Of a stretch of DNA of 64,000 nt, positions 1-64,000 are shown one piece after another. Below the pieces are notes generated by a model, which saw nothing but the letters and a program-made list of their open reading frames with translations, searched no databases and was not told the origin of the DNA. Every line of letters starts with the position of its first letter. Within the stretch, counting starts at the first letter, position 1. The position numbers and the translations under genes were made by a program. The DNA lies in NCBI RefSeq assembly GCF_900102785.1, contig NZ_FNGC01000012.1, positions 19,985-83,984 on the forward strand, in the 5' to 3' direction. This DNA comes from Arthrobacter sp. ok362 (lineage in GTDB: Bacteria; Actinomycetota; Actinomycetes; Actinomycetales; Micrococcaceae).

Positions 1-735
1 TTCACGGTTGCCGCGACCAACGGGGTCAGCCCCGACGCGGTCACGCCCTCCCGCACGATCACGGTGGACCCGGCCCAGGCGCCCGACGGTACCCAGGCCG
101 CCGTCGTCTTCGGCTGGGGACCGGTAGTTGCCGGGGACGAGTTTTCCTACACGGGCGCGCCGAATCCGTTGAAGTGGGGCGTCTACAACAGTCCGGGACA
201 TGCGGGCAACGGGATCCGGAGTCCGAACGCCTGGTCCGTGGACGGCAGCGTTGTTACCGTAAGCGGCGACTCGGCGGGCACTACCGGCGGCATGTCAGCC
301 AAGTTTGCCCAGCAGCAATACGGACGCTGGGAAGTCCGGATGAAGACCAGCGCCCGGGATCCGAAATACCACCCAGTCCTGATCCTCTGGCCGAACAACA
401 ACACGTCCCCCAACTGTGCGGAGGTTGATTACGCCGAAGGAACTTCCGACACGTCCAGGATCAAGTTCTTCCTGCACTACGCGTGCAGCGGCTCGAACTT
501 CCAGACTCAGACAGCGCAGCCGATCGATACCACGCAGTGGCACAATTACGCGGTCCAGTGGACCCCGTCCGGGATCACCGGCTACATCGACGGCGTGCAA
601 TGGTTTACCGACACGGACCCGGCACACCAGCCCACCGTCGGGATGCACCAAACAATCCAGCTGGACTGGTTCCCGGACGGGACCGCCACGCTACCCAGCC
701 AGATGCAGGTCGACTGGATCCGCGTCTACCGCTAG
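1..735 (+). CDS. Glycoside hydrolase family 16 protein, 3' part (5' end outside window)
   Basis: The reading frame is open from base 1, so the gene starts upstream. The first ~22 codons resemble the end of a fibronectin-III/Ig-like module. A compact GH16 beta-jelly-roll domain of about 205 residues follows. The catalytic motif of GH16 retaining beta-glucanases, E-x-D-x-x-E, is present as EVDYAE (bases 421-438). The flanking segments (TTGGMSAKFAQQ, KYHPVLILWPNNN, TQWHNYAVQWTP) recur in two other genes of this window, at 48633 and 51930. The family hydrolyses beta-1,3 or beta-1,3-1,4 glucans or related polysaccharides, normally outside the cell; the substrate here cannot be read from sequence. 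Confidence 0.85.
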   Translation, partial: FTVAATNGVSPDAVTPSRTITVDPAQAPDGTQAAVVFGWGPVVAGDEFSYTGAPNPLKWGVYNSPGHAGNGIRSPNAWSVDGSVVTVSGDSAGTTGGMSAKFAQQQYGRWEVRMKTSARDPKYHPVLILWPNNNTSPNCAEVDYAEGTSDTSRIKFFLHYACSGSNFQTQTAQPIDTTQWHNYAVQWTPSGITGYIDGVQWFTDTDPAHQPTVGMHQTIQLDWFPDGTATLPSQMQVDWIRVYR

Positions 736-881
736 CCCCCGGCTCACCAGGCCAATTGCCATGTTGGGCTGCACGTCGGGCAGGGCGCTTGCGCCTGACG
801 GCCACCTTCGACACGCTGACAGTCACACCATAAGAGTTAGACACTTCCTTGGTTGTCGGCGCTTTGGTCCTAAGCGACTCA

Positions 882-1583
882 TCAGCGTTCGAGCCTCACC
901 GCCTCCACGACATCGTCGGCGCGCAGCTCGTGCATGGTGGCCTGCCAGGCCCCGAAACGGCCGTAGTTGCCCGGTTCCAGGATGGTCTCCCAGCCCTGCT
1001 CGACTTCGGCCTTCAGGTCCTCCGGCCAGTGCGAGCGGCCCAACCCCCATGATCCTGCCGTCCGGATCCGGACCTCGAAATCGTCGAACACACGATTGAG
1101 GCGGGCGTCCAATTCTTCATCGCTTTCGCCTGGAATATCCGGGGCAAGCGGACTCTCGTTCAGAACCTGATGCCAGTCGCTAAAGTGCGAGAGCAGCGCC
1201 CGTGCCCGAGCCACCTTGCACGTTAAAAGAACGCCTCCCTCAGAACGCCTGCAGCAGTCCACCAGGTCCTGACGCCTGATCTTGGCCCAGAACCAGAGCG
1301 CTCCGTCACCCACGGTGGAGAGCTTCCTAGCCATCTGTTGGAGCATCCAGGCGTAGGCGTCGACGTACAAGGGCTCGGCGAGGGAGTTGTCTGGCACCAG
1401 TACGCCGGTCGTCAGCAGGGCGTCCACCGCCTCCTCGGTCTGAATCGTATGAAGCAAGAGCCGGTCTGCGGAGGCGTCGTAGCCGATTCTGCCCTTGGGA
1501 ACGGCGTCGGCTGCACGGGCTTTTGTGATTGGAAAGGTCGGCACAGGACCATCATCGCTGAGGGCACCGACACTCGAAGGCAA
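882..1583 (-). CDS. DUF3841 domain-containing protein
   Basis: The protein matches my recollection of the DUF3841 family: a LLHTIQTEEA opening, a WMLQQM segment, an ALWFWAKI segment, and a Trp-rich C-terminal half (SHFSDWHQVLN, WGLGRSHWPED). Function of the family is unknown. The start is uncertain: 1583 is a TTG just after an in-frame stop, with GTG at 1544 and TTG at 1457 as alternatives, and none has a clear ribosome binding site. The conserved domain begins at about residue 43 of the longest form, so 1457 fits the usual family length best. It lies convergent with the GH16 gene. Confidence 0.6.
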   Translation of the reverse strand: MPSSVGALSDDGPVPTFPITKARAADAVPKGRIGYDASADRLLLHTIQTEEAVDALLTTGVLVPDNSLAEPLYVDAYAWMLQQMARKLSTVGDGALWFWAKIRRQDLVDCCRRSEGGVLLTCKVARARALLSHFSDWHQVLNESPLAPDIPGESDEELDARLNRVFDDFEVRIRTAGSWGLGRSHWPEDLKAEVEQGWETILEPGNYGRFGAWQATMHELRADDVVEAVRLER

Positions 1584-1683
1584 GTGGATCTACAGCCGGC
1601 GCCTACATGCAAAGGAAGCGACCGCCGGTCGAGCCCGTCGTGAGCCGAAGCGCTCCTTGGCCCGGTCTCACTTCCGAAAGTCT

Positions 1684-1709
1684 GAGTTCTCATGAGAGAG
1701 TGTGAACTC
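1684..1709. promoter_or_regulatory. Nested inverted repeat upstream of the luciferase-like gene
   Basis: GAGTTC (1684-1689) and GAACTC (1704-1709) are perfect inverted repeats around the 10-bp palindrome TCTCATGAGA (1688-1697). The element ends 2 bp before the ATG at 1712, so it is either an operator or a hairpin that would hide the start. No regulator gene is adjacent. Confidence 0.3.
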
Positions 1710-1711
1710 TT

Positions 1712-2281
1712 ATGAAACGGATCGGTTTTCTGTCCTTCGGCCACTGGGGCGACGTCCCGGGTTCGCGCGTGCGTTCCGCCCGGGACGCGCTCCTGCAGGC
1801 GATTGAGCTGGCCGTGGCCGCGGAGGAAGCCGGCGTCGACGGAGCGTTCTTCCGGGTCCATCACTTTGCCGAGCAGCAGGCCTCGCCGTTCCCGCTCCTC
1901 GCTGCGATTGCTGCCCGCACCTCTCGGATCGAGATGGGCACCGGAGTCATCGACATGCGGTACGAGAACCCGCTTTATATGGCCGAGGAGGCCGCCGCCG
2001 TCGACCTCATCAGCGGCAGCCGCCTGCAGCTGGGGGTCAGTCGGGGTTCGCCCGAATCGGTGCTCGCCGGCTACGAAGCCTTCGGGCACCGCCCGGCGGA
2101 GGGCGAGTCCGGCGCCGACATGGCCCGCCGGCACGCCGAGCGCTTCCGGGCCGCCATCTCCGGCGCGGGCATGGCCAGGGGCAATCCGCAGGTCACCGTC
2201 CCCAACCAGCTTGGCGTGGACTTCAACGTCCGGCTGCTCGAGTCGATTTCCCGCGAGGTCCGCCCCTCGTTGGGGCAGTGA
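1712..2281 (+). pseudogene. LLM-class flavin-dependent oxidoreductase with large internal in-frame deletion
   Basis: Residues 1-157 are a clear N-terminal half of a bacterial luciferase-like (FMN/F420-dependent) monooxygenase: RIGFLSFGHW at the start, VHHFAEQQASPFPLL, RIEMGTGVIDMRYENPLYMAE, and SGSRLQLGVSRGSP. Residues 162-189 (TVPNQLGVDFN onward) look like the extreme C-terminus of the same family. The family is normally about 330-350 residues; this ORF has 189. The missing ~150-residue segment would be the middle and later strands of the TIM barrel, so the product should not fold as an active enzyme. The junction is near base 2190 and keeps frame. Start chosen at ATG 1712, which gives the family N-terminus. 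Confidence 0.6.
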
Positions 2282-2321
2282 CGCGGGCGCTGGCCCCCAA
2301 CATTTCGGCCAGAAGCGAGAG

Positions 2322-3872
2322 CTATTTCCTCGCCGCGTCCTGGGAAACCGAGTGCCGAGCCGTTCCCTGAGTCACGGAATCTTTCGCCACTGAGAGCTGC
2401 GGCATCGCGGGGCGGTCGCCCTCGCGCAGCCAGTCGTCGAAGAATGCGTCGAGTTGCTGACCCGAAGCTCTTTCCATGACGGCCTCGAAGTCTTCCGTCG
2501 TCGCCGTCGAGTCGTTGTATCGGCTGAGCCACAACCGGGCGCCCGCAAAGAACGCCGCGTCGCCGATCTTCGCGCGCAGCGCGTGGAGGGCCGCCGCACC
2601 CCGGACATAGACCTGGCCCACGAACAGGTTGTCGCGGCCCGGGTCAGCGATGTTGAGCGCCCAGCGGTTGTTCGCATCGAGGTACGCCACGGCGTCCGCA
2701 AACTGCTCCGGCATCGTCGCCGCGCCTTGGTGCTCAGCCCACAGCCACTCGATGTACGTCGCCCAGCCCTCGTTCAGCCAGATGTCCTTCCAGTCAGACG
2801 GGCTCACCGCGTCGCCGAACCACTGATGCCCGAGTTCGTGCACCACCGTGTATTCGTCCGCGGCCTGCGAGTAGACCGGCCGCGTCTGCGTCTCCAACGC
2901 GTAGTCGACCGAATCGTCGTCGACAATCGCGCCGAACGCCTCGAAGGGGTACCGCCGGAACAGGCCCTCCAGGAACCCGATCATCTTCGGCTGCAGCGCG
3001 AGAGACGCTTTCGTCTGCGCCAGGGCCGCGCCCGTCACGCCCGAATCGATCGCGTTGATGATTGGCAGCCCGTGCGGACCTACCTCGTGGGACAAGGCAA
3101 AGTCACCGACGGTCGCCGTCGACAGGTAGCTGGCCATCGGGTCCGAGGCCTTCCACTTCCATGTCGTCCACCCGGCCTTGGTCGCCGGGCGGCCGACGGG
3201 CAGCCCGTTCGCCACCGCCGTTTTCCCGGCCGGCACAGTGATGCGGAACGTGTAGGTTGCCTTATCTTCGGGATCGTCGTTCACGGGGTACCAGGTCGCG
3301 GCGCCTTCGGGCTCGTTGACCACCATCGCGCCGTCTGCGGTGGTGACCCAGCCATAGAGGGCCCCGGTGGTGTCGAGCGGCTGGCCGGTGATCCCGCCGT
3401 ACTCGACGACGATCGTCGTCGTCTGTCCCGCCTTGAGCTTTGGCCGCAGGCCGATGGTGAGTTCCCAGATGCGGTTCGCGTCGTCTTGCAGTTGGGACCA
3501 CTTGGCGGGTTTGCCGTCGACCTGGACCGACGTGACGCCGAGGCCGCGCAGGTCGAAGTTGAGCGACCGCAGGTTCTGCTTCGCGCGGAGGGTGATTGTC
3601 GCTACGCCGCTGAGGCGGCCCGTGAGCACCGCGGGATTGGTCGGCGGCGTGTAGCGGAGGGCGAGGTCGTAGTGCAGTACGTCGTACCCGCCGTTGCCGG
3701 CGAACGGGAAGTACTCGTCGCCGCTGCCGGGAGCGCCCGCTGAGTAGCGGGACCCGTCGTGGGCGGGGGCGGCCTGCGCCGTCCCGCTGATTGCGCCGAC
3801 ACTGGCGACCACCACCAGCACGACGGCGATCGTTGTACGCCGCATTGCCCAGTTAAACTGCTGCCCAATCAT
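2322..3872 (-). CDS. Secreted M1-family zinc metallopeptidase (aminopeptidase N-like)
   Basis: The product is 516 residues. Residues 1-35 form a signal peptide (MRRTTIAVVLVVVASVG then AQAAPA). The zinc site is HELGH at 345-349 with the third ligand in NEGW (E368), the HExxH-(18)-E arrangement of M1 peptidases. The N-terminal beta-domain (YDVLHYDLALRYTP) and a segment in the position of the GAMEN loop (DYALETQTRP) are also visible. It probably trims peptides outside the cell. ATG 3872 is chosen over an upstream ATG at 4091 because GGGAGG sits 6 nt before it and the signal peptide begins here. A 24-codon ORF overlaps the start by 4 nt. Confidence 0.88.
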   Translation of the reverse strand: MIGQQFNWAMRRTTIAVVLVVVASVGAISGTAQAAPAHDGSRYSAGAPGSGDEYFPFAGNGGYDVLHYDLALRYTPPTNPAVLTGRLSGVATITLRAKQNLRSLNFDLRGLGVTSVQVDGKPAKWSQLQDDANRIWELTIGLRPKLKAGQTTTIVVEYGGITGQPLDTTGALYGWVTTADGAMVVNEPEGAATWYPVNDDPEDKATYTFRITVPAGKTAVANGLPVGRPATKAGWTTWKWKASDPMASYLSTATVGDFALSHEVGPHGLPIINAIDSGVTGAALAQTKASLALQPKMIGFLEGLFRRYPFEAFGAIVDDDSVDYALETQTRPVYSQAADEYTVVHELGHQWFGDAVSPSDWKDIWLNEGWATYIEWLWAEHQGAATMPEQFADAVAYLDANNRWALNIADPGRDNLFVGQVYVRGAAALHALRAKIGDAAFFAGARLWLSRYNDSTATTEDFEAVMERASGQQLDAFFDDWLREGDRPAMPQLSVAKDSVTQGTARHSVSQDAARK

Positions 3873-3943
3873 TGGCTTCCTCCCGCCGTCCGCTCGAAGC
3901 CGACCTTCGTTCCGTCGACCAAGATTTGGTATCCGATCATCAT
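3869..3943 (-). CDS. Possible short leader ORF coupled to the M1 peptidase gene
   Basis: A 24-codon ORF (tandem ATG codons at 3943 and 3940, product beginning MMIGYQILVDG) has AAAGG just upstream and ends in a TGA that overlaps the peptidase ATG as ATGA. The geometry suggests translational coupling. It has no recognisable homologue and may be a chance ORF or the remnant of a longer gene. Confidence 0.3.
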   Translation of the reverse strand: MMIGYQILVDGTKVGFERTAGGSQ

Positions 3944-4127
3944 GGGCCTTTCTCGGGGCCCCGGGGGGTGAGCGTCTCGCCCGCCTGAAATGGCTTCGAC
4001 TCGACGCCCGAAGAATAACGACCTCGGCCTGGGAAGTAACGACCACGCCCCCAACACAGTTGTGGAATGTCGCCCATAATCCCCACAGCAACTTTGGAAA
4101 ACCTTGGCACCCATCTCCGGCGACGTG
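3944..4127. promoter_or_regulatory. Non-coding stretch with a 21-bp-spaced direct repeat
   Basis: AATAACGACC (4014-4023) and AGTAACGACC (4035-4044) are direct repeats about two helical turns apart, upstream of the M1 peptidase on its template side. This could be a tandem regulator site for that gene. The rest of the stretch holds no gene I can support. Confidence 0.25.
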
Positions 4128-4415
4128 TCACGGCCCACGCCGCGCATCGCAGCCCTCGCCGGGTGGAATCAATCCGTGACCCCTTCGGAGGATTGGCTGG
4201 CCGCCGCCCCGCGATGACCCGACCGCTGATGAATTCAGGTTGTCGATCGTGCGAAGGGCGCGGAAGATACTGGCGAGAACCAGGAAGATGCCCCCCAAGA
4301 TCAGCAGGCCCCCGCACAGCGCGAGGAAGGTGTACAAGTCCTCATCGCTGCGGTATGCCTCGCTGGCTGCCCGTCGCGACACGGCCGGCAGCTTCGGTGC
4401 AGGAACTGGACGCAA
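4128..4415 (-). CDS. Hypothetical small membrane protein
   Basis: The 95-codon ORF starts at TTG 4415 and contains one strong transmembrane segment (LYTFLALCGGLLILGGIFLV, about residues 27-46) followed by a polar tail. Third codon positions are G/C rich, as expected for coding DNA here. Its start abuts the 19-bp palindrome that fronts the divergent padR operon, so it could share that control. No family is recognised and no ribosome binding site is evident. Confidence 0.3.
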   Translation of the reverse strand: MRPVPAPKLPAVSRRAASEAYRSDEDLYTFLALCGGLLILGGIFLVLASIFRALRTIDNLNSSAVGSSRGGGQPILRRGHGLIPPGEGCDARRGP

Positions 4416-4434
4416 CTATGTACTGAGTGTATAG
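4416..4434. promoter_or_regulatory. 19-bp palindrome, probable PadR operator
   Basis: CTATGTACTGAGTGTATAG reads CTAT-nn-ACT-n-AGT-nn-ATAG, with 14 of 18 arm positions symmetric. It ends 8 bp before the padR start codon. PadR proteins commonly autoregulate linked transporter genes through dyads of this size, so repression of the operon at 4443-7902 is the likely role. Confidence 0.55.
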
Positions 4435-4442
4435 ATGGGGGG

Positions 4443-4970
4443 GTGAACAACACGCTTGCCCTTCTGGGGCTGCTGGGCCGGGAGCCCAGTTATGGCTATG
4501 ACCTGAAGCATTCCTATGACCGCTATTTCGGCGTTCAGAAACCCTTGGCATTCGGGCAGGTGTATTCCACGCTGGCCCGAATGTTCCGGGACGAACTGAT
4601 CATGGCTTTGGGGGAGGAGAGCGGCGGTGGTCCGGACCGCAAGAAGTATGAGATCACCCTTGCCGGCAGGGACAAGGTGCGGCAGTGGCTCTTCACCGCC
4701 GACGTGCCCTCCGAGACCATGCAGAGCGAGCTGTTCGCCAAGACCGTGATCGCGTTGCTGCTCGACGACGACGCCGACCGGTTGTTGGATGTGCAGCGCG
4801 CGGAGCACATGGCCCGGATGCGCGAACTGACCCGTCTCAAGCGCGACGGCGATCTGCTGCAGGTGCTGCTGTGCGACCACGGCCTCTTCCACATCGAGGC
4901 CGACCTGCGCTGGATCGAGCTGACCAGCGCCCGGCTGACCCAACTCAAAAAGGAACTCCAGAGCGCATGA
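4443..4970 (+). CDS. PadR family transcriptional regulator
   Basis: The 175-residue protein has the PadR winged helix (LLGLLGREPSYGYDLKHSYDRYF, then GQVYSTLARM and KKYEITLAGR) followed by a C-terminal helical dimerisation region (about 95-175). It starts at GTG 4443 behind GGGGGG. It is the first gene of a three-gene operon; its stop overlaps the ATP-binding protein start as ATGA. Such PadR-ABC-FtsX units usually sense and export a peptide, antibiotic or lipid-active compound. The palindrome at 4416-4434 is its likely operator. Confidence 0.88.
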   Translation: MNNTLALLGLLGREPSYGYDLKHSYDRYFGVQKPLAFGQVYSTLARMFRDELIMALGEESGGGPDRKKYEITLAGRDKVRQWLFTADVPSETMQSELFAKTVIALLLDDDADRLLDVQRAEHMARMRELTRLKRDGDLLQVLLCDHGLFHIEADLRWIELTSARLTQLKKELQSA

Positions 4971-5680
4971 GCACCATCGACACCACTTCACCCATCCTCA
5001 GTGCCCGCGGCGTCCACCACGGGTTCGGGCAGACCGAGGCGCTGCGCGGTATCGACGTCGACGTCCACGCCGGCGAAGTGCTCGCCGTCATGGGGCCGTC
5101 GGGATCGGGCAAGTCCACCCTGCTGCACTGCCTGGCCGGAATCCTTGCCCCGATCCGCGGCACCGTGGCCTATGCGCCCCGCGGGCAGGCTCCCGTCAAT
5201 ATCAGCGGATTGGGTGAGGCCGAACGGTCCCGGCTGCGGCTGACCGACTTCGGCTTCGTTTTCCAGTTCGGCCAGTTGTTGCCCGAGCTCACGGCGCTGG
5301 ACAACGTGAGCCTTCCCTTGCTTCTGGGCGGCACCAAACGGGCTGAAGCCCGCCAGCGCTCCAAGGAATTGCTCGAACGACTCGGGCTGGACGGATTCAC
5401 CGCCAAACTCCCCGGAGAGCTCTCTGGAGGACAGGCCCAGCGTGTGGCCATCGCCCGTGCCCTGGTGACCGCTCCTGCGGTGTTGTTCGCCGATGAACCC
5501 ACGGGGTCCCTGGATTCCCTGGCGGCCGAGAACGTCCTGACGCTGATGCTGGACCTTGTCCGGGAAGCGGGTACGACCGTGGTGCTTATCACCCATGACG
5601 CGCGGACCGCCGCATATGCCGACCGGGAAATAATCGTGCTTGATGGAAGCATCTCCGCTGGCCACCGGGTCGCGGCATGA
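4967..5680 (+). CDS. ABC transporter ATP-binding protein (MacB/LolD-like)
   Basis: The 237-residue ATPase has Walker A GPSGSGKST (43-51), the signature GELSGGQAQR, Walker B VLFADEPTG and the H-loop LITHDAR. The short form, with one nucleotide-binding domain and an FtsX-type partner, is typical of the MacB/LolD/BceA group. The start at 4967 is fixed by the ATGA overlap with padR; a longer in-frame ORF upstream is out of frame with the real padR and is not used. It also overlaps the permease gene by ATGA. Confidence 0.92.
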   Translation: MSTIDTTSPILSARGVHHGFGQTEALRGIDVDVHAGEVLAVMGPSGSGKSTLLHCLAGILAPIRGTVAYAPRGQAPVNISGLGEAERSRLRLTDFGFVFQFGQLLPELTALDNVSLPLLLGGTKRAEARQRSKELLERLGLDGFTAKLPGELSGGQAQRVAIARALVTAPAVLFADEPTGSLDSLAAENVLTLMLDLVREAGTTVVLITHDARTAAYADREIIVLDGSISAGHRVAA

Positions 5681-7902
5681 ATCCGGCTGTCCTGAAAATG
5701 GCGCTGCTTGGCAGCCGGTCCTCGTGGGGTCGAATGGCCGGCATCGGTGGCGGCGTGGCAATCGGCGTTTGCCTGGTGCTTTTGCTGTGGAGTGCAGCGA
5801 ACGGGCTGGCCCAGCGGGACGCGCGGGGTGCCTGGCTGCGCGAAATGGGCCAAACCCCGGTCACCGTTCCGCTGGCAGCCGACGGACTCACCGCCAACGG
5901 ACGTCCGGAGCCGATACCCCTGGCACCGGACAAGATTCTGCTGGGATTCCCGGGGGACATCTTCCGCGACCAGCTCATCAATCACCGCGACATCGCGGCC
6001 CTCCCCACAACCACCGTGAAGATTCCAGGCATCGGCGCCCCGCCGGCTCCGGGACAGTACTACGCCTCGCCCGCCCTGCAGCGACTGATCGAATCGACTC
6101 CGGCTGAGGAGCTGGGGGACCGGTACGGTCAGTTCGCAGGCGTCATCGACGACTCCGCCCTGCCGGGGCCGGACGCGTTGGTGGTCATCACCGGCGTCTC
6201 GGAGGCCCAGCTCCGCCAAGGCCCGGCGGCAATGCTCGTAACGGACTTCACCCCCAATCCCTACGGTGAGAGCGCAAGCTTGTACCGCACGGCGCTGATG
6301 GTTGGCGGAATCGCGGTGCTCTTCCCGGTGCTGCTGCTGGTCAGCATTGCGACCGGTCTGGGCGCTGCCCAGCGCCGGGAACGCTTTGCCACCCTTCGCC
6401 TCATCGGTGCGTCGCCTCGGCTCATCTCCGGCATGGCAGCCGTGGAGACGGCCATCCCGAGCCTGGCCGGTGCCCTGCTCGGCGTCGTCCTGGCGGTCGT
6501 ATTCAGGCCGGCCGCAGCCCAGGTCCCCGTCGACGGCACCAGAGTGTTCCTGGCCGATTTCACCTTTGGCGCGGGATTCGCGGGGACCGCAGTCGTGCTC
6601 GTGGTGGCGGCCTGCGCGCTGGTCGCCGCCAGGCGTAATGCCAGGACCGGAATTGGCCCGCTCGGAGTCACGCGGGCCATGCACGAGAAAACCCCCACAC
6701 TGTGGCGGGCCGGACCGTTGCTGGCCGGACTGGCGGGCATGGCCTTCGGGGCCGTGTTGGCCAAGGTCGACACGGACGGCAATCCGTGGACATCTCCGCT
6801 GCTGATCGGCGGGTTCGCGCTGACCGCCGTCGGCGTCGTCACCGTTGGCCCATGGCTGACCCGGATGGTCAGCACCATCGGCCTGCACCGGGCGCGCAGC
6901 GCCGCCGCAGTCATCGCCGCCAGCCGAATCCGCCAAACCCCCGTTGCCACCTTCCGGTCGGTGTCCGGGCTGGTCATTGCCGCCTTCATGGTCTCTGTCT
7001 TCGCCGGGGGAGTCAGCGCTATTGAAACCATAGATGCGCCCGAGGCCCGTCCCGGGCTGCTCCTGCCCACGAGCGTCTACGCGTTGGTGGCGCCCGGTTT
7101 CACGCCTGGCCACGTGTCGTCCGTCGCTCAGAACATCCAGGAAGTTGCGGGCATCCGCGACGTCACCGTCGGCTATGCCCGGGCCGCCCTCGGGCGGGGG
7201 GAGGACATGGACATCTACATTCCGGCCGAGGATGCCCCATCGCTCGGGTTCCGGGAGACCCTCGCGGAGCAAGTCGCGGCCTTCGATACGTCGTTCTTGA
7301 ACTCCTGGACCACCACGCCGGTCGCTCTCACGGCCGCGCCCGTCCATAGCTTGGCCGGCCTGGCTCCGGTTGTGTTGGTGGTCGGTACCGACGGGACGGC
7401 TGAGGCGCTTGACCGGGCGCGCACCGCATTGAACACATCCGGAGTCACTGCCACGCCTGCCACCTCCCGTGCGGACCTCGCGACGATGGGCAGCACCCGG
7501 CTCATCCAGGGCCTGTCGGCCCTTGCCTATCTCGGTGTCTTCGTCGCCGTCGTCATTGCCGGAATTTCGCTGGCTGCGTCCACCGCGGCCGCGATCCTGG
7601 ACCGAAAACGCGTGCTGGGCCTGATGCGGCTGATGGGCATGCCCGTGGCGGTTCTTCGCAGGGTCATCGTCCGGGAGGCCGCTGTTCCCCTTTTGGCCGT
7701 GCTTCTGCTGTCCGTCGGGCTCGGATTCCTCGTGGCATGGCTGATGATCATTTCATTCGGCCGGGGGCGGACCATCACGTGGCCCGGCCCCGAATACTAT
7801 GCCGCCCTGTCCCTCAGTCTCCTGCTCGCACTGGCCGCAGTGGCAGCTACCTTCGGACTTGTCCGCTCCAACACCGCCATCACGGCCACCCGATCCGAGT
7901 GA
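5677..7902 (+). CDS. FtsX-like ABC transporter permease
   Basis: The 741-residue membrane protein has an N-terminal transmembrane segment (residues ~20-40), a large extracytoplasmic region, a central group of membrane helices around residues 205-335, another near 345-455, a second extracellular loop, and a final FtsX domain (ISLAASTAAAILDRKRVLGLMRLMGMP, about 620-735). This two-FtsX-domain plan is usual for actinobacterial MacB-like exporters. It would pair with the ATPase encoded immediately upstream. Substrate unknown. Confidence 0.88.
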   Translation: MNPAVLKMALLGSRSSWGRMAGIGGGVAIGVCLVLLLWSAANGLAQRDARGAWLREMGQTPVTVPLAADGLTANGRPEPIPLAPDKILLGFPGDIFRDQLINHRDIAALPTTTVKIPGIGAPPAPGQYYASPALQRLIESTPAEELGDRYGQFAGVIDDSALPGPDALVVITGVSEAQLRQGPAAMLVTDFTPNPYGESASLYRTALMVGGIAVLFPVLLLVSIATGLGAAQRRERFATLRLIGASPRLISGMAAVETAIPSLAGALLGVVLAVVFRPAAAQVPVDGTRVFLADFTFGAGFAGTAVVLVVAACALVAARRNARTGIGPLGVTRAMHEKTPTLWRAGPLLAGLAGMAFGAVLAKVDTDGNPWTSPLLIGGFALTAVGVVTVGPWLTRMVSTIGLHRARSAAAVIAASRIRQTPVATFRSVSGLVIAAFMVSVFAGGVSAIETIDAPEARPGLLLPTSVYALVAPGFTPGHVSSVAQNIQEVAGIRDVTVGYARAALGRGEDMDIYIPAEDAPSLGFRETLAEQVAAFDTSFLNSWTTTPVALTAAPVHSLAGLAPVVLVVGTDGTAEALDRARTALNTSGVTATPATSRADLATMGSTRLIQGLSALAYLGVFVAVVIAGISLAASTAAAILDRKRVLGLMRLMGMPVAVLRRVIVREAAVPLLAVLLLSVGLGFLVAWLMIISFGRGRTITWPGPEYYAALSLSLLLALAAVAATFGLVRSNTAITATRSE

Positions 7903-7933
7903 GATCACAACCTGCTTAGGAGACCTCCCAGGC

Positions 7934-8236
7934 TTATCCTTCGCAGTCCGTGCAGTAGACCTGGGCGCCCGTCTGCCGGGCGACCTGGGAGCGGTGCCGG
8001 ACCAGGAAGCAGGAGTAGCAGGTGAACTCGTCGTCGGCCTGCGGGATGACCTGAACGATCAGCTCTTCGGCGATGAACTCGCCGCCCGGGACTCCGGCCC
8101 CGTCCAGCCCGTCGGCCTCGTCGAGTTCCTGGACGACGCTGCGGGCGTCCGGTGCGTTAGCGGACTGCAGTGCTTCCAGGGAGTTCTCCTGGGATTCCTT
8201 GACGTCCGAGCGGACTTCGTCGTAGTCGGTTGCCAC
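7934..8236 (-). CDS. DUF4193 domain-containing protein
   Basis: The 100-residue protein is acidic in its first half and ends in a probable zinc ribbon with two CxxC pairs (FTCYSCFLV and VYCTDC). The opening ATDYDEVR, the GEFIAEELIVQVIP stretch and the cysteine pattern match the DUF4193 family, which is widespread in Actinobacteria and has no assigned function. GTG 8236 is chosen because family members begin M-A-T-D-Y; an ATG five codons upstream (8251) is the alternative. Confidence 0.8.
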   Translation of the reverse strand: MATDYDEVRSDVKESQENSLEALQSANAPDARSVVQELDEADGLDGAGVPGGEFIAEELIVQVIPQADDEFTCYSCFLVRHRSQVARQTGAQVYCTDCEG

Positions 8237-8503
8237 GTGGCTTGTTCTCATTTCTCGAGTGTTGACTAGGCTCAGTGCAACGTACAGCATCCCGCGGTGG
8301 TTCCGCAGCCGTGGGCAGAATCAATTCCGCGCGGCGTCAGCGGCAAGGTTTGGGCAGGATTCGCGCACGATCCAAGACCGACCGGTCTTTCCCGTTGTAG
8401 AGTGGCTTCACGGTCTTCCGCCCCATTTGCTCCAAGTTTGTATGGCTTCAGGGATCGTGGCCGGTTCCGGGCTCTGCCGGAACGGGAACAAAGGATTAGG
8501 CAA

Positions 8504-8971
8504 ATGTCCATCAAGTTGTCGTCCCGTGCGGAACACTCACAGGAGGATCCGCCCGCGGACGCGTGGGAAAGCGAGCCGGAGGGCAGCAGGGTACGGGGGA
8601 TACGCCTGCAGGCCGCCGAGATCATCGCCGCCGTGCTGTCCGATTCCGCGCCGGGACAGGCCCGTGCACGGGATCAGCTGTGTCGTTTGCTGCAGGCCAA
8701 CCCGGGCCGACCGGAAGTTGCACTGGCCGCACACCTGATCGCTCTCCGGGAGGAGGCTGCCCGGAGCCGCCGACCCGATCTGACACTCGTCCGGGCGGAA
8801 GCCGCGGGTGTCGAAACGCCCACGCAGCCCTCAAGGCCAGGCGCTGGGCGGGCGCCCGCGCTCCGCCCAGGCGCCCGCCAAACCCTCCTGCATCATCGTC
8901 CCACTGAACGAGTGCACTATGGCCGCGCGGATCGGGCCGGGCTCGTCCGCTTGTCCGGGGATGCAACTTAG
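8504..8971 (+). CDS. Small helical protein of unknown function, paralogue of the 49424-49744 gene
   Basis: ATG 8504 follows AAAGGA (from 8491). The core (about residues 32-84) is predicted helical and carries QAAEIIAAVLSD, APGQARARDQL and NPGRPEVALAAHLIAL, which align with the product of the gene at 49744: shared pattern Q-A-A-x-I-x-x-A-V-L-x-D-x-A-P-x-x-x-R-A-R, then P-G-x-P-E-x-A-L-x-x-H-L-x-A-L. The last ~50 residues are Arg/Pro/Ala rich, have no counterpart in the paralogue (106 residues) and may reflect a frameshift or a longer tail. I do not recognise the family. Confidence 0.5.
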   Translation: MSIKLSSRAEHSQEDPPADAWESEPEGSRVRGIRLQAAEIIAAVLSDSAPGQARARDQLCRLLQANPGRPEVALAAHLIALREEAARSRRPDLTLVRAEAAGVETPTQPSRPGAGRAPALRPGARQTLLHHRPTERVHYGRADRAGLVRLSGDAT

Positions 8972-9083
8972 GCGAAACGGAGCAGGCGACCGCGTGTCGA
9001 TTTGGGCACGCGGCGTGCCGTTGCCGGGGTCAGGCGCTTGAGGTGGCCGGGACGCACACAGAACCACGAAGGTGACCATCCCC

Positions 9084-9851
9084 ATGGCTCGCATTTTCAT
9101 CACTGGGTCGACCGACGGACTGGGCCTGGCCACCGCCCGGACGCTGTTGAACGAAGGCCACGAGGTCCTGCTGCACGCCCGCACCAGGGCACGAGCGGCC
9201 GCTCTCGATGACCTCGCTCCGCAAGCGGCCGGCGTCGTCGTTGGTGACCTCAGCAGTGCCGCCGAAACCCGGGACCTCGCCGAACAGGTCAATGCGCACG
9301 GACCGATGGACGCCATCATCCATAACGCCGGCGTTTACCTCGCGTCGGGGCGCGTCGCGACCCCGGAGGGACACTCCCGCACCCTGGCCGTCAATGTTCT
9401 CGCCCCCTACCTGCTCACCGCACTCATCGAACGGCCCCACCGCCTGATCTACGTCAGCAGCGGCATGCACCACGGTGCCAGCGGCAACCTCCAGGACATC
9501 GATTGGACTGAACGGCGCTGGAACGCCAGCGTGGCCTACGCCGAGAGCAAGCTCCACGTGACCGCGCTCTCCGCCTCCATTGCCCGTCACTGGCCCCACG
9601 TGCTCAGCAACTGCGTTGATCCCGGTTGGGTCCCCACCAAGATGGGCGGCGCCGGGGCCCCTGACGACCTCGCCATGGGCCATGACACTCAGAGCTGGCT
9701 CGCCGTCAGCGATGACCCGGCCGCCCTGGTCTCCGGCAACTACTGGCACCACCGAAGGATGCGGAAACCTGCACCGGAGGTCACCGACACGGACTTCCAG
9801 GACAGGCTCACGGACAAACTCGCCGAACTCACCGGCGTAACGCTTTTCTGA
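9084..9851 (+). CDS. SDR family NAD(P)-dependent oxidoreductase
   Basis: The 255-residue protein is a classical short-chain dehydrogenase/reductase. The Rossmann motif is TGSTDGLG (7-14), NAG is at 81-83, catalytic serines at 125-126 (YVSSG) and the Y142-x-x-x-K146 pair in AYAESKLH. It lacks the usual longer C-terminal lid, as in retinol-dehydrogenase-like SDRs. ATG 9084 is preferred over GTG 9072 because GAAGGTGA lies 8 nt upstream. Substrate unknown; no operon partners. Confidence 0.85.
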   Translation: MARIFITGSTDGLGLATARTLLNEGHEVLLHARTRARAAALDDLAPQAAGVVVGDLSSAAETRDLAEQVNAHGPMDAIIHNAGVYLASGRVATPEGHSRTLAVNVLAPYLLTALIERPHRLIYVSSGMHHGASGNLQDIDWTERRWNASVAYAESKLHVTALSASIARHWPHVLSNCVDPGWVPTKMGGAGAPDDLAMGHDTQSWLAVSDDPAALVSGNYWHHRRMRKPAPEVTDTDFQDRLTDKLAELTGVTLF

Positions 9852-9887
9852 AGTACGGAACGAACAAGCCATGGATCAAGCGGGCCC

Positions 9888-10598
9888 TCAGGGTTCCTGT
9901 CGATTGGCTGCAGCCCGGCTCCGTGGCAACAGGAATCCGACCGCGACAAGCCAGAGGAGTCCGCCGAACCGCCCGATGGGCAGCAGGAACTGGAGCGGTT
10001 CGATCACCATGGAGAGGAAGCTCAGCTCGGACAAGGCTGCGATGACGAGGCCTGCCCCGGCCAGCCAGCGCGGCACGAAGCGCAGGATTAGGGCGGGAAC
10101 GGCGATTCCGGCGACGAGGAGCCCCAGTCCGACGACGAAGGCGACGCCACCGGTGATGAACGCGAGAAACGACAGCGCCTGTGTCAGCGTCACGTCGGTG
10201 GTGATTTCCGGGCGGCTCAGGACCCACCCGACGGCGGCCGAGAGCATGAGGAAAACCGAAGCGGTGACCCCGCCAAAGAAACCGATCGCGGGCCCGGGGA
10301 CGCGCACGCCGAGCCGGAGCTGCCGGGCGTAGACTGTGGCCGAGAAGATACCCAGCGGTACCGCTGAACCGAACTGGAACAAGCTGGCGAACCGCACGGC
10401 ATCGGGGTTCCCGTGGAAATATGCCGCGACCTGGCCGGCAGGAGCGAACGGTGAGACGAACGCCTGGCCGCCAGTGAGGATCGCGCTGCTGAGCAGGCCG
10501 CCGACCGTGAGTCCCAGACTCACTGCCGCCAGAATGCCAGGGTTGGGACCGCCGGAACGTGTCCTTGGAAAGGTGTGGTGGGGGGATAGGTCAGTCAT
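9888..10598 (-). CDS. Polytopic membrane protein of unknown function
   Basis: The 236-residue protein has about six transmembrane helices (near residues 25-45, 75-95, 105-128, 142-170, 175-195, 205-225). It resembles DUF4386-type proteins in its FQFGSAVPLGIFSATVYARQL and LSFLAFITGGVAFVVGLGLL segments, but I would not press that. It is divergent from a marR gene 82 bp away, so it is a likely target of that regulator. No transport or enzymatic motif is visible. Confidence 0.7.
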   Translation of the reverse strand: MTDLSPHHTFPRTRSGGPNPGILAAVSLGLTVGGLLSSAILTGGQAFVSPFAPAGQVAAYFHGNPDAVRFASLFQFGSAVPLGIFSATVYARQLRLGVRVPGPAIGFFGGVTASVFLMLSAAVGWVLSRPEITTDVTLTQALSFLAFITGGVAFVVGLGLLVAGIAVPALILRFVPRWLAGAGLVIAALSELSFLSMVIEPLQFLLPIGRFGGLLWLVAVGFLLPRSRAAANRQEP

Positions 10599-10636
10599 GA
10601 TCGCTTCTTTCCGATAATTACGTCACAACAAAAATG

Positions 10637-10651
10637 ATTCACCTGTTGAAT
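10637..10651. promoter_or_regulatory. 15-bp inverted repeat between membrane-protein and marR genes, candidate MarR operator
   Basis: ATTCACCTGTTGAAT has perfect 5-bp arms (ATTCA/TGAAT) and two further symmetric positions. It lies in the 81-bp divergent gap, 28 bp before the marR start. MarR proteins typically bind dyads of this length in such gaps. Confidence 0.4.
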
Positions 10652-10679
10652 GATTCTGTCAATAGCGTAATATTGGGGC

Positions 10680-11150
10680 ATGGACTCACCGGATCCGTCG
10701 CGGTCGAAGCGAACAGCTTTCCTGCTGTCCCAGCTCGGCGCGCTGGCATCGGCACGCTTCGCAGAGCGCACACGCGAGCTCGGGCTGACCCCGAGCGACG
10801 CGGGCGTCCTCCGCCTGCTGGGCCGCACCCCCGGGCTGAGCCAGCGGTCCCTGGCCGACCGCCTGGGGGCGGTGCCGAGCCGGGTCGTCCCACTCATCGA
10901 CTCGCTGGAAACGCGAGGCCTGGTCACTCGCGAACGCAGCAGCACCGACCGGCGGAACTACGAGCTTCGGCTGACGGACGAGGGCATGAAGGCGCTGGGA
11001 AAGCTGCGCGGGATCGCCGAACGGCATGAAGCCGAGCTCCTGGCCCCGCTCACCAGCGAACAGTCGGCGCAGCTGGGGAGCCTGCTCGCCAGGTTGGCCA
11101 GCGCCCACGCCCTCGACACGGACCTTCATCGGGACACGACTGTGCAGTGA
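10680..11150 (+). CDS. MarR family transcriptional regulator
   Basis: The 156-residue protein has the MarR winged helix: LTPSDAGVLRLLGRTPGLSQRSLADRLGAVPSRVVPLIDSLETRGLVTRERSS region (about 32-90) followed by the wing (RRNYELRLTDEGMKAL) and a C-terminal dimerisation helix. ATG 10680 follows GGGG. It probably controls itself and the divergent membrane-protein gene through the repeat at 10637-10651. Ligand unknown. Confidence 0.87.
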   Translation: MDSPDPSRSKRTAFLLSQLGALASARFAERTRELGLTPSDAGVLRLLGRTPGLSQRSLADRLGAVPSRVVPLIDSLETRGLVTRERSSTDRRNYELRLTDEGMKALGKLRGIAERHEAELLAPLTSEQSAQLGSLLARLASAHALDTDLHRDTTVQ

Positions 11151-11252
11151 AGCCACCCGCGGACTGACCCGGGCTGCGAGTTGAGCGCCATCTTTCAGGG
11201 GGACGTTGCTTCCGGCAAGCTGTCGCTGCTGGGCTCGACGGCTTGCACTGTT

Positions 11253-11365
11253 CTACACGCCGCGGGCGGTGGCTCGAGCGGATTCGGAGACGTTCTCGGT
11301 CGCGGCCCAGGAGGCGAGGAGCCGGAGCGCTTCGTCGGTACTGCAGCACCGGGCGAACGGCCGAC
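11253..11365 (-). pseudogene. Possible remnant of an ANTAR-domain regulator
   Basis: Within 11151-11563, which otherwise holds no gene I can support, one minus-strand frame ends at TAG 11253 and encodes CSTDEALRLLASWAATENVS followed by ESARATARGV. This resembles the C-terminal part of ANTAR RNA-binding domains (consensus from memory: CSADEAFELLRRASQR-n-n-KLRDVA). The frame upstream degenerates into proline/arginine repeats with no start. I read it as a decayed 3' fragment; the evidence is one short motif. Confidence 0.25.
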
Positions 11366-11563
11366 GCGGCGGCGGCCGTGGTCAGCCCCCTCGACTGAGC
11401 CCATCCGCGGACATGAGACACGCCCTGCTCACGGCCGGACATGGTCCCGGACCGCGAAGCACACCAGCAGAAATACGTTCCCGGCGCACCCGACGGTGAT
11501 TATCAATTCTTCGTAGAAACCGCAGTTCTTTTCAGCCGGCGGGCACTGTGGGATCATCTCGAT

Positions 11564-11752
11564 ATGGGCGAAAATACTGAACCGCGGGCGACCTTGCCCT
11601 CCGGCGCCGAGCGTATGAAGGGCACGCATCACCGCGACGTTGATGGCTACGGAAATCCGATCACTCAACAGCTTCGCATTGTCGGTCAGCGACGCCGCGA
11701 AGCCGAAGAAAAGCTCGACCGGCACTTGCAGGAAGCACGCAAGAGTCACTGA
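11564..11752 (+). CDS. Hypothetical small charged protein
   Basis: The 62-codon ORF (MGENTEPRATL... ending LQEARKSH) is strongly charged, with a probable C-terminal helix rich in Arg/Glu. Codon use is compatible with coding, and a bidirectional terminator follows 20 bp downstream. There is no clear ribosome binding site, and a longer antisense ORF covers the same bases, so this is tentative. A longer in-frame version would start at 11441. Confidence 0.35.
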   Translation: MGENTEPRATLPSGAERMKGTHHRDVDGYGNPITQQLRIVGQRRREAEEKLDRHLQEARKSH

Positions 11753-11772
11753 GGGCGGCATGGGGCGACGGA

Positions 11773-11801
11773 AAGGCAGGCGCCCCTAGGGTGCCTGCCT
11801 T
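11773..11801. terminator. Bidirectional intrinsic terminator
   Basis: AAGGCAGGC (11773-11781) pairs with GCCTGCCTT (11793-11801), with an inner CCCTAGGG palindrome, and is followed on the plus strand by a T-rich run. It separates the plus-strand small ORF from the end of the minus-strand MFS gene at 11819. Confidence 0.65.
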
Positions 11802-11818
11802 CCTTTTCCGCGTCCGGA

Positions 11819-13171
11819 CTACTTGACGGCTACGACGTACGGCGAAGCGTCCTCAGGCGTAGCCACGGGCTCCGCCGCGGTTTCGGTCTTGCGCTCCTTG
11901 AGGAAGTAGACGAGCGCGGCGGCGATTGTGGATGCAGCGGCGAGGGCGAAGAGCCCCGGTATGACGCTGCCGGTCTGCTCCTTGATGATGCCGAATCCAA
12001 ACGGGGCCACGAAGCCACCGAGGTTGCCCAGGGAATTGATGATGGCGATGGCCGGCGCCAGGATGATGGGGTGCAGGCCTGACTGGGGGATGGTCCAGAA
12101 CAACGGTGACGCGCTCTTGAATCCCATGGCGGCGATGGCCAGGAACACGAGGGCCAGTACCGGGGTGGCGACGGCGGCTGCGAGGGTGCCGACCGCGGCG
12201 ACCAGGAGCGCAGCCACGAGCAGGGGCCGCTTGGATTTGGCTTTGTCCTGCCACTTGGCGGCGAAGTACATGGCGATCACGGCGCAGACCCAGGGGATGG
12301 CGGAGAGGAACCCGACGCTCAGGTCCGTGGTCCCGGGGATCTGCTTGACGATGCTGGGCAGCCAGAAGGTGTTGGCGTAGATGGAGAGCTGCACGGAGAA
12401 GTAGATGCCGCAGAGCAGGAGAATCTGGGGGTTCAGGAGCATCTTCCAGCGGTTGATCTTCCCGCTCGCGGCGGTGGCGTGCTGGGCGTCCTCGTCCGCA
12501 ATCGCCGCGGTGAGAGCCAACTTTTCGCCCGCTGTCAGCCATTTGGCGTCCTTGATCTTGGCGTCAAGGATGAAGAACACGGCGATGCCGACCACGACGG
12601 AGAGCAATCCTTCGAAACCGAAGAGCCACTGCCAGCCGCGGAGCCCCAGGACGTCGTGGAGGCTGAGCAGCATTCCGGCGATCGGGCCGGAGAGCGCGGC
12701 GGCGACCGAGGAACCCGCGATGAAGATCGCCGTTGCCTTGCCCCGCTGCCCGGCAGGCACCCAGCGGGCGAAGTAGAAGATGACGGCGGGGAAGAACCCG
12801 GCTTCCGCGGCGCCCAGCAGGAACCGCAGGGCATAGAACATGGTCTCGTTCTGCACGAACACCATCAGAAAGGAGACGATGCCCCAGCTGACCATGATCC
12901 GGGCCAGCCAGACCTTGGCGCCGTACCTCTCCATCATCACGTTGCTGGGAAGTTCGAAGATTGCGTACGCGATGAAGAACAGCCCGGCCCCGAACCCGTA
13001 GGCGGCAGCGCCGATGCCGACGTCCGCCTGCAGATGCTCCTGGGCGTAGCCGATATTGGACCGGTTGAGCTGGTTGCAGACCAACATGACGAGCATGATA
13101 GGCAGCACCCGCTTGAAGAACTTTTTCGTGGCAAAAGCCACGTCCGTGACAGCGTTGTCTACAGACTGCAT
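11819..13171 (-). CDS. MFS transporter, anion:cation symporter (aldarate/hexuronate) type
   Basis: The 450-residue protein has 12 predicted membrane helices and typical ACS-family landmarks: NQLNRSNIGYA in helix 1, FELPSNVMMERYGAKVWLARIMVSWG, and RFLLGAAEAGFFPAVIFYFARW. ACS members carry glucarate, galactonate, tartrate or phthalate with protons. Its position at the end of the aldarate module, next to the FadR-type regulator, suggests D-glucarate or D-galactarate. ATG 13171 is chosen because AAAGGAA lies 8 nt upstream; the longer ORF to 13249 has no such site. Confidence 0.85.
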   Translation of the reverse strand: MQSVDNAVTDVAFATKKFFKRVLPIMLVMLVCNQLNRSNIGYAQEHLQADVGIGAAAYGFGAGLFFIAYAIFELPSNVMMERYGAKVWLARIMVSWGIVSFLMVFVQNETMFYALRFLLGAAEAGFFPAVIFYFARWVPAGQRGKATAIFIAGSSVAAALSGPIAGMLLSLHDVLGLRGWQWLFGFEGLLSVVVGIAVFFILDAKIKDAKWLTAGEKLALTAAIADEDAQHATAASGKINRWKMLLNPQILLLCGIYFSVQLSIYANTFWLPSIVKQIPGTTDLSVGFLSAIPWVCAVIAMYFAAKWQDKAKSKRPLLVAALLVAAVGTLAAAVATPVLALVFLAIAAMGFKSASPLFWTIPQSGLHPIILAPAIAIINSLGNLGGFVAPFGFGIIKEQTGSVIPGLFALAAASTIAAALVYFLKERKTETAAEPVATPEDASPYVVAVK

Positions 13172-13221
13172 GGAGAATTTCCTTTGAATTGGCGAAGCTG
13201 GTCGGCCGGGCGGGCGGTGAT

Positions 13222-13237
13222 TGTGGCCCTCGCCACA
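13222..13237. promoter_or_regulatory. Inverted repeat upstream of the MFS gene
   Basis: TGTGGC-CCTC-GCCACA is a perfect 6-bp inverted repeat in the 173-bp gap between the FadR-type gene and the MFS gene. It may be an operator or part of the leader of the MFS transcript. It does not match the FadR-type box at 15250. Confidence 0.25.
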
Positions 13238-13344
13238 GCGATTCTCCACTTTATTCGGCGCCGGTAATGCCCGTCCAACACATAATTTGCATCGCTGGAT
13301 ACCTTGAGGGACTTGAGGTCCCCGCCGGAGGCCAGAAACCAGGG

Positions 13345-14049
13345 TCAGCCGTTGCCGGGAGCGGCGGCGCGCAGCCGGCGTCGGGAGTTTGCCAAATGGC
13401 TCCGCATTGCAGCCGACGACGACGGTCCGTCGCCCTCCGCGATGGCGGCGACGATTGATTGGTGCTCCTGCACCACCTGATCAAAGTGCTCGCGCGCATA
13501 GTGCTCGCCGCCGCCCACCAGCCGGGCGCGGGGCATCGCGATCATGGTCTGCCCCAGGGACGCGAGGCAGTCGGAGTAGAAGGGGTTTCCGGAGGCTGCG
13601 GCAATGGCCCGGTGGAACTCGTAGTCAGCTTTCATGGCGTGTGCCGGGTGCGCTGCGCTCTCCATGAAGTCTTCAAATGCCTTCTGCACAGCCTTCAGCT
13701 GCCGGTCTGTATGGTTGCGGGCGGCGAGGGAGGCGGCCTCGGACTCCACCGCGATGCGGAACTCCAGCTGCCACAGGCGGTCTTCCAGGCTGGCCACCGG
13801 GCGGCTCCCGGCGGACTGCTGCGGTCCGTCCGGTGGCGGGGTCAGCGCAAAGCTGCCCCGCCCACGTTCGGTTTCCACCAGTCCCTCCACCTGCAGCCGG
13901 GTCAGGGCCGAGCGGACCACGGTGCGGCTGACGCCGAATTCGCTGATCAGGGTGTTTTCGCTTGGCAGCTTCGCACCCGGCGCAATGACGCCGTCGACGA
14001 TGCGGCGGCGAAGATCGCTTGCGAGGTCCGCGGTCAGGTTCCGGCTCAT
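13345..14049 (-). CDS. FadR/GntR family transcriptional regulator
   Basis: The 234-residue protein has a GntR winged helix (DLRRRIVDGVIAPGAKLPSE, then SRTVVRSALTRLQVEGLVE, residues ~10-68) and an all-helical FCD ligand domain (about 90-225, with REHFDQVVQEHQSIVAAIAEGD near the end). FCD regulators often sense sugar acids. It starts 10 bp after the galactarate/talarate dehydratase gene and is probably co-transcribed with it. A box matching the FadR-subfamily consensus lies at 15250-15264 upstream of that gene. Confidence 0.87.
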   Translation of the reverse strand: MSRNLTADLASDLRRRIVDGVIAPGAKLPSENTLISEFGVSRTVVRSALTRLQVEGLVETERGRGSFALTPPPDGPQQSAGSRPVASLEDRLWQLEFRIAVESEAASLAARNHTDRQLKAVQKAFEDFMESAAHPAHAMKADYEFHRAIAAASGNPFYSDCLASLGQTMIAMPRARLVGGGEHYAREHFDQVVQEHQSIVAAIAEGDGPSSSAAMRSHLANSRRRLRAAAPGNG

Positions 14050-14059
14050 GGCTTCAAGG

Positions 14060-15187
14060 TTACTTGCCGAATTCCACTGACTCTGCGGTCCAGGCGCGTG
14101 CCTGCTCGCTGAGGGAAATGCCGAGCCCGGGGCGGTCCGGGACCAGCATCCGGCCGTTCTTGGTTTCGAGACGCTCGTTGAAGAGCGGATCGAGCCAGTC
14201 GAAGTGCTCTACCCACGGTTCGCGCGGGTAGGCGGCGGCGAGGTGGAGGTGGATTTCCATGGCGAAGTGCGGGGCAAGGCCGAGTCCGCGCTCGTCGGCC
14301 AGGGCGGCGAGGCGCAGGAACTGGGTGATGCCCCCGACGCGCGGCGCATCGGGCTGGATGATGTCACAGCCGTTGGCGTTGATCAGTCCCTTGTGCTCCG
14401 CGACCGAGGCCAGCATTTCGCCCGTGGCGATGGGGGTGTCCAGGGCGCGGGCGAGGTCCGCGTGGCCTTCGAAGTCGTAGGCGTCGAGCGGTTCCTCGAT
14501 CCAGACGAGGTTGAATTCCTCCAGCCGGCGGCCCATCCGCAGGGCGGTGGCGCGGTCCCACTGTTGGTTGGCGTCGACCATGAGGGGAACGTCCCAGCCG
14601 ATGTGCTCGCGGATGCCGGCGACGCGGCGCAGGTCCTCGGCGGTGTCCGGCAGGCCGACCTTGATCTTGATGCCGCCGATGCCTTCGTCCAGGAGAACGG
14701 TGGCGCGGGTCTTGACCTCGTCCAGGGAGGCGTTCAGGAAGCCGCCCGAGGTGTTGTAGGTCTGGACGGAGTCCCGGTAGGAGCCCAGGAACTTGGCCAG
14801 CGGCAGGCCGGCGCGCTTGGCCTTGAGGTCGTAGAGCGCGATGTCGATTGCGGCCAACGCCTGGGTGGCCACGCCGGAGCGGCCGACGGAAGCCCCGGCC
14901 CACAGCAGCTTGGTGTAGAGCTTGCCGATGTCGTTGGGGTCTTCGCCGATGATGCCCTCGGCAACTTCCTTGGCGTGCGCGTACTGGGCCGGCCCGCCGG
15001 CACGCTTGGAGTAGCTGAAGCCGATTCCGCTGTGTCCCTGTTCGGTGGTGATTTCGGCGAAAAGGAACACGACCTCGGTCATCGGCTTCTGGCGTCCGGT
15101 GAACACTTTCGCGTCGCTGATCGGGACGGCGAGCGGAAGCCTGGCCGTAGACAGCTTTACGTGGCGGATGAGATCAACGCTGGTCAT
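14060..15187 (-). CDS. Galactarate/L-talarate dehydratase-like enolase superfamily enzyme (first copy)
   Basis: The 375-residue protein belongs to the mandelate racemase subgroup. It has the K-x-K acid/base motif (GGIKIKVG, K174/K176), metal ligands D205 with N207 (DANQQW), E231/E232 (EEPLD) and E257 (GEM), and H307 (APHFAMEIH). This set matches the L-talarate/galactarate dehydratases, which remove water from galactarate to give 5-dehydro-4-deoxyglucarate. A close paralogue lies at 20271. It is followed after 10 bp by the FadR-type gene. Confidence 0.82.
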   Translation of the reverse strand: MTSVDLIRHVKLSTARLPLAVPISDAKVFTGRQKPMTEVVFLFAEITTEQGHSGIGFSYSKRAGGPAQYAHAKEVAEGIIGEDPNDIGKLYTKLLWAGASVGRSGVATQALAAIDIALYDLKAKRAGLPLAKFLGSYRDSVQTYNTSGGFLNASLDEVKTRATVLLDEGIGGIKIKVGLPDTAEDLRRVAGIREHIGWDVPLMVDANQQWDRATALRMGRRLEEFNLVWIEEPLDAYDFEGHADLARALDTPIATGEMLASVAEHKGLINANGCDIIQPDAPRVGGITQFLRLAALADERGLGLAPHFAMEIHLHLAAAYPREPWVEHFDWLDPLFNERLETKNGRMLVPDRPGLGISLSEQARAWTAESVEFGK

Positions 15188-15249
15188 GGTTCTCCCTGAA
15201 GTTCCTGCGAGGCAACTCCGCCCCGCTCAACTTAGGCTACAAGCAAGCT

Positions 15250-15264
15250 ACTTGTATAACAAGT
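15250..15264. promoter_or_regulatory. FadR-type operator upstream of the dehydratase gene
   Basis: ACTTGT-ATA-ACAAGT is a perfect 15-bp palindrome containing TTGTATAACAA, which fits the FadR-subfamily consensus TnGTnnnACnA. It lies 63 bp upstream of the dehydratase start, in the gap behind the AEC transporter gene. It is probably bound by the FadR-type regulator encoded at 13345-14049, giving autoregulation of the dehydratase-regulator unit. Confidence 0.6.
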
Positions 15265-15288
15265 GTTGATTTCCGTGGTTTGCCACAA

Positions 15289-16209
15289 TCAGCCAAGCAG
15301 CCAGGCGATGACCAGCAAGGAGCCGGAGCAGAGCAGGGTGGTGCACAGGATGACGTCCCGGGCCACGATCACGCCGCAGCGGTAAGGGGATGCGAAGAGG
15401 AAGACGTTCTGGGCCGTGGGCAGCGCCCCCATGATCACGATGGCCAGCAGATGCTGCCCCTCGAGGCCGAAGACGAAGCGGCCCAGGGCCCAGACGATCA
15501 CCGGCATGCCGGCGATCTTCAGGAAGGTGGCGACGAGCGATTCAGTGCGCCCGTCCCCCTTTTGCAGCGGGGCTTTGCCTGCAAGGGACAGTCCGAAAGC
15601 CAGCAGCACCATGGGGACGGCGCCGCCGGCGAGCATGTCGATCGGTTTCAGCAGCAGTTCTGGAACAGTCCAGCCGGTCAGTGCGACCGCTGCGCCCAGG
15701 CCGGAGGCGATGATCATGGGGTTGGCGAACGGCTGGAGCAGCAGTTTCTGCCAGGAGATCTTCGACCCCGAGGCGAGGCCCAGCACGGTCAGATAAACCG
15801 GCGCCAGGACCAGGATCTGCGCCAACAGGACGGGCGCCACGTGCTGGGCTGTTCCCACGGCGTAGAGGGAGACGGGGATCCCGATGTTGTTGGCGTTCGC
15901 GTAGCTGCTGGCCATCGCACCGACGGCTGTCTCCGCCACCGGCCGGCGGAAGAACAGAAAACTCAGCAGGGAATAGAGGAGCCCCACTGCCGCCGCGGAG
16001 AGCAGCGCCAGCGGGGCATCCGTTCCGAGCGCAGCCCGGATATCGCTTCCGGCCACCACTGTGAACAGCAGTGCCGGGTTGGTGACGTAAAAGGCGGTGC
16101 GGGTCAGGGCGCCCTGGACTTCCGGTCCGAGGATCCGCAGTCGGGCCGTGAGATATCCGACGGCGATGACGGAGGCGACAATTAGTATGCCGGTGAGAAC
16201 GCCGCCCAA
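15289..16209 (-). CDS. AEC (auxin efflux carrier) family transporter
   Basis: The 306-residue membrane protein has about ten helices in the AEC/BART arrangement, with NPALLF in an early helix and NANNIGIPVSLYAVG in the middle. Bacterial AEC members move small dicarboxylates such as malate or malonate. In this context, between gudD and a dehydratase gene, aldarate or 2-oxoglutarate transport is a reasonable guess but not shown. The start is TTG 16209, supported by GAAGGA 7 nt upstream. Confidence 0.85.
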   Translation of the reverse strand: MGGVLTGILIVASVIAVGYLTARLRILGPEVQGALTRTAFYVTNPALLFTVVAGSDIRAALGTDAPLALLSAAAVGLLYSLLSFLFFRRPVAETAVGAMASSYANANNIGIPVSLYAVGTAQHVAPVLLAQILVLAPVYLTVLGLASGSKISWQKLLLQPFANPMIIASGLGAAVALTGWTVPELLLKPIDMLAGGAVPMVLLAFGLSLAGKAPLQKGDGRTESLVATFLKIAGMPVIVWALGRFVFGLEGQHLLAIVIMGALPTAQNVFLFASPYRCGVIVARDVILCTTLLCSGSLLVIAWLLG

Positions 16210-16276
16210 GTTTGGTCCTTCGTGTCAGGTGCCTGCCGCCAGGGGAGCCGGAGGTGGGATTCCTATCGAACAATCC

Positions 16277-17605
16277 CTATCGAACGAGGCAGGGCCGCTT
16301 GGGGTCGAAGGACCAGCCGTCAACGTAGTACTGCATGCCGATGCTGTCGTCGCGGGCATCCAGGCCGTGTTCCAGATACAGCTGGTGGGCCTTGTCCAGG
16401 GCGTCGCGGTCCAGCTCGATGCCGAGGCCGGGAGCATCCGGAACCTTGATCGCACCGTCCTTGATCTGCAGCGGGTCCTTGGTGAGCCCCTGGCCGTCCT
16501 GCCAGATCCAGTGCGTGTCCAGCGCCGTGATCTCGCCAGGGGCGGCCGCCCCGGTGTGGGTGAACATGGCGAGCGAGATGTCGAAGTGGTTGTTCGAGTG
16601 CGATCCCCAGGTCAGCCCGAACTCGGCGCACATCTGCGCCACCCGGACTGAGCCGTGCATGGTCCAGAAATGCGGGTCCGCCAAGGGAATGTCGACGGCG
16701 TTGCTGCGGATGGCGTGGGACATTTCGCGCCAGTCGGTGGCGATCATGTTCGTGGCGGTCTTCAGCCCGGTGGCACGGCGGAATTCGGCCATGACCTCGC
16801 GTCCGGAGAAGCGGCCTTCCCCGCCGCAGGGGTCTTCGGCGTAGGCCACAACGCCCTGCATGCGTTTGCCCAGGCGGATGGCTTCGTCCAGGAGCCAGGC
16901 GCCGTTGGGATCAAGGGTGATCCGGGCCTCCGGGAAACGCTTGGCCAGGGCGGTCACCACGTCCACCTCGGCGTCGCCGGAGAGCACGCCGCCCTTGAGT
17001 TTGAAGTCGCTGAACCCGTACCGTTCCTGGGCTGCCTCGGCCAGGGCCACCACGGCTTCGGGCGTCATGGCTTCCTGCCGGCGGAGCTTTTCCCACCGGT
17101 CCGCCGGCGCGTCCTCCACCAGGTACGGCAAATCCGTCCGGCCGGGGTCGCCGATGAAGAACAGATAGCCGAGCATCGGCACCGAGCTGCGCTGCTGGCC
17201 GTCGCCGAGCAATTCGGCGACCGGAACTCCGAGGAACTGTCCGTGCAGGTCAAGGAGGGCGGATTCGACCGCGGTGACGGCATGGACGGTGGTGCGCAGG
17301 TCAAAGGTCTGCAGACCGCGGCCACCGGCGTCGCGGTCGGCGAACTTCGCCGCGACGTCCCGCAGCAGGGAGCGGTAGCGGGCCACAGGCTGGCCGGCCA
17401 GGAAGGCGCCGGCCTCCTCGATGGTGGCGCGGATCTTCTCCCCGCCCGGCACTTCGCCGAGGCCGGTGCGGCCGTCCGAATCGGTGATGAGAACGATGTT
17501 GCGGGTGAAGAACGGGCCGTGCGCGCCGCTGAGGTTCATCAGCATGCTGTCGTGCCCGGCGACCGGGACCACTTCAACGTGCGCAATGGTGGGCTGCGTG
17601 CTCAC
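16277..17605 (-). CDS. gudD: Glucarate dehydratase
   Basis: The 442-residue protein matches glucarate dehydratase in length and motifs: K-x-K at 202/204 (FKLKGGVL), D232-P-N234 (LDPNGAW), E257-D258 (AEDPCGGEG), NMIATDW, and HSNNH near the C-terminus with [13 protein letters not shown] before it. The enzyme converts D-glucarate (and L-idarate) to 5-dehydro-4-deoxyglucarate. The start is GTG 17605 behind AGAGG; it overlaps the stop of the upstream dehydrogenase gene as GTGA. A far longer in-frame ORF extends upstream to 18700 but lies inside that dehydrogenase gene and is not real. Confidence 0.93.
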
Positions 17606-19233
17606 GCGTTGACCTCTGCTTTCTCTGGTGCTGCCTCTTTTGCCGCAGCGGCTTGAACGACGCCGTCGATCCGGCGGTTCAGCCGCCAGGGGTTTGGGTC
17701 CTGCAGCGGCGCCGGGAGCAGTTCCTGCGGCAGGTTCTGGTAGGCGACGGGCCGCAGGAACCGGTTGATCGCCAACGTGCCCACGGAGGTGGTCCGGGTG
17801 TCCGATGTGGCGGGGAACGGGCCGCCGTGCACCATGGCGTGGCCTACTTCGACGCCGGTCGGCCAGCCGTTGACAATAATCCGGCCGACCTTCTGCTCCA
17901 GTACCGGGATGAGCGGTGCCGCCGCCCGGTAGTCCGACTCGGTCAGCTGCAGGGAGGCCGTGAGCTGGCCTTCGATCCGGTTGACGGCGTGAACGAGTTC
18001 CTCGGTGGTTGAGTAACGGATCACCAGGCTGGCGGCGCCGAAGATTTCCTGGTGCAGCACGGGGTTGGACACGAAGTCGGCGACGCCGGTGCCGAAGATG
18101 GCGGGGGCCGGGGAGTTCTTCGTCGCCCCTTCGGCGCCCTGCCCGACGACGCTGACGTTCTCGGCGGAGCCCAGGGCTTCGGCGCCGGCGTTCCAGGACC
18201 CGGCGATGCCTTCGGTCAGCATGGTCTGCCCGGCGCAGGAGGACACGGCCCGGCCGACGGCGGCGGCAAATTCGTCGCCGGCCGCACCGGCAGGGGCGAA
18301 CAAGAGGCCGGGGGAGGTGCACAGCTGACCGGAGCTGCCCGTGACGGCCGCAACGTACTGCCGGGCGAGCGCGTCGATTTCTCCGGCGTTGCCGGCGATG
18401 GCGCCGGGGAAGACGAAGACCGGGTTGAGCGAGGACATTTCCGCATAGACCGGAATGGGCTCCGGCCGGGCGGCGGCGGTGCGCATCAGGGCGATGCCGG
18501 CGGACTGCGAGCCCGTGAATCCGACGGCCTTGATGGCGGGATCGGCGACGAGGGCCTGGCCGATGCTGCTGCCCGGCCCGTAGATCAGCGAGAACACGCC
18601 GGGGTGCAGCCCGGTGTCGCGGACGGCCTTGGCGATGGCCTGGCCGACGAGTTCGCCGGTGCCCGGGTGCGCATTGTGGGCCTTGAAGACCACCGGGCAC
18701 CCGGCGGCGAGAGCCGAGGCCGTGTCGCCGCCCGCCGTCGAGAAGGCGAGCGGGAAGTTGCTGGCACCAAAAACGGCGACGGGACCCAGCGGGATCTGCC
18801 GCTGGCGGATGTCGGCGCGCGGCAGGGGAGCGCGGTCCGGCAACGCCGGGTCGATCCGGACGCCGCGGAAGTCACCCTGGCGGACGACGCCGGCGAAGAG
18901 CCGGAGCTGGCCGGTGGTGCGCGCGCGCTCGCCCTGGAGCCTTGCGGCCGGCAGCCCGGTCTCGAGGCCAGCGCGGGTGACGAGCTCCTCGCCGATCGCC
19001 TCGATGTTTTCGGCGATGGCCTCGAGGAACCGGGCGTGGGTTTCCGGGTCGAGCGTGCTGAAGGAGGGGTAGGCCGCGGCGGCCGCTACGGTGGCGTCGT
19101 TCAGCTGTTCTTCGGTGAGCAGCGTGTAGCCGGGTTCGAGCTGGAGGTTGGTGACGGGATTGAAGGCATATGCCGTCTTGCCGTCCCCGGCGACGGCCTG
19201 GCCGGCAATGAGTGAGCGTCCGGTGAGTGTCAC
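17602..19233 (-). CDS. 2-oxoglutarate semialdehyde (2,5-dioxovalerate) dehydrogenase
   Basis: The 543-residue aldehyde dehydrogenase has catalytic C305 ([10 protein letters not shown]) and E265 ([10 protein letters not shown]). That glutamate motif and the [19 protein letters not shown] segment are typical of the NADP-dependent 2-oxoglutarate semialdehyde dehydrogenases of aldarate and pentose pathways. It would oxidise 2,5-dioxopentanoate to 2-oxoglutarate, the last step of the pathway encoded here. The start is GTG 19233 with AGGAGG 7 nt upstream, 11 bp after kdgD. Confidence 0.92.
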
Positions 19234-19244
19234 GGTGCGTCCTC

Positions 19245-20159
19245 CTAGGAAACGGTGGCGATGAGGGACTTGAGGTCTGCGAGGTCCTGGGGTGCCAGGT
19301 TCTGCAGCGGCGGACGGACTCCGCCGGCGGAACGGCCGATCGCGTCGAGGCCGCCCTTGACGATCGAGACGGAGTAGCCCTTTACCCGGTCGCGGATGTC
19401 GAGGTACGGGATCACGAACTCATTGAGCTTCTTGTTGACGGCGACCCGGTCTTGATTGCGGACGTCCTGGTAGAAGTCCAGGGCAAACTGGGGCACGAAG
19501 TTGTACATGGCGCTGGAGTAGGTGCTCATGCCCAGCTGCAGCAGCGGGAGGGCGAAGGTCTCCGCCGTCGGGAGGCCGCCGAGGTAGAACAGGCGGTCGC
19601 CGAGCTTGGCGTAAACGCGGGCGTCGTGCTCGAGGTCGCCGACGCCGTCCTTGAAGCCGATCAGGTTCTCGTGACGGTCGGCCAGCGTGGCGACCGTGGT
19701 GTCCTTGTAGATCGCGTTTGCACGGTTGTAGATGATGACGCCGAGGGAGGTGGACCGGCAGATGGCGCTGACGTGTTCGATCAGGCCGCCCTGGTCCGCT
19801 TCGGTGAGGTAGGGCGGGAGCAGCAGAATGCCTTCGGCGCCGGCGGCTTCCGCGGCCTGGGCATTTTCGATGGCCTGGGCGGTGGAGCCGCCCGCGGACG
19901 CGAGAACCGGGACGATGCTGCCGACTTCCTCGACGGCGGCGCGGACCACGCGCTCGGATTCGACCGGGGTCAGCGAAAAGCCTTCTCCGGTTCCGCCTGC
20001 CGCGAAGAGTCCGGCTACGGGAAAGCTGGCCTGCCAGGCGAGGTGCTTGCGGTAGTTTTCCTCATCGAACTGCAGCTGTGCATCGAACGAGGTGACGGGG
20101 AAGGAGAGCAGGCCGTCCTTGAGGACGTTCGCCAGTTCCTGGGGTGTGTATTTTGCCAC
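19245..20159 (-). CDS. kdgD: 5-dehydro-4-deoxyglucarate dehydratase (decarboxylating)
   Basis: The 304-residue protein is a class I aldolase-fold enzyme of the DHDPS/NAL family. It has the Schiff-base lysine K170 in [10 protein letters not shown], the tyrosine Y144 in VIIYNRAN, and [13 protein letters not shown] as the substrate loop. It dehydrates and decarboxylates 5-dehydro-4-deoxyglucarate to 2,5-dioxopentanoate. It is the first gene of kdgD-dehydrogenase-gudD, with spacings of 11 bp and a 4-nt overlap, so the two later pathway steps and the first one are made from one transcript. ATG 20159 has GGAGG upstream. Confidence 0.93.
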
Positions 20160-20213
20160 GGTATGGTCCTCCGGGTGAGCGCCGTGATGGGCGCGTGGTG
20201 TTGGTTCCTTTTC

Positions 20214-20243
20214 AGCCTAGGCAGTGGTTCTATGTCTGTCTAA
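20214..20243 (-). promoter_or_regulatory. Candidate promoter for kdgD operon
   Basis: On the minus strand TTAGAC (20243-20238) and TAGGCT (20219-20214) are separated by 18 bp. TAnnnT is a common actinobacterial -10 pattern. The element would start transcription in the gap between the second dehydratase gene and kdgD. Confidence 0.3.
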
Positions 20244-20270
20244 GCCTATTTATGTATGGGCTGATACCCT

Positions 20271-21428
20271 TTATGCATTGCTGCGATGCGGGGCCAGCTG
20301 GCGGGTCTCCGTGAACCTGTCCGTCGTGACCGTCCAGGACCGGGCCTGTTCGCTGATGCTGAATCCCAGGCCAGGGCGCGAAGGCACATACATGTGTCCG
20401 CCGCGGATCTCCAGGCGCTCGTCGAAGAGCGGTTCCAGCCAGTCGAAGTGCTCCACCCATGCGTCCAGTTCGTAGGCGGCCGACAGGTGGATATGGATTT
20501 CCATCGCAAAGTGCGGCGCCATGGCCATTTTTGCCTGTTCTCCCAGCGCCATGATCCTCAGGAACGGCGTGATGCCTCCGACCCGTGGGGCGTCGGGCTG
20601 GATAAAGTCCACGGCGGCACGCCGGATGAGCTCGTAATGGTCGGAGGTACCCGTGAGCATCTCGCCGGTAGCTATGGGCGTCGCGAGCTGGCGGGCGAGT
20701 TCGGCGTGGCCGGCGGCATCGTAGGCATCCAGGGGCTCCTCGATCCAAGTCAGTCCATGTTCCTCAAGGGCGAGCCCCATTCGGATTGCCGTGGTGCGGT
20801 TCCACTGCTGGTTGGCATCGACCATCAGCGGGACGTTGTCTCCCAGCGCCGACCGGACGGCAGCAACGCGGCTGAGGTCCAGCCGCCGGTCAGGCTGGCC
20901 GACCTTGATCTTGATCCCGCCGATCCCGGCGGCAAGGGACGCCTGGGCGTTGGTGATCAACTCATCGATGGGCGTCGAAAGGTAGCCGCCCGAGGTGTTG
21001 TAACAGGGAACGGAGTCCCGGTGCGCGCCGAGGAGTTGCGCCAAGGGCAGCCGGGCGCGCTTGGCCTTCAGATCCCACAGGGCCACATCGAAGGCGGCGA
21101 CCGCCTGCGCGGTGACCCCGCTGCGGCCCACGGACTGGCCCAGCCAAGCCAGTTTGCTCCAGATCCGCTGGACGTCGTTGGGGTTCTCGCCGATCAGTTC
21201 AGGAGCGAGTTCCCGGGCGTGGGCGTACAGCGCCGGCGCACCCGCCCGCAGGGCGTAGCTGTAGCCGACGCCTTCGTGGCCCTCCTCGGACGTGATCTCC
21301 GCGAACAGGAACGCCACTTCGGAGAGCGGCTTCTGCTTCCCGGTCAGCACCTTGGCGTCACTGGCCGGCTTTAGCAGGGGCAGGATCACCAGGGAAACCT
21401 TGACGGAAGTAATGCGGTCATTCACCAT
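20271..21428 (-). CDS. Galactarate/L-talarate dehydratase-like enolase superfamily enzyme (second copy)
   Basis: The 385-residue protein aligns along its whole length with the product at 14060-15187 and keeps every visible active-site element: GGIKIKVG, MVDANQQW, IEEPLDAYD, IATGEM and APHFAMEIHIH. The C-terminus is about 10 residues longer. Its start codon lies inside the last codons of the upstream enolase superfamily gene (overlap 21422-21428), so the two are translationally coupled. It may act on the same substrate as the first copy or on a different diastereomer. Confidence 0.82.
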   Translation of the reverse strand: MVNDRITSVKVSLVILPLLKPASDAKVLTGKQKPLSEVAFLFAEITSEEGHEGVGYSYALRAGAPALYAHARELAPELIGENPNDVQRIWSKLAWLGQSVGRSGVTAQAVAAFDVALWDLKAKRARLPLAQLLGAHRDSVPCYNTSGGYLSTPIDELITNAQASLAAGIGGIKIKVGQPDRRLDLSRVAAVRSALGDNVPLMVDANQQWNRTTAIRMGLALEEHGLTWIEEPLDAYDAAGHAELARQLATPIATGEMLTGTSDHYELIRRAAVDFIQPDAPRVGGITPFLRIMALGEQAKMAMAPHFAMEIHIHLSAAYELDAWVEHFDWLEPLFDERLEIRGGHMYVPSRPGLGFSISEQARSWTVTTDRFTETRQLAPHRSNA

Positions 21429-22714
21429 CGTGGGGATTCCAGTGCATAGTCGGGGTGGAGGCTTTGCATGTAGCCGGTGTCGTCACGGTTGAGCACGCCG
21501 GAGCGCAGGTACTGCTCATGGAGCCGCGCCAGGGCTTCGCGGTCCAGCTCGACGCCGAGCCCCGGCGCGGTGGGAACACCGACAGCTCCGTTGCGGAACA
21601 CCAGGGGTCCCGGCACGATGACATCCTCGTCGGGTTCCTTCCACGGCCAGTGCGTGTCGCACGCATAGTCAAGGTTGGGGGTGGCCGCCGCGAGGTGGAC
21701 CATGGCGGCCAGGCTGATGCCCAGGTGCGAGTTGGAGTGCATCGACAGCCCCAAACCGAATGTCTCTGAGATGCCCGCCAGGGCCTGGGACCGCCGGAGG
21801 CCGCCCCAGAAGTGGTGGTCCGAGAGGATCACGTCCACGGCCCCGGCTTCGACGGACCCAGGCACGTCGCCAAAGCTGACCACACACATGTTGGTCGCGA
21901 GCGGCATGGACACGTTGCGGCGCACTTCCGCCATGCCGGCGAGACCCGGTGTGGGGTCTTCGAGATACTCGAGCACCCCGTCGAGGTCCTTGCCCACACG
22001 GATGGAGGTCTCCACGGTCCAGGCGGCATTGGGGTCGATCCGCAGCGGGAGGTCCGGGAACTCGTCCCGGAGTGCCTTGATGGCGGCCACTTCTTCCTCT
22101 GGCGGAAATACGCCCGCCTTGAGCTTGAGGGCTGTGAAGCCGTAGTCGTCCACCATCCGGCGGGCCTGCCGGACGATGCCTTCCGGATCCAGCGCCGCTC
22201 CCCAGGAGTCTGCCTCGTGGCCGGGGTGCCCGGCCCATTTGTAGAAAAGGTAGCCGCTGAAGGGGATTTCGTCCCGCACAGCGCCGCCCAGCAGGTCGCT
22301 CACGGGACGCCCGAGGATTTTTCCCTGGATGTCCAGGGATGCCACATCGAACGGTGAAAGCACCCGGTCCGGTGTGCTGGAGCCGGTGACCATGCCGGAC
22401 ATCCCGTGCCCGCCCACCGTGGTATCGGCGCTCAAGGCCGTGATGACCCGGCGCCGCATGTCGTTGATGTTGAAGACATCCGCCCCGGTCAAGGCCCCCG
22501 CGGCCAGCCGTAGGCGCTCCAGGTGCGGGGCATCCCCGTAGGATTCGCCGAGGCCCGAGATTCCGGTGTCGGTGGTGACTTCCACGATGGCCCTCAGCGC
22601 AAACGGCTCGTGCACGCCGACTGCATTAAGGAGGGGAGGATCCTTGAATGCCACCGGAGTGATGGTGATCTCCTTGATCCGGTGGGGTCCGGCGGGGCTG
22701 GCTGGGTGGTTCAC
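21422..22714 (-). CDS. Glucarate dehydratase-like enolase superfamily enzyme
   Basis: The 430-residue protein is of the glucarate dehydratase subgroup: K-x-K at 197/199 (LKLKAGVFPP), RIDPNAAW, EYLEDPTPG, NMCVVSFGD, SDHHFWGGLRRSQA, and MHSNSHLG. It differs from gudD across most of the chain and lacks its EDPCGGEG sequence, so it is a distinct paralogue rather than a recent copy. D-glucarate or a related hexarate is the likely substrate. It lies downstream of the tct genes and the stress protein, and is coupled to the second talarate/galactarate dehydratase. Confidence 0.8.
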   Translation of the reverse strand: MNHPASPAGPHRIKEITITPVAFKDPPLLNAVGVHEPFALRAIVEVTTDTGISGLGESYGDAPHLERLRLAAGALTGADVFNINDMRRRVITALSADTTVGGHGMSGMVTGSSTPDRVLSPFDVASLDIQGKILGRPVSDLLGGAVRDEIPFSGYLFYKWAGHPGHEADSWGAALDPEGIVRQARRMVDDYGFTALKLKAGVFPPEEEVAAIKALRDEFPDLPLRIDPNAAWTVETSIRVGKDLDGVLEYLEDPTPGLAGMAEVRRNVSMPLATNMCVVSFGDVPGSVEAGAVDVILSDHHFWGGLRRSQALAGISETFGLGLSMHSNSHLGISLAAMVHLAAATPNLDYACDTHWPWKEPDEDVIVPGPLVFRNGAVGVPTAPGLGVELDREALARLHEQYLRSGVLNRDDTGYMQSLHPDYALESPRW

Positions 22715-22784
22715 GGCTCTGATACTCCTGGCTTAGTGGTCCGGGGCCCGGCGTGGGCTGCTGGACGGGGGACTGAGGTGGGCT

Positions 22785-23186
22785 TCAGGACTTTTCGCCG
22801 GCTTTGACGGCCAGCACCGGCCGGTCGGCCTGCAGGAGGATCCGCTGGGAGTGGCTCCCGAGGATGAACTTCCCCACCTGCGACCTCCGGCGGAGTCCGA
22901 TGACGATCAGGGAAGCATCGATCTCATCGGCGATGTCGATAAACTCGTCGGTCAGGTCGTCTGTGTGGCCCGGCTGGCGGATCGACGCCGGGACCCCGGC
23001 ATCGTGGGCCCGCTTCAGCAGTGCCGCAACCTGGTCGGCGGAGGCGAGGGTGGCGTCTACCGCCGCACCCTTCCGCGGCGAATTGAGAATGACGATGTTT
23101 TCGCTCCGCAGCTTGCCTTCGGCGATTCCCGTATCGAGGGCTGCCTCGCCTTCCGGGGTGGGTACATAGCCGATCAAAATAGTCAT
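22785..23186 (-). CDS. Universal stress protein family protein
   Basis: The 133-residue single UspA domain begins MTILIGYVPTPEGEAALD and ends with the nucleotide-binding signature LIVIGLRRRSQVGKFILGSHSQ, close to the G-x-x-x-x-G-S-x-x-x ATP motif. It overlaps tctA by ATGA, and a Usp gene linked to TTT transporter genes is a recurring arrangement in Actinobacteria. Its role in transport is unknown. Confidence 0.85.
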   Translation of the reverse strand: MTILIGYVPTPEGEAALDTGIAEGKLRSENIVILNSPRKGAAVDATLASADQVAALLKRAHDAGVPASIRQPGHTDDLTDEFIDIADEIDASLIVIGLRRRSQVGKFILGSHSQRILLQADRPVLAVKAGEKS

Positions 23187-24721
23187 ACCGTTTCCTTTTC
23201 CTTTTCCTTGTGCGGTGCCGTGTTCAGTGACCGGTTGGCCCGTGACTTCTTGACTGCTTTCTGCAGCAGGGGCAGAAGTACCACCAGCAGGAACAGGAGC
23301 AGGAGAACACCCGAGATGGGACGGGTGACGAAGCCTGCCGGGTCGCCGCCGAACAGGAGCAGGGAGCGCCGCAGGTTCTCTTCGAGCAGCGATCCGAGAA
23401 CGAAGGCCAGCACCAGCGGGCCCGGCTCAAAGCCGAACTTCTTCATGAGGTACCCGAGGACGCCGAAGGCGATGACCAGCCAGATATCGAAAATGCTGTT
23501 GTTGATGGTGTACACACCGATCAAGGTGATGAGGACCGTGATAGGTGCCAGGATTGCGGCGCGGATCCGGAGGATTTTCACGAAGACGCCGACCAGCGGA
23601 ATGCTCATGATCAGTAGCAGGATGTTGCCGATGTACATCGAGTTGACGACGCCCCAGAAGAGCTCCGGGTTGTCCTGCACGAGCTGCGGTCCGGGGGTGA
23701 CCCCCTGGATCAGCAGCGCACCGAAGATGATCGCCATGGTGGCATTTGCGGGAATGCCCAGGGTCAGGAGCGGGATGAAGGACGACGTAGCCGCGGCGTT
23801 GTTCGCAGTTTCCGGTGCTGCGACACCCTCCACTGCCCCGCGTCCGAACCGCTCGGGGTTTTTGGCGCGCTTCTTCTCCATGGCGTAGGCCGCCAGGGAG
23901 GCGATGGTGGCACCGCCGCCGGGCAGGATTCCCAGGAAGAATCCCAGAACCGAGCCCCGGCCGATGGCTCCGGACGATTCCTTGAGGTCCTTTCGCGAGG
24001 GCCAGACGTTGGCCACCTTTGCGGGCGCCTGCACCTTGTTGTGGCGTTCCTCCAGGTTGTACAGGATTTCGCCGAGCCCAAAGATGCCCATGGCGATTGG
24101 AACGAAGTCCAGACCGTCCGAGAGGGAGAGGCTGCCGAAGGTGAACCGAGACTCCCCGGTGAAGCCATCCCGGCCCACGGTGGCCAGCAGCAGCCCGACG
24201 GAAGCGGCGATGATCGATTTGATTTTGCTGCCGTTGCTCACGGTGGCGACCAGCAGGATGCCCAGCATGGCAAGGGCGGTGTACTCCGGCGGCCCGAAAC
24301 TGAGGGCGAAGCCGGCGACGATCGGCGCCAGGAGCGTCAATCCGATGATGGATACGGTTCCGCCGAAGAAGGAGCCGATGGCCGCTATCCCGAGCGCCGT
24401 ACCCGCCCGGCCCTGCCGGGCCAGAGCATAGCCGTCAAAGACGGTAACGACAGAGGACGCCTCCCCTGGCAGCCTGAGCAGGACCGAGGTGATGGTGCCG
24501 CCGTACTGGGCGCCGTAAAAGATACCGGACAGCATGATGATGGCAGTCACCGGTTCGACGCCGTAGGTCAACGGCAGGAGGATGGCGATGGTCGCCGCGG
24601 GGCCGAGGCCGGGGAGAACGCCGATGAGCATCCCGATGACGACGCCGATGAGGCAATACAGCAGATTCGTGGGTTCCAGCACGACGCCGAATCCGTTGAG
24701 GACTGGTCCGAAAATGTCCAT
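23183..24721 (-). CDS. tctA: Tripartite tricarboxylate transporter, large permease TctA
   Basis: The 512-residue membrane protein has about 12 helices and TctA landmarks: GVLPGLGPAATIAILLP near residue 35, GIFYGAQYGGTITSVLLRLPG, and LGILPGGGATIASLAAYAMEKK in the second half. It forms the channel of the TTT importer with TctB and the TctC receptor. ATG 24721, with AGGGA 7 nt upstream, is chosen over 24826. Context points to aldarate import rather than citrate. Confidence 0.92.
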   Translation of the reverse strand: MDIFGPVLNGFGVVLEPTNLLYCLIGVVIGMLIGVLPGLGPAATIAILLPLTYGVEPVTAIIMLSGIFYGAQYGGTITSVLLRLPGEASSVVTVFDGYALARQGRAGTALGIAAIGSFFGGTVSIIGLTLLAPIVAGFALSFGPPEYTALAMLGILLVATVSNGSKIKSIIAASVGLLLATVGRDGFTGESRFTFGSLSLSDGLDFVPIAMGIFGLGEILYNLEERHNKVQAPAKVANVWPSRKDLKESSGAIGRGSVLGFFLGILPGGGATIASLAAYAMEKKRAKNPERFGRGAVEGVAAPETANNAAATSSFIPLLTLGIPANATMAIIFGALLIQGVTPGPQLVQDNPELFWGVVNSMYIGNILLLIMSIPLVGVFVKILRIRAAILAPITVLITLIGVYTINNSIFDIWLVIAFGVLGYLMKKFGFEPGPLVLAFVLGSLLEENLRRSLLLFGGDPAGFVTRPISGVLLLLFLLVVLLPLLQKAVKKSRANRSLNTAPHKEKEKETV

Positions 24722-24729
24722 GATTTTCC

Positions 24730-25317
24730 CTAGAAAAGGTGGGGGATGGGCACGCTGAGTGCCACGACGAAGGTCAGGTAGAAGGCGGCGGTGACGATGG
24801 CGCTGAGGAGGATCGACATCCGCCACGTCTCCTTGCCAAGGAACCTGAGCCAGAAGAACGTGAGGAGCAACGTCGGGATCTCAAAACCGGTCAGGCCGAT
24901 GACGAGAACGAATCCGATCAGGGTCCCCACACCGGCAGCGACCTGCAAGCTGGAGGAAGAAAATGCCTCGGCATCCAGGGTCTTGCGCCCGAACAGCAGC
25001 AGTGCCACGGACAGAACCGCCATCACCAGACTGATGATGAGGGGCCACATGCCGGCTTCCGGCCGTTCCGGGGTGCCGATGCCCATGGACAGCGACATCG
25101 CAACGCCGGCAACACCGAGCAAAGCCGTCACGACACCGGCCGCCACATTGGCGAGGGGCCCGGCATGCGGGGGTCGTTCCTCGTCCCATTCAGCGGCCAG
25201 TTGCTCGGCCGTCAGCGGCTCGACAGGATCGGCTTCGATTGCAGAGGAGCCGGTGCCGGATGCTGCGTGCGGGGTGGAGGTGCCCAGGGGGGCCTCCTGC
25301 CGGGAGCTTGACGTCAC
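24730..25317 (-). CDS. tctB: Tripartite tricarboxylate transporter, small permease TctB
   Basis: The 195-residue protein has a ~45-residue polar N-terminus and four predicted helices (about 57-77, 88-110, 125-150, 165-190), the TctB plan. GTG 25317 overlaps the tctC stop as GTGA, and the gene ends 8 bp before tctA. The long N-terminal extension is unusual for the family and rich in Ser/Glu/Pro. Confidence 0.85.
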   Translation of the reverse strand: MTSSSRQEAPLGTSTPHAASGTGSSAIEADPVEPLTAEQLAAEWDEERPPHAGPLANVAAGVVTALLGVAGVAMSLSMGIGTPERPEAGMWPLIISLVMAVLSVALLLFGRKTLDAEAFSSSSLQVAAGVGTLIGFVLVIGLTGFEIPTLLLTFFWLRFLGKETWRMSILLSAIVTAAFYLTFVVALSVPIPHLF

Positions 25318-26330
25318 TTCCCGCCGCCCAGGTCAACGTCGTACTTCTGTGCAAGTTCCTTGAACTTCGCCGCATCCGCTGCCCAGTCCTTGGCGACCTG
25401 CGCTCCATCGTTTTCCGCTGCAGTAAACAGGTTCTGCTTGTTGAACGCCTTGTATGCTTCGGAGGCAAAGGCGGTCTTGAAGGCTGCCCGCAGTTTCTCG
25501 AGCACCGGCTCCGGGGTGCCCTTCGGCGCCGCGACGGCCCTGAACTGCGAAACCGGAACGTCGTAGCCCGCCTCGATGGCCGTCGGAGTGTCGGCCAGGT
25601 ACTGGTTCCGTTCCTTCGAGAAGACAACCACCGGGTTGAGCTTGCCCGCCTTGATCTGCGGCATCGCTTCGGCCAGCTGGATGGTCGCCACATCGACCTG
25701 GTTGCCCAAGAGGGCAGTCATGGCGGGAGCGCCGCCGTCGAACGGCACGTCGGTGCCGTCGATTCCGGCCTGTTTGAACAGCAGGGCCTGGGCGAGCTGG
25801 CTGCCCGTACCGACGCCGGTGGTGGCAAAGTTGAACTTCTTGCCCGCCTTGGTGAGCTGCTCCATCGTCTTCAGGCCGGAGCCGGCATTTGTGACCAGAA
25901 CGTAGTCGTCCTGAGAAATCCCGGTGATGACCTCGTAGTCTTCGATCTTGACTGCTTCGTCGGCCGACACGGCCAGCGGAGTGATGGCGAAGAGAGAAGC
26001 ATTCAGGATGACGAGCGTCTGGCCATCGGCCTTGGCGCCGCCCACTTCCTTGGTGGCGAGCGCGCCGTTGGCGCCCGGTTTGTTGACGACCGGGATCGGT
26101 GCGCCCAGGCCCGCGCTGGCGTTTTCGGCCAGGGCACGTCCGATCAGGTCCGTGCTTCCACCGGGAGCGGCCCCGATGGTCAGTGTGACGGGACCCGACG
26201 GGAACTTGCTGCCATCTGACGGGGCGCTGTTGCCCGCTACGTTGCCGCCGCAGGCAGTCAGGGCCAGGGCGAGTGCGAGGCCGGTTCCCGCGCCGAGTAC
26301 AGACCGTCGGCTGAAGGTGGACTTGATCAT
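25314..26330 (-). CDS. tctC: Tripartite tricarboxylate transporter substrate-binding protein (TctC/Bug family)
   Basis: The 338-residue receptor has a lipoprotein signal with lipobox LTAC (C27) and a preceding SRRSVLG that could also direct Tat export. The Bug-family features are visible: GAAPGGSTDLIGRALAE near the N-terminus, VVNKPGANGALATKEV, and GVGTGSQLAQALLF. It binds the carboxylate substrate outside the membrane and delivers it to TctAB. It is the first gene of the module and is divergent from the lysR gene. Confidence 0.9.
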   Translation of the reverse strand: MIKSTFSRRSVLGAGTGLALALALTACGGNVAGNSAPSDGSKFPSGPVTLTIGAAPGGSTDLIGRALAENASAGLGAPIPVVNKPGANGALATKEVGGAKADGQTLVILNASLFAITPLAVSADEAVKIEDYEVITGISQDDYVLVTNAGSGLKTMEQLTKAGKKFNFATTGVGTGSQLAQALLFKQAGIDGTDVPFDGGAPAMTALLGNQVDVATIQLAEAMPQIKAGKLNPVVVFSKERNQYLADTPTAIEAGYDVPVSQFRAVAAPKGTPEPVLEKLRAAFKTAFASEAYKAFNKQNLFTAAENDGAQVAKDWAADAAKFKELAQKYDVDLGGGK

Positions 26331-26359
26331 GAAAATTCTCCCTTGAATGTTCGCTGTGA

Positions 26360-26390
26360 TGACGGAAGCCGTTCTCAGTGAGTTCCGTCA
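26360..26390. promoter_or_regulatory. Inverted repeat in the tctC-lysR intergenic region
   Basis: TGACGGAA (26360-26367) and TTCCGTCA (26383-26390) are perfect 8-bp inverted repeats with a 15-bp spacer, starting 30 bp upstream of tctC in the 146-bp divergent gap. The site may be the LysR binding site or a hairpin in the tctC leader. Confidence 0.4.
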
Positions 26391-26476
26391 CGTCGGCGGC
26401 TACCACTGAACCCTAGAGGTGGTCGATGATGCGTGTCCAAGACGATTTAGGCATGGCGTGATACTGTTTCGGCATT

Positions 26477-27358
26477 ATGTATTCCCTGGACCAACTACGT
26501 GGCTTCGTCGCCGTCGCTGAGGAACTCCATTTTGGCCGCGCTGCCGCGCGACTCAACATGACCCAGCCACCCCTGAGCCGGCAGATTCAAAAGCTCGAAA
26601 AGTCAATCGGCGTGCAACTTTTTGAGCGTGACAACCGGGGCGTTGCGCTGACAGCCGCCGGTTCGGCTTTCCTCACGGATGCGGTCAAGCTGCTCGAACT
26701 CGCCGAAGCCGCACCAAGCCTGGCCCGGAGGATATCTCAGGGCTCGGCCGGCTTCGTCCGCATCGGCTTTACGGCGGCATCGACGTTCGGACTGCTCGGT
26801 GCCCTTCTCAATGAAATCTCGAGCGCCCTTCCGGATGTCGATATCGACTTGCGGGAGATGGTGACCAAGGATCAGACCGCCGCCCTGATCAACGGCGAAA
26901 TCGACCTCGGACTTGCCCGCCCGCCTTTTGATGAGGACCTTTTCGATTCGCGTCTGCTCTATCGGGAACCGATGATGGTGGCGGTCCCTGTGGGGCACCG
27001 TTTCACGCGGCTGGACCGGCTCGTGACCGTCGAGGACCTGCACGGCGAAGACCTCATCATGCACTCGCCGACCCAGGCGCGCTACTTCTATGACCTGGTC
27101 ATCAGCCTGGTTTCGTCCCACCCCACCTTTGTCCACACGGTCAGCCAAATTTTGACCATGATTTTCCTGGTTGCGGCCGGGCGTGGAATCGCCCTGGTGC
27201 CACAATCCTCAACGGCCCTTGGCATCGAGGGTGTGGAATACATTGAACTGGGTGGATTCGAGACTGATCCGGTCGAACTGCATGCCATCTGGAGGCGGGA
27301 AGCACGTAATCCGGCGCTGCACCGCGTGCTGGATCTGATCAGCGGGGCGGCCGACTAA
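26477..27358 (+). CDS. LysR family transcriptional regulator
   Basis: The 293-residue protein has the LysR winged helix at the N-terminus (LDQLRGFVAVAEELHFGRAAARLNMTQPPLSRQIQKLE region, residues 4-42, then GVALTAAG) and a two-lobed effector domain (about 90-290). It is divergent from tctCBA, the standard position for a LysR activator of the adjacent catabolic operon. The co-inducer is probably an aldarate. Its 3' end overlaps the converging hypothetical gene by 4 nt. Confidence 0.9.
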   Translation: MYSLDQLRGFVAVAEELHFGRAAARLNMTQPPLSRQIQKLEKSIGVQLFERDNRGVALTAAGSAFLTDAVKLLELAEAAPSLARRISQGSAGFVRIGFTAASTFGLLGALLNEISSALPDVDIDLREMVTKDQTAALINGEIDLGLARPPFDEDLFDSRLLYREPMMVAVPVGHRFTRLDRLVTVEDLHGEDLIMHSPTQARYFYDLVISLVSSHPTFVHTVSQILTMIFLVAAGRGIALVPQSSTALGIEGVEYIELGGFETDPVELHAIWRREARNPALHRVLDLISGAAD

Positions 27359-27897
27359 CCAGGCTGGTGGTACCGGGGGCCGGCGCCGACGGCCGCTGCC
27401 ACCAAGCGGTCGAAACTCGCGGTCCCGTTCTCCGGGGCGGCCACCGTGAAGACCGCAACCCATTTCTCGGGGGCATTTCTCTCCAGCGTTGAGGCCCGGG
27501 CAACATGCAGGTTCAATCCGGGCACGCCGCTGACAAGGAGCGGAAGTTGCTCGCCGCTCTTGGTCAAGTGCCGGAATTGCTTGACCGACAATTGGTCGCC
27601 AGGGCTACTCGTGACCTCGGCGAGGGTGTCATTGACCCTCTTGGTCAGCCCGCGCATGAAGCGTCTCTGGGCCGGGACCGTGCGCACTGTGAGGAGCGCG
27701 GCGAAGAAGAAAGTAAACAAAACCATGGCACCGAAACTCCTGAGAAACGGCAGGAAAATCATCAGGAACAGGCACAGGATCAATCCGAAAATACTGGACA
27801 AGATGAACTTCATGACGGGGTGTTCGCCTGGTTTCTTTGACCAACGGACAAGAGCGACGGTGTCCTTACGGGGCTGATCGCGCCGTGAAATTTCCAT
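27355..27897 (-). CDS. Hypothetical membrane protein
   Basis: The 180-residue protein has a basic N-terminus, a hydrophobic hairpin of two adjacent helices (about 30-66, FGLILCLFLMIFLPFL then MVLFTFFFAALLTV), and a C-terminal soluble region with GVPGLNLHVARASTLE and WVAVFTVAAPENG. I recognise no family. It starts 2 bp after the upstream coiled-coil gene, so the two form one transcription unit and may form a complex. Confidence 0.6.
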   Translation of the reverse strand: MEISRRDQPRKDTVALVRWSKKPGEHPVMKFILSSIFGLILCLFLMIFLPFLRSFGAMVLFTFFFAALLTVRTVPAQRRFMRGLTKRVNDTLAEVTSSPGDQLSVKQFRHLTKSGEQLPLLVSGVPGLNLHVARASTLERNAPEKWVAVFTVAAPENGTASFDRLVAAAVGAGPRYHQPG

Positions 27898-27899
27898 GA

Positions 27900-28457
27900 T
27901 TAGTACCCCTTCACTTCCATGAGCGCTTCCGCCAGGATGATTGCCTCGCGTGCCTCCTTGAGATCGCTGAGCAGCCCCATGTCGGGAATGGCTCCGGTGG
28001 CAACGGGGGAGCCGGCGAGTTCAGTAAAGATGCTGCTCAACTCTTCACGGTCTTGTGACAGCATCCGGGAAGAAGTCAGTTTGATTCTGCTCAGCTCAAG
28101 CTCCAGCAGTGACTTGTCGATGGCCTCGCGCCGGCCTTGCATGACCGCCAGCTTTTCGGTGACGCGCTCGACGCGGCCGCGCAGCATCGATTCCATCTTT
28201 CCTGCCACAATGTGGAGCTCGCACAGCGCGGTGTAGGACTGCGGGGACCCGGAGTGCGCGGCGAGCTGCTCACTGACGTAATGGCGCCGTCGTTCCCATT
28301 TCCGGACGGCTGATTCATATGGTCCCAACAGCAACGAGACCGCTGCCAAGGCCTTGTCCAACGAGCCGGCCCGCGTGCTCAGGCTGGTTGTGGCGGCGTC
28401 CAGCCTCGACAGGAAAGCGTCGTAGTTGTCATGCGGCTGGACGCTATCGGTATTCAC
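27900..28457 (-). CDS. Hypothetical coiled-coil protein
   Basis: The 185-residue protein is almost entirely helical, with long charged amphipathic stretches (about 50-145) consistent with a coiled coil, and no membrane segment or catalytic motif. It is the first gene of a two-gene unit with the small membrane protein downstream. No family recognised. Confidence 0.55.
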   Translation of the reverse strand: MNTDSVQPHDNYDAFLSRLDAATTSLSTRAGSLDKALAAVSLLLGPYESAVRKWERRRHYVSEQLAAHSGSPQSYTALCELHIVAGKMESMLRGRVERVTEKLAVMQGRREAIDKSLLELELSRIKLTSSRMLSQDREELSSIFTELAGSPVATGAIPDMGLLSDLKEAREAIILAEALMEVKGY

Positions 28458-28587
28458 GAGCCACTCGCGTGCGGTGTCGCGATTCCCCTTGCCGGAATTT
28501 GCCCGCGTCTCTCATGGCAAGAGGATAGAGGCTCCGGGCCCGCTGGCATAGGGTGCGGATTCAGATCCCGGGCATCTCGGGCCAAGG

Positions 28588-30789
28588 CTAACGGCACCGC
28601 CCACGATGAAACCGGGGGGAGCACGGGGTCCGGTTCGTGGACTTCTTCCCGGTCATGGACTCCGGCGGCTTCGGGAAGGCGACGGCGGGGTAGTATCCAG
28701 CGACCTTCAGCATGTAGTTCGCCCACTGCGGGCCGGCGAGCATGTACCCGTCAATGGCCTTGTAGAACTTGCCGTTGACGGTGATGTTCTGGCCGGGCCG
28801 CTTCTGGCCTTGTAGGGTATCGCCAAAGAAGGAAGCCGTGGCGAGGCCGGAGGTGTAGCCCACTACCCAGGTGGAGCCGTTGGTATTGGAGGTGCCCGTC
28901 TTGGCCGCGGTCGGAAACCGCTCTTGGACCTTGGGCTTGATGTAAACGCCGGATCCGCGCTTCAGCACGTCCTGCAGCACGGCGTTCACACCGCGGGCGA
29001 CCTCGGGCTTGATCGCATCATGGCAGGCGCCGGTCTCGGCCGGCAGCTTGTGTCCCGCCGCGTCGGTTACTGCCGTAATGGCAATGGGTGTGCAGTATTT
29101 GCCGTCGTTGGCGAAAGTGGCAAAAGCATTGGCCAGATGGAGCGGGGCCACGCCGATGGCACCGAGCAGATTGCCCAGCTGGTGCATGTTCACCCGGGCG
29201 TTGTCCACGCCGCTGTGGATCCCCGCGGCGTCCACCATTTTCTGGATGCCGCAGAAGTCGAGTTGGGCGGCCTCGGCGAAGGTGGCGGTGTTGATGGAGT
29301 TGTACAGCCCGTAGTCCACGCGCATGCGGCGGTAGTATCCCGCGTCGTTGTTCTGGAGATCGTCTGCCGCGCCGAGGCCCTTCTGGCTCGTGCTGTAGGC
29401 GCCGAGCACCCTGCCGCAGCTTGACCTCCACGGAAATCCGAGGGGATAGGACCGCCGGGAGGCGTCCACCATGGTGGCCATGGATTTGCCCTCGTTGAGC
29501 CATTCGGCGAACGTGAACGGTTTCATGGTGGACCCCGGCTGGAACCCGCCGGCGCCGTTGAGATCGTTGCCGTTGGCATCCTTGGAATCGACGTTGAAGT
29601 TCAGCTGGGTATCGAATTTTCCGGGCGTTGGGAGAAAGACGGTGTTTTGCGCCATCGCCAGGATTTTGCCCGTTCCGGGTGCGATCGAGACCATTGCGGC
29701 CCCCCATTTGTCCGGGTTGGCACCGGCCGTGGCGTCGACCTGCGCCTGCGCGGCCAATTGGAGCCGGCTGTCCAGGGTGGTTCTGATGGTCAGGCCACCG
29801 CGGAACAGCTTCCTCTCACGCTCGGCAGCGACCTTCCCGTAAGCCGGGTTGTTGAGGATGAGGTGGGAAACGTAGTCGCAGAAGTAGGGTGCCATTTCGG
29901 CGCCGGCGCATCCCTGCATCCCGGGGGTGATCTTAAGATGCACCGGGGCGGCGACGGCGGCGTCATGCTCCGCTTGCGTGATAGTCCCGGAGCTGAGCAT
30001 ACTGCCGAGCACCTGGTTGCGTCGCTGGATGGCGTTGTCCGGATGGACGGCGGGATTGTAGAAGCTGGGGCTGTTCACGAGGCCGGCCAGCAGGGCGGCT
30101 TGCGGCAGCGTGAGGGCCTTGGCCGTGGTGTTGAAGAAGTAGCGGGACGCGGCTTCAATGCCGTAGGCATCCCGGGCGAAGAACACGATGTTCAGGTACC
30201 CCTCAAGGATCTGGTCTTTGGTGAATCTCTTCTCCAATTCGACGGCCAGCTTCATCTCGCGAATCTTGTCGGCCATGTTCTTCTGCCCGTTGAGGACAAT
30301 TTGATCGCCCCTGTCCGCAGAGACGAGGGATTCATTGAGCACGTTGGTGACGTACTGCTGGGTCAGTGTGGAGGCGCCCTGCCTGCCGCCGCTGGCCAGG
30401 TTGGACACCAGCGCCCGGAGAATCCCCTGGGGGTCGATGCCAGCGTGTTCGTAGAAGCGGCGGTCCTCGATCGCGACGATCGCGTCCTTGATGTACGGGG
30501 ACATCTGCTCGAGCCTGACCTTCACGCGGTTTTCCGCGAAGAAGGTGGCGATCGTTTTCCCGTCGGCGCTGAGCACCCTGGTCGACTCCGACGGCGGATC
30601 AACGGTCAGTTCCGACGGGAGGTTGTTGAAGAATTTGATCGAATCGCTGACGGCGACGCCGGTCGCGGCAACGGTGGGGACCAGGAGGCTCGCGGCCAGG
30701 ACGCCGCAGACCGCGCTCGCGGTAAAGAACCCGAAGAGCCTCCAAAGGGTCGGGGCTAGTCGGGATCCGGTGCGTTTCCTGCGCGCCAT
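28588..30789 (-). CDS. Class A penicillin-binding protein (bifunctional transglycosylase/transpeptidase)
   Basis: The 733-residue protein has one N-terminal membrane anchor (about 15-45), a GT51 glycosyltransferase with catalytic E108 (AIEDRRFYEHAG) and QGASTLTQQYVTN, and a transpeptidase domain with S420-T-M-K423 (PGSTMKPF), S498-I-N500 and K630-T-G (AAKTGTSNTNG). It polymerises and crosslinks peptidoglycan. The C-terminal tail is short and basic with no PASTA domain. It begins 14 bp after the LURP-one-like gene and is probably co-transcribed with it. Confidence 0.92.
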   Translation of the reverse strand: MARRKRTGSRLAPTLWRLFGFFTASAVCGVLAASLLVPTVAATGVAVSDSIKFFNNLPSELTVDPPSESTRVLSADGKTIATFFAENRVKVRLEQMSPYIKDAIVAIEDRRFYEHAGIDPQGILRALVSNLASGGRQGASTLTQQYVTNVLNESLVSADRGDQIVLNGQKNMADKIREMKLAVELEKRFTKDQILEGYLNIVFFARDAYGIEAASRYFFNTTAKALTLPQAALLAGLVNSPSFYNPAVHPDNAIQRRNQVLGSMLSSGTITQAEHDAAVAAPVHLKITPGMQGCAGAEMAPYFCDYVSHLILNNPAYGKVAAERERKLFRGGLTIRTTLDSRLQLAAQAQVDATAGANPDKWGAAMVSIAPGTGKILAMAQNTVFLPTPGKFDTQLNFNVDSKDANGNDLNGAGGFQPGSTMKPFTFAEWLNEGKSMATMVDASRRSYPLGFPWRSSCGRVLGAYSTSQKGLGAADDLQNNDAGYYRRMRVDYGLYNSINTATFAEAAQLDFCGIQKMVDAAGIHSGVDNARVNMHQLGNLLGAIGVAPLHLANAFATFANDGKYCTPIAITAVTDAAGHKLPAETGACHDAIKPEVARGVNAVLQDVLKRGSGVYIKPKVQERFPTAAKTGTSNTNGSTWVVGYTSGLATASFFGDTLQGQKRPGQNITVNGKFYKAIDGYMLAGPQWANYMLKVAGYYPAVAFPKPPESMTGKKSTNRTPCSPRFHRGRCR

Positions 30790-30803
30790 GGTGCCGGAAC
30801 AGG

Positions 30804-31310
30804 CTAGGTCAACGAATCGATGGCGACGGTGATCGCAAGGATGAGCGGGACGTCCTCGCCTTCCGCGGATTCGACGCCGTAGGACTCACGCACGCGGAAC
30901 CATTTCTTGGAGATCGTGGCGACCCTGCGGCCGTCGCGCTCTATCTCGTACTCGTGGTCGACTATGTTGCCGTGCGCCTTCATGTCGGCGCCGTCCTTCA
31001 CGTCGATGTCAAAGCGGTCCCGGAGCCCAATCAACGCCTTGTGGACCGTCGCGGCGGTGTCGTCGCCGCGCTCGATAGAGACCTTGTCCCGGATCGAGAG
31101 CTTGCGCTCCTGGATGCGCGCCACCTCGTTTCCCGAGGCGTCCTCCAGGACGAAAGTGTCCCGGATACGGACCGCCTTGCCGTTGACCTTGTAGGCGCGT
31201 CTGCCCTGGTCGTCTTCGATCCAGAAGTCATCCCCAATCGACAGCAGTTTCTCGCGCATCTGAAACCGCTGGCCGGTGGGTTCGTCATGCCGGTGCCGTA
31301 ATAGTCCCAT
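30804..31310 (-). CDS. LURP-one-related (LOR/DUF567-like) family protein
   Basis: The 168-residue protein matches the beta-barrel LURP-one fold: QMREKLLSIGDDFWIEDDQG, YKVNGKAVRIRDTFVLED, IQERKLSIRDKVSIER, and the C-terminal ISKKWFRVRESYGVE. The fold is related to tubby and phospholipid scramblases; bacterial function is not established. ATG 31310 is chosen because family members have a short basic stretch before the conserved QMRxK; the longer ORF to 31382 has no support. Placement just before a PBP gene hints at an envelope role. Confidence 0.75.
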   Translation of the reverse strand: MGLLRHRHDEPTGQRFQMREKLLSIGDDFWIEDDQGRRAYKVNGKAVRIRDTFVLEDASGNEVARIQERKLSIRDKVSIERGDDTAATVHKALIGLRDRFDIDVKDGADMKAHGNIVDHEYEIERDGRRVATISKKWFRVRESYGVESAEGEDVPLILAITVAIDSLT

Positions 31311-31399
31311 GCCCTGACAATAGGGCCGCTTCGCCGCCTGACACCTCACCCGAACCGGATGGTCCGGGGAGGAGCCAGGCAAGCGCCGTCAGATGCCGG

Positions 31400-32209
31400 T
31401 CAGCTCGCCGGGATCACCAGGCCCTTGAACTTGGTTTGAATGAAATCCTTCATGTCCTGCGATGTCAGGATCTTGTACAGCTTCTGCACACGCGGGTCAT
31501 TCTTCATCTCGGCCTTCACGGCCAGGACGTTGTAGTAGGCGCTGTCCTTGCCCTCGACCAGCAACTGTTTGTCGGCGCTCAGGCCGGCGGGAAGGGCAAA
31601 TGCCAAAGTCACGATTGCCGCGTCCTTGTCATTGAGGGCCTGCGGCAGGCTGGCGTTTTCGATCTCCGTGAACTGGATATTCTTCGGGTTGGCTTTGACG
31701 TCCTTGAGCGTGATCGGGTTTTCACTGACTTCGATCAGTCCCTTGGATGCCAGCAGCTTCAAGGCCCGGGCCTCATTGGTGGGGTCGTTCGGGATGGCGA
31801 CCGAGGCGCCGTCGGGAAGGGCCGCAAGGTTGGCCACGTCATTGGAGTACAGGGCCATAGGCGGCAGATACACCTTGCCCACGCTGACGAGGTTCTTGCC
31901 GGAAGCCTTGTTGTAGGTCTCCATGAAGGTGGTGTTCTGGAACAGGTTGGCGTCGATGTCGCCGTCACTCACGGCCGCGTTGGGCGTGTTGTAGTCGCTG
32001 AACTCCTTGTACTCCACGGTGAGGCCCTGCTTGGGGGCGAGCTCCCGCTGGACTTGCTTCAGCATGTCCCCGGCGGGCACCGCAAGGGCACCGACCTTGA
32101 TGGTCTCGGCTGCCCCGCCTGGGCTGGCGGTGCTCGCGCCGCAGGCGGACAGGACGAGGATGGCGGCCGCGCCGGTTGCGGCGGCCTTCAGGATTGGTGC
32201 ACGGAACAT
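31400..32209 (-). CDS. metQ: Methionine ABC transporter substrate-binding lipoprotein MetQ
   Basis: The 269-residue protein has a lipoprotein signal with lipobox LSAC (C23) and NlpA/MetQ features: VEYKEFSDYNTPNAAVSDGDIDANLFQ and KIYLPP-like KVYLPPMALYS. It binds D- or L-methionine and delivers it to MetNI. It is the last gene of metN-metI-metQ. The 87-bp gap before it carries a long G-rich tract on the opposite strand. Confidence 0.9.
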   Translation of the reverse strand: MFRAPILKAAATGAAAILVLSACGASTASPGGAAETIKVGALAVPAGDMLKQVQRELAPKQGLTVEYKEFSDYNTPNAAVSDGDIDANLFQNTTFMETYNKASGKNLVSVGKVYLPPMALYSNDVANLAALPDGASVAIPNDPTNEARALKLLASKGLIEVSENPITLKDVKANPKNIQFTEIENASLPQALNDKDAAIVTLAFALPAGLSADKQLLVEGKDSAYYNVLAVKAEMKNDPRVQKLYKILTSQDMKDFIQTKFKGLVIPAS

Positions 32210-32233
32210 TGGAACTCTTTCGCAGAATGGGAC

Positions 32234-32277
32234 GGGTTTGGGTGGGGGTTTTGGGGTGGGGCGTTTGGGGCGGGGGG
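32234..32277 (+). other. G-quadruplex-forming tract between metI and metQ
   Basis: The plus strand has seven G-runs of 3-6 in 44 bases, separated by T, TTT, TTTT, CGTTT and C. This satisfies the usual G3+N1-7 rule for an intramolecular quadruplex several times over. The met genes are transcribed from the other strand, so the mRNA is C-rich and the G-rich strand is the transcription template. Confidence 0.7.
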
Positions 32278-32296
32278 TTTGCGGTGCGTGCGGCGG

Positions 32297-32998
32297 CTAC
32301 CGGTGGGACAGGCGCCGCGCCGCGAAGTTGCCCAGGGACTGGAAGACCTGCACCAGCAGGACCAGAAGGATGACAACGCCGAACATGTACTCCGGGCTGT
32401 ACCGCTGGTATCCGTAGCGGAATGCGACATCCCCGAGGCCGCCGCCGCCCACTGCGCCCACCATGGCCGAGTAGCCGATGAGCCCGACCACGGTAGTGGA
32501 CAGCCCGAGGGCCAGGGCCGGGACTGCCTCGGCAACCATGACCTTAGTCAGGATGGTCCACCGGCTGGCGCCCAGCGACTGGGCGGCTTCGACGAGTCCC
32601 ACAGGCACTTCGCGGATGCCTATCTCCACCAGCCGGGCGAAGAACGGAATGCCGGCGATGGTCAAAGGGACAATGGCGGCGGTCGGTCCGATAAAGGATC
32701 CGACCAACAGGCGGGTGAACGGAATGAGCAGGATCATGAGGATGATGAACGGGACGGACCTGCCAATGTTCACCACGACGTCCAGCACGCGGTTGACTGC
32801 GAACCCGAGCGCCCGGCTGCCAAAGAGCTTCGCCAGCAGGCCGCCGGATTCGGTGGTCACGAGCAGGACACCGGCGGCCAGGCCGAAAAGAACCGTGAAC
32901 AGCAGGCTCAGCCCAACGGTGTAAGACGTCTCACCCGCGCCCTTGAGGATCGTGTCCAGCAGGTCCGACCAGAAGTACGGGTCATTACGGTCGATCAC
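32297..32998 (-). CDS. metI: Methionine ABC transporter permease MetI
   Basis: The 233-residue membrane protein has five predicted helices and the EAA-loop region of binding-protein-dependent permeases (VGLVEAAQSLGASRWTILTKVMVAEA, about residues 134-160). It starts at GTG 32998, overlapping the metN stop as GTGA. Confidence 0.92.
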   Translation of the reverse strand: MIDRNDPYFWSDLLDTILKGAGETSYTVGLSLLFTVLFGLAAGVLLVTTESGGLLAKLFGSRALGFAVNRVLDVVVNIGRSVPFIILMILLIPFTRLLVGSFIGPTAAIVPLTIAGIPFFARLVEIGIREVPVGLVEAAQSLGASRWTILTKVMVAEAVPALALGLSTTVVGLIGYSAMVGAVGGGGLGDVAFRYGYQRYSPEYMFGVVILLVLLVQVFQSLGNFAARRLSHR

Positions 32999-33975
32999 TT
33001 GACTACCTCCACGAAGAGTCCCTGGGAACGGAGATCGGCCACGGCGGCGGCCACGGTCCGCTCATCACCGGGCAGCTCCAGCCGGGTGCGTCCTGTCTGC
33101 AGTCCGCGGATGGTTTCAACTGCGGCACCCAGGATTCCGACGTCGATGCCATGCTTGCGCGCCAGTTGGGCGATCACGGGCCGGTCGGTTTTGACTCCGC
33201 TAAACGTGATGTCAACGATTGCGCTGGGCGTCTCCGGGATCTCTCCCATGGGGAACAGCGCCTGGCCCAACAGGGATTTCTCCGTGGCCAGCAGCTGTTC
33301 CACCGGCCCCTGTTCAAGGATCCGCCCGCCGCTCATGACGGCGGCGGAGTCGCAAATCCGCTTCACGACATCCATCTCGTGCGTGATGAGCAGCACGGTC
33401 AGCCCAAGATCCTTGCTCAGTTTCCGAATGAGATCAAGAATCTGCCGGGTCGTCTCCGGATCCAGCGCTGAGGTCGCCTCGTCGCTGAGCAGTACCGAGG
33501 GGTTGGAGGCCAGCGCACGGGCAATGCCGACGCGCTGTTTCTGTCCGCCGGACAACTGTGCGGGGTAAGCGGACGCCTTGCCGTGAAGGCCCACGAGTTC
33601 CAGGATCTCCAGGGCCCGGGTGCGCCTCGCTGCGCGCCCGGCGCCGGTGATCTCCAAGGACAGTTCCACATTCGCCTGCACCGTCCTGCTGCTGAGCAGG
33701 TTGAAGTGCTGGAAGATCATGCCGATGTTGTGACGTGCCTCGCGCAGTTCTGCGCCGGACAGCGTGGTCATCTCGCGGCCATCGACGTTGACGCTCCCGG
33801 AATCCGGAAGCTCCAGGGAATTGATGGTGCGGATCAGCGTGCTCTTACCGGCGCCGCTCTGGCCAACGACGCCGAAGATCTCGCCGCGGCCAACGGACAG
33901 CGTGACGCCGTCGAGGGCCTGGACCGCCGTCGGCCCGGAGCCGTAGCTCTTCGAGACCTGGCTGACGGAAATCAT
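32995..33975 (-). CDS. metN: Methionine ABC transporter ATP-binding protein MetN
   Basis: The 326-residue protein has Walker A GQSGAGKST (38-46), signature QLSGGQKQR, Walker B VLLSDEATSALDP and the H-loop LITHEMD. Residues ~250-326 form a C-terminal NIL (ACT-like) domain, which in MetN binds methionine and inhibits transport when the cell is replete. AGGGAG precedes ATG 33975. Confidence 0.93.
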   Translation of the reverse strand: MISVSQVSKSYGSGPTAVQALDGVTLSVGRGEIFGVVGQSGAGKSTLIRTINSLELPDSGSVNVDGREMTTLSGAELREARHNIGMIFQHFNLLSSRTVQANVELSLEITGAGRAARRTRALEILELVGLHGKASAYPAQLSGGQKQRVGIARALASNPSVLLSDEATSALDPETTRQILDLIRKLSKDLGLTVLLITHEMDVVKRICDSAAVMSGGRILEQGPVEQLLATEKSLLGQALFPMGEIPETPSAIVDITFSGVKTDRPVIAQLARKHGIDVGILGAAVETIRGLQTGRTRLELPGDERTVAAAVADLRSQGLFVEVVK

Positions 33976-34029
33976 GGATGGTGCTCCCTGTGGTGGCTGG
34001 AATCGTCACGGAAGCGCGTCCGCAAAACT

Positions 34030-34052
34030 GGGTGCGGACGACGTCCGCACCC
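34030..34052. promoter_or_regulatory. Strong hairpin in the metNIQ leader, possible attenuator
   Basis: GGGTGCGGAC (34030-34039) and GTCCGCACCC (34043-34052) form a perfect 10-bp stem with a 3-nt loop. On the minus strand it is followed by AGTTTTG and lies 55 bp upstream of metN, so it could attenuate the operon or terminate an upstream transcript. The remaining ~220 bp to 34271 hold no gene; I could not find a SAM riboswitch core there. Confidence 0.4.
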
Positions 34053-34271
34053 AAGCCTTAAATTCTGCCAAGAAGGCCCAGGCGGCACATAATCCGAATT
34101 TCTGCCCTAGAAACACGCTTCTGCGCCAAGATAATTCATCCAATCAGCGGAGATCGGCTCGGAAGCGGCCGCGGCGTCCGGAAGTGCCCGGAGAATCGGG
34201 AACTCCACCGGCAGCCATCGCGCAGGGAGAGATTCATCACATCGCCGATCCGCTCTGCGCCGGTAGGGCCC

Positions 34272-35381
34272 TCAGCTGGTGCCGGATTGGCTCCAGCGCT
34301 GCTCGATCCGGCCAAATTTCCAGACGGCGAGCGCGATCAGCCAGATGACCACGAAGAGTCCGACAATGATGTACCCGACGTTTTCCAGCTCCAGCGAGCC
34401 GATTGTGGCTGCCGGCCCTGATTCGATTCCCAGTTTGTCTGCCACAAGCCCGAGCAACACGATGACACCGACGACCAGTGCCACCACCACCGAGAGCACC
34501 GTGACTGTGAGGTTGTAGAACACCTTGCGGACCGGATTAATGAATGCCCACCCGTAGGCCCTGGACATGAACACGCCGTCTGCGGTGTCGAAAATGCTCA
34601 TTCCGGCGGCGAACAGCACGGGTAGGACCAGGATGGCGTACCAGGGCAACGAGAAGGCCGCGGAACCAGCTGCGAGTACGAGCAGGGCTATCTGGGACGC
34701 GGTGTCGAATCCCAGGCCCATCAGCAGGCCTACCGGATAGACGTGCCATGGCTTGGCGATCCGCCGGATTGTTCCGCCGAGCAGTCGAGCCACGAAGCCC
34801 CGGTTGTTGAGCTGATATTCAAGCTCGGCCTCGTTCAATTCGCCGGTCCGCATCCCGCGGAAGACCCGGACGATGCCAATCACCGAGACGAGGTTCATCA
34901 GCCCGATCAGGATAAGGAACGTTCCAGCGACGGCGCTTCCCACCAGCCCCAGTGTCTGAATAAGGGCCGAGTCCTCGTTCTGCACGCTGCCGGCCATCGC
35001 ACTCACGCCGAGGGCCAGGAGCAGCGCCGCGCCGAAGACGACGCTCGAGTGGCCCAGCGAGAACCAGAAGCCCACCCCCAGCGCGGTCTTTCCCTCGCCG
35101 ACCAGCTTGCGGGTGGTGTTGTCGATTACGGCGATGTGGTCGGCGTCGAACGCATGCCGTACTCCCAGCAAAAAGGCGGTCACGCCCAGCCCGACCCCGT
35201 ACACGCCGGAGCGGCCCAGGGCGAAGTTCTGCGGAGCCACGGCCAGCGTCAGCACACTCCAGCCGACCACATTGAGCAGGATGACGAAGCCGGTGATGCC
35301 CGCGAGATGGAACTTGTCCCGGCGTTCCCAGCGGCTGCTTGTTGGGCGCCCCGGCTCCGCTACAGGCAACAAGTTGCTCAT
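34272..35381 (-). CDS. HoxN/HupN/NixA family nickel/cobalt transporter
   Basis: The 369-residue membrane protein has about eight helices and the NiCoT signature RHAFDADH in helix II (75-82), plus LGHSSVVFG, MGLGFDTASQIALL and LPVLFAAGMSIFDTADGVFM. It imports Ni2+ or Co2+ for metalloenzymes. No urease, hydrogenase or cobalamin gene lies in the window, so its client enzyme is not evident. There is no strong ribosome binding site at ATG 35381. Confidence 0.9.
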   Translation of the reverse strand: MSNLLPVAEPGRPTSSRWERRDKFHLAGITGFVILLNVVGWSVLTLAVAPQNFALGRSGVYGVGLGVTAFLLGVRHAFDADHIAVIDNTTRKLVGEGKTALGVGFWFSLGHSSVVFGAALLLALGVSAMAGSVQNEDSALIQTLGLVGSAVAGTFLILIGLMNLVSVIGIVRVFRGMRTGELNEAELEYQLNNRGFVARLLGGTIRRIAKPWHVYPVGLLMGLGFDTASQIALLVLAAGSAAFSLPWYAILVLPVLFAAGMSIFDTADGVFMSRAYGWAFINPVRKVFYNLTVTVLSVVVALVVGVIVLLGLVADKLGIESGPAATIGSLELENVGYIIVGLFVVIWLIALAVWKFGRIEQRWSQSGTS

Positions 35382-35535
35382 AGTTCGTAAGGGTAGGCGC
35401 GGGGGGTCGCCGCTGCCAAGACCTCGCGGACTGTGCCCGGCCGGATTGCCGCAGGCTTTGCCTTCGCGGGCGCGGTGGAGACCGAGACGCTCTGCCCTAT
35501 CCGCCGGTGCGGCCTCCGTGCAAGCATGGGCTCAC

Positions 35536-35590
35536 CGATCATGCACAGCACTTCGATCATGAACAGCACTTTCGATCATGAACAGCGAGG
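35536..35590 (+). repeat. Three imperfect 18-19-bp tandem repeats upstream of the dinB-like gene
   Basis: CGATCATG(C/A)ACAGC(A/G) recurs at 35536, 35554 and 35573 (periods 18 and 19). Each copy contains an ATG; the last ends 8 bp before the chosen start. They may be a duplicated regulatory site or a slipped start region. Confidence 0.6.
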
Positions 35591-35597
35591 GGACTCG

Positions 35598-36113
35598 ATG
35601 AAATCTAATGAACTGCTGCTGGACGCCTTCGGCCGGATCCGTGAGACGGTGGCCGCCGCCCTGGCAGGGGTCGACGATGCCACTGCGCGCCGACGGCCCG
35701 AAGGCAACGGGAACTCGATGGCCTGGCTCATCTGGCATCTCGGCCGGGTCGAGGACGCGCAGCTGGCTTCCGCCGCAGGCCTGGACCAGGTCTGGACCTC
35801 GCAGGGGTTTGCCGCCCGCTTCGGCCTGCCCCTTTCGAAGCGGGACACCGGCTACGGCCATACGAGCGGCCAGGTCGACGCGGTGCAGGCACCCCCGGAG
35901 CTGTTGCTCGAATACTACGACGCTGTCCACCGGCAGACCGTGGAGTTTTTGAAGACTCTCGGCGACGACGACTTCGACCGAATCGTCGATACCCGCTGGG
36001 ACCCGCCCGTCACGCTCGGTGTACGGCTGGTCAGCACGATTGCCGATTGCCTCCAGCACGTGGGGCAGGCGGCCTACGCGAAGGGCCTGAACCGCGCGCA
36101 CGGGGACGGTTAG
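35598..36113 (+). CDS. DinB family protein (DUF664-like, probable mycothiol transferase fold)
   Basis: The 171-residue four-helix protein has NELLLDAFGRIRETVAAALAGVD, AWLIWHLGRVEDAQLA (first His of the likely metal site) and DCLQHVGQAAYAKGL near the end (second His). This fits DUF664/DinB-like proteins, many of which use mycothiol in Actinobacteria. ATG 35598 with GAGGGG upstream is preferred; in-frame ATGs in the preceding repeats are alternatives. The aminotransferase gene follows after 13 bp. Confidence 0.8.
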   Translation: MKSNELLLDAFGRIRETVAAALAGVDDATARRRPEGNGNSMAWLIWHLGRVEDAQLASAAGLDQVWTSQGFAARFGLPLSKRDTGYGHTSGQVDAVQAPPELLLEYYDAVHRQTVEFLKTLGDDDFDRIVDTRWDPPVTLGVRLVSTIADCLQHVGQAAYAKGLNRAHGDG

Positions 36114-36126
36114 GGCGGTTCCAGCC

Positions 36127-37245
36127 ATGCACGACGCCGACATCCGCCAGCTCTTCCCCGGGCTCAAGGACACCATCTATCTCAACACCGCTACCATGAA
36201 CGTCGGCTCCGCTCCCGCCCGGGAAGCCTACGACCTGGCGGTCGCAAGCTGGTCTGCCGGCCGGTTCGACTGGATGGAAGCCGAGCGGGCAGGGGAGGTC
36301 GCCCGCGCCATGTTCGCCGAGATCATCGGCGCCACGGCCGGGGAGATCGCAATCGTTCCGGCCGTGAGCACAGCCGCCGGGACAGTGGCCGCTAACCTGC
36401 CTCCTGCGAAGCACGGCGAGAACGTCGTGGTCGCCGAGAACGAATTCGCCTCGAACTACTTTCCCTGGCTCTTGCTCCGGGAGCGCGGCTACGAGGTCCG
36501 CGCCGTGGCACCGGGCCGTGACGGCGTGACGGCCGAGGCGTTTGGGCAGGCGGCCGACGGCGGCACGCGCCTGATCGCCGTAAGCGCCGTTCATTCGGCC
36601 AGCGGTTACCGGGCCGACTTGGCCGCGCTCAGCCGGGTCGCTGCCCGCTCCGGCGCCTGGTTCTTCGTCGATGCCTGCCAGGCGGCGGGCGCGGTGCCGC
36701 TGGACGTGGTGCGCGACGGCGTGGATTTCCTTGCCGCCGCAAGCCACAAGTTCCTGCTCGGCTCCAGGGGCATGGGCTACCTCTATGTCCGCAGCGGGCT
36801 GCTGGACCGCCTCCAGCCCATCGGCCCGGGCTGGAAGGCCGCCCGCAACCCGGCCGAGAGCTTTTACGGACCGGCAATGGACCTCTCACCCACGGCCTCG
36901 AAGCTCGATGCCTCATTGGCGTGGTTTCCCGCCCTGGCCGAGCAGGCGGCGCTCGGCATCTTCCGCCGGTTCGGCATCGCAGCCTTGCTCGATCGCAACG
37001 CCCGGCTCGCCCTTCGCCTGCAGGATGCCCTGGCGGCGGAGGGCTCCGCCTTCCGGCCCTTCACCGAGCAGCACCGCTCGACCATCGTCTCCGTGCCGGT
37101 GAGAGATGCCGAGGCGGTCTTGGCACGGTTCCGCCAGGCCAACGTGGTGGCGTCGGTCCGCGAGGGCAGGATCCGGCTCGCCGTACATTTCTACAATGTG
37201 GAAGAAGAGCTCGATCGCGTGGCCGAGTTGATCGGACGCGGATGA
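36127..37245 (+). CDS. Class V aminotransferase-fold PLP enzyme
   Basis: The 372-residue protein has YLNTATMNVGSAP at the N-terminus, the cofactor aspartate D182 (FFVDACQAAGAVPLD) and the PLP lysine K208 in AAASHKFLLGSRGMGYLYV. It falls in the cysteine desulfurase/kynureninase-like class V group; the active-site Cys loop expected of an IscS/SufS desulfurase is not evident, so the reaction is unknown. It is probably co-transcribed with the DinB gene. Confidence 0.85.
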   Translation: MHDADIRQLFPGLKDTIYLNTATMNVGSAPAREAYDLAVASWSAGRFDWMEAERAGEVARAMFAEIIGATAGEIAIVPAVSTAAGTVAANLPPAKHGENVVVAENEFASNYFPWLLLRERGYEVRAVAPGRDGVTAEAFGQAADGGTRLIAVSAVHSASGYRADLAALSRVAARSGAWFFVDACQAAGAVPLDVVRDGVDFLAAASHKFLLGSRGMGYLYVRSGLLDRLQPIGPGWKAARNPAESFYGPAMDLSPTASKLDASLAWFPALAEQAALGIFRRFGIAALLDRNARLALRLQDALAAEGSAFRPFTEQHRSTIVSVPVRDAEAVLARFRQANVVASVREGRIRLAVHFYNVEEELDRVAELIGRG

Positions 37246-37278
37246 GCGACGACGATGCCTCTTAAGGCACTGGGTCGC

Positions 37279-38319
37279 TTAGGCGCGCCTGTCTGCCTTC
37301 TCGTCGCTGCTGTAGGTGAGGCCGATCTGACGCCTGACTTCGTCCAGGGCCTCCATGACCTGAACGCTCTGCCGGGGCGGCAGGATGTCGTTGGCAGTGG
37401 CGTGCGCCGCAATGAGCCGCTCCATTTCCCGTGCCTGGTATTGCATTCCGCGGCCGGTGACGGACTCATCGAAGCGTTCGACGACGTTACCGTCGGCGTC
37501 GTACCTGGTGAAGGCTGACGGCATATACCAGACTGACGGGATCTCGATTCGGCCGGCGGTTCCGATGATCGAGGCCTGGTTTGGCCCTGCGGTGTCCAGC
37601 GCGCAGTGCAGGACGGCCTGCTGCCCGTCCCCGTACTCGAAAATCATGGCGGTCTGCCGGTCAACACCGGTTTCAGTCATGCTGGCCGCTGCCCGGATGC
37701 TGACCGGCGCTCCGAAGACGTCGAAGGCGAAGGACACGGGGTAGATGCCCAGGTCCAGGAGCGCTCCGCCGCCCAGCGCCGGGTCGTTGAGGCGGTGCAG
37801 CGGATCCTTGGGCAGATTCTGGTTGTGGTCCGCGATTACCGTCCGGACCTCGCCCAGCGCGCCGGATCGAATCAGTTCACGGATACGGACCATGTGCGGA
37901 AGATATCGGGTCCACATGGCCTCAAGTGCGATCAGTCCCTTCGACTCGGCGAGCTCCACAATCTCCCGGGCCTGCCAGGCGTTCATGGCGAAGGGCTTTT
38001 CAATCAACACGTGTTTGCCGGCGTCCAGGGCCAACAGCGCATTTTCGTGATGGAACGGGTGCGGCGTCGAAATGTAGACAATATCCACGTCCGGGTCGGC
38101 CACGAGGTCCTCGTAGCTTCCATGGGACGAGGGGATCTGAAACCGGGCCGCGAACTCCCTCGCCGATGCCACGTTCCGGGATCCCACAGCCTGGACCGAG
38201 GAGCCGTTCTCGATCAGGTCCGGCGTTTGCAGCCCGGCGATGAACCCTGTGCCGAGAATGCCCCACCTCGCAACGGGCGTGGCGAGATCTGCGGTACCGG
38301 TTGTGGCGTGCTCTGACAT
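37279..38319 (-). CDS. Gfo/Idh/MocA family oxidoreductase
   Basis: The 346-residue protein has the Rossmann motif GILGTGFIAG near residue 20, the EKPFAMNAWQAREI segment containing the conserved catalytic lysine of this family, and GGGALLDLGIYPV. The family oxidises or reduces sugars and cyclitols with NAD(P). ATG 38319 with AAAGGAA upstream is chosen over the longer ORF to 38493. It stands alone, convergent with the aminotransferase gene. Confidence 0.88.
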   Translation of the reverse strand: MSEHATTGTADLATPVARWGILGTGFIAGLQTPDLIENGSSVQAVGSRNVASAREFAARFQIPSSHGSYEDLVADPDVDIVYISTPHPFHHENALLALDAGKHVLIEKPFAMNAWQAREIVELAESKGLIALEAMWTRYLPHMVRIRELIRSGALGEVRTVIADHNQNLPKDPLHRLNDPALGGGALLDLGIYPVSFAFDVFGAPVSIRAAASMTETGVDRQTAMIFEYGDGQQAVLHCALDTAGPNQASIIGTAGRIEIPSVWYMPSAFTRYDADGNVVERFDESVTGRGMQYQAREMERLIAAHATANDILPPRQSVQVMEALDEVRRQIGLTYSSDEKADRRA

Positions 38320-38425
38320 GCGTTGGGTTCCTTTCGGGCAGGTGGTCACGAAAAGCATCGGTCGAGTCTTGTTGCGTCGGCAGCTTCCCAGGACGTGTTC
38401 GTATCCTAAACCCGAAATCCGGGAC

Positions 38426-39121
38426 TCACGGGGTGAGCGGGCCCCGAAGCACGCGCAGGGCAGCGGTGGCATCACCGTCAATGAGGGCGGCATCTTCCAG
38501 GCTGGATCGGCCCCATAGGCCCAGGTACATGACTGGCAATGGGGCGGAAATCGATGCCACGGCCGAACCTGGGCCCAGTGTCCAGCTGGCAGCCCCGGGC
38601 ACCTGGAAAGTCACGGCCTTGTCCGGGCCTGGCATCCGGCCCAGCCGCAGCTGGCGCGGCGCGAACATCGCCAGGACCTCGTCTACACCGTCGAGCATGA
38701 AGTCGTCCCCCATGGCGGGGATCTCCAGGCCAAGCGCCTGGCAGGCGTCGATGAGGTGGATGGAGTGTTCGTGGGCCTGGCGCCGAAGCCAGAACCGGGC
38801 GGTGTGCGGCGGCGGGCCGAAGTCCCAACACGGTTTCTCGGGGTCAAGTGCCGTCATCGTCTCGAGGAAGGGTGCCGTGCCCTCGAGGAACCAGACCGCG
38901 GCGCCCTCGGCCGGCGGTGCCGGTTCCTTGACGAAGGTGCCCTCACGAACCACGGCGGCGGCCCACCGTTCGATTGAACCGAGATGCCCGAATAGTTGCT
39001 CAAGCGCCCAGCCCGGGCATGCCGGAACGGCACAGGCAAGTCCGTCCTCCGGCTGCCGGGCGAGCGTGCCGAGATGGTCCACGGAGCCGGCCAGCTCGGC
39101 CAGGTATCGATCGGGCAACAT
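38426..39121 (-). CDS. Maleylpyruvate isomerase family mycothiol-dependent enzyme
   Basis: The 231-residue protein has the family hallmark VPACPGWALEQLFGHLGSIERWAA near residue 35 and RRQAHEHSIHLIDA about 115, with histidines expected to hold the metal. It is one of the actinobacterial thiol-dependent enzymes of the DinB-like superfamily; substrate unknown. With the DinB gene at 35598 it adds to the evidence for a mycothiol-making host. Confidence 0.85.
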   Translation of the reverse strand: MLPDRYLAELAGSVDHLGTLARQPEDGLACAVPACPGWALEQLFGHLGSIERWAAAVVREGTFVKEPAPPAEGAAVWFLEGTAPFLETMTALDPEKPCWDFGPPPHTARFWLRRQAHEHSIHLIDACQALGLEIPAMGDDFMLDGVDEVLAMFAPRQLRLGRMPGPDKAVTFQVPGAASWTLGPGSAVASISAPLPVMYLGLWGRSSLEDAALIDGDATAALRVLRGPLTP

Positions 39122-39337
39122 GAGTTGAGCCTAACGCGACGCCGAGGCCGCAGACCTGAAGCGCGTGCCGCCGCCGGGCCGGGCTCTGACCGCAGCGTGC
39201 TCTTGACGCGGCCGGGCCACAAGGGTATACAAGGGCCATCCCGGTGTCGTCGCGGGGTCACCACCGCAGAACAAACGCCGGCAGCGCGGGGACCGTCACT
39301 ATGAACTATGGCGGAGTAGCGGAGTGAGGTGTGAGCC

Positions 39338-40009
39338 ATGACCGGACTAGCTGCCTTCCGCGTCGTGGCGTTCAGCTGGGCCGGCTTCGTCGCCGCGGAA
39401 GCAGGGATAGGGGACCAATGGGCGTACTACTTCGGCGTGCTCGTGATCGTGCTCGCCCAGTGCGCCGGTGTACCGCTTCCTGCCGTAGCCGTACTGCTCG
39501 GGGCATACACCTCGGCGCGCCACGGAGATCTTAACCTTGCTGCCGTGATCGCCTTCGGCAGCCTGGGCGCAATGCTCGGCAGCACCATCGGCTACATCCT
39601 CGGGCGGGTAGGAGGACGTCCGCTGATGCTCAAGCTCGCCAAACGCTTCCATGCTGACGAACACCGCATAGAACAGCTGGAATCATTTTTTGAACGGCAC
39701 GGCGGCAAAGCCTTGTTCTTCGGCCGCTGGGTCATTGTCGTCCGGCTCTGGGGCGCCATTGCCGCGGGGGCAGCCCGGATGCCCTGGCCAAGGTTTTTGC
39801 TGTGGACCATCCCGGGGTGCATCGCCTGGGTCGCGAGCCTCAGCATTCTCGCCTACGTGGCCGGGGCACTGGCACAAGCCATCGGCGACGCTCTCGACAT
39901 AGGCGGCTGGGTGCTGGTCCCCGTCGTCGTGCTGGGCCTGTTGATGGTCTGGCGCCGGCGCAGACGTCGGAAGCTCGGTTCGGGGACAGGCACGTCCGAC
40001 GCCGAATAA
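39338..40009 (+). CDS. DedA family membrane protein
   Basis: The 223-residue protein has the SNARE-associated/DedA fold: LAQCAGVPLPAVAVLLGAYTS, GAMLGSTIGYILGRVGGRP, and FFGRWVIVVRLWGAIAAGAARMPWPRFL with the conserved arginines of the half-transporter motif. DedA proteins are linked to undecaprenyl-phosphate flipping and membrane homeostasis. A second DedA gene is at 57356. Confidence 0.87.
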   Translation: MTGLAAFRVVAFSWAGFVAAEAGIGDQWAYYFGVLVIVLAQCAGVPLPAVAVLLGAYTSARHGDLNLAAVIAFGSLGAMLGSTIGYILGRVGGRPLMLKLAKRFHADEHRIEQLESFFERHGGKALFFGRWVIVVRLWGAIAAGAARMPWPRFLLWTIPGCIAWVASLSILAYVAGALAQAIGDALDIGGWVLVPVVVLGLLMVWRRRRRRKLGSGTGTSDAE

Positions 40010-40116
40010 AGCCGGGATCGAGGGCAAGAATTCCGGCTCGCCGGCACCGCCTCCTCGCGGGGCCGGGCTTGTGCGCCTAAACTGCCTCGCATGCGTCCCA
40101 CACGACAGTCGCGGCA

Positions 40117-40938
40117 ATGAGCGGATACCCGGCGCCGGCGCCGCTGACCGAACGGTTTGCGGCCCAATCCGTGATCGAGGAGCTGTTGGCAGTCCAGGCG
40201 CTCGTTCCGCCGCGTTCGCTGCTGAGACGGATGTTCGGTGCCAGTCCGTTGAGCGACGCCAGCTGGCCCTGGTACCGGGGTGCGCTGGGCGAGATCGCCG
40301 TGGGCCGGATTCTGGCAGGGCTCGGGCCCGAATGGCTGGTGCTGCATGCCGTCCCGGTGGGCTCGGGCTGGGCGGATATCGACCATGTGCTGGTCGGTCC
40401 CGCCGGCGTCTTTACTCTCAACACGAAGAACCATGCGGGTCAATCAATCTGGGTGGCAGGGCAAACCCTGATGGTGTCAGGTAAGAAACTCCGCCATCTC
40501 TACAACTCCGCGCACGAGGCCGCCCGGGCCTCGAAATTGCTCAGCACGGCAGTGGGTGCCGCCGTCGACGTCACGGCGGTCGTGGTGATCGTGGAACCGG
40601 CGCGGTTGACGATCAAGGAGAAGCCGCGCCAGGTAATTGTGCTCAGCGATCGGCAGCTCCTGGGCTTTCTGCACCGGCGCGAAGCTGCACTGGACGCGGA
40701 ACAGGTCCAACGCGTCGCTGCCGCTGCCGTGAATGCCCGGACCTGGCACACGAAGCCAGCGTTGCCCGGCAACCCGGATGAGCTCAATACGAACTTCGCC
40801 GCCCTCCGGCGGTTGGTTGATCAGGCACGACGGCGCAGGGTTGCGTGGGTGCTTGGTGTTCCCGCCGTCGGCTTTTTGGTGTTGGCCACGGCAGGTCCGC
40901 TGGGTGCGGCTATCCTGCATGCATTGATTAACCGGTAG
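40117..40938 (+). CDS. NERD domain-containing protein
   Basis: The 273-residue protein has an N-terminal nuclease-related domain: GALGEIAVGRILAGL, then VLHAVPVGSGWADIDHVLVGPAGVFTLNTKNHAG (about residues 55-115), which carries the D-x-D...K pattern of restriction-like folds. One membrane segment lies near the C-terminus (VLGVPAVGFLVLATAGPLGAA). NERD proteins are thought to act on nucleic acids, but this is unproven. No upstream ribosome binding site is obvious. Confidence 0.82.
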   Translation: MSGYPAPAPLTERFAAQSVIEELLAVQALVPPRSLLRRMFGASPLSDASWPWYRGALGEIAVGRILAGLGPEWLVLHAVPVGSGWADIDHVLVGPAGVFTLNTKNHAGQSIWVAGQTLMVSGKKLRHLYNSAHEAARASKLLSTAVGAAVDVTAVVVIVEPARLTIKEKPRQVIVLSDRQLLGFLHRREAALDAEQVQRVAAAAVNARTWHTKPALPGNPDELNTNFAALRRLVDQARRRRVAWVLGVPAVGFLVLATAGPLGAAILHALINR

Positions 40939-41331
40939 GGGAGACCCTCCAGCGAAAGGCGCACGCCGCCGTCGCGCAATAGCTCGGACCCGGGACGCTG
41001 AGACGTCCCCGCCCGGCCGCTGATCCCGTTAGGGAACATCCCGATCGCCCCCGCCGTCCCGCATGCCCGCGCCACGTGCTGCCTCTGACTCGTCGCCTAA
41101 AAATGATGCGGTGCGGCGCCAGAACGAGGTGTGCCTCCGCGTGGCGTTTCCGGCGAATCAAGTAGGCAATGGCGTTCGCCCAAGCAGCGGGCAAGTAGCG
41201 ACCTGAAGAAAACGGGAATGGCCCCCGAGAAGTCGAGTAGCATCCACTCGCGCGCTCCTGAAGTCCCGCTTCTAGGCTCCAAACTACGGGGTTAATAAAG
41301 TTAATGTAGTGATCAGAATCGGGTCTCAGCC
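40939..41331. other. Non-coding stretch upstream of the LGFP-repeat gene
   Basis: About 390 bases carry no gene I can support; the ORFs here are short and have no coding signature. The last 50 bases are A/T-rich (GGTTAATAAAGTTAATGTAG), unlike their surroundings, and probably contain the promoter of the large secreted protein gene. Confidence 0.5.
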
Positions 41332-44300
41332 ATGCGTGATCAAACAAAAACTTGGGTGTCGTCCGGCCATTTTAATGGCCGTTTTCGCGGTGGAGGAATG
41401 GGTGGGTCGCCGCATCGCCGGAAGCACCGGGTGGCAACGATCAGCGCGGCTTGGCCCCGGCAACACCTGTGGTCCCGAGGCGTCTGGGCGTCTCTGGTGG
41501 CAGCATCGCTCGCACTTGCCGGGCTGTCACTGAGCGGGCCCGCCGTCGCGGACGTGGGGACCATCGCCCAAGATTCACTGCGGTCGGGCTGGGACAAGGA
41601 CGAGCCCGGGCTCTCGCCGTCGTCGGTCGCCTCCTCGAACTTCGGCAAACTGTTCTCTGCAACCGTGGACGGGCAGGTCTACGCCCAGCCGCTCGTAGTA
41701 GGCGGTACCGTGATTGCCGCCACGGAAAACAATGCGGTCTATGGGCTGGACAGCGCCACGGGTGCGGCAAAGTGGACGCGTAAACTCGGGCCGGCGTGGC
41801 CGGCGTCGACGGTTGGCTGCGGCGACCTCACGCCCAACATCGGAATTACGTCCACTCCCGTCTACGACCCGGTGACGAAGAGCGTCTACCTGCTTGCGAA
41901 GACGAATGACGGTGCCAGTGCCAAGCTCCCGCACTGGTACATGCACGCCCTGGATGTGGTGACAGGTGCGGAGAAACCAGGGTTCCCCGTCGTGATCGAT
42001 GGCGCACCGACAAATGACCCCACCCGCCCGTTCAATGCCATGACCGCGATGCAGCGCCCAGGGCTACTGCTCATGAACGGGGTCGTGTATGCGGGATTTG
42101 CCAGCCACTGCGACTACGCGCCGTTCGTCGGCTATGTCGTCGGCGTATCGACCGCCGGCCGGCAGACGACGATGTGGGCGACCGAATCAGGCAACGCCAA
42201 CGCGGAGGGCGGGATCTGGCAATCAGGCGGGGGACTGGTGTCCGACGGTTCCGGTCAAATCCTGCTCACCACGGGGAACGGCATTTCCCCCAAACCGGGT
42301 CCGGGAACGAAGCCCCCCACCACCCTGGCGGAGGCAGTGGTCCGGCTCCGGGTCGGCAGTGACGGCAACCTGAAAGCCACCGACTTCTTCAGTCCGGCCG
42401 ACAACGCGAAGCTGAACCTAAACGACGCCGATCTGGGCTCCGGCGCGCCCGTCGCGATCCCGGACGGCTATGGCACCGCTGCACACCCGCACCTGCTGGC
42501 CCAAATCGGTAAAGACGGCCACATGTACCTGCTGGACCGGGACAACCTGGGCGGCATGGCGCAGGGGCCGGGCGGCACCGACGCCGTCCTGGACATGGCC
42601 GGTCCGTACAGCGGAGTGTGGGGAAAGCCCGCGTTTCTCGGGACCAGCAGCGGTGGATACCTCTACGTCATCGAGAGCAACGGGTACCTTCGCGCGTTCA
42701 AGCTCGTGACGAGCGCTGCGGGCGGGGTCAGCCTCGCCGCCGTCGGGACGTCCACCGGCACGTTCGGGTTCAGTTCCGGTTCGCCGGTGGTGACGTCCTC
42801 CGGTACGGACGCGTCCTCGGCCTTGGTTTGGGTGGTCTACGTCAGCGGAGGTACGGGGGCCGGTGCGGAACTGCGCGCCTATCGTGCACTCCCGGACAAC
42901 ACCGGGAACCTCAAGGAGGTGTTTAGCGCCCCGTTGGGTACCGGGGCCAAGTTCTCCTCGGTGGCCACCGACCGGGGCCGTGTGTACGTCGGCACCCGGG
43001 ACGGGCATGTCCTAGGCTTCGGCGCCCCGACAACGTCAGCGGTAGGGGCAACGAACACTGACCTCGGCAAAGCAAGCGTGGGTTCCACGGTAACCGCAAG
43101 TGTCACGTTCACGGCATCGCGGGCGGTGACGATCAGCTCCATCACGGCCGGTGCGCCGTTCAAGCTTGGAGCGACGCTCACGTTGCCCCGGACGCTGGCG
43201 AAAGGCGCAAGCATGACGGTCCCCGTGACGTTCTCGCCGACGGTTCCGGGCCAGGCAGACGGCACGCTCACGGTCAAAACGGCCGACGGCGAGACCGACC
43301 TTCTCGGCGTCCACGGTGTCGGCACGAAGGACGGCCTGGGCGCAACCCCGGCCGTGGTGCAGTTCACTGACGTCCCAACAAAAACGGTCAGCCGGGGGAC
43401 GGTTAATATCGTCAACACCGGCACCACCGTCGCCAAGATCACCGGAGTCACATTGCCGGCCAACGCACAGCTGAGCGTCGACCCGGCCACGGTGCCTGTC
43501 GTGGGGCAGACGATCCAGCCACTCGCGTCGCTTGCAGTGTCCATGATGTTCAGTCCAACGTCGGCGAGTCCGGTGACCGATTCCCTCGTCGTCGCCAGTG
43601 ACCGCGGGAACGTGACCGTAAAGGTGGCCGCGACCGCCGTCTCCGGCGCGGCGCACCTGCAAATGCCGAGCTCGCTGGACTTTGGTGATGTCCCCGTCGG
43701 AGCCTCGGCCACCCGGGCTTTCCAGATCACGAACACCGGCAACGTCCCGATGACCATCACCAAGGCGAAAGCGCCGCAAGGAGTCTTCTCAACCACCACA
43801 CCCATCGCCGAGGGGTTGAAGATTCCCGCAGGTGAGTCTGCTTATCAGTCTGTGACGTTTACTCCGGCGAAAGTGGGCCAGGCCGGAACACAGGACACTT
43901 TTTATCTGATCACTGCGGACGACGGCCAAGGCGCGCTCAAGGTAATGCTTACAGGGAAGGGCACGGACGACCCGATAGCTGCCTACGCCTGGAAAGTCGG
44001 CGCCGGCGACCCGAGGTCGAAACTCGGCCGGTCGCTGGCCTTGGAGTATGACGTGGCGGGAGGGAAGTGCCAGGACTATGTGAGAGGGGTGATCTGCTGG
44101 TCACCGGCGACCGGGGCGCATGCCGTCATCGGCGACGTCTACAAGCGCTACAAGGCGGCGGGCGGTGCCGCCGGTGCCCTCGGCTTCCCGACTACCGACG
44201 AGAAGGCCGCGCCTGACGGGGTGGGAAGGTACAACCATTTCTCCGGCTCGAAGGGGTCCTCGATCTACTGGACGCCGATCACCGGGGCGCACTCCGTCCA

Positions 44301-45129
44301 GGGCGCCATCCGGACCAAGTGGGCGTCCCTGGGCTGGGAGAGAGGCTTGGGCTATCCGACCACGGATGAGAATGCCGCGCCGGACGGCGTGGGGCGGTAC
44401 AACCATTTTTCAGGTGCGGGTGGGTCCTCGATCTACTGGTCGCCGAAGACCGGGGCGCACTCCGTCCAGGGGGCCATCCGGACCAAGTGGGCTTCCCTGG
44501 GCTGGGAGAGAGGCTTGGGCTATCCGACCACCGACGAGGCGGCCTCGCCGGACGGGATGGGGCGGTACAACCACTTCTCCGGCTCGGGCGGGAAGTCGAT
44601 CTACTGGTCGCTGAAGACCGGGGCGCACTCCGTCCAGGGCGCCATCCGGACCAAGTGGGCGTCCCTGGGCGGGGAGAAAGGCTTGGGCTATCCGACCACG
44701 GATGAGATGGCCGCGCCGGACGGCGTGGGGCGGTACAACCATTTTTCGGGTGCGGGTGGGTCCTCGATCTACTGGTCGCCGACGGCCGGGGCGCACTCCG
44801 TTGAGGGTGCCATCCGGACCAAGTGGGCGTCCCTGGGCTGGGAGAGAGGCCTGGGCTATCCGACCACCGACGAGACGGCCTCGCCGGACGGGGTGGGACG
44901 GTACAACCACTTTACAGGTGCGGGTGGGTCCTCGATCTACTGGTCGTCGAAGACCGGAGCGCACTCCGTCCAGGGCGCCATCCGGACCAAGTGGGCGTCC
45001 CTGGGCTGGGAGAGAAGCAGACTGGGCTATCCGACTAGCGACGAACACTCGGTCTCCGGCGGCCGGGCATCGGATTTTCAACGCGGTCGGCTGACCTGGA
45101 ACTCGACGACCAGGCAGGTTACTGGATAG
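41332..45129 (+). CDS. Large secreted protein: PQQ-like beta-propeller, Ig-like (choice-of-anchor) domains and LGFP repeats
   Basis: The 1265-residue product has a signal peptide (about residues 48-75, LVAASLALAGLSLSGPAVA). Residues ~85-550 form a PQQ-type beta-propeller (DGQVYAQPLVVGGTVIAAT, NNAVYGLDSATGAAKWTRKLG, KDGHMYLLDRDNLGGM). Residues ~570-880 hold three Hydin/choice-of-anchor-D-like domains (VTFSPTVPGQADGTLTV, MMFSPTSASPVTD, VTFTPAKVGQAG). Residues ~945-1265 are LGFP repeats. LGFP modules in Actinobacteria are thought to bind the cell wall, so a surface protein is likely; the ligand of the propeller is unknown. ATG 41332 has no clear ribosome binding site; ATG 41398 behind GGTGGAGGA is an alternative with a short spacer. 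Confidence 0.8.
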   Translation: MRDQTKTWVSSGHFNGRFRGGGMGGSPHRRKHRVATISAAWPRQHLWSRGVWASLVAASLALAGLSLSGPAVADVGTIAQDSLRSGWDKDEPGLSPSSVASSNFGKLFSATVDGQVYAQPLVVGGTVIAATENNAVYGLDSATGAAKWTRKLGPAWPASTVGCGDLTPNIGITSTPVYDPVTKSVYLLAKTNDGASAKLPHWYMHALDVVTGAEKPGFPVVIDGAPTNDPTRPFNAMTAMQRPGLLLMNGVVYAGFASHCDYAPFVGYVVGVSTAGRQTTMWATESGNANAEGGIWQSGGGLVSDGSGQILLTTGNGISPKPGPGTKPPTTLAEAVVRLRVGSDGNLKATDFFSPADNAKLNLNDADLGSGAPVAIPDGYGTAAHPHLLAQIGKDGHMYLLDRDNLGGMAQGPGGTDAVLDMAGPYSGVWGKPAFLGTSSGGYLYVIESNGYLRAFKLVTSAAGGVSLAAVGTSTGTFGFSSGSPVVTSSGTDASSALVWVVYVSGGTGAGAELRAYRALPDNTGNLKEVFSAPLGTGAKFSSVATDRGRVYVGTRDGHVLGFGAPTTSAVGATNTDLGKASVGSTVTASVTFTASRAVTISSITAGAPFKLGATLTLPRTLAKGASMTVPVTFSPTVPGQADGTLTVKTADGETDLLGVHGVGTKDGLGATPAVVQFTDVPTKTVSRGTVNIVNTGTTVAKITGVTLPANAQLSVDPATVPVVGQTIQPLASLAVSMMFSPTSASPVTDSLVVASDRGNVTVKVAATAVSGAAHLQMPSSLDFGDVPVGASATRAFQITNTGNVPMTITKAKAPQGVFSTTTPIAEGLKIPAGESAYQSVTFTPAKVGQAGTQDTFYLITADDGQGALKVMLTGKGTDDPIAAYAWKVGAGDPRSKLGRSLALEYDVAGGKCQDYVRGVICWSPATGAHAVIGDVYKRYKAAGGAAGALGFPTTDEKAAPDGVGRYNHFSGSKGSSIYWTPITGAHSVQGAIRTKWASLGWERGLGYPTTDENAAPDGVGRYNHFSGAGGSSIYWSPKTGAHSVQGAIRTKWASLGWERGLGYPTTDEAASPDGMGRYNHFSGSGGKSIYWSLKTGAHSVQGAIRTKWASLGGEKGLGYPTTDEMAAPDGVGRYNHFSGAGGSSIYWSPTAGAHSVEGAIRTKWASLGWERGLGYPTTDETASPDGVGRYNHFTGAGGSSIYWSSKTGAHSVQGAIRTKWASLGWERSRLGYPTSDEHSVSGGRASDFQRGRLTWNSTTRQVTG
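44176..45069 (+). repeat. LGFP tandem repeat array with 168-bp period
   Basis: Six LG(F/Y)PT(T/S)DE units start at about 44176, 44344, 44512, 44680, 44848 and 45019. The spacing is exactly 168 bp (56 residues) four times and 171 bp for the last unit, which has an extra Ser. The DNA is nearly identical between units 2-5, beyond what protein constraint needs, pointing to recent duplication or gene conversion. A degenerate first unit (KLGRSLALEYDVAGG) precedes them. Confidence 0.85.
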
Positions 45130-45312
45130 CGGTGGCGCGTCGGTTCGGGCCCAGGCGCCGATCAACGCCTGGGCCTGATCGGTCTGGTAGCGGGCGAGGG
45201 CGGCGGCGTAGATTAATGACGGGGGCGGGCTGATTTTCGGCCGTGGTGCGGTCCGCCAACGAGCCGGTGTATGAAACCGCGCACGAGCCCCGCCGCGCCG
45301 AGGAGTGACCAG

Positions 45313-45741
45313 ATGAACCAAGTTATCCAACGCCTGCTTGTTGCGTTCAATGACCACGACCTCGAGGCGGCAGCCGCGTTGTTCCATGAGTGGTACAACA
45401 GCGTGCAACCGGCCCACCCGGCCAGGGCATTTGTGGGACGGGCCCAGATGCACACGAACTGGGCGGCTATCTTCGCTGGCATTCCCGATTTTCACGCAGA
45501 AGTACTCCGGTCCGTGGATGACGGTAACACCACGTGGAGCGAATGGACCTGGGTCGGAACCCGCACCGACGGGCAGCCCTTCGACATGCGCGGTGTAACA
45601 ATCTTCGAGATCGAGGACGGCTTCATAACTGGCGGAAGGCTCTACATGGAAGAGCTTGAACGAGAGGACGTGGGCATCGCACAGGCAGTTCAGACGCTGA
45701 CGGGCCGCCTGCCGGACCAGCCCACGGGCCCCATGGACTAA
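45313..45741 (+). CDS. SnoaL-like/NTF2-fold ester cyclase family protein
   Basis: The 142-residue protein has the SnoaL-like polyketide-cyclase pattern: NQVIQRLLVAFNDHDLEAAAALFHEWY at the start, then AIFAGIPDFHAEVLRSV, TWVGTRTDGQPFDMRGVTIFEIEDGFI. The fold is used by cyclases, isomerases and stress-related proteins; the reaction is unknown. ATG 45313 behind AGGAG is chosen over 45271. It converges with the HNH gene. Confidence 0.8.
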   Translation: MNQVIQRLLVAFNDHDLEAAAALFHEWYNSVQPAHPARAFVGRAQMHTNWAAIFAGIPDFHAEVLRSVDDGNTTWSEWTWVGTRTDGQPFDMRGVTIFEIEDGFITGGRLYMEELEREDVGIAQAVQTLTGRLPDQPTGPMD

Positions 45742-45752
45742 AGTGGCTGGCC

Positions 45753-47072
45753 TCAAGCGGCTGGAGGAAGACTACGCGCGCGTCGACGCGTTTTGGCCTG
45801 ATGCCGGATCTGGCGCCGGCGACGGGATCCCGGCTGGTCTGCGGCTGATGGGCGAAGCGGTGCTCCCGGCAGAGGTGGTGCGGTGGAGTGGTAGGTGTGG
45901 CCGGTGGGGGTGGTGAGTTCGATGGTGTGCCGTGGCCCTGGGCGTGGGATGGCGGTCCAGCCGGGGGCTTCCTTGGTGTAGTTGCAGGCTTCGCAGAGTC
46001 CTGCGCCGTTGCTCTGGCTGGTGCTCCCGCCGCCGTGCCGCGGCACGATGTGGTCCAGGTGGCGGATGGGGGCGTCGCAGTAGGGGGTGCGGCAGGTGTC
46101 GTCGCGGGCCTGGATGAAACGGCGCAGGCCGGCGGGGAAGATCCGGGCGCGGGAGTCCATTGCGACGAGGTCGCCGGTGCCGGGGTGGGTGTAGAGCCGG
46201 CGGAGCCAGACGCCGAACGCGGGGTGGCCGGGGGTCCGGGCCGCCCCGCCGGGCTCGTCTCCCGGGTTCGGGGGACTGCCGGGTTCCGGCGAGCCGCCGT
46301 CTCCGGGTGGGGCCGGCGCCGTGCCGCCGATGAGGGCGCGGGCCCAGGCGGCGGGGACGATGCCGTAGCCGGGGATCCGGGCGGGTTCGCTGTCGCCCTG
46401 GAACAGGGTGCGGTCGGTCATGATGACCTGGAGCTCGATGCCGGTGATGCCGCCCGGGGCGCCGGTGGTGCGTTCGACAAGCGGGTCGGCCATGAGCTGG
46501 CCCCGGGACCGGGGGTCCCCGGCGGCACGGAGCGTGTCCGCGGACCGGGCCAGGGCGGCCTGGACGGCGACCCCTTGGGCGACCGGGAGCAGTGCGGTGA
46601 GGTAGCACATGGTGTCCGGGGCCGGGCGGAAGCTGACGTGCCGGGCGGTGGCGGCGTGCGCGGCGCGCTCGGTGACGGAGCGGGGGTCGCGCCGGTACGC
46701 GGCGGCCTGGGCAGCCGCGACCAGGGCCCGGTCACCCACCCCGGATAGGGTCCCGGTGTCGGGGGCGAGTTCGTCGTCGACGGTGGCCCGGTCGGCGGCG
46801 CTCAGGCAGGCGGTTTCGCGCACGAGCAGGGTGGCGCGCCATTCGTTGAGCTGCCCGGTTTCCAGGGCGGCGAGGGTGTGCGGCATCTCGGTCACGAGGG
46901 CCCTGGCGAGGCCGAGGAGCCGGCCGCCCTTGGCCGGGGATTCGAGCCGGGCGAGGGCGATCTGCGCTGCGACACCGGCGCCGAGCTGGTCCGTGGGCAC
47001 GCCGGCGTCGGCCTGTTCCCGGCGCTGCTGAAGTTCGAAGGCGACAGCCAGGCGGGCCTGGCGGGCGGCCAT
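45753..47072 (-). CDS. DUF222 / HNH endonuclease family protein (13E12-like)
   Basis: The 439-residue ORF has a DUF222 region (about 10-300) and a C-terminal HNH motif: [23 protein letters not shown] then [18 protein letters not shown]. Such genes are abundant in Actinobacteria and often present in many copies; function is unknown. ATG 47072 is the only in-frame ATG, but the frame continues upstream with strong coding bias for about 60 codons (to ~47260; [15 protein letters not shown] just before the ATG), without any ATG, GTG or TTG before a TAG. Either the start is a CTG, or the true start has been lost by a small frameshift. Confidence 0.8.
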
Positions 47073-47559
47073 GGCGGACTTTCGGTCCTCGAGGTCCCTG
47101 ATCTCATCGATGAGTGCGGCGGCACTGTCCGTGGCCGGCGGGAGGGCGGCCTCCTGGCCGACGGCGGTGAAGGACCCGCGGCGGGTGGTCGGCGGCCGGT
47201 CCGGGAGGCGCGCCGCCTCCGGCGCGACTGAGGCCAGCGTCGCCGGGTCCTGCCGGAACCAACTCGGGCCCCTGATTGCCGTCCATAAATCAAGTCTCCC
47301 CGCGACCTATGACAATTTAGATTTAAGCACACCTGGTTGGAACACAAAGGCAGAGATTGCTGATCGAAGTCCTTCGCCGCCTCCAGAAAGAAACAAGGTC
47401 TAGTGAGGCAAGGTGAGCTGCCGCTGCGGCTAGCGAGGCGGCAAAGCGTCAGGACGTCGTCGTTGGGAAGTGGCCGCGGCACCGCCGGGGCCTCCTTGCA
47501 GGACCCTTGCCTGAGATCTGACTTCGGAGGAGGATGATCGGCACACTGGAGGAGCCGTC

Positions 47560-48531
47560 ATGACGCAGCTTGGCAAGTTTGAGAAGTACCTGATTGAGGA
47601 ATTCTTCGACGATTACCGCGCCGGCGCCATGAGTCAGCGCACCTTCACGCGCCGGGTTGCGTTCATCATGGGCAGCATGGTTGCGACCTCGGGAGCGATG
47701 CTCCTCGTTGGCTGCACGCCCGACGAGGTTCCCCGCAGCACGGACGCCATGCCGACGCCTGCACCGTCCTCGCCGGGGACCGGTACCGCGTCCGCGGGCG
47801 CCGTACCAGGGGCCAAGAGCCCGCTGTCCGTCCCAGAGGGGGCGGCCGGACTCACGACGGCGACCGTGCAATTCGCTGCGGGCGGCACCGACATCAGCGG
47901 CTATCTCGCCCGGCCCGAAAATGGGACCGCCGGGCCGGCCGTGCTGATCTGCCACGAGAACCGCGGGCTGACACCCCATATCCAGGATGTGGCACGCCGC
48001 TTCGCCAAAGCCGGCTACGCGGCACTGGCACTGGACCTGCTGAGCCGGGAAGGCGGTACTGCGGGGATGGACCCCGACGCCGTGCCGGGAGCACTGACCC
48101 AGGCCGGGGCCCAGCGTCACGTCTCCGACTTCGCCGCTGGCTTCAACTACCTGAATGCCCAGGACTTCGTTGACCAGGGGCGGATCGCCATGAACGGCTT
48201 TTGTTTCGGCGGCGGCATCACCTGGCAGGCGGCGACGGCGATCCCGGACCTGTTGGCGACCTCAGCGTTTTATGGACCCGCACCTGACCTGGACAAGGTC
48301 GCGACCATCAAGGCCGCCGTCTTTGGCGTCTACGCCGAACTCGACCAGCGGATCACCGGCGCCATGCCGGCCCTCCGGGATGCCTTGGACAAGACTGACG
48401 TCCGGCACGAGCTCAAGATCTATCCCGGCGTGGACCACGCCTTCCACAATGACACGGGGCCGCGGTACAACCAGGAGCAAGCCACCGCCGCGTGGAACGA
48501 CACCTTGGCCTGGTTCGGCAAGTATGTCTGA
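47560..48531 (+). CDS. Dienelactone hydrolase family lipoprotein
   Basis: The 323-residue protein has an unusual N-terminus: a 29-residue charged leader, then TRRVAFIMG and a lipobox LVGC (C52), which suggests Tat-dependent lipoprotein export. A Pro/Ser/Thr linker follows. The alpha/beta-hydrolase domain has the dienelactone hydrolase nucleophile C215 in NGFCFGGG, and the catalytic His in VDHAFHND. Most family members are cytosolic, so the surface location is notable. ATG 47560 follows GGAGGAG. Confidence 0.87.
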   Translation: MTQLGKFEKYLIEEFFDDYRAGAMSQRTFTRRVAFIMGSMVATSGAMLLVGCTPDEVPRSTDAMPTPAPSSPGTGTASAGAVPGAKSPLSVPEGAAGLTTATVQFAAGGTDISGYLARPENGTAGPAVLICHENRGLTPHIQDVARRFAKAGYAALALDLLSREGGTAGMDPDAVPGALTQAGAQRHVSDFAAGFNYLNAQDFVDQGRIAMNGFCFGGGITWQAATAIPDLLATSAFYGPAPDLDKVATIKAAVFGVYAELDQRITGAMPALRDALDKTDVRHELKIYPGVDHAFHNDTGPRYNQEQATAAWNDTLAWFGKYV

Positions 48532-48632
48532 GCGCACGGCCGCCGCATCCAGTCCTCCTTCCGTGCGGCCTTAAGCCCGCACCGGCAATTCCGCTTTCCA
48601 GGCTCTACGTATTACGGAAACCAGGAGGCGCG

Positions 48633-49394
48633 ATGTTCGCAAAGCGGACCGCTGCAGTCTTGGCCGCGGCAGGCGCGTTGGCCCTGACTGGGGGTGGGGC
48701 TGCACCCGCCCTCGACCGTCGGGCGGCCGTGACCGCAATATCCGACGGGACCCAAACCGCCGTCGCCCGCGGATGGGGGCCGGCGGTGGCAGGGGATGAG
48801 TTCAGCTACGCCGGGGCGCCTGACCCCGCGAAATGGAAGGTCTACAAAGGACCGGGGCACGCGGGCAAGGGGATCCGGAGCCCGATGGCCCTGGCAGTAG
48901 GCGGCGGCGTCGTGACGGTCCGCGGCAACGCGGCGGGCACCACGGGCGGCATGTCCGCCAGGTTTGCCCATCGGCAGTACGGCCGCTGGGAGGCCCGGAT
49001 GAAAACCAGCGCCCGGGACCCGAAGTACCACCCCGTGCTGCTCCTGTGGCCGAACAACAACAAATCGCCCACCTGCGCCGAAATCGACTACGCGGAAGGC
49101 ACCGCGGACACCACCCAGATCAAGTTCAACCTGCACCACGCCTGCAGCGGCCCGAACTTCCAGGCCCGGGCCGCACGCCGGATCGACACGACGCAATGGC
49201 ACAACTACGCCGTCGAGTGGACCCCCGCCGGGATCACCGGTTACCTCGATGGGTTGGTGTGGTTTACCGACACGAACCCCACGCATCAGCCCAGGGTGGG
49301 GATGCACCAAACGGTGCAGCTTGACTGGTTCCCCAACGGGACCCCCACCAAACCGAGCCAGATACAGATCGACTGGATCCGCGTCTATAAGTGA
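48633..49394 (+). CDS. Secreted glycoside hydrolase family 16 protein (second paralogue)
   Basis: The 253-residue protein has a signal peptide (residues 1-28, MFAKRTAAVLAAAGALALTG) and a single GH16 domain with the catalytic E-x-D-x-x-E as EIDYAE. The domain aligns closely with the window-edge gene and the gene at 51930: DEFSYAGAP, NAAGTTGGMSARFA, KYHPVLLLWPNNN, THQPRVGMHQTVQLDWFPNGT. ATG 48633 has CCAGGAGG 5 nt upstream, which excludes the longer ORF. It is the minimal form, with no linker or binding module. Confidence 0.9.
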   Translation: MFAKRTAAVLAAAGALALTGGGAAPALDRRAAVTAISDGTQTAVARGWGPAVAGDEFSYAGAPDPAKWKVYKGPGHAGKGIRSPMALAVGGGVVTVRGNAAGTTGGMSARFAHRQYGRWEARMKTSARDPKYHPVLLLWPNNNKSPTCAEIDYAEGTADTTQIKFNLHHACSGPNFQARAARRIDTTQWHNYAVEWTPAGITGYLDGLVWFTDTNPTHQPRVGMHQTVQLDWFPNGTPTKPSQIQIDWIRVYK

Positions 49395-49423
49395 GCGCCC
49401 GGGAAGTGAGCTCTGAAGCCGCG

Positions 49424-49744
49424 TTACTCTCCGGAGTCAACGTCCCGCAAGAGCCGGCCCGCAGCGTCGAACGTCTCTTCATAGGGCCCGCTCAACGCTT
49501 GCAACGCCACGAGGTGTTCCATCAGGGCACGTTCCGGCTGTCCGGGATGCGCAGCAAGCTGCTGGCGAAGCAACTCCCGGGCGCGGTCGTGTTCCGGAGC
49601 AGTGTCGGCGAGGACCGCGTCAACGATTCTGGCGGCCTGATGTCGGACTCCATCGGCAGATGCGGCATGTTCCGCACCGGACACCAGGTCATAGGGAACC
49701 TGTTCTTCGGGGCGTCCTAGAGTGGACGAGGGCTCCACCGACAT
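49424..49744 (-). CDS. Small helical protein of unknown function, paralogue of the 8504-8971 gene
   Basis: The 106-residue protein starts at ATG 49744 with AAAGGA upstream, the same site used by its paralogue. The core (about 31-80) carries QAARIVDAVLADTAPEHDRA, RELLRQQLAAHPGQPERALM, EHLVALQAL. No family or motif is recognised. It converges with the GH16 gene. Confidence 0.6.
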   Translation of the reverse strand: MSVEPSSTLGRPEEQVPYDLVSGAEHAASADGVRHQAARIVDAVLADTAPEHDRARELLRQQLAAHPGQPERALMEHLVALQALSGPYEETFDAAGRLLRDVDSGE

Positions 49745-49919
49745 GGCTATTCCTTTGATCATCGTTCCGGCTGAGTCCGGAACCGGCCTGCCGCCTTCCC
49801 CCCATCCCAGGTACGGTACCCGGATCCGAAGACGCCCCACCGTGACAAAACCATACAACGGAGCCGGGCCGCCAACCTTAACGGGAGCGAAGTTTTCGCC
49901 AAGGTCATGCACAGGTTAC

Positions 49920-49959
49920 GGCGCCGGCGGCCCTGAGAATGCGTACGGCCGCCGGCGCC
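49920..49959. repeat. 13-bp GC-rich perfect inverted repeat
   Basis: GGCGCCGGCGGCC (49920-49932) and GGCCGCCGGCGCC (49947-49959) are perfect inverted repeats around a 14-nt loop. There is no T-run after it on either strand. It lies in 49745-50067, a 323-bp gap between divergent genes that holds no other feature I can support. It could be a transcript-end hairpin or a small palindromic repeat element. Confidence 0.6.
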
Positions 49960-50067
49960 ACGGCATAAGCCCGCGGCAGCGCTTGTGTTGGTCATCTGCC
50001 CGAAAAGACATGGAAATACTCGCCGGGTAGCCTCGCACCAAGGAATCCATTCGAAAGGTAGTACGCC

Positions 50068-50721
50068 ATGCGTGTTGGATTGATCCGGGTGATGACGACG
50101 TCGGACCGACGCCTGCTCCACGCCCACGGGAAACTCCTGCAGGAAGCATTCGGATTTAGCGTCACCTCCCGCTGTATTCCGGACCAGCCGTCCGGCGTCT
50201 ACAACCAAGCGTCGCTCGATTCTGCGGCACCCAAGGTAGTCCAGCTGGCCCGGGAAATGGCAGCGGACGCCGACGCCCTGATTATCAGCTGCGCGGCCGA
50301 CCCCGGGCTGGCCGCCACCCGGGCAGCCGTGGACATCCCGGTCATCGGGGCGGGCTCCGCAGCCGCTGCCGCCGCACTGACCTTTGGCGGAACGATTGGA
50401 GTCCTGGGACTCGGCGCCCACGTGCCGGGCCCGATCTCGGAAGCACTGGGGGAACGCATGCTGCTCATTGACGGGGAGGGGCGCGTCGAAACGCCCGACG
50501 CGTTCCTCATGCCTGCCGGCATCTTCGACGCCCTCGCCGCGGCCCACATGCTGGTTGACGCCGGTGCCGACGTGATCGTCCAGGCCAGCACCGGCCTGAG
50601 CAGCATCGGCATGGCGGACGTGCTCCGCCGCCGGCTCGGGGTTCCGGTCATCGACGCCGTGACGGCAGCCGGCTCCATGCTCGTCTCAGCTGTGGTCGCC
50701 CCGGACCTTCAGAAGGTTTGA
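50068..50721 (+). CDS. Aspartate/glutamate racemase superfamily protein lacking the second catalytic cysteine
   Basis: The 217-residue protein has the Asp/Glu/hydantoin racemase fold, with the first cysteine C75 in LIISCAADPGL and GAGSAAAAAALTFGGTIGVLGLG in the position of the domain link. The second half shows VIVQASTGLSSIG (Ser174-Thr175) where racemases carry the second cysteine. A two-base racemase mechanism is therefore doubtful; a decarboxylase, isomerase or binding role is possible, as in other one-cysteine members. ATG 50068 is preceded by AAAGGTAG. Confidence 0.75.
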   Translation: MRVGLIRVMTTSDRRLLHAHGKLLQEAFGFSVTSRCIPDQPSGVYNQASLDSAAPKVVQLAREMAADADALIISCAADPGLAATRAAVDIPVIGAGSAAAAAALTFGGTIGVLGLGAHVPGPISEALGERMLLIDGEGRVETPDAFLMPAGIFDALAAAHMLVDAGADVIVQASTGLSSIGMADVLRRRLGVPVIDAVTAAGSMLVSAVVAPDLQKV

Positions 50722-50811
50722 GTCCCGCCGCCGGTGCCGGCGCGCCATCGGTCAATGACAACCCAGCCCCGCACCCGGATGAGGCGCGGGGCGTGGGGTG
50801 CTGCGCCGGTC

Positions 50812-51930
50812 CTACCTATAGACGCGAACCCAGCCGATCTGCATCTGTGAAGGCTTGGTGGCCGATCCGTCAGGGAACCAATCCAGCTGCAACGTCTGAT
50901 GCATGCCCACGGAGGGCCGGTGCGCGGGATTCGTGTCGGAGAAGGTCTTCACGCCGTCGATGTATCCGGTGATGCCTGTCGGAGTCCATTCCACGGCGTA
51001 GTTGTGCCACTGGGTGGTGTCGATCGTCTTGGCCGCCGTGGTCTGGAAGTTCGAGCCGCCGCAGGCGTAGTGCAGGAAGAACTTGATCTGGGTGGTGTTG
51101 GTGCTGCCCTCGGCGTAGTCGATCTCGGCGCAGTTGGGGGAAGTGTTGTTGTTGGGCCACAGGAGCAGCACGGGGTGGTACTTCGGGTCCCGGGCGCTGG
51201 TCCGCATGCGCGTCTCCCATTTGCCGTATTTCTGCTGCGCAAATTTGGCCGACATGCCGCCCGTGGTGCCGGCCGAGTTCCCGCTGACCGTGGCCACGCC
51301 ATTGGCAACCGCCCACGCCTGCGGGCTCCGCACGCCCTTGCCGGCATGTCCGGTTCCCTTGAAGACGCTCCACTTGGTGGAATCGGGGGCGCCGGCCTTG
51401 GAGAATTCGTCGCCTGCAACAACCGCACCCCAGCCCCGGGCGGTGGCGGCTTGCGAACCGTCGCCGGTCGCGGCGACGGCGGCCTGGGCCGCAACGGGCG
51501 CGGCGGCCGGCGCGGCCGGCGTCGAGACCGTAGTGGCCGCCACTTGTGCGGCGCCCGCTGCGCCCGCGACGGCCGGCGCGACGGCGGCTGCCGGTGCCGC
51601 CTCGACTCCCGGATCCGCCGTTGCAGCGGCGGTGCCGCCGACGGGTTTGGGCGCAGACGGCACCGCCGACTTAGGCGCTGTGGCCGCCGGGGACGTGGAA
51701 GCCGCGGCAGGACGCGAGGCCTTGGTGGCCGCCGAGGACGTGGAAGCCGCGGCAGGATGCGAGGCCTGGGTGGCCGGGGAGGGGGCAGTGGCGCCGGTCG
51801 TGGGAGCGACGCTGCACGCGGTCAGGGACAGTGCACCCAAGCTCAGCGCAATCGCCATTTTGTGGAGCTGTGCTGTCTTGGGGCGTGGTGTCTTCGGCTG
51901 TGCGTGTTTGAACGGTGTTTTCAGGAACAA
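50812..51930 (-). CDS. GH16 lipoprotein with long Ala/Pro/Thr linker (third paralogue)
   Basis: The 372-residue product has a basic N-region, a lipobox LTAC, and about 120 residues of low-complexity Ala/Pro/Ser/Thr linker with a near-tandem AAAST-S-AAT duplication. The C-terminal ~205 residues are a GH16 domain with EIDYAE. The lipid anchor and linker would hold the enzyme at the cell surface, unlike the free paralogue at 48633. TTG 51930 is chosen because GGAGGGG lies 5-6 nt upstream; ATG 51861 is the alternative. Confidence 0.85.
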   Translation of the reverse strand: MFLKTPFKHAQPKTPRPKTAQLHKMAIALSLGALSLTACSVAPTTGATAPSPATQASHPAAASTSSAATKASRPAAASTSPAATAPKSAVPSAPKPVGGTAAATADPGVEAAPAAAVAPAVAGAAGAAQVAATTVSTPAAPAAAPVAAQAAVAATGDGSQAATARGWGAVVAGDEFSKAGAPDSTKWSVFKGTGHAGKGVRSPQAWAVANGVATVSGNSAGTTGGMSAKFAQQKYGKWETRMRTSARDPKYHPVLLLWPNNNTSPNCAEIDYAEGSTNTTQIKFFLHYACGGSNFQTTAAKTIDTTQWHNYAVEWTPTGITGYIDGVKTFSDTNPAHRPSVGMHQTLQLDWFPDGSATKPSQMQIGWVRVYR

Positions 51931-52022
51931 CGGACCCCTCCGGGCTTGTGACGGGCGCACACAACCGTCGCTGCCAGCGCTGCCAGCGCTGCCAGGGCGG
52001 CGGCGAGTGCGGGAAGCTTCAT
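51921..52022 (-). CDS. Possible short hydrophobic leader ORF overlapping the GH16 lipoprotein gene
   Basis: The 33-codon ORF (MKLPALAAALAALAALAATV...) encodes one hydrophobic segment after a single Lys and ends with TGA inside the first codons of the GH16 gene (10-nt overlap). It contains three copies of a 9-bp repeat (GGCAGCGCT). It may be a coupled leader or a relic of an older signal peptide of the same gene. Confidence 0.3.
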   Translation of the reverse strand: MKLPALAAALAALAALAATVVCARHKPGGVRCS

Positions 52023-52137
52023 CCGGCCCCTGCCGCAGGAACATGGGCGAGCAGACGCCGAACGGCGCAACCGGGCCCTGAGAAAGGGCGGTCCGGGGCC
52101 CTGCATTAGGGCCAGGCCTTCGCGGCCAGCGGCCTAC

Positions 52138-52154
52138 GTTACCTGAACGTTACC
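52138..52154. promoter_or_regulatory. Direct repeat GTTACC-N5-GTTACC, candidate MtrA box
   Basis: GTTACC at 52138 and 52149 are 11 bp apart. On the other strand this reads GGTAAC-N5-GGTAAC, like the paired GTAAC-type sites of the actinobacterial response regulator MtrA. It lies upstream of the GH16 lipoprotein gene (minus) and the AlkD-like gene (plus). Confidence 0.5.
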
Positions 52155-52220
52155 TTGACCCGCAAACCTCTCAGGACGGGTTCACGGCATTTCCCGGTGC
52201 CCACGCGAAAGAATGGACGG

Positions 52221-52937
52221 GTGAGTGATGCTGGCGAATTCATCGACCTCTCGCTGCAGCGGGAAGGTTCCTGGCGCCGTGCGGACGAGCTGCACGCGCG
52301 GCTGGAAGTGGAACCGGGAGGCAGGGGCTTCCGGTTCTACGGCACCTCCGTGGGTGCCGTGCGCGGGACCGTCCGGGACGCCGGCCGCCGCTATCCCGGG
52401 CTGTCCCACGATGAGGTCACCGCGCTGAGTTCCGAACTGTGGGGTTCCGAACTGCGGGACTCCGAACTGCGGACGGCGCCGGTTTTCGAGCGCCGGCTGG
52501 CCGCGGTGGTCCTGCTGCAGGCCAATGTGCATCTGCTGACTAACTCCGACCTCACCCGGCTGGAGGGCTTCATCCGGGACGCGAAGGTGCGGGACCTCGT
52601 GGATCCGCTCGCCGTCGACGTCGTCGGCCCGTTGGTGGGCGGGCTCGACATTCTGGCCAGGGTGCGGGCTGACAGCGTGCTGGATCGGTGGATGCGCGAG
52701 CCCGATGCCTGGTTGCGCCGGGCTGCGCTGCTCTCGCCACTGCTGGCGCTGCGCGCGGGCGCGGGGGACTGGGACAGATTTGTCCGGCACGCCACTGCCG
52801 TGCTCGGCGAGCCTCGAGGGCCGCTCGACGACGACGCCGACGCTGACGGCGCTGCGGTCCGGGACGCGGTTTCCCGGGTCGTGGCCGAGATGGCAAAGAG
52901 GAGGCCGGAGCTGCAATTCACTTCCGTTGGAGAGTGA
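52221..52937 (+). CDS. DNA alkylation repair (AlkD-like) HEAT-repeat protein
   Basis: The 238-residue protein resembles the AlkD family: ALSSELWGSELRDSELRTAPVFERRLA (the E-x-R region after a LW motif), a DLVDPLAVDVVGPLVGG segment where AlkD has its WD motif, and RWMREPDAWLRRAALLSPLLAL. AlkD enzymes excise alkylated bases. The WD catalytic dipeptide is not clearly kept, so activity is uncertain. GTG 52221 is the working start; TTG 52155 gives a longer form. Confidence 0.6.
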   Translation: MSDAGEFIDLSLQREGSWRRADELHARLEVEPGGRGFRFYGTSVGAVRGTVRDAGRRYPGLSHDEVTALSSELWGSELRDSELRTAPVFERRLAAVVLLQANVHLLTNSDLTRLEGFIRDAKVRDLVDPLAVDVVGPLVGGLDILARVRADSVLDRWMREPDAWLRRAALLSPLLALRAGAGDWDRFVRHATAVLGEPRGPLDDDADADGAAVRDAVSRVVAEMAKRRPELQFTSVGE

Positions 52938-53013
52938 CGAACCGACCGATCCGAACAGGCCCCGCCGGCCCGGCCCTCGTTCGGGCTTCCGGACGTTCGG
53001 CCGTTCCGCCCGT

Positions 53014-54228
53014 TTAGACTTTTGGATCTCCCGGATCTCCCGGATCGCCCTGTCCGACGGCGCTGCCGGCATCGCCGGACCTGCCGCCGGCCTTTGCGGG
53101 CAGCGCGAAAGTCCTCGCCGCCCGTGACCCGGCGACGGCGCTCGCGGCTATGGTGACCAGTGCGCCCACCAGGAGGGCCGCGGCCTCGCCAGGAAGCAGA
53201 ACCTGAAGCTGCGTGCCGATGCTCGCGGCCGCCACCGGCACACCGAGCTGGGCCGCAGACAACACTCCGAGGGGCAGCGGAAGACCCAGGAACACCAGGC
53301 CGGCGTGCGTCAGCAGAGTCCCTACTCCCAGGGCCACACCGAGGGCAATCATGTCCGGATGCCCGGCCAAGTCCTTGAGCGTCAGTGAGGCGCCCAGCCA
53401 GACGAAGAACAGCGGCGCCAGGAAGCCGTCGCTGAGGGCGAACAGTTGCCGGGCCAGGCGCCTGGGTTCGCCGACCGCAGCCATCACAAGGCCGAAGGAA
53501 AAGCCCGCCAGCATCACCGACACATTGCTGAACGTCGCCACGGCGGCCAGGGCGAAAAGTACGGCCAGCTGGATCCTCAACTCCAGGGCGAACTTGCGCT
53601 CTTCCGAGAGCCGGTGCACGCGCCCGCGGATGCCTCTGTCCTCCAGCCAGCGCAAGCCGACGTAGAGCACCACCGCGCAGCCGGTCACCGTGAGTACACC
53701 AAGCGCCGCGCGGCCCGCGTGCGGCGGATCCACGAGGATCGGCAGCGCCACAATGCAGGCTGTGTCGGCGATTGCCACCTGCGCGGTCATGGCGACGACG
53801 TCGGGTCCGCCCAAGCGCAGGGAATCGATGATCGGAAGGACCAAGGCGGCCGAGGATGATGCCAGCAGCACGACGTAGAGCGGAGCATGTCCAGTGCCGA
53901 AGAGCAGGCCGATGCCTGTTCCGACTGCCACCGCAGCCGCCGCGGCCGCCGTGGCCCGGCTGGCGCCTTTGCCAAGGGCGGAGCGGATCTGCGGATCCCG
54001 CACGGGAACATGGGTCCCGGCCACAAACATCATCAGTGCAAACCCGACGTTGGCCAGCAGGGTAAACGTCGGATCGGACGGGTCCACTAAGCCCAGGCCC
54101 GACCGCCCGATCACGATGCCGGCCAGCAGTTCGCCCATCATTACCGGCAGACGCCAGCGCGCCGACAGTGCCAGCAGCGGGCCGGCCAAAGAGACGACGG
54201 CGATGAGCGCCAGGGAGAGGAATGTCAC
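53014..54228 (-). CDS. Cation:proton antiporter (CPA2 / Na+-H+ exchanger type)
   Basis: The 404-residue membrane protein has about 12 helices with CPA2 features: PVMMGELLAGIVIGRSGLGLV, LANVGFALMMFVAGTHV, and AQVAIADTACIVALPIL. There is no C-terminal TrkA-N/RCK domain; instead a ~30-residue Gly/Asp/Pro tail. It would exchange Na+ or K+ for H+. Its start overlaps the stop of the upstream 92-residue protein gene. Confidence 0.85.
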   Translation of the reverse strand: MTFLSLALIAVVSLAGPLLALSARWRLPVMMGELLAGIVIGRSGLGLVDPSDPTFTLLANVGFALMMFVAGTHVPVRDPQIRSALGKGASRATAAAAAAVAVGTGIGLLFGTGHAPLYVVLLASSSAALVLPIIDSLRLGGPDVVAMTAQVAIADTACIVALPILVDPPHAGRAALGVLTVTGCAVVLYVGLRWLEDRGIRGRVHRLSEERKFALELRIQLAVLFALAAVATFSNVSVMLAGFSFGLVMAAVGEPRRLARQLFALSDGFLAPLFFVWLGASLTLKDLAGHPDMIALGVALGVGTLLTHAGLVFLGLPLPLGVLSAAQLGVPVAAASIGTQLQVLLPGEAAALLVGALVTIAASAVAGSRAARTFALPAKAGGRSGDAGSAVGQGDPGDPGDPKV

Positions 54229-54503
54229 GACTCGGCGCTGCGGGCCGGTATCGGGCCTGACCGCCGCTCCACCACCGCGTAGGCCTTCCCGTCCAGGAAG
54301 GCCCAGTCATTGACCACCATGTACCCGAGGGCGTCCACCCGATCATTGAGGACGTGCTCGTCGAAGCCGCCGTCGCGCGGTTCCGCGTCCCACGTGGTGA
54401 TGTGGACGTCCTGGCCGTCCAGGATCAGCAGCTCGGTGTTGACGTCGAAATCCTCCTGGGGCTGATTGCTCAACTGGCAGATGGCGACACAGTGGCTGTT
54501 CAT
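54225..54503 (-). CDS. Hypothetical protein upstream of the antiporter gene
   Basis: The 92-residue protein (MNSHCVAICQLSN...) is soluble and acidic, with VNTELLILDGQDVHITTWDAE and MVVNDWAFLDGKAYAVVE. ATG 54503 has GGAGG 9 nt upstream, and the stop overlaps the antiporter start by 4 nt, so it is real and co-expressed. No family recognised; a regulatory subunit is possible. Confidence 0.65.
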   Translation of the reverse strand: MNSHCVAICQLSNQPQEDFDVNTELLILDGQDVHITTWDAEPRDGGFDEHVLNDRVDALGYMVVNDWAFLDGKAYAVVERRSGPIPARSAES

Positions 54504-54599
54504 TTCGGGCCTCCGCTTCTGCGTGGTGCTGATGGCATCATCCTACGTTCGGATGCGGCGCCGCCCCATGGGCAATTCCCGGACCGCAATGTGGCCGCC

Positions 54600-54616
54600 G
54601 TTACCTGAATGTGACT
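54600..54616. promoter_or_regulatory. GTTACC-N5-GTGACT, candidate MtrA box upstream of the NlpC/P60 gene
   Basis: The two hexamers are 11 bp apart, as in the repeat at 52138, and sit immediately upstream of a likely -35 element. In Corynebacterium and Streptomyces MtrA controls NlpC/P60 cell-wall hydrolase genes through paired sites of this kind, which fits the gene downstream. Confidence 0.5.
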
Positions 54617-54617
54617 T

Positions 54618-54647
54618 TTGCATGCGGTTCGCGTTACGGTGGATAAG
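54618..54647 (+). promoter_or_regulatory. Candidate promoter of the riboswitch-NlpC/P60 transcript
   Basis: TTGCAT (54618-54623) and GATAAG (54642-54647) are separated by 18 bp. They lie just after the MtrA-like box and about 35 bp before the first riboswitch helix. Confidence 0.4.
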
Positions 54648-54679
54648 TGCCTGTTGTCTCCGATACGGGCGCTCCCCAG

Positions 54680-54874
54680 CCGATTGCCTAACTCTGCCGC
54701 GGCCCGGGGGTAACTCGCATCAACGACCGGCAGAGACGGGGAAACCACTTTTGGCCTGCTGCTTACGCAGGTCTTGGGGTGAAGCCGCACGGTGCCCGCA
54801 ACGACGGGCCCGGGAGTGTGGCCGGGTGACTCCCATCCGAATCCGACAGCTCACCTCGCAGGCATTGGGAGAGG
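54680..54874 (+). ncRNA. c-di-AMP riboswitch (ydaO-yuaA class)
   Basis: The leader has the conserved blocks of the ydaO riboswitch in order: GGGGAAACCA (54739-54748), TTGGGGTGAA (54774-54783), then CCGAATCCGACAGCTCACCT and CGCAGGC (54837-54863), with AGAGG close behind. A P1 helix can form between TGCCT (54685-54689) and AGGCA (54860-54864). It ends about 9 nt before the NlpC/P60 start. In Actinobacteria this class is common ahead of cell-wall hydrolase and rpf genes and turns expression off when c-di-AMP is high. Confidence 0.85.
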
Positions 54875-54882
54875 CTACATCC

Positions 54883-55584
54883 ATGTCTTCAATCAATACT
54901 TTTGCGCGCCATGCCGCCGTCCTCGCCGCCGCATCCGGCCTGGTCCTCACCAGCGGAATGGCAGCCAACGCAGCCGCAGCACCGGCACAGCGCGACTCCG
55001 CTCCGGCGTCCAAAGTGGACGTCAAGGGACTGGTCAGCGCTCCCGTCAGGGCCGATTCAAGTGTCAAGATCAGCTTTGCCCGCCCCGCGGTAGCTACCGT
55101 CGCGGCGCCGGCTCCCGCCGCAGCGCCGGCCGCGGCGCCCGCCGCGGCGCCTGCCGCAGCACCCAAGGCAACCGTGAAGGTGCAGGCCGCTCCGGCCGCA
55201 GCACCCAAGGCAACCGTGAAGGTGCAGGCCGCTCCGGCAGCAGCGCCTGCCGCGGTGCCCGCCGCCGGCGGACGCAACGCCATCATGCTCTCGGCCGCTT
55301 ACAGCCAGCTGGGCATCACCCAGGACTGCACCGCGATGGTGGAAAAGGCCCTTGGCGCCGCGGGTAAGCCCGTCGGTGACATCGGTCCCCGGGCATTCCT
55401 TGGCCTGGGAACCGTCGTGGCGACCCCGAAGCCCGGCGACATGGTGGTCCAGTCCGGTCACGTTGGCATCTACGCCGGCAACGGCCAGGTGGTCAGTGGC
55501 GGGATGAACGGCACCAACCAGACGATCGTCCACCCGCTGTCCTGGCTGACCGCGACCGGCGGCGTGACCTTCGTCCGCGCCTAA
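54883..55584 (+). CDS. Secreted NlpC/P60-like peptidoglycan hydrolase
   Basis: The 233-residue protein has a signal peptide (residues 1-32), an Ala/Pro-rich linker with a duplicated PKATVKVQAAPA unit (about 75-128), and a C-terminal papain-like domain with C149 (GITQDCTAMV) and H193 (VQSGHVGIYAGN), the Cys/His pair of NlpC/P60 hydrolases. It should cut peptide stems in peptidoglycan. ATG 54883 has GGGAGAGG upstream within the riboswitch 3' edge; the longer ORF to 54466 is not used. Control by c-di-AMP and probably MtrA is indicated. Confidence 0.88.
   Translation: MSSINTFARHAAVLAAASGLVLTSGMAANAAAAPAQRDSAPASKVDVKGLVSAPVRADSSVKISFARPAVATVAAPAPAAAPAAAPAAAPAAAPKATVKVQAAPAAAPKATVKVQAAPAAAPAAVPAAGGRNAIMLSAAYSQLGITQDCTAMVEKALGAAGKPVGDIGPRAFLGLGTVVATPKPGDMVVQSGHVGIYAGNGQVVSGGMNGTNQTIVHPLSWLTATGGVTFVRA
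55153..55236 (+). repeat. 42-bp tandem duplication in the NlpC/P60 linker
   Basis: Two adjacent identical 42-bp copies (55153-55194, 55195-55236) encode 14 residues each, AAPKATVKVQAAPA. Perfect DNA identity suggests a recent slippage event and a linker of variable length. Confidence 0.8.
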
Positions 55585-55616
55585 GCCACACGGCCCCTTC
55601 CAGGGCTACACAGTCC

Positions 55617-55670
55617 GGAAAAGACCGGCGATCGATTTCCCTTGGGGGCAATCGATCGCCGGTCTTTTCC
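55617..55670. terminator. Bidirectional intrinsic terminator with 20-bp perfect stem
   Basis: The arms 55617-55636 and 55651-55670 are perfect complements (GGAAAAGACCGGCGATCGAT) with a 14-nt loop. The A-run on one arm and T-run on the other serve both strands, ending the NlpC/P60 gene (plus) and the kinase gene (minus). Confidence 0.85.
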
Positions 55671-55675
55671 TGTTC

Positions 55676-56680
55676 TCAGGGATTTCCGCTCCGGGCCAGC
55701 GGAAGCGTCAATTTCATGACCGTTCCCTCGGCACCCGTCGCGGCCACCGCGACAGTGCCGCCGGCAGCGACGGCGATCTCCCGAACTAAAGCCAGGCCGA
55801 TGCCAAAGCTCCGCTGTCCCTGTGAACCGTCAGCGCTGGCGGTCCGCACGAAGCGGTCAAAGATCCGGGCCTGATCGACGCCGGTGATTCCGGTCCCCGT
55901 GTCCGACACCGAGATGACGGCGCGGCTGTGCTCGATCGAAGTCGTAATGGACACATGGCCGCCCGTAGGCGTGTGGGCAAGGGCGTTGTCCGCCAGGGCC
56001 AGCACGGCACGGCGCAGCGCATTCTTCTCGATCCGGGCCAGCGGCCGGGCATCGGCCACGAAATCCAGGCGCACCTCACGCTGGTCCGCGACCAGTTGGA
56101 GGCTCCCGGCGACGCTGGCGGCGGCGTCGGCAAGGTCGGCCGGCGGTGCTGAACTGTCCGGGGCTTGCGCGGTTGCCGCGAGGAGCAGTTCGTTGACAAT
56201 CCCGGTCAGCGTCGCTGCGTCCTCCCGGATCCGGGCAAGGTCTTGGCCTTGCCTGGAGCCGGGCACGGTGTTGCGCTGGGCAAGCTGGATCCTGGTGTCC
56301 AGGATGGTCAAGGGCGTGCGCAATTCGTGGCTCGCGTCCTGGACAAAGCGCCGTTGCCTGGCCAAGGCATCTCCGAGGGGACGGATGGCGCTGCGCGCGC
56401 TGAGCCACCCGACGATGCCGGCCAGCAAGATTCCCGCCACCCCGGCGATGACCATGGCTTCGAGGACATCTTTGGAATCCAAGTACGCGTAGGCAGTCCC
56501 GGCCGCCGCCGAGCCCGGCACTTCGGGATGGGCCAGTTGATTCATGAGGAAAAGCGCCGTGGCGGCGAGCAGCCCGAGAACCATGACCGCGCACGCGGCG
56601 CTGATCCGCAACGCGACCTTGAGCGAGGCCTTGCGCAGGATGGAGTGGTCCGGGTTTCCGGCGGTCCCGCCGCTACTCAT
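55676..56680 (-). CDS. Sensor histidine kinase
   Basis: The 334-residue protein has two membrane helices (about 24-47 and 73-93) with a short extracellular loop, a HAMP-like linker, the phosphoacceptor H118 (FVQDASHELRTPLTI), and an ATPase domain with N, G1 (VSDTGTGI) and G2 (GIGLALV) boxes. It pairs with the response regulator gene just upstream; start and stop overlap by 8 nt. ATG 56680 is chosen on that basis. The short sensor loop suggests sensing within or close to the membrane. Confidence 0.9.
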   Translation of the reverse strand: MSSGGTAGNPDHSILRKASLKVALRISAACAVMVLGLLAATALFLMNQLAHPEVPGSAAAGTAYAYLDSKDVLEAMVIAGVAGILLAGIVGWLSARSAIRPLGDALARQRRFVQDASHELRTPLTILDTRIQLAQRNTVPGSRQGQDLARIREDAATLTGIVNELLLAATAQAPDSSAPPADLADAAASVAGSLQLVADQREVRLDFVADARPLARIEKNALRRAVLALADNALAHTPTGGHVSITTSIEHSRAVISVSDTGTGITGVDQARIFDRFVRTASADGSQGQRSFGIGLALVREIAVAAGGTVAVAATGAEGTVMKLTLPLARSGNP

Positions 56681-57350
56681 GAGCATCGCCGATCTGGTAA
56701 CCGACGCCGTGCACCGTGCGGATGACGGCCTTGGAGATTTTCCGGCGCAGGTGATGAACATAGGTATCGATCACGCCGGGCTGATCCGAGGCGTGGAAGT
56801 ACGCCGTGAGGAGCTCGTCCCGGGTGAAGACGCGGTCGGGTTCCGCGGCCAGGGCTGCGAGCAGTTGGCCTTCTTTTGCGGTCAGCGACACCGTGAGCCC
56901 GTAGACGGACCGGACGGAGCGCCGCGTCGGATCCAGTTCCCAGTCCCCGATCATCACCCGTGCCGGGGCCGGAGAAGGGAAGGTGCGCGTCAGTGCGCGC
57001 AGGCGTGCTGCCAGTTCGCCGGCGTCGAACGGCTTGGTCATGTAATCGTTGGAACCGGCATCCAGGCCCCTGACCTTTTGGTCGGCATCGCCCAGCGCGG
57101 TCAGGATCAGGATGGGCGTGGCAATGCCTTTCGACCGCAAAGCCGCGATGAGGGCGATGCCGTCCATCACAGGCAGCCCGCGGTCGATCACCATGACATC
57201 CCAGGCCCCGGTGAGCCCGTGGTGAAGGCCATCACGGCCGTTGGTGACCAACTGGACCCGGTAATCCGGGTCCAGGAGCTCGGCGATGAGCGGTCCCAGG
57301 ACGGCGTCGTCCTCGACGAGCAGCAGGGACGGGCGGTCAGCGGTAGTCAT
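56673..57350 (-). CDS. OmpR/PhoB family response regulator
   Basis: The 225-residue protein has a receiver domain with acidic pocket (LVEDD), phospho-acceptor D56 (VMVIDRGLPVMDG) and K106 (TKPF), then a winged-helix DNA-binding domain (about 128-222, VFTRDELLTAYFH and VDTYVHHLRRKISK-like). It is in one operon with PAP2, DedA and the kinase, so the membrane-lipid enzymes are plausible targets or sensors. Confidence 0.92.
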   Translation of the reverse strand: MTTADRPSLLLVEDDAVLGPLIAELLDPDYRVQLVTNGRDGLHHGLTGAWDVMVIDRGLPVMDGIALIAALRSKGIATPILILTALGDADQKVRGLDAGSNDYMTKPFDAGELAARLRALTRTFPSPAPARVMIGDWELDPTRRSVRSVYGLTVSLTAKEGQLLAALAAEPDRVFTRDELLTAYFHASDQPGVIDTYVHHLRRKISKAVIRTVHGVGYQIGDAHE

Positions 57351-57355
57351 GTCAG

Positions 57356-58105
57356 CTATTCTTCCGCGGCCATTTCCTTAGTCCGCAATCCGTCCTCGGA
57401 TCCCGTGGCCGTGTCGCCGGCCGCTGGGGCTGCGGTGGCGTCGGGGCGCTGGCTGTTGCGGCGGCGCTTGAGGAGCTGCACCACCCACGGCACGACGGAA
57501 ATGAGGACCATGGCCACGGCAATGACGTCAATATTCTTGGCGACGATGTCAAAGTGTCCCAACCAGGTGCCAAGCATCGTCACGGACACGGCCCATGCGG
57601 CCGCGCCGGCGATATTCCAGAGGGTGAAGTACTTGTACTCATAGCGCGCGATCCCGGCTGTAAGGGGAGCAAACGTCCTGACCATGGGGACGAAGCGGGC
57701 CAGCACGACGGCGGCCCCGCCGTGGCGGCGGAAGAAGTCCTCTGTGGTGGTCAAGCGCGCTGTCTTCAGGATCCGGGCGTCGTCCTTGAACCATCGACGG
57801 CCAAATTTCCGTCCCAGCATGTAGCCGACCTGATCCCCGGCGACGGCAGCCGCGGTGACGACGCCGATCAGCACCGGCAGCGTCAGTTGCAGCTGTTGGT
57901 GCAGAAGGCCTGCCGTGAACAGCAGCGAGTCCCCGGGCAGGAAGGGAAAAAGCACGCCCGATTCGATGAAGACCATGACCGCGATGACGCCCAAAGCGGC
58001 TGGACCCAGCCCGGCGAGCAGGCTTGCCGGGTCCAGCAGTGAAGGTGTACCGGCGGCGTCAGCGGCCGGAAGTAAGGAGAAGACTTCCAAGGCGTGCATT
58101 CTCAT
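57356..58105 (-). CDS. DedA family membrane protein
   Basis: The 249-residue protein has the DedA core: FIESGVLFPFLPGDSLLFTAGLL, VAGDQVGYMLGRKFGRRWF, and FFRRHGGAAVVLARFVPMVRTFAPLTAGI. It ends in a polar Ala/Thr tail. It overlaps the PAP2 gene by ATGA and precedes the response regulator gene by 5 bp. Pairing DedA with a PAP2 phosphatase suggests undecaprenyl-(pyro)phosphate recycling. Confidence 0.88.
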   Translation of the reverse strand: MRMHALEVFSLLPAADAAGTPSLLDPASLLAGLGPAALGVIAVMVFIESGVLFPFLPGDSLLFTAGLLHQQLQLTLPVLIGVVTAAAVAGDQVGYMLGRKFGRRWFKDDARILKTARLTTTEDFFRRHGGAAVVLARFVPMVRTFAPLTAGIARYEYKYFTLWNIAGAAAWAVSVTMLGTWLGHFDIVAKNIDVIAVAMVLISVVPWVVQLLKRRRNSQRPDATAAPAAGDTATGSEDGLRTKEMAAEE

Positions 58106-58893
58106 TTCCTCTCAGGGCCCGGCGACCGGATGGCGGACGGGGCACGAAGCCGGTCGGCGATCCGGGGCGCGATCACGTTCCACAACCCTGCAAGCATGAC
58201 CACCGCTGCGCTCGCGGCCAGGAACGAAGCCGCGACATCCGTGGGGTAGTGGACACCGATATACAGCCGCGACCAGGCTACGACGAGCGCCATCGCCGCC
58301 GCGCCGACGGCGGTGACCTTGGCCCAGCGGGTGCCGCGGGCCAGGAAGTACACTGCGAATCCGAGTGCCACCGCAAAGGACACGTGGCCGGAGGGGAAGC
58401 TGTTGGAGCCGGTTTCCGGAGCCAGGGGATCGAACAGCAGGGCGGGGTTGGGCCGCTGACGGGCCACGATGATCTTGAAGAATTCACTCGCCACCCAGCC
58501 GGACGATGCGACGAGGCCGAAGGCCAGGGCTTTGACAACTCCGCCCCGGAACAGCCAAATGTAAAGCGCCGCGGCGCCGATCAGAGCGAGACCCGCCACC
58601 GGTCCAAACACGACATTGAGCGCCATCGCGACGGCGGTCAAGGCAGCGGCGTGATGCTGGCTGAGGTCCTGATCGACACCGAGCTCGGCGGCGCTAAATC
58701 CCGGCGTCAGCTGCGCCGCCAGGCCCAGTGCCACGACGGCAGCGGACAGCACAATGCCCAGCAACAACCATTGGCGGACGTGGGGAAAGGCCCACAGTCG
58801 CGGCCCCGCGGAAGGGCGGCCGGCTTCGGGCCGGCGCAGGGCTCCATCGCGGCTTGGTGCCGCATCGCGTCTAACAGGGGCAGGTCCAGTCAT
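58102..58893 (-). CDS. PAP2 family phosphatase
   Basis: The 263-residue membrane protein has the three phosphatase motifs: K-x6-R-P as KIIVARQRP, PSGH as FPSGHVSFAV, and S-R-x5-H-x3-D as SRLYIGVHYPTD. About six helices are predicted. The family removes phosphate from lipid pyrophosphates such as undecaprenyl diphosphate. It is the first gene of the PAP2-DedA-regulator-kinase operon. Confidence 0.9.
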   Translation of the reverse strand: MTGPAPVRRDAAPSRDGALRRPEAGRPSAGPRLWAFPHVRQWLLLGIVLSAAVVALGLAAQLTPGFSAAELGVDQDLSQHHAAALTAVAMALNVVFGPVAGLALIGAAALYIWLFRGGVVKALAFGLVASSGWVASEFFKIIVARQRPNPALLFDPLAPETGSNSFPSGHVSFAVALGFAVYFLARGTRWAKVTAVGAAAMALVVAWSRLYIGVHYPTDVAASFLAASAAVVMLAGLWNVIAPRIADRLRAPSAIRSPGPERK

Positions 58894-59004
58894 GGGATCC
58901 TCCGGCTCGGGACAAGGGCGCCCGGAGAGGCGCCACCCCCCACTCTCCCGCCAGGCGTTTAAGAAACGCTTAAGAAGTGCCGAAGGGGAGTGCCGCTGCG
59001 CCGG

Positions 59005-59562
59005 CTACGCGGCGTAGCGCAGCAGCGCCACCCCGTTGCCAAAGGCGTGCGTCTCCAGCAGCCGGAGCTGGGCTCTGCTGTCCGCAGCCTTGAACAGCGA
59101 TCTGCCCCGGCCAATCAGTACAGGATGGACGTACAGCCAGTATTCGTCGATCAGCCCGAGCCGCCGGAAAGTGTCGGCGAGATCCGCCCCGCCAAGGGCC
59201 AAGTCCCCGCCCGGCTGGGATTTCAGGGCCAGAACTTCTTCCGCCACCACATCCCGGACGACTGTTGTGTTCCAGCCGGCCGTCGTCAGCGTCCGGGAGT
59301 AGACGTACTTGGGCATGTCCCGCCAAATCCGGGCGAACTCGGCCATCGTGGCGCTGCTCGCGGGGTCCTGGTCCGCCGTCGGCCAAAACCCCTCCATCAG
59401 CTCATACGTGACCCTGCCGTCCAGGAAGGCGCCCATGGTGGCGAACTGGCCGTTGAAGTGGCGGTGCAGTTCGTCGTCGACCATGTGCCAGCTGATGTCA
59501 CGGTCCGGTCCCTCGAAGAACCCGTCGAGGGACACCTGCATGGCCAGGATGATTTTTCGCAT
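59005..59562 (-). CDS. Dihydrofolate reductase family protein (RibD C-terminal type)
   Basis: The 185-residue protein has the RibD_C/DHFR-like fold: MRKIILAMQVSLDGFFEGPDRDISW, FLDGRVTYELMEGFWP, and ALGGADLADTFRRLGLIDEYWLYVHPVLIGRG. Stand-alone members are common in Actinobacteria; whether they reduce folate, flavin precursors or other substrates is unknown. Confidence 0.88.
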   Translation of the reverse strand: MRKIILAMQVSLDGFFEGPDRDISWHMVDDELHRHFNGQFATMGAFLDGRVTYELMEGFWPTADQDPASSATMAEFARIWRDMPKYVYSRTLTTAGWNTTVVRDVVAEEVLALKSQPGGDLALGGADLADTFRRLGLIDEYWLYVHPVLIGRGRSLFKAADSRAQLRLLETHAFGNGVALLRYAA

Positions 59563-59715
59563 CGCCGCTCCTTACGTTTCGTCCAGAGTACGCCGCCACT
59601 TCGCGTGTCTGAGGCAGTTGTTCCCGAGGCGCGCCCTTGCGTGGGGAGCCGCGAGCGGTAAGAATGCTGGGAGTCTATGGCCCCACCGCGGTCAGTTACC
59701 TTTGGGGGAGGAACT

Positions 59716-59766
59716 ATGCCTGCGAACCATTTCGCACTAAAGCCTGGGGCCGGTCCGGATGACTGA
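59716..59766 (+). CDS. Possible 16-codon leader ORF coupled to the serine hydrolase gene
   Basis: The ORF MPANHFALKPGAGPDD has a very strong ribosome binding site (GGGGGAGGAACT before ATG) and ends with TGA 8 nt inside the hydrolase gene (ATGACTGA). The hydrolase itself has no good site, so its translation may depend on this ORF. Confidence 0.45.
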   Translation: MPANHFALKPGAGPDD

Positions 59767-60796
59767 GCCGACGCCGCGCCACTACCGATCCGGCGCGCAC
59801 AGAGCTGGCGACGGATCCAAGCCCGGCTCGCGGCCCATCGCCAGGCGAGTCGAATGGATCCGGCCGCAGCATCTGACTGCGGCAGCGGTCGCACTTGCCC
59901 TTGTAACTGCCGGTGGCGTCTACGCAGGCGTCCAGGCAGGGGTACCGGCTGACCCGCCTGCCGCTGCGGCGACCGCTGTGGCACCCTCGACAGGGACCGC
60001 CGTCGCGCACGCGCCGGCCGCCCACGCCAGCCGGACAGCTCCGGCATCTGACCCGCCAGCTGAAGTGCCAACAAAAGCCCTTGCCGTGCCTGCTGTCGCG
60101 GTCCCGGCCATCGGCCCCAAACTGGACGGCCAGATCAGCGCGATCATCCAGGCCAACAGCGCTTACGCGGTGGGGGTGTCGCTGATCGATCTTTCCGACG
60201 GCGTGGTCCACAGCTACGGAGCCCGGGACAAGTTTGTCGCCGCCAGTACGGCCAAGATCCTCGCCGCGTCCGCGTATTACCACCTGGTGGAGACCGGGCG
60301 CGCCTCGCTGACTGCCCCGCTGGGCGCCTCGACGGCCGAGGCCCAGATCCGCCAGATGGTCCAGCAAAGCAACAACGATTCATGGGCGCTGATCCTGCGG
60401 GCGGTGGGTCAGTGGGGCATAACGGACTACGCCGCCTCGATCGGGATCACGTACGACCGAACGGTGAACCTGCTGACTACCGCAGAAATGGCCCGGACCC
60501 TCCAGCTGCTCTACACGGGAAAGCTGCTCAATGCGCGCAACACCGCCCAGCTCTTGTCCTACATGCAGAACACCAACTTCGAGACGCTGATCCCTCCCGC
60601 GGTCCCGCCGGGTGTCCGGGTTTTTCACAAGTACGGGCTGCTGTTTGGCAACCTGCATGATGCCAGTGTCCTGGTTCAGGACGGCCGGGCCTTCGTGTTC
60701 GTCGTGTACACCCGCGGCCTGAACTACTCGGACATGGGTCCCCGGACCCGTATCATTCAGCAGCTCACCCGGACCGTGACCGCCGCCCTGTTCTAA
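59759..60796 (+). CDS. Membrane-anchored beta-lactamase-like (class A fold) serine hydrolase
   Basis: The 345-residue protein has a cytosolic N-terminus, one membrane helix (about 38-60), an Ala/Pro linker to ~115, and a serine hydrolase domain with S163-T-A-K166 (AASTAKILAA), SNNDSW in the SDN position and HKYG in place of KTG. No clear Omega-loop glutamate is seen, so it is more likely a peptidase or DD-carboxypeptidase-like protein than a resistance enzyme. Translation may be coupled to the 16-codon leader. Confidence 0.82.
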   Translation: MTEPTPRHYRSGAHRAGDGSKPGSRPIARRVEWIRPQHLTAAAVALALVTAGGVYAGVQAGVPADPPAAAATAVAPSTGTAVAHAPAAHASRTAPASDPPAEVPTKALAVPAVAVPAIGPKLDGQISAIIQANSAYAVGVSLIDLSDGVVHSYGARDKFVAASTAKILAASAYYHLVETGRASLTAPLGASTAEAQIRQMVQQSNNDSWALILRAVGQWGITDYAASIGITYDRTVNLLTTAEMARTLQLLYTGKLLNARNTAQLLSYMQNTNFETLIPPAVPPGVRVFHKYGLLFGNLHDASVLVQDGRAFVFVVYTRGLNYSDMGPRTRIIQQLTRTVTAALF

Positions 60797-60817
60797 TGGG
60801 TGGGGTTCTGACGGTGG

Positions 60818-63800
60818 TCAGACTGTGGCCGGCCCGGCAACCCGTTCCCGATCGCGTGTCTTCCTGGATTTGGCGAACCGGAGGTAGAGCGAGGGCACGA
60901 TGAACAAATTGAGCAGGGTGGAGGTGACCAGGCCGCCCAGAATCACGACGGCCATGGGGTGTTCGATTTCATGGCCGGGGATGTTGCCCATGACAACCAG
61001 AGGCACCAGGGCCAGCCCGGTGGCCAGAGTGGTCATGAGAATCGGCGAAAGCCGCTCGGCCGCCCCGCGCAGCACCAGGGCGCGGCCGAAGGTTTGGCCT
61101 TCATAGGTTTCCAGATGCTGGCAGTGGTTGATCAGCAGGATGCCGTTGCGCGCAGCGATCCCCATCACCGTGAGGAAGCCAACGAGGGACCCGAGGGACA
61201 GGACTCCGCCGGTCATGAAGGCGGCAATGACCCCGCCCACCAGGGCCACCGGCAGGGTGAGCAGAGACAAGAATGCCAGCCGCCAGCTCCGGAAGGACGC
61301 CTGAAGCAGCAGAAGGATCAGGACAAGTGCCGCCGCGGAGTAGATCATCAGGCGGTTCGTTGCCGCCTCGCGTTCGGTGTATTCGCCGAGCAGCTGCACG
61401 CTGTAGCCGGTAGGGAGATCCAGGCTGGCCAGGCGCGACTTCAGTTCGCTGGCCACCTTTCCCAAGTCCGCTCCCTGGGCCAGGAACGATCCCACCTCCA
61501 CGCGGCGGGATCCGTTAGTGCGGTCGATCTGGTTCGGTGTCGCCTGCAGGCTCACGTCGGCGACGTCGGCAAGGCGAACCCGCGTTCCACTGGGGGTATC
61601 GATGGGCAGATCCTCGATGCTGGTGACGGACGAGCGGGTGGCCGGAGTGCTCCATACCTGGACGTCGTAAGCCCGGCCGTCCCGGAAGACGTCGCCGACT
61701 TCCTCGCCTGCCACGAGTGTCGCTGCTGCGCGCCGGATGTCGCCCGGTTTGAGGCCGTACTTCTGCGCCGCGGCCAGGTTAACCGTGACGGCGATCTGGG
61801 GGACTTCCACCTCCAGGGAGACATGCGGGTCCTCGGTGCCCTCGATCGAGTCCATGATTGCCTTGACCCGTTTCGCCTGTTCCCGGAGCACCTTGAGATC
61901 GTCTCCGTAGACCCGGACCAGTATGGGTTCGCTGGCACCGGTGATGACCTCTTCAATCCGTTCCTTCAGATAGGTCTGGACGTCACGGTGCAGCCCCGGG
62001 TAGCCGTTGACCACTTCCTCCACAGCGGCCACCGTCTTGTCGTAGTCGGCGTGGCGGTCGATGCTGATCCAGTGTTCGCCGGCGTTTACACCGACGATCT
62101 CGTCCGCGGCGAATGCCTGCCCGATGTGCGTGCCACAGTTCAGGACGCCGGGGACCTTGAGAAATTCCTCACAGCCGCGCTGGGAGATCCTGAACTCTTC
62201 CGCGGCAGAGGTTCCCGGTTCCGAGATCCAGTGCATCAGGAAATCCCTTTCCTTGAACGTGGGGAACAGGGACGAGCCCATCAGGGGAGCGAGGACCAGG
62301 CCCACTACCGCCAGCACGCCAAAGCCTGCATAGCCGAACCGGGGCCGGTTCATGGTCTTGGAGAGGGCAGCGTGGTAGCCGCGTTTGAGCACACGGACCA
62401 GCGGTGCGTCGTGTTCTTCCAGTTTGGCGTTGCCCAGCAAAATCAGGGCAAGGGCCGGCGTCACTGTCAGCGCCACCAGCATGGAGGCAAGGACAGCCAG
62501 GGTGTAGGAGACGGCCAGCGGCCGGAAGAATACCCCGGTCAGCCCGTCCAGGAAGAAGATCGGTACGGCGGCGACCACAATGATCAGGGTCGCGTAGACG
62601 ATCGGGCTCCGCATCTCCAGAGAGGCTTTCAAAACCACCGATGCCGCAGGTTCGTCACTGTGCCCGGCGCGTCGCTGCCTGAGCCGGCGCATGATGTTTT
62701 CGACGTCGATGATCGCGTCATCCACCACGACTCCCACGGCGATGACCAGACCCGCGAGCACCATCGTGTTGATTGCACTGGAGGTGAAATAGAGCACCAG
62801 CGCGGCTGTGAGCAGGGACAAAGGAATGGCGACGATGCTGATCAGGGCCGTGCGCCACTGGAAGAGGAACGCGACGAGGATCATGACGACGAGCAGGCAG
62901 CCGAGCAGCAGCGCAATACTGAGGTTGGAGATCGCCTCCTCAACGAAGCTGGCGGGCCGGAAGATCGTGGTGTCGAAGTTGATGCCGCTCAGGCCCGGCT
63001 GCATCTCGTGGAGGGCCTCCTCTACCCCCTTGGTCACCTCAAGTGTGTTGCCCCACGGCAGCTTCTCGACGATCAGCATGAGCCCGTGCCCGTTGTTGAT
63101 CACGGCATCACCAATCAGCGGCTGATGGTCCTCCACAACCTGGGCCACATCGCCCAGATGCAGCGCCACCCCGTCCTTTTCCCGAATGGTCACCTTGGCC
63201 AGATCAGCGGGAGTCTGGATAGGCTGGACGTGGCGGATCCCCATTCTCTGGGTCGGGCTGTCAATGAATCCACCCGTTCCGATGAACCGTCCGGGCGAGT
63301 ATTTCAGCAGACCGGCGTCGAGGGCGCCGGCGGTGACTTCCATGACCTGGTTGAGGGAGACGTTCTGGGCCTTGAGCTTGTCAGGTTCCACCTGGACCTG
63401 GAGCATCTGCAGCCGCTCGCCCCAGATGGCCACATTTGCCACCCCGGGGACCCGCAGCAGCCGGGCCCGGATGGTCCAGTAGGACAGCATGGACATTTCG
63501 ATGAGCGAATGTTCCGAGGACGTCATGCCGATCTTCATCACGCGGCTGGTCGCAGACAGCGGCTGGAGCATCACCGGCGGGGCCGCCCAGGTGGGCAGCG
63601 CCGCGGTCACCGCAGCCATCCGTTCCGATACGAGCTGACGGGCGTTGAGCAGATCAGTGCCCTGATGGAATAGCAGCACGATCGACGAGAGCTGGGGTAC
63701 GGACTTGGACCGTATCTCGTCCAGGCCCGGCATGCCGCTCACGGCGGCCTCGATCGGCACACTGACCAGCTCTTCGACTTCCTGGGCGGTCAACCCGAGG

Positions 63801-63955
63801 CACGCGGTCTGGATTTCCACGCGTGGCGGGGCGAATTCCGGGAAGACGTCCACCGACGCGGAACTCAACTGCAGGGAGCCGAGCAGCATCACGGCGCATG
63901 CGAGGGCGACAACAACCGTCTTGAAACGGAGGCTTATCCCGATGAGCCAGCGCAT
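60818..63955 (-). CDS. RND-type efflux pump, CusA/heavy-metal-efflux-like
   Basis: The 1045-residue protein has the RND duplication: first helix (TVVVALACAVMLLGSLQLSS), porter segment (VDVFPEFAPPRVEIQT, VPIEAAVSGMPGLDEIRSKS), helix 4 acidic motif (GVVVDDAIIDVENIMRR) and second-half helices (GFLTVMGIAARNGILLINH). The VDVFPEF opening and porter spacing resemble heavy-metal RND pumps rather than AcrB or MmpL. Such CusA-like proteins need an adaptor in Gram-negatives; the gene ending just upstream may encode one. How it works without an outer membrane is unclear. Confidence 0.88.
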   Translation of the reverse strand: MRWLIGISLRFKTVVVALACAVMLLGSLQLSSASVDVFPEFAPPRVEIQTACLGLTAQEVEELVSVPIEAAVSGMPGLDEIRSKSVPQLSSIVLLFHQGTDLLNARQLVSERMAAVTAALPTWAAPPVMLQPLSATSRVMKIGMTSSEHSLIEMSMLSYWTIRARLLRVPGVANVAIWGERLQMLQVQVEPDKLKAQNVSLNQVMEVTAGALDAGLLKYSPGRFIGTGGFIDSPTQRMGIRHVQPIQTPADLAKVTIREKDGVALHLGDVAQVVEDHQPLIGDAVINNGHGLMLIVEKLPWGNTLEVTKGVEEALHEMQPGLSGINFDTTIFRPASFVEEAISNLSIALLLGCLLVVMILVAFLFQWRTALISIVAIPLSLLTAALVLYFTSSAINTMVLAGLVIAVGVVVDDAIIDVENIMRRLRQRRAGHSDEPAASVVLKASLEMRSPIVYATLIIVVAAVPIFFLDGLTGVFFRPLAVSYTLAVLASMLVALTVTPALALILLGNAKLEEHDAPLVRVLKRGYHAALSKTMNRPRFGYAGFGVLAVVGLVLAPLMGSSLFPTFKERDFLMHWISEPGTSAAEEFRISQRGCEEFLKVPGVLNCGTHIGQAFAADEIVGVNAGEHWISIDRHADYDKTVAAVEEVVNGYPGLHRDVQTYLKERIEEVITGASEPILVRVYGDDLKVLREQAKRVKAIMDSIEGTEDPHVSLEVEVPQIAVTVNLAAAQKYGLKPGDIRRAAATLVAGEEVGDVFRDGRAYDVQVWSTPATRSSVTSIEDLPIDTPSGTRVRLADVADVSLQATPNQIDRTNGSRRVEVGSFLAQGADLGKVASELKSRLASLDLPTGYSVQLLGEYTEREAATNRLMIYSAAALVLILLLLQASFRSWRLAFLSLLTLPVALVGGVIAAFMTGGVLSLGSLVGFLTVMGIAARNGILLINHCQHLETYEGQTFGRALVLRGAAERLSPILMTTLATGLALVPLVVMGNIPGHEIEHPMAVVILGGLVTSTLLNLFIVPSLYLRFAKSRKTRDRERVAGPATV

Positions 63956-63956
63956 G

Positions 63957-64000
63957 TCACTCGGCCGTATCGAATTCGGTGCCGAGAAGTTCCTCCGCGC
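63957..64000 (-). CDS. 3' end of a gene upstream of the RND pump (truncated by window)
   Basis: The last 13 codons of a minus-strand gene (AEELLGTEFDTAE, stop TGA at 63957-63959) end 1 bp before the RND start codon. Tight spacing indicates an operon. By context it could be the periplasmic-adaptor-like (MFP) partner, but the fragment is too short to identify. Confidence 0.5.
   Translation of the reverse strand, partial: AEELLGTEFDTAE

Follow-up and report, generated by a model that had tools for sequence, protein, structure and literature searches.

The segment 54600–54882 of the window, by which we mean the whole 64-kb stretch of DNA analysed, probably controls the gene of a secreted peptidoglycan peptidase of the NlpC/P60 type in two layers: MtrA would act on the promoter and a c-di-AMP riboswitch on translation. 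Read from 5' to 3', it contains a direct repeat, a -10-like hexamer, a small hairpin and an RF00379 aptamer with a Shine-Dalgarno (SD)-like 3' end, followed directly by the start codon ATG at 54883:

54600–54616, + strand: MtrA-like direct repeat GTTACC-TGAAT-GTGACT with an 11-bp period, in agreement with the published MtrA consensus
54611–54616, + strand: second half-site of the repeat, GTGACT, in the -35 position as judged from its placement relative to TACGGT
54635–54640, + strand: predicted -10-like hexamer TACGGT, after an 18-bp gap behind the repeat
54647–54672, + strand: 5' hairpin in the interval between promoter and aptamer (predicted fold)
54675–54878, + strand: c-di-AMP (ydaO) riboswitch aptamer, RF00379 (covariance model, 58.7 bits)
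54685–54688, + strand: 5' strand of the closing helix P1, UGCC (Rfam alignment)
54861–54864, + strand: 3' strand of the closing helix P1, GGCA (Rfam alignment)
54867–54874, + strand: SD-like GGGAGAGG, 2 nt after P1 and inside the 3' end of the aptamer
54883–55584, + strand: secreted NlpC/P60-like peptidase of 233 aa (homologues, profile and fold matches)

The 11-bp-spaced GTTACC/GTGACT repeat claimed in the initial annotation is present. The promoter claimed there stood in part: a -35/-10-like pair with TACGGT can be recognized, but it has no separate -35. Since the half-site GTGACT itself occupies the -35 position, box and -35 are one element rather than two. A hairpin resembling that at 54647–54672 was also seen by eye in another locus (L025).

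The search with the ydaO model, which had been named beforehand as the refuting test, returned RF00379 over the full model (positions 1–134 of 134; E 4.8e-11) with 58.7 bits, the gathering score being 38, in keeping with the earlier claim of a full ydaO-class riboswitch. Nothing else in the window reaches the gathering score of an Rfam family. Only 4 nt lie between the end of the match and the ATG, and the riboswitch is thus situated in the 5' leader on the strand of the peptidase gene. The folding energy of the leader compared with shuffles gave no signal (z -0.53), which is evidence neither way. The 4.71-Mb genome from which the window comes contains four RF00379 riboswitches: two lie upstream of genes for NlpC/P60-like proteins, one upstream of an M23 peptidase gene and one upstream of a gene whose product has no Pfam match.

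An SD-like match was found in all 68 leaders examined in the genus, and in 66 of them the first open start-codon candidate follows 1–7 nt past the end of the model, while a run of six T (T6) was seen in none of the 68 within the 90 nt examined. As SD and start codon abut the aptamer and T6 is missing, hardly any step other than translation is open to the switch. We infer from this arrangement that the c-di-AMP layer would be a translational OFF switch. An action on transcription, through a terminator or Rho, would follow the example of Streptomyces rpfA, where c-di-AMP is reported to cause premature termination (PMC10117811). However, the abutting aptamer, SD and start codon leave little room for a terminator, the missing T6 points in the same direction, and the mRNA level of the nlpC gene of C. 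glutamicum is reported to stay unchanged (PMC9960051), which together make a transcriptional switch quite improbable here.

The gene behind this leader had been called NlpC/P60, and this assignment is supported by its relatives, despite the 233-aa protein alone scoring only 16.7 bits against the Pfam NlpC/P60 cut-off of 23. Ten of the 11 members of an alignment made up of the window protein and ten homologues match NlpC/P60 at E 0.01 or better (best 8.4e-10), and the profile built from the 11 proteins finds NlpC/P60 structures with a best E of 3.9e-7. In the predicted model, residues 131–233 form a domain with pLDDT block means of 86–96, the rest of the chain being of low confidence (whole-model mean 64.7). 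In the fold search, every PDB match with an E-value of 0.001 or lower (11 in all) is an NlpC/P60-type hydrolase, with 8er5 first at E 1.9e-4. Homologues, profile search and fold search thus support an NlpC/P60-like peptidase, for which cleavage of peptidoglycan is predicted. Cys149 and His193 are invariant in 11 of 11 aligned proteins and, by analogy with the family, are presumably catalytic. Its neighbours on the two sides are a Na+/H+ exchanger-type gene at 53014–54228 (- strand) and a convergent two-component pair at 55676–57350 (- strand), the hydrolase gene lying between them. Exchanger and kinase are retained in one other genome (G019, L066), and no such match was seen beside the loci of the other homologues.

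The conservation of the box at riboswitch promoters is not due to chance. The pattern GTTAYN6GTGACW occurs twice in the 4.71-Mb genome, both times just upstream of a riboswitch, and the backward pattern once. Exact copies of the extended motif GTKAYCNNAATGTGACW occur three times in 4.71 Mb, at a different one of the four riboswitch promoters each time. No site has a single mismatch and 12 have two, compared with 5 in all for the backward control. In this genome, the set of best-conserved MtrA-like boxes nearly matches that of the c-di-AMP riboswitches. In 25 genomes of the same genus, 77 strict boxes were counted, 60 of which are located 55–94 nt upstream of a c-di-AMP riboswitch, and all 60 stand on the riboswitch strand. 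Away from riboswitches there were 17 strict boxes versus 56 for the backward control pattern. The 14 non-genus genomes of the same set contained nine boxes, one of them upstream of a listed riboswitch.

Counted from the side of the RNA, 60 of 116 genus riboswitches possess a strict box, a further 49 score 7–8 of 8 against GTNAC-N6-GTNAC, and seven fall below, the 7-of-8 class including some M23-type promoters whose score comes from a site some 45 nt ahead of the aptamer instead of the -35. By eye, M23-type promoters carry a weaker variant of the box, (A/G)TAACGGAATTGTTAC. A count that also requires a -10 is cleaner: the repeat (at least 6 of 8 positions) with TANNNT 15–19 nt further on was found in 67 of 68 genus riboswitch upstreams, compared with 5 of 68 for the same DNA read backwards, in a sample that combined all 56 riboswitches lacking a strict box with 12 drawn from the 60 that have it. 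The spacing is equally defined, as a gap of 6 gives at least 7 of 8 positions in 54 of 61 genus upstreams and ten other gaps give 2–19; the reverse-strand control of this comparison has no value, since GTNAC is palindromic. The spacer NNAAT is distinctive of the riboswitch boxes. A Crp/GlxR-like site, GTGACN4GTCAC, was considered as well and reached 9 of 10 positions in just 2 of the 61 upstreams, and hence does not explain the box.

Judged from the sequence, MtrA is the likely regulator of this box. The published consensus is GtnAcC-n5-GTnAcn or [G/T]T[G/A]ACC-N5-GT[G/T]AC, as given in the accessible text of PMC13189361 and PMC5650626, and the test fragments of M. tuberculosis MtrA in Table 1 of PMC10609481 contain GTTATCAAATCGTTATG and GTCACCGCACAGTGACC in the same layout as here. 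The genome encodes a single MtrA above the curated cut-off (390.3 bits versus 300), whose DNA-binding domain shares 88% identity with its counterpart in M. tuberculosis MtrA and has the same recognition helix, DTRLVNVHVQRLR. The five other OmpR-type regulators of the genome that were compared are 31–51% identical to MtrA in this domain. A match to the consensus is nevertheless weak proof of binding, since a study of 294 MtrA-bound sequences of M. tuberculosis is reported to have detected no clear affinity-linked motif in them (PMC10609481). Outside the riboswitch promoters, the genome has no extended-motif site that is exact or differs by one mismatch, and across the 25 genus genomes the strict box is no commoner away from such promoters than its backward control, which would be odd for a global regulator unless the other MtrA sites are weaker.

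GlnR sites are 11-bp GTnAC repeats too, and GlnR is the expected regulator near amtB-like genes. The box could therefore be bound by another OmpR-type regulator, either GlnR or a two-component regulator encoded beside the riboswitch genes, although we consider this unlikely. In three members of the order (L040, L042, L043), GTTACN6GTGACA was indeed observed near AmtB-like genes, named as such from the sequence, and these repeats are probably GlnR sites. In favour of a neighbouring regulator, a sensor kinase gene adjoins the C17-type riboswitch gene in the genome studied and in 9 of 13 further same-genus genomes with that gene, and the window itself contains a two-component pair (55676–57350). 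On the other hand, four loci (L050, L051, L057, L061) keep both box and gene with no kinase match within 1.5 kb, and control by neighbouring two-component genes was rejected as a general explanation on this ground. The recognition helices of the window's regulator and of two other neighbouring regulators also differ from that of MtrA. Furthermore, the riboswitch boxes have a spacer of their own, NNAAT, and the genes downstream encode cell-wall enzymes, the MtrA theme. Still less probable is a strong promoter bound by no regulator at all, composed of a -35 GTGACW and an upstream element. GTGACW does lie at -35, 15–18 bp from TANNNT, but the upstream half-site GTTAYC is fixed one helical turn away, and a general promoter would be expected before many genes, whereas this genome has the exact motif at riboswitch promoters only. 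MtrA thus remains the preferred regulator.

As regards the kinase genes themselves, they stand directly upstream of the C17-type riboswitch gene, and in the genome studied they form a two-component pair (L098, 2102–4522). Further loci with a kinase beside the C17-type gene are L027/L058 (one place), L049, L053, L054, L055, L060, L063, L065 and L067.

In the mechanism that we propose, phosphorylated MtrA would bind the 11-bp repeat, the second half of which is the -35, and would thereby control transcription. As the repeat covers the -35, a bound protein would either block or replace -35 recognition. Repression through the covered -35 seems the likelier sign, by analogy with C. glutamicum, where repression of nlpC by MtrA has been reported. 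A bldD site of MtrA that overlaps the -10 may explain repression there, according to the accessible text of PMC5650626. At the Streptomyces mtrAB promoter, an MtrA site at -34 suggested activation (PMC13189361, accessible text), which makes the sign of the effect at the present locus less certain. The transcript would then fold into the c-di-AMP aptamer, with P1 ending 2 nt before the SD, and bound c-di-AMP would hold P1 and keep the ribosome off. The enzyme would accordingly be made only if both the MtrAB signal and the c-di-AMP level permit. The module is also present at the majority of the other cell-wall enzyme genes that stand under riboswitch control in the genome and the genus. The dual control proposed in the initial annotation is in line with the conserved, consensus-fitting box, the riboswitch and the fitting MtrA in the genome; however, the module is common across the genus and has a precedent in C. 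glutamicum.

Beyond the genus, 11 of 13 riboswitch upstreams from other families of the order carry the box at 7 of 8 positions or better, compared with 28 of 109 from other orders, where by eye it is mostly not at -35; of these 122 upstreams, 110 were obtained from 147 out-of-genus places among the riboswitches listed under a stricter filter that may miss divergent copies, with three rows already covered left aside, and 12 came from a separate search. Thirteen regions added later (pool then 135) lie outside the counts. A collection of 84,980 species was scanned for box plus -10, and 80 loci were examined of at least 115 stretches; the pattern was derived from this genus, so that its Arthrobacter rows are not independent. 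In 62 of the 80 loci, the conserved 3' core of the riboswitch, detected with a pattern that recovers 202 of 203 known riboswitches, follows 140–219 nt behind, while two loci are cut short and 16 are without it. Four non-actinobacterial loci among these 16 are taken as chance matches. The other 12 belong to Agromyces (six), Knoellia (three), Nesterenkonia, Enteractinococcus and one actinomycete MAG. Genes at ten of the 12 were tested: Pfam assigns seven of them to NlpC/P60 but matches none of the three from Knoellia, the riboswitch at the Knoellia loci standing roughly 1 kb further on. In G026, a genome in which RF00379 was not found, an NlpC/P60 gene (63.2 bits) follows the box GTTATCAAATCGTGACA, and in G018 a box stands before a C17-type gene with no Rfam match there up to E 10. 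These boxes, together with the core-less scan loci, show that box and riboswitch are separable, the box staying with a cell-wall gene in the cases at hand.

Some further arrangements were observed. A strict box without a riboswitch precedes a VanY-type carboxypeptidase gene in G029 (L041, 1501–2562). In Nesterenkonia (L270, about 3900–3950), the box and a TATAAA-like -10 stand almost directly before the NlpC/P60 gene, with little room for a leader. In family f31, which belongs to another order, one riboswitch of G068, one of G092 and two of G112 have an MtrA-like repeat GGTCACGAAAATGTATCGG about 110 nt upstream of the aptamer.

The six Agromyces leaders contain no c-di-AMP riboswitch but instead share a conserved structured RNA, which gave no match in Rfam at gathering score (the six Agromyces loci) or at E 1 or 10 (12 loci). 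A model of these six RNAs found matches in 5 of 120 genomes of family f17 under a stricter filter that may miss divergent copies; f17 is taken as Microbacteriaceae because Agromyces belongs there. After the model had been rebuilt on 11 sequences, 20 of 30 f17 NlpC/P60 homologue loci were positive at E 0.001 or better and 10 negative, three of the 20 being training sequences. In the 20 positive loci, the RNA is located just upstream of the NlpC/P60 gene on the same strand. The loci with the RNA are L260, L261, L262, L314, L319, L332, L370–L374 and the 20 of the 30 loci L375–L404 (alignment A4). Among 198 genomes of the order, again under the stricter filter with the possible loss of divergent copies, RF00379 was detected in 115 and the new RNA in 8; the latter are all f17 genomes, whereas the RF00379 positives that were listed include none from f17. 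The RNA was also looked for in the genome studied here and was not found.

A pseudoknotted structure drawn by hand on 34 sequences, a set that includes training sequences and some weak matches, has 85.0% of its cells paired, compared with 46.6% or fewer when it is slid along the alignment. Its double-change cells number 168, versus 53.4 +/- 7.9 in shuffles; one pair of the counted structure (columns 21 and 34) is doubtful. Helix 7 is 96.4% paired, and its pairing is absent from the alignment model, which pairs four of the helix-7 3' columns with other columns. This covarying, pseudoknotted RNA before NlpC/P60 genes is a candidate for a new cis-regulatory RNA. A published survey reportedly names an RNA motif after NLPC-P60, and the Microbacteriaceae RNA might conceivably be identical to it, although it has no match in Rfam. 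A GTNAC-N6-GTNAC repeat at 7 of 8 positions or better occurs within 150 nt upstream in 19 of the 20 positive loci, whereas other gaps give no more than 8 of these loci and the pattern read backwards gives 1. By eye, several of these repeats stand upstream of a separate GTGACA element, and the layout is thus similar but not identical.

For the Micrococcales as a whole, MtrA box and leader RNA might form one conserved modular switch of cell-wall peptidases with an exchangeable RNA layer, a proposal to which we give an even chance. The RNA layer would be the c-di-AMP riboswitch in most families, that of the window among them, and, in Microbacteriaceae, the pseudoknotted RNA of about 145 nt that follows a similar repeat and ends at the SD, as a candidate riboswitch class reading c-di-AMP or another envelope signal.

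Double locking of cell-wall hydrolases matters because these enzymes can kill their own cell, and the combination of MtrA with c-di-AMP offers a testable AND-type logic. In addition, further leader RNAs can be sought by means of the box, which led to the covarying Microbacteriaceae RNA. In the full texts searched, mostly from outside the subscription journals, we found no report of a genus-wide pairing of box and riboswitch, no paper on an Arthrobacter c-di-AMP riboswitch and none on a Microbacteriaceae riboswitch with NlpC.

In comparison with known systems, the locus shares the RF00379 aptamer with B. subtilis ydaO (kimA), where, as described in the accessible text of PMC9960051, the aptamer is combined with a potassium importer gene and a terminator. 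Streptomyces rpfA is likewise an actinomycete cell-wall hydrolase gene behind a c-di-AMP riboswitch, but that switch is reported to work by transcription termination (PMC10117811, accessible text), and a box at -35 is no regular feature beyond the window's own order. The MtrA sites of S. coelicolor, S. venezuelae and M. tuberculosis consist of two GTnAC-type half-sites with 5–6 nt between them, as here (PMC5650626, PMC13189361 and PMC10609481, in the portions accessible). Whereas these known sites are described as loose and spread over many genes, the tight version found here is largely confined to riboswitch promoters.

The closest relative is nlpC (cg2402) of C. glutamicum, which, as far as the accessible text of PMC9960051 goes, is controlled by MtrA, GlxR, EsrR and the c-di-AMP riboswitch RSnlpC. 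MtrA reportedly represses this gene, the reporter rising slightly in an mtrAB deletion, and the riboswitch is described as an OFF switch at the level of translation. Both loci thus have an NlpC/P60 gene and a ydaO-type riboswitch in common, together with MtrA, which at the present locus is our inference; the translational OFF switching reported for C. glutamicum has its counterpart here in an SD directly behind the aptamer. In contrast to the GlxR control of nlpC, a Crp/GlxR-like site is not seen in most upstreams of the genus. The combination of MtrA and a c-di-AMP riboswitch at one gene is already published for C. glutamicum nlpC. The locus described here adds a probable further case, and what was the single known case becomes the usual arrangement in this genus, seen in most sampled families of the order.
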